A stretch of DNA of 14,007 nucleotides, taken from the NCBI RefSeq assembly GCF_000966975.1, contig NZ_JZWV01000098.1:1-14007 (forward strand). Reading direction: 5' to 3'. Position 1 is the stretch's first letter; the number at the start of each line of letters is the position of its first letter. The position numbers and the translations under genes were made by a program. Source of the stretch: Streptomyces katrae (GTDB lineage Bacteria; Actinomycetota; Actinomycetes; Streptomycetales; Streptomycetaceae). Below are positions 1-14,007 of the stretch, piece after piece. The notes below the pieces were generated by a model. It worked only from the letters and a program-made list of their open reading frames with translations, did not search any database and was not told where the DNA came from.

Positions 1-780
1 CCAGCCGGCTGGGAGATAGACGTCCGCTTCCGGCCGGCCCGGCAGGTCGCCGGGGACTTCTACGACGTCTTCGAGATCTCCCGGGGACGCAGACTGGCCC
101 TCGTGGTCGCCGACGTCTGCGACAAGGGAGTGGGCGCCGCCCTCTTCATGGCGCTCATCCGCTCCCTGCTGCGCCACACCGCCGAGAACAGCGGCCTGCA
201 GCACCTGATGGCCGCGGGCCGCACCGGCGGCAGCCGGCGCACCCCGGTGGTCGGCGCCACCCCGCTGCTCAACGCGGTCACCGCCACCAACGGCTACCTC
301 ACCCGCAACCACCTCAGGCAGGGCTACTTCGCCACCCTCTTCTTCGGGGTCCTGGACCCCCACACCGGCAGCCTCGTCTACATCAACGGCGGCCACAACC
401 CGCCGCTGCTGCTCTCCGGCGACGGCTCCGGCACCCGGACCCTGGAGGTCACGGGACCCGCGGTCGGGGTCCTGCCCGACTGCGTCTACACCCTCGGCTA
501 CGCCCAGCTCGACCCGGGCGACACCCTGTTCGTCTTCACCGACGGAGTGCCCGAGGCGCGCTGCCCCGAAGGCGACTTCCTCGGTGACGACAGGATGCTC
601 GAACTGCTCGCCGGCCCCCCGGCGAGCGGCCGGGACGTGGTCGACCTGATGGACCGGGCGGTGCGCGAGCACACCGGCACCGCCGAACAGCACGACGACG
701 TCACCATGCTGGCCCTGCACCGGCCACGTGCGGCGCGGGGGCCGCATGCGGACGGTACGGGCTACCGGGTGGTGGCGTGA
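1..780 (+). CDS. SpoIIE/PP2C-family serine phosphatase, C-terminal part (5' truncated by window)
   Basis: The reading frame is open from base 1, so the gene starts upstream and only its catalytic domain is visible (259 residues). Metal-binding PP2C/SpoIIE motifs are present in order: GDFYD (bases 52-66), ADVCDKGVGAALFMA (from about 106), NGGHNPPLLL (about 385), FTDGVPEAR (about 535) and HDDVTMLAL near the C-terminus. The domain should therefore be an active Mn/Mg-dependent Ser/Thr phosphatase. In the RsbU/SpoIIE family such enzymes dephosphorylate STAS anti-anti-sigma factors or related partners, usually under control of an N-terminal GAF, PAS or HAMP sensor; that part is outside the window. 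No STAS or anti-sigma kinase gene is visible here. The stop TGA (778-780) overlaps the start of the next gene, a MinD-like ATPase, so the two are probably translated together. The family call is secure; the target is unknown. Confidence 0.93.
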   Translation, partial: PAGWEIDVRFRPARQVAGDFYDVFEISRGRRLALVVADVCDKGVGAALFMALIRSLLRHTAENSGLQHLMAAGRTGGSRRTPVVGATPLLNAVTATNGYLTRNHLRQGYFATLFFGVLDPHTGSLVYINGGHNPPLLLSGDGSGTRTLEVTGPAVGVLPDCVYTLGYAQLDPGDTLFVFTDGVPEARCPEGDFLGDDRMLELLAGPPASGRDVVDLMDRAVREHTGTAEQHDDVTMLALHRPRAARGPHADGTGYRVVA

Positions 781-1526
781 TGACCCGGACCATCGTGGTG
801 CACTCGCACCGCGGCGGCACCGGGAAGTCCTCGGTGCTGGCCAATCTGGCGCTGCTGCTGGCAGCCGCCGGAAGGCGGGTCGGGGTGGTCGACACGGACC
901 TCCAGTCGCCCACCCTGGACCTGCTGTTCGGGGTGGCACCGGGCGCCGGCTCGCTGGCCGACTACCTGCTCGGCCGCTGCGAGATCGAGGCCGCCGCCCG
1001 GCGGACCTCGGTACCCGGCCTGTACGTCGTACCGGCCCGGACCGGGACGGCGGCCCTGCGGGAGCTGATGGCCACCGGGTACGACGTCGGACTGCTCCCG
1101 GAGGGCTTCGAGCGGCTGGCCCACAGCCATGCGCTGGACGTCCTGCTGCTCGACACGCACGCCGGCCTCAACAACGAGTCGGTGACCGCCATGGGCAGCG
1201 CCGACGTCGTACTGATCATGACCAGGGCGGACCGCATCGACCTCTCCGGGGTCGAGGAGACCATCGCCCTCGCCGGGCGGCTGGCCTGCCGGCGCGCCCT
1301 CGTCCTGAGCATGGCGCCCGAGGGCGTCGATCACGAAGCCGTCCGCCGGCGCGCCGAGGAGGTATACGGCACCCCCCTGGCCGGAATCCTCCCGTACGTA
1401 CCGGAAATGGCGGCCCTCTACGGTGAACGCATATTCGCCGAGGCGTTCCCCGACCACCCCCTGGTCGGTGAATTCCGCACGATCCTCACGGCGTTGGACG
1501 CACGTGACGAAGTATCGCGGGCCTGA
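780..1526 (+). CDS. MinD/ParA-like P-loop ATPase
   Basis: This is a 248-residue cytoplasmic ATPase of the SIMIBI/MinD class. Near the N-terminus is a deviant Walker A, RGGTGKSS (residues 11-18), followed by VVDTDLQSP (switch I region) and LLLDTHAGLNNES (Walker B/switch II). The signature lysine of the usual KGGxGK motif is Arg11 here, while the P-loop lysine (Lys16) is kept. The C-terminus shows no obvious MinD-type amphipathic membrane helix, so cell-division placement is not implied. The start could be ATG 780, giving a TGATG junction with the phosphatase stop, or GTG 777 one codon earlier; neither has a strong ribosome-binding site, consistent with coupling. The pairing with a SpoIIE phosphatase suggests a nucleotide-dependent partner in a signalling switch; this is inference. 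Codon use becomes less GC-rich over the last 150 bases. Confidence 0.85.
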   Translation: MTRTIVVHSHRGGTGKSSVLANLALLLAAAGRRVGVVDTDLQSPTLDLLFGVAPGAGSLADYLLGRCEIEAAARRTSVPGLYVVPARTGTAALRELMATGYDVGLLPEGFERLAHSHALDVLLLDTHAGLNNESVTAMGSADVVLIMTRADRIDLSGVEETIALAGRLACRRALVLSMAPEGVDHEAVRRRAEEVYGTPLAGILPYVPEMAALYGERIFAEAFPDHPLVGEFRTILTALDARDEVSRA

Positions 1527-1538
1527 CGTCGCCCCCTT

Positions 1539-1560
1539 ACGCGCCCCCAGAGGGGCGTGT
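1539..1560 (+). terminator. Hairpin after the ATPase gene, possible terminator
   Basis: ACGCGCCCC (1539-1547) pairs with GGGGCGTGT (1552-1560) over 9 bp, including one G-U pair, around the 4-nt loop CAGA. It begins 12 nt after the ATPase stop and ends 35 nt before the next start. There is no T-tract, but actinomycete terminators often lack one. It plausibly separates the phosphatase/ATPase pair from the downstream operon. It could instead be a leader structure of that operon. Confidence 0.5.
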
Positions 1561-1583
1561 TGAATCGGCAGCGAATCCAGAAC

Positions 1584-1590
1584 AAGGAGA
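1584..1590 (+). promoter_or_regulatory. Ribosome-binding site fixing the DJ-1-like start
   Basis: AAGGAGA lies 5 nt before ATG 1596. It favours this start over the in-frame GTG at 1557, which would add 13 poorly conserved-looking residues and would lie inside the hairpin. No convincing -10/-35 pair was recognised in 1527-1583. Confidence 0.75.
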
Positions 1591-1595
1591 GAATC

Positions 1596-2336
1596 ATGAG
1601 GATTCTCGTCGTCTTGACGGCAAAGGCCACCCTCCACCTCCTGGACGGGGAGCAGCACCCCTCCGGCTTCTGGGCCGAGGAATTCGTGGTCCCCTACACC
1701 CTCTTCCAGGCCGCCGGCCACACCGTCGACGTGGCGACGATCGGGGGCGCCACCCCCACGGTCGACCAGACCAGCATCGACCCCCAGTTCCTGCAGTACG
1801 TGCGCCCGGCGGGCTCGCCCGACGAGGACGCCGCCAACGCGGCCGAGTACGTGCGCGTCATCGAGCAGGCCCCCCAGCTCCGCAGCCCCCTCGCCATCGA
1901 GTCCCTCGGCGAGAAGGACGTCGCCGGATACGACGCCCTCTACATCAGCGGCGGCCACGGGGCCATCGGCGACCTGCCGAAGTCCGACGAACTGGCACAG
2001 GTGCTGCGCTGGGCCATCGCCCAGGACAAGCCGATCGCCACCGTCTGCCACGGCCACACCTCCCTCCTCGCCCTGCGCGACGGAGAGGGCCGCTGGCCCT
2101 TCGAGGGATACCGGATGACGGCGTTCTCGCACGAGGAGGAACTGGTCACCAACATGGCCGGCCGGCTCCCCCTGATCCTGGAGGCCGAGCTGACCAGACT
2201 CGGCGCCCGCTACGAGAAGGCCGACGCGATCTGGGACTCCCACGTCGTCGTCGACCGCAAGCTCACCACCGGCCAGAACCCCTACTCCTCCAAGGCCCTT
2301 GCCGAGACGTTCCTGCGGCAGCTCGACAAGGCCTAG
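1596..2336 (+). CDS. DJ-1/PfpI (Hsp31-like) family protein, type 1 glutamine amidotransferase fold
   Basis: The 246-residue protein matches the Hsp31-like branch of the DJ-1/PfpI superfamily. An acidic pair sits at Glu28-Glu29 within FWAEEFVVPYTLF. SGGHG (118-122) is followed by DLP, and the nucleophile elbow is TVCHGH, with Cys151 next to His152. Members of this family have been reported as holding chaperones, glyoxalase III (methylglyoxal to lactate) or protein/nucleotide deglycases; the sequence cannot choose between these. No signal peptide is visible, so it should act in the cytoplasm. It is the first gene of the long downstream run, and 26 nt separate it from the aldehyde dehydrogenase gene, which supports a role in handling reactive carbonyls. 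The start is set by a good ribosome-binding site at 1584-1590. Confidence 0.88.
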   Translation: MRILVVLTAKATLHLLDGEQHPSGFWAEEFVVPYTLFQAAGHTVDVATIGGATPTVDQTSIDPQFLQYVRPAGSPDEDAANAAEYVRVIEQAPQLRSPLAIESLGEKDVAGYDALYISGGHGAIGDLPKSDELAQVLRWAIAQDKPIATVCHGHTSLLALRDGEGRWPFEGYRMTAFSHEEELVTNMAGRLPLILEAELTRLGARYEKADAIWDSHVVVDRKLTTGQNPYSSKALAETFLRQLDKA

Positions 2337-2362
2337 TCCCCGCGACACCGGAAGGTGCAGCC

Positions 2363-3847
2363 ATGACCAAGCGCGAGCTCAGCGGCCACCCCCTGGCCCA
2401 TCCCGGGAAGCTGTTCATCGGCGGCCAGTGGGTCCCGGCCCGGGACGGCCGTACGGAACCGGACATCAGCCCGATCGACGGACAGGAGATCGTACCGGTG
2501 GCCCAGGCCGCCGCGACCGACGCGGACGCGGCCGTCGCGGCCGCCCGCACGGCGTACGAGGAGGGCCCGTGGAGCAGGCTGTCCGCCCAGGAGCGCGCGC
2601 TGCGGCTGAACCGGGTCGGTGAGCTGATCGAACGGGACCTGGAGGAGATCGCCCTCCTGGAGACGGTGGACATGGGCAAACCGTTCGCCTTCTCCAGCAC
2701 CGTCGACGCACCCATGGCCGCCCAGCTGATGCACTACTACGCGGGCGCGGTCACCCGGGTCGACGGCTCCTCCAGGGCTCCCGCCGGCGGTCAGCTCGCC
2801 TACACCCTGCGCGAGCCGCTGGGCGTGGTCTGCGCCATCACCCCGTTCAACTTCCCGCTGCTGCTGTCGATGACCAAGATCGCCCCGGCCCTCGCGGCCG
2901 GGAACACGGTCGTCCACAAGCCCTCCCCGGCCACCCCGCTCACCGCCCTGAAGATCGCCGAGCTGTTCCAGGAGGCGGAGATACCCGACGGGGTGCTGAA
3001 CGTCGTCACCGGCCCCGGCGTGGAGCTGGGGGAGACCCTCACGGGCCACCCCGGCATCGACAAGATCGCCTTCACCGGCTCCACCGCCGTCGGCCAGTCG
3101 ATCATCCGCAAGTCGGCCGGCACCCTGAAGAAGGTGACGATGGAACTCGGCGGCAAATCCGCCAACATCGTCTTCGCCGACGCCGACCTCGACGCCGCCG
3201 AGGAACTCGCCTTCTTCGGCATCTACTACAACAAGGGCGAGATCTGCACGGCCGGCTCCCGGCTGCTGCTCCAGCGCCCCATCCACGACGAACTCGTCGA
3301 ACGCCTGGTCCGCCGGGCCGCAGCCCTCAAGCCCGGCGACCCGCGCGACCCACAGACCCTCTTCGGGCCGCTGGCCCACCGCGCCCAGTTCGACAAGGTC
3401 AGCTCCTACATCGAGGTGGGCGAGAAGGAAGGCGCCCTGCTGCGCACCGGCGGCACCGGCTGGACCCCCGAGGGTGCCTCCAGCCAGGGCCTGTACTTCC
3501 TGCCCACCGTCTTCACCGGCGTGGACAACGGGATGCGGATCGCCCAGGAGGAGATCTTCGGCCCCGTCCTGTCGATCATCCCCTTCGACACGGAGGAGGA
3601 CGCCGTACGCATCGCCAACGACAGCGCGTACGGCCTCGCCGCCGGGGTCCACACCAAGGACCTGCGCCGGGCCCACCGGGTCGCCTCGCAGATCAAGGCG
3701 GGCACCGTCTGGGTCAACTGCTACAACCAGTACGACCCCTCCGTCCCCTACGGCGGTTACAAGGCCTCCGGCTACGGCCGCGAGTGCGGCCCCGAGTCCC
3801 TGGAGAGCTACACCCAGACCAAGTCGGTCTGGATCGGCATGGACTGA
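2363..3847 (+). CDS. NAD(P)-dependent aldehyde dehydrogenase
   Basis: The 494-residue length is typical of the ALDH superfamily, which oxidises aldehydes to carboxylic acids. All core elements are visible: TPFNFP with the oxyanion Asn163, the cofactor-binding FTGSTAVG, MELGGKS with general-base Glu261, the catalytic Cys295 in NKGEICTAGSR, and EEIFGPVLS in the C-terminal third. The ending, with PYGGYKASGYGRE followed by YTQTKSVWI, resembles betaine/phenylacetaldehyde/retinal-type ALDHs, but the substrate cannot be read from sequence. A ribosome-binding site GGAAGG (2350-2355) precedes ATG 2363. The neighbours (DJ-1-like protein, a molybdenum hydroxylase that could also oxidise aldehydes, and an exporter) suggest an aldehyde-handling operon. 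The protein is intact and cytoplasmic. Confidence 0.95.
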   Translation: MTKRELSGHPLAHPGKLFIGGQWVPARDGRTEPDISPIDGQEIVPVAQAAATDADAAVAAARTAYEEGPWSRLSAQERALRLNRVGELIERDLEEIALLETVDMGKPFAFSSTVDAPMAAQLMHYYAGAVTRVDGSSRAPAGGQLAYTLREPLGVVCAITPFNFPLLLSMTKIAPALAAGNTVVHKPSPATPLTALKIAELFQEAEIPDGVLNVVTGPGVELGETLTGHPGIDKIAFTGSTAVGQSIIRKSAGTLKKVTMELGGKSANIVFADADLDAAEELAFFGIYYNKGEICTAGSRLLLQRPIHDELVERLVRRAAALKPGDPRDPQTLFGPLAHRAQFDKVSSYIEVGEKEGALLRTGGTGWTPEGASSQGLYFLPTVFTGVDNGMRIAQEEIFGPVLSIIPFDTEEDAVRIANDSAYGLAAGVHTKDLRRAHRVASQIKAGTVWVNCYNQYDPSVPYGGYKASGYGRECGPESLESYTQTKSVWIGMD

Positions 3848-3858
3848 ACGGACCCGAC

Positions 3859-3875
3859 GTCCGGCACCGCCGGAC
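3859..3875 (+). other. Short perfect hairpin in the ALDH to F420-reductase-like gap
   Basis: GTCCGGC (3859-3865) and GCCGGAC (3869-3875) form a 7-bp stem with a 3-nt loop inside the 48-nt gap. There is no T-tract. It could be a processing or partial-attenuation site tuning expression between the first two and the later genes of the operon, or it may have no role. Confidence 0.3.
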
Positions 3876-3895
3876 CGAGCGATCGAGGAGCATCG

Positions 3896-4504
3896 ATGCG
3901 GACAGGCGTCATCGGCACCGGGCGGATCGGCTCGACCCTCGCGAGGATCCTGGTGGCCGCGGGCCACGAGGTGGTCCTCGCCAACGCCACCGGGCCGGAG
4001 TCACTCGCCCCCCTGCTGGCCGAACTGGGCCCCGCCGCCGGAGCGGCGCGGCCCGTCGAGGCCGCCGGCCGGGCCGACCTCCTGGTGCTGATGGTGCCGT
4101 ACGCGAGCGTGCGCGGGCTGCTGCCCCCGCACGTCGTGCAGGACAAGGTGCTGGTGGACGCCACCAACGCGTTCAGCGGCCCCGGCACCCCCGCCGACCT
4201 GGGCGGGCGCGGCTCCAGCGAGCTCGTCGCCGACTGGTACCCCGGTGCCCGGGTCGTGAAATCCCTGAACACCATGCATTACGAAACGCTCGCCGTCGCC
4301 GGAAAAGCGGCAGGGGAACGCCTCGCCCATTACACGGCGGGCGACGACCCGAAGGCGAAGGAAATAGTCGCGGGAATCATCACCGATCTCGGATTCGCCG
4401 CCGTCGACACCGGACCGCTGCACTCCGGAGGAATTCTGCAGCAGCCCGGCGGCCCCCTCTTCAACCGGTCGCTCACGGAAGCGCAGGCGCTCGCATGGAT
4501 CTGA
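3896..4504 (+). CDS. NADPH:F420 oxidoreductase-like Rossmann protein
   Basis: This 202-residue protein starts with a dinucleotide-binding fold: GVIGTGRIGSTLA gives the GxGxxG motif at residues 7-12. It continues with features of the F420_oxidored/Fno-like family: GPESL after the second strand, a VVKSLNTMHYE segment, GDDPKAKEIV, and a C-terminal GPLHSGGILQQPGGPLF. Fno enzymes move hydride between NADP and coenzyme F420. The segment after strand 2 is NATGP (residues 30-34), where this family commonly has N-S-R-G-P, so the residues expected to hold the NADP 2'-phosphate are replaced; cofactor preference is uncertain. A ribosome-binding site GAGGAG lies about 6 nt before ATG 3896. The last 10 bp overlap the [2Fe-2S] subunit gene, so it is coupled to the molybdenum enzyme. 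Codon use near the 3' end is less GC-rich than elsewhere. Confidence 0.8.
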   Translation: MRTGVIGTGRIGSTLARILVAAGHEVVLANATGPESLAPLLAELGPAAGAARPVEAAGRADLLVLMVPYASVRGLLPPHVVQDKVLVDATNAFSGPGTPADLGGRGSSELVADWYPGARVVKSLNTMHYETLAVAGKAAGERLAHYTAGDDPKAKEIVAGIITDLGFAAVDTGPLHSGGILQQPGGPLFNRSLTEAQALAWI

Positions 4505-5025
4505 CACCCGCCCCCACCCTGACCCTCCACGTCAACGGAAGACCCGAGGAGTTCGCGGCACGGCCGAGCGAACTCCTCGTGGAACGGCTCCGCGACGGAC
4601 TCGGGCTGACCGGCACCAAGGTCGGCTGCGACACCGGCCAGTGCGGGACCTGCGTGGTCCGCCTGGACGGCAGGTCCGTCAAGAGCTGCCTGGTGCTCAC
4701 CGCCTCCGCCGCCGGCTCGGAGGTCACCACCATCGAGGGGGTGTCCGAACGGGGCGGCGAGCTGACCGGTCTCCAGGAGGCCCTGCGCCAGGAGCACGGC
4801 ACCCAGTGCGGGTTCTGCACCCCCGGCATGGTCATGGCCCTCGGCGAACTCGTCGAGAACACCGCCGCCGGAACGGCGCCCACCGAGCCCGAGATCCGCG
4901 AGTGGCTCACCGGCAACCTGTGCCGCTGCACCGGCTACCACAGCGTCGTCCGCGGCGTGCAGCGCGCCTGCGCCGCACCGGCGGATCCGGCCGTAACCGC
5001 CGTTCCCGCGGCCGAGGGGCGGTGA
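4495..5025 (+). CDS. [2Fe-2S] subunit of a molybdenum hydroxylase (xanthine dehydrogenase/CoxS family)
   Basis: This is the 176-residue small subunit, which carries electrons from the Mo centre to FAD. The N-terminal plant-ferredoxin domain has cluster ligands Cys45, Cys50, Cys53 (in GCDTGQCGTC) and Cys65. The C-terminal helical domain has Cys105 and Cys108 (QCGFCTPGM) plus Cys143 and Cys145 (NLCRCTGY). All eight ligands are present, so both clusters should form. The in-frame region upstream is open for a long way, but ATG 4495 gives the expected start (MDLTP, then a ferredoxin strand) and overlaps the previous gene by 10 bp. The C-terminal tail of about 20 residues rich in Ala and Pro is ordinary. 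Order small-large-medium with the next two genes makes a complete three-subunit enzyme. Confidence 0.95.
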   Translation: MDLTPAPTLTLHVNGRPEEFAARPSELLVERLRDGLGLTGTKVGCDTGQCGTCVVRLDGRSVKSCLVLTASAAGSEVTTIEGVSERGGELTGLQEALRQEHGTQCGFCTPGMVMALGELVENTAAGTAPTEPEIREWLTGNLCRCTGYHSVVRGVQRACAAPADPAVTAVPAAEGR

Positions 5026-5030
5026 GGGGG

Positions 5031-7433
5031 ATGACCAGCGTGACGGGGGAGAGCACCACCGCAGGCGGCGTCCTCGGACAGCCGCTCGACAGCCGGGAGG
5101 ACCCGCAACTGCTGCGCGGCGAGGCCGTGTACGTGGCGGACATCGACCTGCCCGGCACCGCCCACATGGCCATCCTCGGCAGCCCGGTCGCCCACGCCAG
5201 GATCCTGTCCATCGACACCTCGGCGGCCGAGCGGCTGCCCGGCGTCCTGAAGGTGGCCACCGCCGCCGACTTCACCGACGTCATGCCGCTGCCCTGCATC
5301 TGGATACCCGGCGGGGTGGAGAGCCACTTCCCGCCCCACCCCTACGGACTGCCCGGCGCCCGCCCGGTCCTCACCGGCGACACCGTCCGCCACGTCGGCG
5401 ACCCGATCGCCGTGGCCGTCGCCGAGACCCCGCGCCAGGCCGCCGCCGCCCTCGCCGCGATCAGCGTGGAGTACGAGCCGCTGCCCGTGGTCACCCGGGC
5501 CGACGAGGCCCTCGCCGAGGGCGCGCCGCAGCTGCACGAGGCCGTCCCCGGGAACCTCAACGCGTACTGGACCTGCGGCGACCAGGAACGCACCGACTCG
5601 GCCATCGCCCGCGCCGAGGTCACCGTGGAGCTGGACCTCGTCAACCAGCGCACCATCAACAGCCCCATCGAACCGCGCGGGGCCGTCGGCGACTACAACG
5701 CCGCCACCGGCGAGTACACCCTCTACGCCTCCACCCAGGGCCCGCACAATCACCGGTTCCTGCTCTCCGCGCTGGTCCTCGGCATCCCCTTCAACAAGCT
5801 CAGGGTGATCGCCCCGACCGTCGGCGGCAGCTTCGGCACCAAGGGCTACCTCTACCCCGACATGGCGCTGGTCCTGCTGCTCTCCAAGGCGCTCGGCCGG
5901 CCCGTCAAATGGGTCGACACCCGCACCGGGCTGATGAACTCCACCGTCCAGGGCCGCGACCACCGCCAGCACGTCACCCTCGCCGGCACCCGCGACGGCC
6001 GGATCACCGCCGTGCGCTGCACCAGCTACGCCAACCTCGGCGCCTACCCCTCCACCATCGGCCCCGGCGTCGCCACCGCCCTGATGGGCCGCTCCATCAC
6101 CGGCATGTACGAGATCCCCGCCGCCTTCTGCGAGGTGTACGCGGCCTTCACCAACACGGTCTCCCTCGGCGCCCAGCGCGGCAGCGGACGCGCCGAGGCC
6201 GCCTTCCTGATGGAACGCCTCGTCGACCGGTACGCCGCCGAGATCGGCATGGACCCGGCGGAGGTCCGCCGCAGGAACCTGGTGCCGAAGGAGAAGTTCC
6301 CGTACGACAACGGCCTCGGCTGGACCTACGACTCCGGGAACTACGCGCCCAACTTCGAACGGGCCCTGGAACTGGCCGGCTACGCCGACATGCCCGCCCG
6401 CAAGGCCGCCGCCCGCGCCCGCGGCAAGCGCCTGGGCGTCGGCATCGCCACCTACGTGGCCATCTGTGGTGTCGGCCCCTCCACCCGGATGTCCAAGGAG
6501 GGCATGCTCGGCGGCACCTGGGAGAGCGCCAACATCCGCGTCCACCCCACCGGCGAGGTCACCGTCACCGTCGGCTCCGCCTCCACCGGCCAGAGCCACG
6601 GCACCGTCTTCGCGATGGTCGCCGCCGACGAACTCGGCATCGACCCGGCGCAGGTCCAGGTGTACGAGGGGGACACGCTCAAGGCCCCGTACGGGCAGGG
6701 CACCTACGGCTCCCGCTCGTACAGCATGGCCGCCCCCGCCGTCGCCCTCACCGCCCGCAAGATCAAGGCCAAACTGATCCGGGCCGGGGCCGTCTTCCTG
6801 AACGTCCCCGAGGACAAGGTCGTCTACGAGAACGGCGGCGTCCACGAGGCCGGCAACCCGGAGAACGCCAAGACCTTCTCCGAGCTGGCCATGGCGATGT
6901 GGTACGGCTGGGGACTGCCCCCCGAGATCGAGCCGGCCCTGGACGAGACCACCCACTTCGACCCGCCGGACTTCAACTACCCCTTCGGCACGCACGTCGC
7001 GGTCGTCGAGATCGACGAACTCACCGGCGAGACCGAGGTGGTCGACTACACCGCCGTGGACGACGCCGGGAACATCGGCAACCCGAAGATCGTCAACGGC
7101 CAGATCGAGGGAAGCATCGTGCACGGCCTGGGACAGGCCCTGATGGAAGCCGCCGAGTACGACGAGAACGGCATCCTGCTCAGTTCCGACCTGACCCACT
7201 ACGCCCTGCCCCGCGCGGCCGACGTGCCCCTGTTCACCCTCGACCGGACCGTCACCCCCTCCCCGCACAACCCGCTCGGCGCCAAGGGCGCCGGCGAGAT
7301 CGCCACCGTGCCGCCCGCCGCCGCCGTCGTGAACGCGGTCGTCGACGCCCTCGCCGACCTGGGCGTCCAGCACATCGACATGCCGCTGACCCCCGAGAAG
7401 GTCTGGCGCGTACTGGAAGGAGGGGCCCGGTGA
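5031..7433 (+). CDS. Molybdopterin-binding catalytic subunit of a xanthine dehydrogenase/aldehyde oxidase-family enzyme
   Basis: The 800-residue large subunit has the usual two-part layout: an N-terminal Ald_Xan_dh_C-like a/b domain (about 20-150) followed by the Mo-cofactor-binding region. Visible cofactor and active-site elements are GGSFG (265-269), AQRGSGR (381-387), STGQSHGT with Gln521, and GAKGAGE with the catalytic glutamate Glu756. The loop AQRGSGR lacks the cysteine of the AYRCSFR loop of form I CO dehydrogenase, so this is not a classical CO-oxidising CoxL; an aldehyde, purine or N-heterocycle is more likely. ATG 5031 follows a GAGGGGG-type ribosome-binding site and lies 5 nt after the small-subunit stop, although the frame is open further upstream. 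The stop overlaps the FAD-subunit start by 4 nt. The enzyme is probably cytoplasmic, as no Tat signal is seen. Confidence 0.94.
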   Translation: MTSVTGESTTAGGVLGQPLDSREDPQLLRGEAVYVADIDLPGTAHMAILGSPVAHARILSIDTSAAERLPGVLKVATAADFTDVMPLPCIWIPGGVESHFPPHPYGLPGARPVLTGDTVRHVGDPIAVAVAETPRQAAAALAAISVEYEPLPVVTRADEALAEGAPQLHEAVPGNLNAYWTCGDQERTDSAIARAEVTVELDLVNQRTINSPIEPRGAVGDYNAATGEYTLYASTQGPHNHRFLLSALVLGIPFNKLRVIAPTVGGSFGTKGYLYPDMALVLLLSKALGRPVKWVDTRTGLMNSTVQGRDHRQHVTLAGTRDGRITAVRCTSYANLGAYPSTIGPGVATALMGRSITGMYEIPAAFCEVYAAFTNTVSLGAQRGSGRAEAAFLMERLVDRYAAEIGMDPAEVRRRNLVPKEKFPYDNGLGWTYDSGNYAPNFERALELAGYADMPARKAAARARGKRLGVGIATYVAICGVGPSTRMSKEGMLGGTWESANIRVHPTGEVTVTVGSASTGQSHGTVFAMVAADELGIDPAQVQVYEGDTLKAPYGQGTYGSRSYSMAAPAVALTARKIKAKLIRAGAVFLNVPEDKVVYENGGVHEAGNPENAKTFSELAMAMWYGWGLPPEIEPALDETTHFDPPDFNYPFGTHVAVVEIDELTGETEVVDYTAVDDAGNIGNPKIVNGQIEGSIVHGLGQALMEAAEYDENGILLSSDLTHYALPRAADVPLFTLDRTVTPSPHNPLGAKGAGEIATVPPAAAVVNAVVDALADLGVQHIDMPLTPEKVWRVLEGGAR
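7417..7423 (+). promoter_or_regulatory. Ribosome-binding site for the FAD subunit
   Basis: AAGGAGG, a near-consensus Shine-Dalgarno sequence, lies inside the end of the large-subunit gene, 6 nt before GTG 7430. It fixes the GTG start and the GTGA overlap. Confidence 0.8.
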
Positions 7434-8257
7434 TCCTCACCGACTTCGACTACGCGAGGGCCGCCTCCCTCGAAGAGGCCCTCACCCTGCTCGCCGGCAC
7501 CGACGGAGCCAGGGTGCTGGCCGGCGGCCAGAGCCTGTTGCCCGGGCTGCGCACCGGAGCCGAAAAGGCCCGCCTGCTGATCGACGTACGCCACCTCGCG
7601 CAGCTGCGCGGGGTCGGACAGGACGGCGGCGAGCTGCGGATCGGGGCCCTGACCACCCTCGCCGAGCTCGCCGCCGACCCGCTGGTGCGCGCCGGGGCCC
7701 CGGAGCTGGCCGCCGCGGCCCGCGCCAACGGCGACCCCCAGGTCCGCAACCTCGGCACCGTCGGCGGGAACCTCGCCGCGACCGAACGACCCACCGACCT
7801 GCCCGTCGCCGCCATCGCCGCCGGCGCACGGGCCGAACTGGCCGGACCCGGCGGGACCCGCACGGCCCCGGCCGAGGAGCTGGCCGCCTCCGGGGTGCCC
7901 GCCGGTGAGGTGCTCACCGCCCTGCTGGTGCCCGCCGCCGGAGCGGCGGCCGCGTTCGAGAAGACCGCCGACCGGGCCACCCGCTACCCGGTGTGCGCCG
8001 CCGCCGTACGGATCACCCCCGACGGGCCGCGGATCGCGGTCACCGGAGCCACCCCCCGCGCCCTGCGCCTGCGCGGGGTCGAGGACCGGCTGCGCGGGGG
8101 CCCGTACACGACCACGGCGGTGCTGGCGGCGTTCCGCGCCGAGCCCAGGGAGCTGTTCGTCCCCGGGCGCGGCACCTCGGCCGAATACCTCGGCCATCTC
8201 GCGGGAGTGCTCACCGCCCGCGCGCTGGCCAGGGCGGCGGCCCACAGCAGCGCCTGA
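7430..8257 (+). CDS. FAD-binding medium subunit of the molybdenum hydroxylase (CoxM-like)
   Basis: The 275-residue flavoprotein subunit passes electrons from the iron-sulfur clusters to the final acceptor. The FAD-binding domain shows VLAGGQSLLPGLR (about residues 24-36) and RNLGTVGGNLA (about 106-116), the two standard FAD pyrophosphate loops of the CoxM/XDH family. The C-terminal CO_deh_flav_C-like domain includes AFEKTADRATRYPVCAAAV. No extra FeS insertion is visible. The start GTG 7430 overlaps the large-subunit stop (GTGA). After the FAD loop the sequence is ATERPTDLPVA, where many relatives have the form A-x-P-x-x-D-x-x, so this is a slight variation. The next gene, an MFS transporter, starts about 27 nt later, so the operon probably continues. 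Confidence 0.94.
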   Translation: MILTDFDYARAASLEEALTLLAGTDGARVLAGGQSLLPGLRTGAEKARLLIDVRHLAQLRGVGQDGGELRIGALTTLAELAADPLVRAGAPELAAAARANGDPQVRNLGTVGGNLAATERPTDLPVAAIAAGARAELAGPGGTRTAPAEELAASGVPAGEVLTALLVPAAGAAAAFEKTADRATRYPVCAAAVRITPDGPRIAVTGATPRALRLRGVEDRLRGGPYTTTAVLAAFRAEPRELFVPGRGTSAEYLGHLAGVLTARALARAAAHSSA

Positions 8258-8276
8258 GACGGCCCGCCGGGGCAGG

Positions 8277-8284
8277 GCGGGGGA
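8277..8284 (+). promoter_or_regulatory. Purine-rich ribosome-binding site before the MFS gene
   Basis: CGGGGGAG immediately precedes GTG 8285 and lies 6 nt before an in-frame TTG at 8291. The spacing favours TTG 8291, or GTG 8300 further on, over GTG 8285. The start of the transporter is therefore uncertain by a few codons. Confidence 0.45.
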
Positions 8285-9559
8285 GTGGAGTTGACGAGCG
8301 TGCACGAACCGACCGACACGACGACCACGGGAGACATGCCGCAAGCGGCCGGCCGCCCGGCGGCCGGGCCGAGACCGTCCGGCTTCTGGGTGGTGGGCGC
8401 GGTCCTGGTGCTGCTGATGCTCTCCTCCTCCGTGCCCTCCGCCCTCTACGTGCTGTACCAGCAGCGCTGGGGGCTGTCCGCCGGCGTCGTCACGGTGGTC
8501 TTCGCCGTGTACGCCGTCACCGTCCTCGCCGGCCTGCTGCTGTTCGGGTCGCTCTCCGACACCCTGGGGCGCCGGCCCGTCCTCGGCGCCGGCCTGGTCC
8601 TCGCGATCGTCTCCATGGGGCTGTTCGCCGGGGCCGGAGGGCTCGGCCTGCTGCTCGCCGCCCGCGCCGTACAGGGGCTGGCGGTGGGCCTGGCCACCGG
8701 GGCGATGGGGGCGGCCCTGCTGGAACTCAGCCCGCGCTCACGGCCCGCCCTCGGGGCCCAGGTCAACAGCGCGGGGCCGACCGTCGGCATCGGCCTCGGC
8801 GGGCTCGGGGCCGGACTGCTCGTCCAGTACGCCCCCGCCCCGACCGTGCTGAGCTACCTGCTGCTGGTCGTCGCCTTCGCGGTCACGCTGGTCGGGGTGG
8901 TCCGGATGGGCGAGAGCGCACCCGGGGCGGGGGGACGGTTCAGGGTGGTCCCGCACCGGATCCGGGTACCGGCCGCCGTGCGGCGCCGGTTCGCCGTGCT
9001 GGTGCTGACGGTGGTGGCCGTCTGGACCGTCGGCGGCTTCTACCTCTCGCTCGGGCCGCACCTGGCCCTGTCCCTGCTCCACACCACCAACTACCTGGCC
9101 GGCGGGGCCACCGTGGCCCTGCTCGCCGGCTCCGCCACCTGCGCCCAGCTGCTGCTGGGCCGCACCGAACCGCTGCGCACCGCCGTCCTGGGGCTGCTCG
9201 GGCTGCTCGCCGGGCTGGCCCTGGTCCTGCTGGCCCTGGGCCTCGGCTCGGCGCCCGTGTTCCTCGTCGCCACCGCCGTCCTCGGCAGCGGCTGGGGAGC
9301 GGCCTTCCTCGGCTCCTTCCGCGCGATCAGCACCCTCGCCGAGCCCGAACACCGCGGCGAACTGACCGCCGCCGTCTATGTCTTCGCGTATCTCGCCATG
9401 AGCGTCCCGGCGGTCCTCGCCGGACTCCTGACCAACATCCACGGCCTGCAGCGCACCTCCGTCGGCTTCATGGCCGCCGTCGCCGCGGTGTGCGCGCTGG
9501 CCCTGTTCACGACCCTGCGGCTGGCCGCGCGCACCAGGGCCGAGGGGAGCACCCTGTGA
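8285..9559 (+). CDS. Major facilitator superfamily transporter
   Basis: This is a 424-residue polytopic membrane protein with about 12 predicted hydrophobic segments. The first spans roughly residues 35-55, after a hydrophilic Thr/Pro/Gly-rich N-terminus. MFS motif A is clear in the loop between segments 2 and 3: GSLSDTLGRRP (residues 88-98). A middle basic loop (VPHRIRVPAAVRRRFAV) marks the link between the two six-helix halves. Such carriers are proton- or solute-coupled; the repeated Gly/Leu-rich helices resemble drug- or metabolite-efflux members, but direction and substrate are not readable. The start may be GTG 8285, TTG 8291 or GTG 8300. The stop overlaps the following histidine kinase start by 4 nt, tying transport to sensing. 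It may export a substrate or product of the oxidoreductases upstream (inference). Confidence 0.9.
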   Translation: MELTSVHEPTDTTTTGDMPQAAGRPAAGPRPSGFWVVGAVLVLLMLSSSVPSALYVLYQQRWGLSAGVVTVVFAVYAVTVLAGLLLFGSLSDTLGRRPVLGAGLVLAIVSMGLFAGAGGLGLLLAARAVQGLAVGLATGAMGAALLELSPRSRPALGAQVNSAGPTVGIGLGGLGAGLLVQYAPAPTVLSYLLLVVAFAVTLVGVVRMGESAPGAGGRFRVVPHRIRVPAAVRRRFAVLVLTVVAVWTVGGFYLSLGPHLALSLLHTTNYLAGGATVALLAGSATCAQLLLGRTEPLRTAVLGLLGLLAGLALVLLALGLGSAPVFLVATAVLGSGWGAAFLGSFRAISTLAEPEHRGELTAAVYVFAYLAMSVPAVLAGLLTNIHGLQRTSVGFMAAVAAVCALALFTTLRLAARTRAEGSTL

Positions 9560-11007
9560 CCAACGTGAGCACCAAAGAGCTGCGGACCATCCTGCAGGGG
9601 CTGGAGATCTTCGCCGCGATCACCGAGGAGCAGCTGGACTGGCTCGTCTCGGTCTCCCACGTGCGCGTCCTGGCCGACGGGGAGGTCCTCTTCCACGACG
9701 GGGACGAGGCCACCTGCTTCCACGTGCTGGTCTCCGGCGGGCTGGTCGTCACCAAGGTCGTCGACGGCCGGGAGGAGGTCCTGACCCGGCACTCCACCGA
9801 GGAGGAGACCGCCGCCGCGGACGAGCACGACGGCAAGCCCACCGCCGCCCACCGCTTCACCGGGGAGCTGCCCCTGCTGACGGACGGCTCCTACGTGGCC
9901 ACCGCCTCCGCGAGCGGGCCGGAGACCACCGTCGTGGCCTACCCGAAGCCGGTGTTCTTCGAGATGCTGACCCGCTGCAACGGGGTGGCCGCCGTGCTGA
10001 TCCCCGTACTGGCCTGGCGGATCAAGTCCTCCGAGGTCCAGGCCCGCAAGCGGGCCACCGTCGAGGCCCTCGGCACCCTGGCAGCGGGCCTGGCGCACGA
10101 GCTCAACAACCCGGCGGCCGCCGTGGCCCGCGCCGCTCAGGAGCTGGTGCCCGCCCTGGAGCGGCTGACCGCCACCGCGTACGGCTGGGGCGCGGCCGCC
10201 ACGGCCGCCGAACGCGACGTACTGGAACACCTGGCCGGGGAGCTGGACCGGCTCCCACCCCCCGAGACCACCGACCCCCTCGCCCAGGCCGACGCCGAGG
10301 AGGAAATCACCGACTGGGCCGAGGAGGCCGGCGCGGGCCGGCCCGAGCTGCTCGGCGCCGGGGCCTCCGACCTCGGGCTGGAGCTGAGCTGGCTGCTGGA
10401 GCGGCTGGAGGGCATCGGCGAGGCCGCCCTGCCCGACGCCCTGGACCACCTGGCGGCGCTGCTGGAGGCCCGGTCTCTGGCCGCCGAGCTGCGCGCGGCC
10501 GGCCCCCGCATCTCCCAGCTGGTCGCGGCCACGCGGGACTACGCCAACCTCGACCGGGCGCCCGAGCAGCGCTTCGCGGTCACCGACGGCCTGGAGAACA
10601 CCCTGGTCGTGCTCCGCTCCAAGCTCACCGGGATCACCATCGTCCGCGCCTACGACCCGGACCTGCCGGAGCTGACCGGCTACCCGGGGGAGCTCAACCA
10701 GGTGTGGACCAACCTGGTCGACAACGCGGCCGAGGCCATGGAGGGCGCGGGCACGCTGACCCTGCGCTGCTACGCCGAGGGCGTCTGCATGGTCGTGGAG
10801 ATCACCGACACCGGCCGGGGCATCCCCGAGGACGTCCTGCCGCGCATCTTCGAGCCCTTCTACACGACCAAGGACGTGGGCAAGGGCACCGGTCTGGGGC
10901 TGCACCTCAGCTACCGGATCGTCACCCAGCGCCACCACGGGTCGATCACGGCCCGCTCCCGCCCGGGCGAGACCCGGATGCTCGTACGCCTGCCCCTGGC
11001 GGGCTGA
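9556..11007 (+). CDS. Sensor histidine kinase with N-terminal cyclic-nucleotide-binding-like domain
   Basis: The 483-residue soluble protein has an N-terminal CAP/cNMP-binding-like barrel (about 15-150, including LADGEVLFHDGDEATCFHVLVSG). The kinase core follows: H-box GLAHELNN with phospho-acceptor His181, N-box NLVDNAAEAM (from Asn386), G1 box DTGRGIP (Asp418) and FEPFYTTKDVGKGTGLGL (F/G2 boxes, to about 449). The 205 residues from His181 to the N-box are about twice the usual distance and hold a helical, acidic Ala/Glu/Leu-rich insert. No transmembrane segment is present. An acidic insertion within the barrel (HSTEEETAAADEHD) makes cyclic nucleotide binding doubtful. Relatives in actinobacteria are often found beside thioredoxin-reductase-like proteins; none is here, nor is a response regulator. 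GTG 9556 overlaps the transporter stop (GTGA) and has GAGGGGAG upstream. Confidence 0.9.
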   Translation: MTNVSTKELRTILQGLEIFAAITEEQLDWLVSVSHVRVLADGEVLFHDGDEATCFHVLVSGGLVVTKVVDGREEVLTRHSTEEETAAADEHDGKPTAAHRFTGELPLLTDGSYVATASASGPETTVVAYPKPVFFEMLTRCNGVAAVLIPVLAWRIKSSEVQARKRATVEALGTLAAGLAHELNNPAAAVARAAQELVPALERLTATAYGWGAAATAAERDVLEHLAGELDRLPPPETTDPLAQADAEEEITDWAEEAGAGRPELLGAGASDLGLELSWLLERLEGIGEAALPDALDHLAALLEARSLAAELRAAGPRISQLVAATRDYANLDRAPEQRFAVTDGLENTLVVLRSKLTGITIVRAYDPDLPELTGYPGELNQVWTNLVDNAAEAMEGAGTLTLRCYAEGVCMVVEITDTGRGIPEDVLPRIFEPFYTTKDVGKGTGLGLHLSYRIVTQRHHGSITARSRPGETRMLVRLPLAG

Positions 11008-11084
11008 GCCGCCCCGCCCGGTCCGCCCCCCGCGAACCGTCATCCCGCACGCCGTCACCCACTCCCACCGAAAGGAAGTCGAAC

Positions 11085-11426
11085 ATGGCCAAGTACGACA
11101 TCTCCGCGCTGCACCCGGTCTTCGTCCGCCAGATGGACGCCCTGGCCGCGCTGGACATCGAGGCGGTGATGAAGAACTACACCGAGGACGCCGTCCTGGT
11201 CCGCTTCGAGGGGGCCTCGGTGGGGATCGAGGCCGTGCGCGAGACGTTCACCGGCTATCTCACCCTGAAGCCCACGCTCGTCGAACTCCAGGAGTACATC
11301 GAGACCGACGACACCATCTTCTACCGGGCGATCATGAACCTGAACGGCGCCCCGGAGCACGCGTTCGGGACACTCGTCGTCCGCGATGGCCGGATCTGGC
11401 GCCAGACGGCCGGCTTCGGCAGCTGA
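11085..11426 (+). CDS. Small NTF2/SnoaL-like protein
   Basis: The 113-residue protein has the start pattern of the SnoaL/NTF2-like fold: a helix with HPVFVRQMDALAALDIEAVMKNYTEDAVLVRFEG, then GIEAVRETFTGYL, and a cone of strands ending in GTLVVRDGRIWRQTAGFGS. The fold can host small-molecule isomerases, cyclases or ligand-binding proteins. No catalytic residue set was recognised, so the function is open. ATG 11085 is chosen because AAAGGAAG (11071-11078) lies 6 nt upstream; the frame is open further back inside the kinase gene but overlaps it. It is 77 nt after the kinase and is followed by a strong hairpin, making it the last gene of the long run. It may bind or process the same compound as the upstream enzymes (inference). 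Confidence 0.85.
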   Translation: MAKYDISALHPVFVRQMDALAALDIEAVMKNYTEDAVLVRFEGASVGIEAVRETFTGYLTLKPTLVELQEYIETDDTIFYRAIMNLNGAPEHAFGTLVVRDGRIWRQTAGFGS

Positions 11427-11443
11427 CCGCCCTTTCGTGGGTA

Positions 11444-11484
11444 GCGTGGGCGGGGAGGGCCCAGGAGGCCCTCCCCGCCCACGC
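11444..11484 (+). terminator. Strong hairpin terminator, perfect 18-bp stem
   Basis: Bases 11444-11461 are the exact reverse complement of 11467-11484, with the 5-nt loop CAGGA. The stem is almost all G-C. It begins 17 nt after the NTF2-like stop and ends 23 nt before the channel gene. No T-tract follows, as is common in actinomycetes. Being symmetric it could stop transcription from either side, and it marks the end of the nine-gene run. Confidence 0.85.
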
Positions 11485-11507
11485 GACGGAAATGTAAAGG
11501 GGAGGTC

Positions 11508-12152
11508 ATGGAGACGGAAACCAACCGGGTGGAGGCGTTCAGCGATGGCGTATTCGCCATCGTGATCACCATTCTGGTGCTGGAGTTAAAGGTTCCGGAA
11601 GAGCAGGGGTCTGCCCTCTGGCACGGCCTCTTGGAGCAATGGCCGCACTATGCCGCGTATCTGGTGAGTTTCCTCATCATCGGCGTGATGTGGGTGAACC
11701 ACCACACGATCTTCAGTCACCTCAAGCGGGTCGACCGGCCCCTGTTGTTCCTGAATCTGATGGTGCTGATGGTGGTTTCGGTGATTCCGTATACGACCAA
11801 CATCCTCGCCGAGCACCTCATGGACGGGGATTCGGCCAATGTCGCCGCGATCCTCTACAGTTCGTGGACCGTCGTGTACGCTCTCGCGTTCCTGGGATTC
11901 TGGTGGTACGTGACCAAGGTCGGCCACCTCTTCCACGAAACAGTGGACAAGGACGGGGCCCGGGCCACCCGTGTCCGATTCGGACTGGGCGCGGTCGCCT
12001 ACCCCTTGACCGTGATTCTGTCCTTCTTCTCCGCACCTCTCACTCTCGTCGCACACTTCCTGATCGCCCTCTACTACGCCGCGAACCAGATCCCCATCCC
12101 GCTCGTGGTAGAAGAAGAGCGGCTCGAAACTGGCAGCGACCTCAGGAAGTAG
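11508..12152 (+). CDS. TMEM175-family (DUF1211) integral membrane protein, putative potassium channel
   Basis: The 214-residue protein opens with the family hallmark R-V-E-A-F-S-D-G-V-F-A-I followed by a hydrophobic TM1 (residues 13-29). Further segments lie at about 48-64 (ending in WVNHH), 78-100, 111-134, and two near the C-terminus, giving the six-segment bacterial TMEM175 layout. Family members form tetrameric channels, and several conduct K+; they are not related to classical TVGYG channels. The ribosome-binding region AAAGGGGAGG (11496-11505) precedes ATG 11508. Leu27 is encoded by TTA (11586-11588), a codon rare in Streptomyces and read by the bldA tRNA, so translation may be delayed to late growth. 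Codons are less GC-rich than in the upstream operon, and a strong hairpin separates the two, so it probably has its own promoter; no promoter was identified. Confidence 0.9.
   Translation: METETNRVEAFSDGVFAIVITILVLELKVPEEQGSALWHGLLEQWPHYAAYLVSFLIIGVMWVNHHTIFSHLKRVDRPLLFLNLMVLMVVSVIPYTTNILAEHLMDGDSANVAAILYSSWTVVYALAFLGFWWYVTKVGHLFHETVDKDGARATRVRFGLGAVAYPLTVILSFFSAPLTLVAHFLIALYYAANQIPIPLVVEEERLETGSDLRK
11586..11588 (+). promoter_or_regulatory. In-frame TTA codon, TMEM175-like gene codon 27
   Basis: TTA reads Leu27 within LVLELKV. In Streptomyces TTA is decoded by the bldA tRNA, which becomes abundant late in growth; early-position TTA codons often make a gene bldA-dependent. Confidence 0.8.
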
Positions 12153-12164
12153 CCGCACCGCCCT

Positions 12165-12182
12165 ACGGCCGTTCCGGGCCGT
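12165..12182 (+). other. Weak hairpin in the channel to transposase-like gap
   Basis: ACGGCC (12165-12170) pairs with GGCCGT (12177-12182) around a 6-nt loop, 12 nt after the channel stop. It is short and could be a weak terminator or chance. The rest of the 73-nt gap has TAGGGT at 12187-12192, which fits a loose -10, but no clear -35. Confidence 0.25.
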
Positions 12183-12211
12183 CAAGTAGGGTCAAGGTCC
12201 GATCTGGTCGC

Positions 12212-12219
12212 GGGGGAGG
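12212..12219 (+). promoter_or_regulatory. Ribosome-binding site of the transposase-derived gene
   Basis: GGGGGAGG lies 6 nt before ATG 12226 and gives a confident start, showing that the gene keeps good translation signals. Confidence 0.7.
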
Positions 12220-12225
12220 CTCCAG

Positions 12226-13518
12226 ATGGTTCGCGCAGTGCTGCCCGAAGATTCCGAAACGGAAATCTCGGAATTGATCGACGTATTGATCTCGCTCTTC
12301 TTCGAATCTTTACCGCGGCGGGACCAGCGAAACTGGGCCCGCGTTTATCTCGACGGTCTGGTCCGGACCAGCGGGAAGAAGACGATCCGCAACATCGCCG
12401 GAACGGGGGCCAGTTCCGTGGAACAGAGCCTCCAGCAGTTCATCAGCAAGTCACCGTGGGACTGGACCCCGGTACGGCGGTCCCTCGCCCAGCACCTCGA
12501 ACGCACCGCGCAACGACCACTGGCCTGGGTCGTGCAGCCCATGGTCATCGAGAAGGCCGGCGACCGCTCCGTGGGAGTCGGCAGGCAGTTCGTACCCCAG
12601 CTCGGCCGCACCGCCAACTGTCAGCAGGCCGGCGGGATCTGGCTCGCCTCCAGCGAGGCCAGCTTCCCCGTCGAATGGACCCTCACCCTGCCCGGCCCCT
12701 GGACCAGCGAACTGCTGCGCCGCCGCCGGGCCGGCATCCCCGACACCGCACGTTCCCAGACACCCGCCCTGGACGCCGTACACGCCGTCCAGCGCATGGC
12801 CGCGACCTGGCAACTCCAGCGCCGCCCGGTCGTCATGGAGGTCTCCAACAGCGATCTCCCTCCCGTCCTCGAGGCGTTCACCCTCCAGGACATCCCCTTC
12901 GTCCTGAAGGTCGACGGCTCCCTGCCCGTCTCCTTCGGCGGAGCGGGCCGCCACAAGCCCGGCCCGTACACCGCGCCCGCCCGCGAACTGATCGACTCGC
13001 TGCGCTCCCAGCGCCGCGTCGTCGAATGGACCCGGCACGGCCGGGCCGAGGGATCGGTCACCCTGCTGACCTCGGCCCACATCCTCGCCACCCCCGCCGA
13101 GGACCGGCCCGCGCCCGCCCAGCCCGCCCCGCTGCTCCTGATGGGAGCCTGGACCGAGGCCTCCCTGCTCCCCTCCGAGTTCTGGATCACCAACATCGGG
13201 GACCGGCCGCTCGCGCAGCTCTTCCTGCTCGCCAAACTCACCGACCGGGTCGCCCTGGACTTCACCGAGACCTGCGAACCCGTAGGCATCCGCGACTTCG
13301 AGGGCCGCTCCTTCCGCGGCTGGCACCACCACGCCACCCTCGCCAGCGTCGCCCACGCGGCCCGGCTCCTCGGCACCGGCGGGCGGAACCCCGACCTGGT
13401 GTCCCTCGCCTCCCCCGCCCGCTACCCGGGCGGACGCGCCGCGGGACGGCCCCCCGCCGTCCTGCCGCCACGGCCCCTGATCCCCGGCCAGTCCGCGCGA
13501 CGCGCGTACATCCGCTGA
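12226..13518 (+). CDS. IS701-like DDE transposase relative, catalytic residues apparently lost (probably domesticated)
   Basis: The 430-residue length equals that of whole IS701 transposases. Family landmarks are RNWARVYLDGL near residue 40, SVGVGRQF followed by LGRTANCQQAG, FPVEWTLTLPGPW, EFWITNIGD, and DFEGRSFRGWHHH (357-369). By recalled family pattern, the first catalytic Asp lies in W-V-x-D-D-T-G; here it reads WVVQPMV, with Gln104-Pro105 at those positions. The second, in V-x-A-D-A-G-Y, reads VVMEVSN with Glu205. A glutamate near the third position (Glu348 in DFTETCE) may be kept. The frame is open throughout, yet no terminal inverted repeats or target duplications were seen, and the stop overlaps xdhC (TGATG), leaving no room for an IS end. 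It may act as a DNA-binding protein; that is inference. Leu29 is TTA. The first 100 bases are less GC-rich than the rest. Confidence 0.8.
   Translation: MVRAVLPEDSETEISELIDVLISLFFESLPRRDQRNWARVYLDGLVRTSGKKTIRNIAGTGASSVEQSLQQFISKSPWDWTPVRRSLAQHLERTAQRPLAWVVQPMVIEKAGDRSVGVGRQFVPQLGRTANCQQAGGIWLASSEASFPVEWTLTLPGPWTSELLRRRRAGIPDTARSQTPALDAVHAVQRMAATWQLQRRPVVMEVSNSDLPPVLEAFTLQDIPFVLKVDGSLPVSFGGAGRHKPGPYTAPARELIDSLRSQRRVVEWTRHGRAEGSVTLLTSAHILATPAEDRPAPAQPAPLLLMGAWTEASLLPSEFWITNIGDRPLAQLFLLAKLTDRVALDFTETCEPVGIRDFEGRSFRGWHHHATLASVAHAARLLGTGGRNPDLVSLASPARYPGGRAAGRPPAVLPPRPLIPGQSARRAYIR
12310..12312 (+). promoter_or_regulatory. In-frame TTA codon, transposase-like gene codon 29
   Basis: TTA reads Leu29 in FFESLPRR. 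Because xdhC starts within this gene's stop codon, bldA control of this gene could pass to xdhC by translational coupling (inference). Confidence 0.8.
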
Positions 13519-14007
13519 TGTTCGACATCGCCGGACCGCTGCGGAGCTGGTGCGCCGAGCGCCGTGAGTTCGCCCTGGCCACCGTGGTCGCCGTCAGCGG
13601 CAGCGCCCCCCGGGGCCCCGGGGCCAGCCTGGCCGTGGACGCCGGCGGCACCGCGCTCGGCTCCCTCTCCGGGGGCTGCGTGGAGTCCGCCGTCCACGAG
13701 CTCTGCCTGGACGCCATCGCCTCGGGCCGCGGCGGGGTCCACCGCTTCGGCTACAGCGACGACGACGCCTTCGCGGTGGGCCTGACCTGCGGCGGGGTCC
13801 TGGACGTGCTGGTCACCCCGGTGCGCGGCCAGGACCCCGTACGGCCCGTCCTCGGCTCGGTGCTCGACGCCGCCGCCGGCGGGGGCCGGGCCGCGCTGGC
13901 CCGGGTGGTCTCCGGACCGCCCGGCCAGCTCGGCCGGGCCCTGGCCGTCCACGCCGACGGCTCCTGGGAGGGCGGCCTGAGCGGCGGAGCCGCCCTGGAC
14001 CGGGCCG
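13518..14007 (+). CDS. xdhC: XdhC/CoxI-family molybdenum-hydroxylase maturation protein, N-terminal part (3' truncated by window)
   Basis: The frame from ATG 13518 is open to the window end (163 codons). It shows the N-terminal XdhC domain: TVVAVSGSAPRGPGA (22-36), GSLSGGCVE with Cys54, FGYSDDDAFAVGLTCGG with Cys91, and then LDVLVTPV. XdhC proteins bind and hand over the sulfurated Mo cofactor to xanthine dehydrogenase-family enzymes. The C-terminal Rossmann domain expected of full-length members (about 300 or more residues) lies beyond the window. The start codon shares one base with the upstream stop (TGATG), so it is coupled to the transposase-derived gene; no separate ribosome-binding site is obvious. 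The likely client is the molybdenum enzyme encoded at 4495-8257, although another could follow downstream. Confidence 0.92.
   Translation, partial: MFDIAGPLRSWCAERREFALATVVAVSGSAPRGPGASLAVDAGGTALGSLSGGCVESAVHELCLDAIASGRGGVHRFGYSDDDAFAVGLTCGGVLDVLVTPVRGQDPVRPVLGSVLDAAAGGGRAALARVVSGPPGQLGRALAVHADGSWEGGLSGGAALDRA

Follow-up and report, generated by a model that had tools for sequence, protein, structure and literature searches.

Among described systems, those closest to the protein studied here, P0001, are the IS701 transposases (NF033540, DDE_5), with which it shares its sequence family, its length, and landmarks of the GWHHH and SVGVGRQ types. Unlike them, P0001 has no DDE triad, no transposon ends, a single copy, and conserved neighbours. 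The Tn5 transposase, of the IS4 group, differs likewise in having a triad. The Tn5 inhibitor protein is a shortened product of an active transposase gene, whereas P0001 is full length, falls in a separate clade, and is conserved in its own right. A further comparison is offered by TldR, which resembles our reading of P0001 as a bacterial transposon protein turned regulator, but is derived from nuclease-dead TnpB rather than from a DDE transposase, and has no kinase partner that is known to us. TldR is an RNA-guided transcription factor (PMC13418256). Among the papers listed by a literature search, with coverage mostly outside subscription journals, there was no description of this triad-less IS701 family. 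Exapted transposon proteins are known; within the reach of that search, a family of dead DDE transposases linked to signalling genes in bacteria appears to be new.

The gene for P0001 lies in a 14,007-nucleotide stretch of DNA from Streptomyces katrae (the window). A preliminary description had proposed it as a candidate domesticated transposase. We conclude that P0001 is almost certainly domesticated and non-catalytic, and that it is probably tied in function to the adjacent module of a cyclic-nucleotide-binding histidine kinase (CNB-HK), a SnoaL_2-like protein, and a TMEM175-family protein. The features on which the analysis draws are as follows.

9556..11007, forward strand: CNB-HK, 483 aa (Pfam cNMP_binding and HATPase_c)
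11085..11426, forward strand: SnoaL_2-like protein, 113 aa (Pfam)
11508..12152, forward strand: TMEM175-family protein, 214 aa
12140..12152, forward strand: conserved upstream block CCTCAGGAAGTAG, overlapping the TMEM175 stop (orthologue comparison)
12180..12192, forward strand: conserved upstream block CGTCAAGTAGGGT, a possible promoter or operator (orthologue comparison)
12212..12219, forward strand: ribosome-binding site GGGGGAGG of P0001, kept in orthologues
12226..13518, forward strand: P0001, dead IS701-derived protein, 430 aa (ORF and family profiles)
12535..12537, forward strand: codon CAG of Q104, first catalytic Asp column (alignment with intact IS701)
12838..12840, forward strand: codon GAG of E205, second catalytic Asp column (same alignment)
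13252..13254, forward strand: codon GCC of A343, catalytic Glu column (same alignment)
13518..14007, forward strand: XdhC/CoxI-family protein, incomplete at the window end, with an ATG that overlaps the P0001 TGA

Further upstream, the region 1557–7433 carries DJ-1/PfpI, aldehyde dehydrogenase, F420-type oxidoreductase, and xanthine-dehydrogenase-like genes. Two large opposite-strand ORFs (765–2348 and 2336–3967) are not matched by any Pfam family and appear to be spurious.

Catalytic columns and transposon ends

The P0001 frame starts with ATG, is open over 430 codons (12226–13518, forward strand), and contains both SVGVGRQF and FEGRSFRGWHHH. It scores 290.7 bits against NCBIfam IS701 (NF033540; cut-off 150), which places it in the family, and 137.8 bits against Pfam DDE_5 (cut-off 27). 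The preliminary description of an undamaged, full-length frame with a good ribosome-binding site and its fold landmarks kept is thus borne out, and the structural comparison that it proposed indicates that the Tn5-like fold is predicted to be retained whole, including the N-terminal helical part. A sequence search of the PDB gave a single match (E 0.67), and no family among the PADLOC-DB 2.0.0 models matched at E ≤ 0.001, that is, there was no anti-phage defence match.

The references for alignment were intact DDE IS701 genes of related genomes, some of them present in several identical copies. Q104 aligns to the first Asp of these proteins (V-DDTGF), E205 to the second (V-x-A-D), and A343 to the Glu of W-x-I/V-E; therefore all three catalytic positions of P0001 are replaced, and the D-D-E triad of a functional IS701 transposase is missing. 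Replacement of the first two aspartates had been claimed already, to be abandoned if intact Asp stood in those columns; the alignment puts Q104 and E205 there and adds to the earlier claim the third residue. The triad loss goes beyond chance, because none of 118 full-length sequences (117 of the 120 matches listed, of 252, plus P0001) has Asp at site 1, column 104 holding Q in 64, E in 25, R in 20, H in five, N in three, and Y in one. In the 52 closest sequences among the matches listed, the three catalytic columns vary (Q/R/H; E/D/A; A/S/Q/D/T), and blocks 111–135 and 356–370 rank among the least variable.

A repeat search found no inverted-repeat pair whose two arms flank the P0001 ORF; the same search detects the ends of intact elements, among them sister-group elements, which have CTAGTAG at their tips. 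The left and right ends of six sister elements were used to build a weight matrix, for which 567 control upstream regions served as the comparison. It scores 29–36 upstream of all eight sister-type loci (seven with intact DDE, and L142, a truncated copy of the sister type from the window's own genome), six of which also served to build it. Eight intact elements of a more distant IS701 group score low (−0.8 to 11.2), and the matrix is therefore valid for sister-type ends only. Upstream of the 115 triad-less genes, no score exceeds the 99% control level (the highest is 4.6, at L192) and seven exceed the 95% level, which is about what chance would give; L142 is the only one of 116 non-DDE rows above 99%. 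At P0001 neither bracketing inverted repeats nor a matrix site was found, in agreement with the earlier statement that no insertion-sequence ends flank the gene. The conserved upstream element was also considered as an ancestral left end and rejected, since the window's best site gave p = 0.24 and the orthologues' common upstream form p = 0.16 against the 567 control regions.

A functional IS701 element is expected in multiple near-identical copies or at variable locations. P0001 occurs once in its own genome, where the remaining matches are 35%, 32%, and 31% identical, and has kept its neighbours; the many near-identical copies with inverted repeats that would have spoken against domestication were not found.

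Selection and the kinase module

Orthologues with at least 85% identity occur in 11 of 149 other Streptomyces genomes, one copy in each, and their neighbours are conserved among related loci. P0001 is under purifying selection: by the NG86 method, uncorrected for codon bias, dN/dS of the core (residues 20–385, compared against kinase-bearing strains) has a median of 0.107 in 30 kinase-bearing strains (range 0.088–0.193), and that of GuaB1 is 0.099 across 27 such strains. Whole-gene medians over all strains are 0.203 for the dead transposase, 0.134 for TMEM175, and 0.105 for GuaB1. The survey of single-copy syntenic orthologues and of dN/dS suggested at the outset thus supports domestication of a protein that descends from a transposase and has lost both triad and ends.

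The window clade comprises 37 loci (the window, L005–L039, and L265), 30 of which have both CNB-HK, whose H-box was assigned by eye from the translation, and SnoaL. The stop of P0001 and the start of XdhC overlap as TGATG (13516–13520), an arrangement found in 26 of 27 XdhC-bearing loci (window, L005–L039), and GuaB1 lies downstream at six of seven loci examined (L011, L033, L034, L037, L039, and L265; absent in L040).

In the Streptomycetaceae, the family to which the window belongs, 12 of 297 genomes gave a CNB-HK match at E ≤ 1e-110, and in all 12 this dead transposase lies, by coordinates, 33 bp to 3.2 kb from it. The kinase and transposase surveys apparently used the same genome draw, with six candidates per genome scored for the transposase and five for CNB-HK. 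A transposase match of at least 343 bits was found in 15 surveyed genomes, the lower matches being placed on the tree only in part; two of the 15 belong to another subclade (G322/G459, equal to L183/L236), and the kinase is present in 12 of the remaining 13. The exception, G624, has no kinase, and a 48-residue TMEM175 match adjoins its open dead-transposase frame.

The association of transposase and module survives rearrangement. In L232 (the P0061 record, from Kitasatospora) and L233, the transposase, CNB-HK, and SnoaL genes lie on one strand with gaps of 60 and 84 bp, and this order recurs with a gap of 128 bp in L192, which comes from a different family of the class, all gaps being measured between profile matches rather than stop codons; in L234, L235, L040, and L041 the parts of the module are arranged in other orders. 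With frame starts taken from a simple ORF caller, the transposase and CNB-HK frames overlap by four bases in L232 and lie four bases apart in L192. Kinase and transposase distances are correlated across 15 loci (Mantel test, Spearman 0.73, 0 of 2,000 permutations) and across ten (Spearman 0.53, 28 of 2,000). Both sets contain L113 and L244, where only a fragment of 42–74 aa matches CNB-HK; neither locus was for this reason counted as having a CNB-HK partner.

No response regulator was seen by eye in the gene lists of L232 and L192. Between CNB-HK and the dead transposase of L041 (4624–6590), inspection by eye showed a short protein and a protein with a response-regulator-like start. Such a protein is possibly the usual output of a CNB-HK-type kinase, and its presence there means that the kinase may have another output.

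Kinase and SnoaL are missing from seven of the 37 loci, XdhC is also missing from six of these, and in three (L017, L028, and L265) TMEM175 is still matched in part, over 121, 75, and 48 residues. Absence of the kinase probably reflects loss, because the module is present in L040, L232–L235, and L192; the GuaB1 tree calls for seven changes of kinase state, but because many of its forks are weak, it is uncertain how many independent losses took place. Core dN/dS in the seven kinase-less strains is 0.122, 0.124, 0.152, 0.204, 0.235, 0.237, and 0.411, higher than in kinase-bearing strains (Mann-Whitney p = 4e-5, kinship uncorrected) and in every case above the nearest kinase-bearing relative. Their GuaB1 values (0.092–0.172) do not differ significantly from those of kinase-bearing strains (p = 0.13), and the transposase/GuaB1 ratio is 1.18–2.40, whereas strains with the kinase have a median ratio of 1.03 and reach at most 1.33 (p = 8e-5).

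Three kinase-bearing loci without XdhC (L014, L027, and L029) have raw dN/dS values of 0.115–0.151, above the kinase-bearing median, with GuaB1 values that are also higher; their transposase/GuaB1 ratios are 0.93–1.03, and loss of XdhC alone is therefore insufficient to loosen the constraint. Ratios relative to GuaB1 accordingly disfavour XdhC or GuaB1 as the partner. Since the kinase, SnoaL, and complete TMEM175 vanish together, the data implicate the module rather than a single gene, and constraint on the dead transposase is tightest where the module is present. Kinase-less dN/dS remains below 1 (L017 and L265, at 0.124 and 0.122, are barely raised), and the frame is still open in all seven strains (422–446 codons), so that either residual function is possible or too little time has elapsed.

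Partners across the triad-less IS701 family

The wider family was sampled as best hits to P0001, P0061, A1, A2, or NF033540, not randomly, and genes lacking at least one residue of D-D-E were termed triad-less. The family tree omits the redundant window orthologues L005–L038 (except L011, L031, L033, and L037), L051, L142, and L182; the 83 triad-less rows represent 82 loci, L046 and L246 being the same record with an identical protein and contigs of equal length (121,908).

A GAF-PucR gene lies within 400 bp in 32 of the 83 rows, always convergent; the tail-to-tail gap, measured between profile matches at 32 loci including L144, is 1–347 bp. L144 is a second triad-less copy in the window's own genome (contig C1153, 1368–2528), with a GAF-PucR gene 39 bp away. 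This genome has 20 PucR-type HTH matches, 16 of them above cut-off, in 8.05 Mb, so chance adjacency is rare. CNB-HK is found within 4.2 kb in ten of the 83 rows and an ScbR-like gene within 4 kb in 12 (11 loci), where ScbR-like means a phmmer match to one protein, the only one run against the NCBIfam ScbR model. Divergent ScbR-like pairs make up nine rows (eight loci: L238–L242, L245, L046 [= L246], and L250) of a single clade (support 100/99), most with ScbA-like genes nearby; at L238 both ScbR and ScbA were confirmed by NCBIfam models. A tandem pair of triad-less IS701 genes was noted in L145 (7550–9969), with ScbA- and ScbR-like genes near.

None of the three partner types occurs in 29 of the 83 rows, three of which are window-clade losses. 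None was seen beside any of 15 intact DDE rows, of which four (L137, L140, L141, and L197) have flanks cut by contig ends and two are copies within locus L134.

Possible roles of P0001

P0001 has lost its transposon ends along with the entire catalytic triad of an IS701 transposase, its fold being by prediction retained, and we suggest that it may now work as a non-catalytic part of the CNB-HK/SnoaL/TMEM175 module. CNB-HK would emit a cyclic-nucleotide or phosphorylation signal to which P0001 would respond, most likely as the DNA-binding output of the kinase or as a DNA-binding platform. Taken as a whole, a domesticated, dead IS701 transposase serving as a non-catalytic component of the module is the reading that we consider reasonably likely, with its role in the module the conditional part; whether P0001 acts through binding DNA is about an even call. 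The evidence favours a role with the module, which is more specific than the DNA-binding role first suggested.

P0001 might instead be a stand-alone DNA-binding regulator, for instance of its own promoter or of neighbouring purine and xanthine-dehydrogenase-type genes, in which case the kinase would be no more than a linked neighbour. Conservation of the upstream blocks, the stop-start overlap with XdhC, and the position of GuaB1 would suit such a regulator, but the transposase/GuaB1 ratio is unmoved where XdhC alone is lost, and kinase and SnoaL persist while gene order shuffles; we regard it as unlikely. A block like CCTCAGGAAGTAG also lies upstream of relatives in L040 (Sphaerisporangium), L234, and L235, where TMEM175 matches are 0.3–2.1 kb away. 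The window's own genome has a single exact copy of the upstream motif, at the P0001 gene itself; no regulon was found by it, and it was dropped as a regulon motif. P0001 might also serve the kinase module through protein contacts, as a scaffold or regulator that does not bind DNA, which would account equally for the co-occurrence of kinase and transposase and would fit the nearly abutting frames of L232 and L192. The predicted persistence of the whole Tn5-like fold, N-terminal helical part included, argues against it. So do the pI, which is higher in triad-less groups than in intact elements, and the first 100 residues, which are more positively charged there, although residues 1–95 of P0001 itself are nearly neutral (charge only +0.6); we think it rather improbable.

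An inhibitor of IS701 transposition kept by the host, comparable to the Tn5 inhibitor, would not be expected to maintain a stable partnership with signalling genes; long branches divide the triad-less from the intact lineages and the ends are gone, making this very unlikely. Looser constraint in strains without the module is what a decaying pseudogene retained by chance might show, but a core dN/dS of about 0.11, close to that of GuaB1, in the 30 kinase-bearing strains and open frames even in the seven kinase-less ones leave that explanation scarcely credible.

Tentatively, and with some doubt, a single DDE-losing IS701 lineage may have given rise to actinomycete regulators that diversified by partner, P0001 being the CNB-HK output in a two-component-like arrangement. 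The partners would perhaps be CNB-HK in the window clade, GAF-PucR in convergent pairs, and gamma-butyrolactone-type receptors in divergent ones, and the catalytic residues were perhaps lost one by one in different branches. Bacterial DDE transposase genes are usually dismissed as mobile-element noise, yet the triad-less family tracks sensory and regulatory genes. If the reading is right, a proportion of the genes annotated in Streptomyces as "IS701 family transposase" would be host regulators, some of them adjoining butyrolactone-type systems that control antibiotics.
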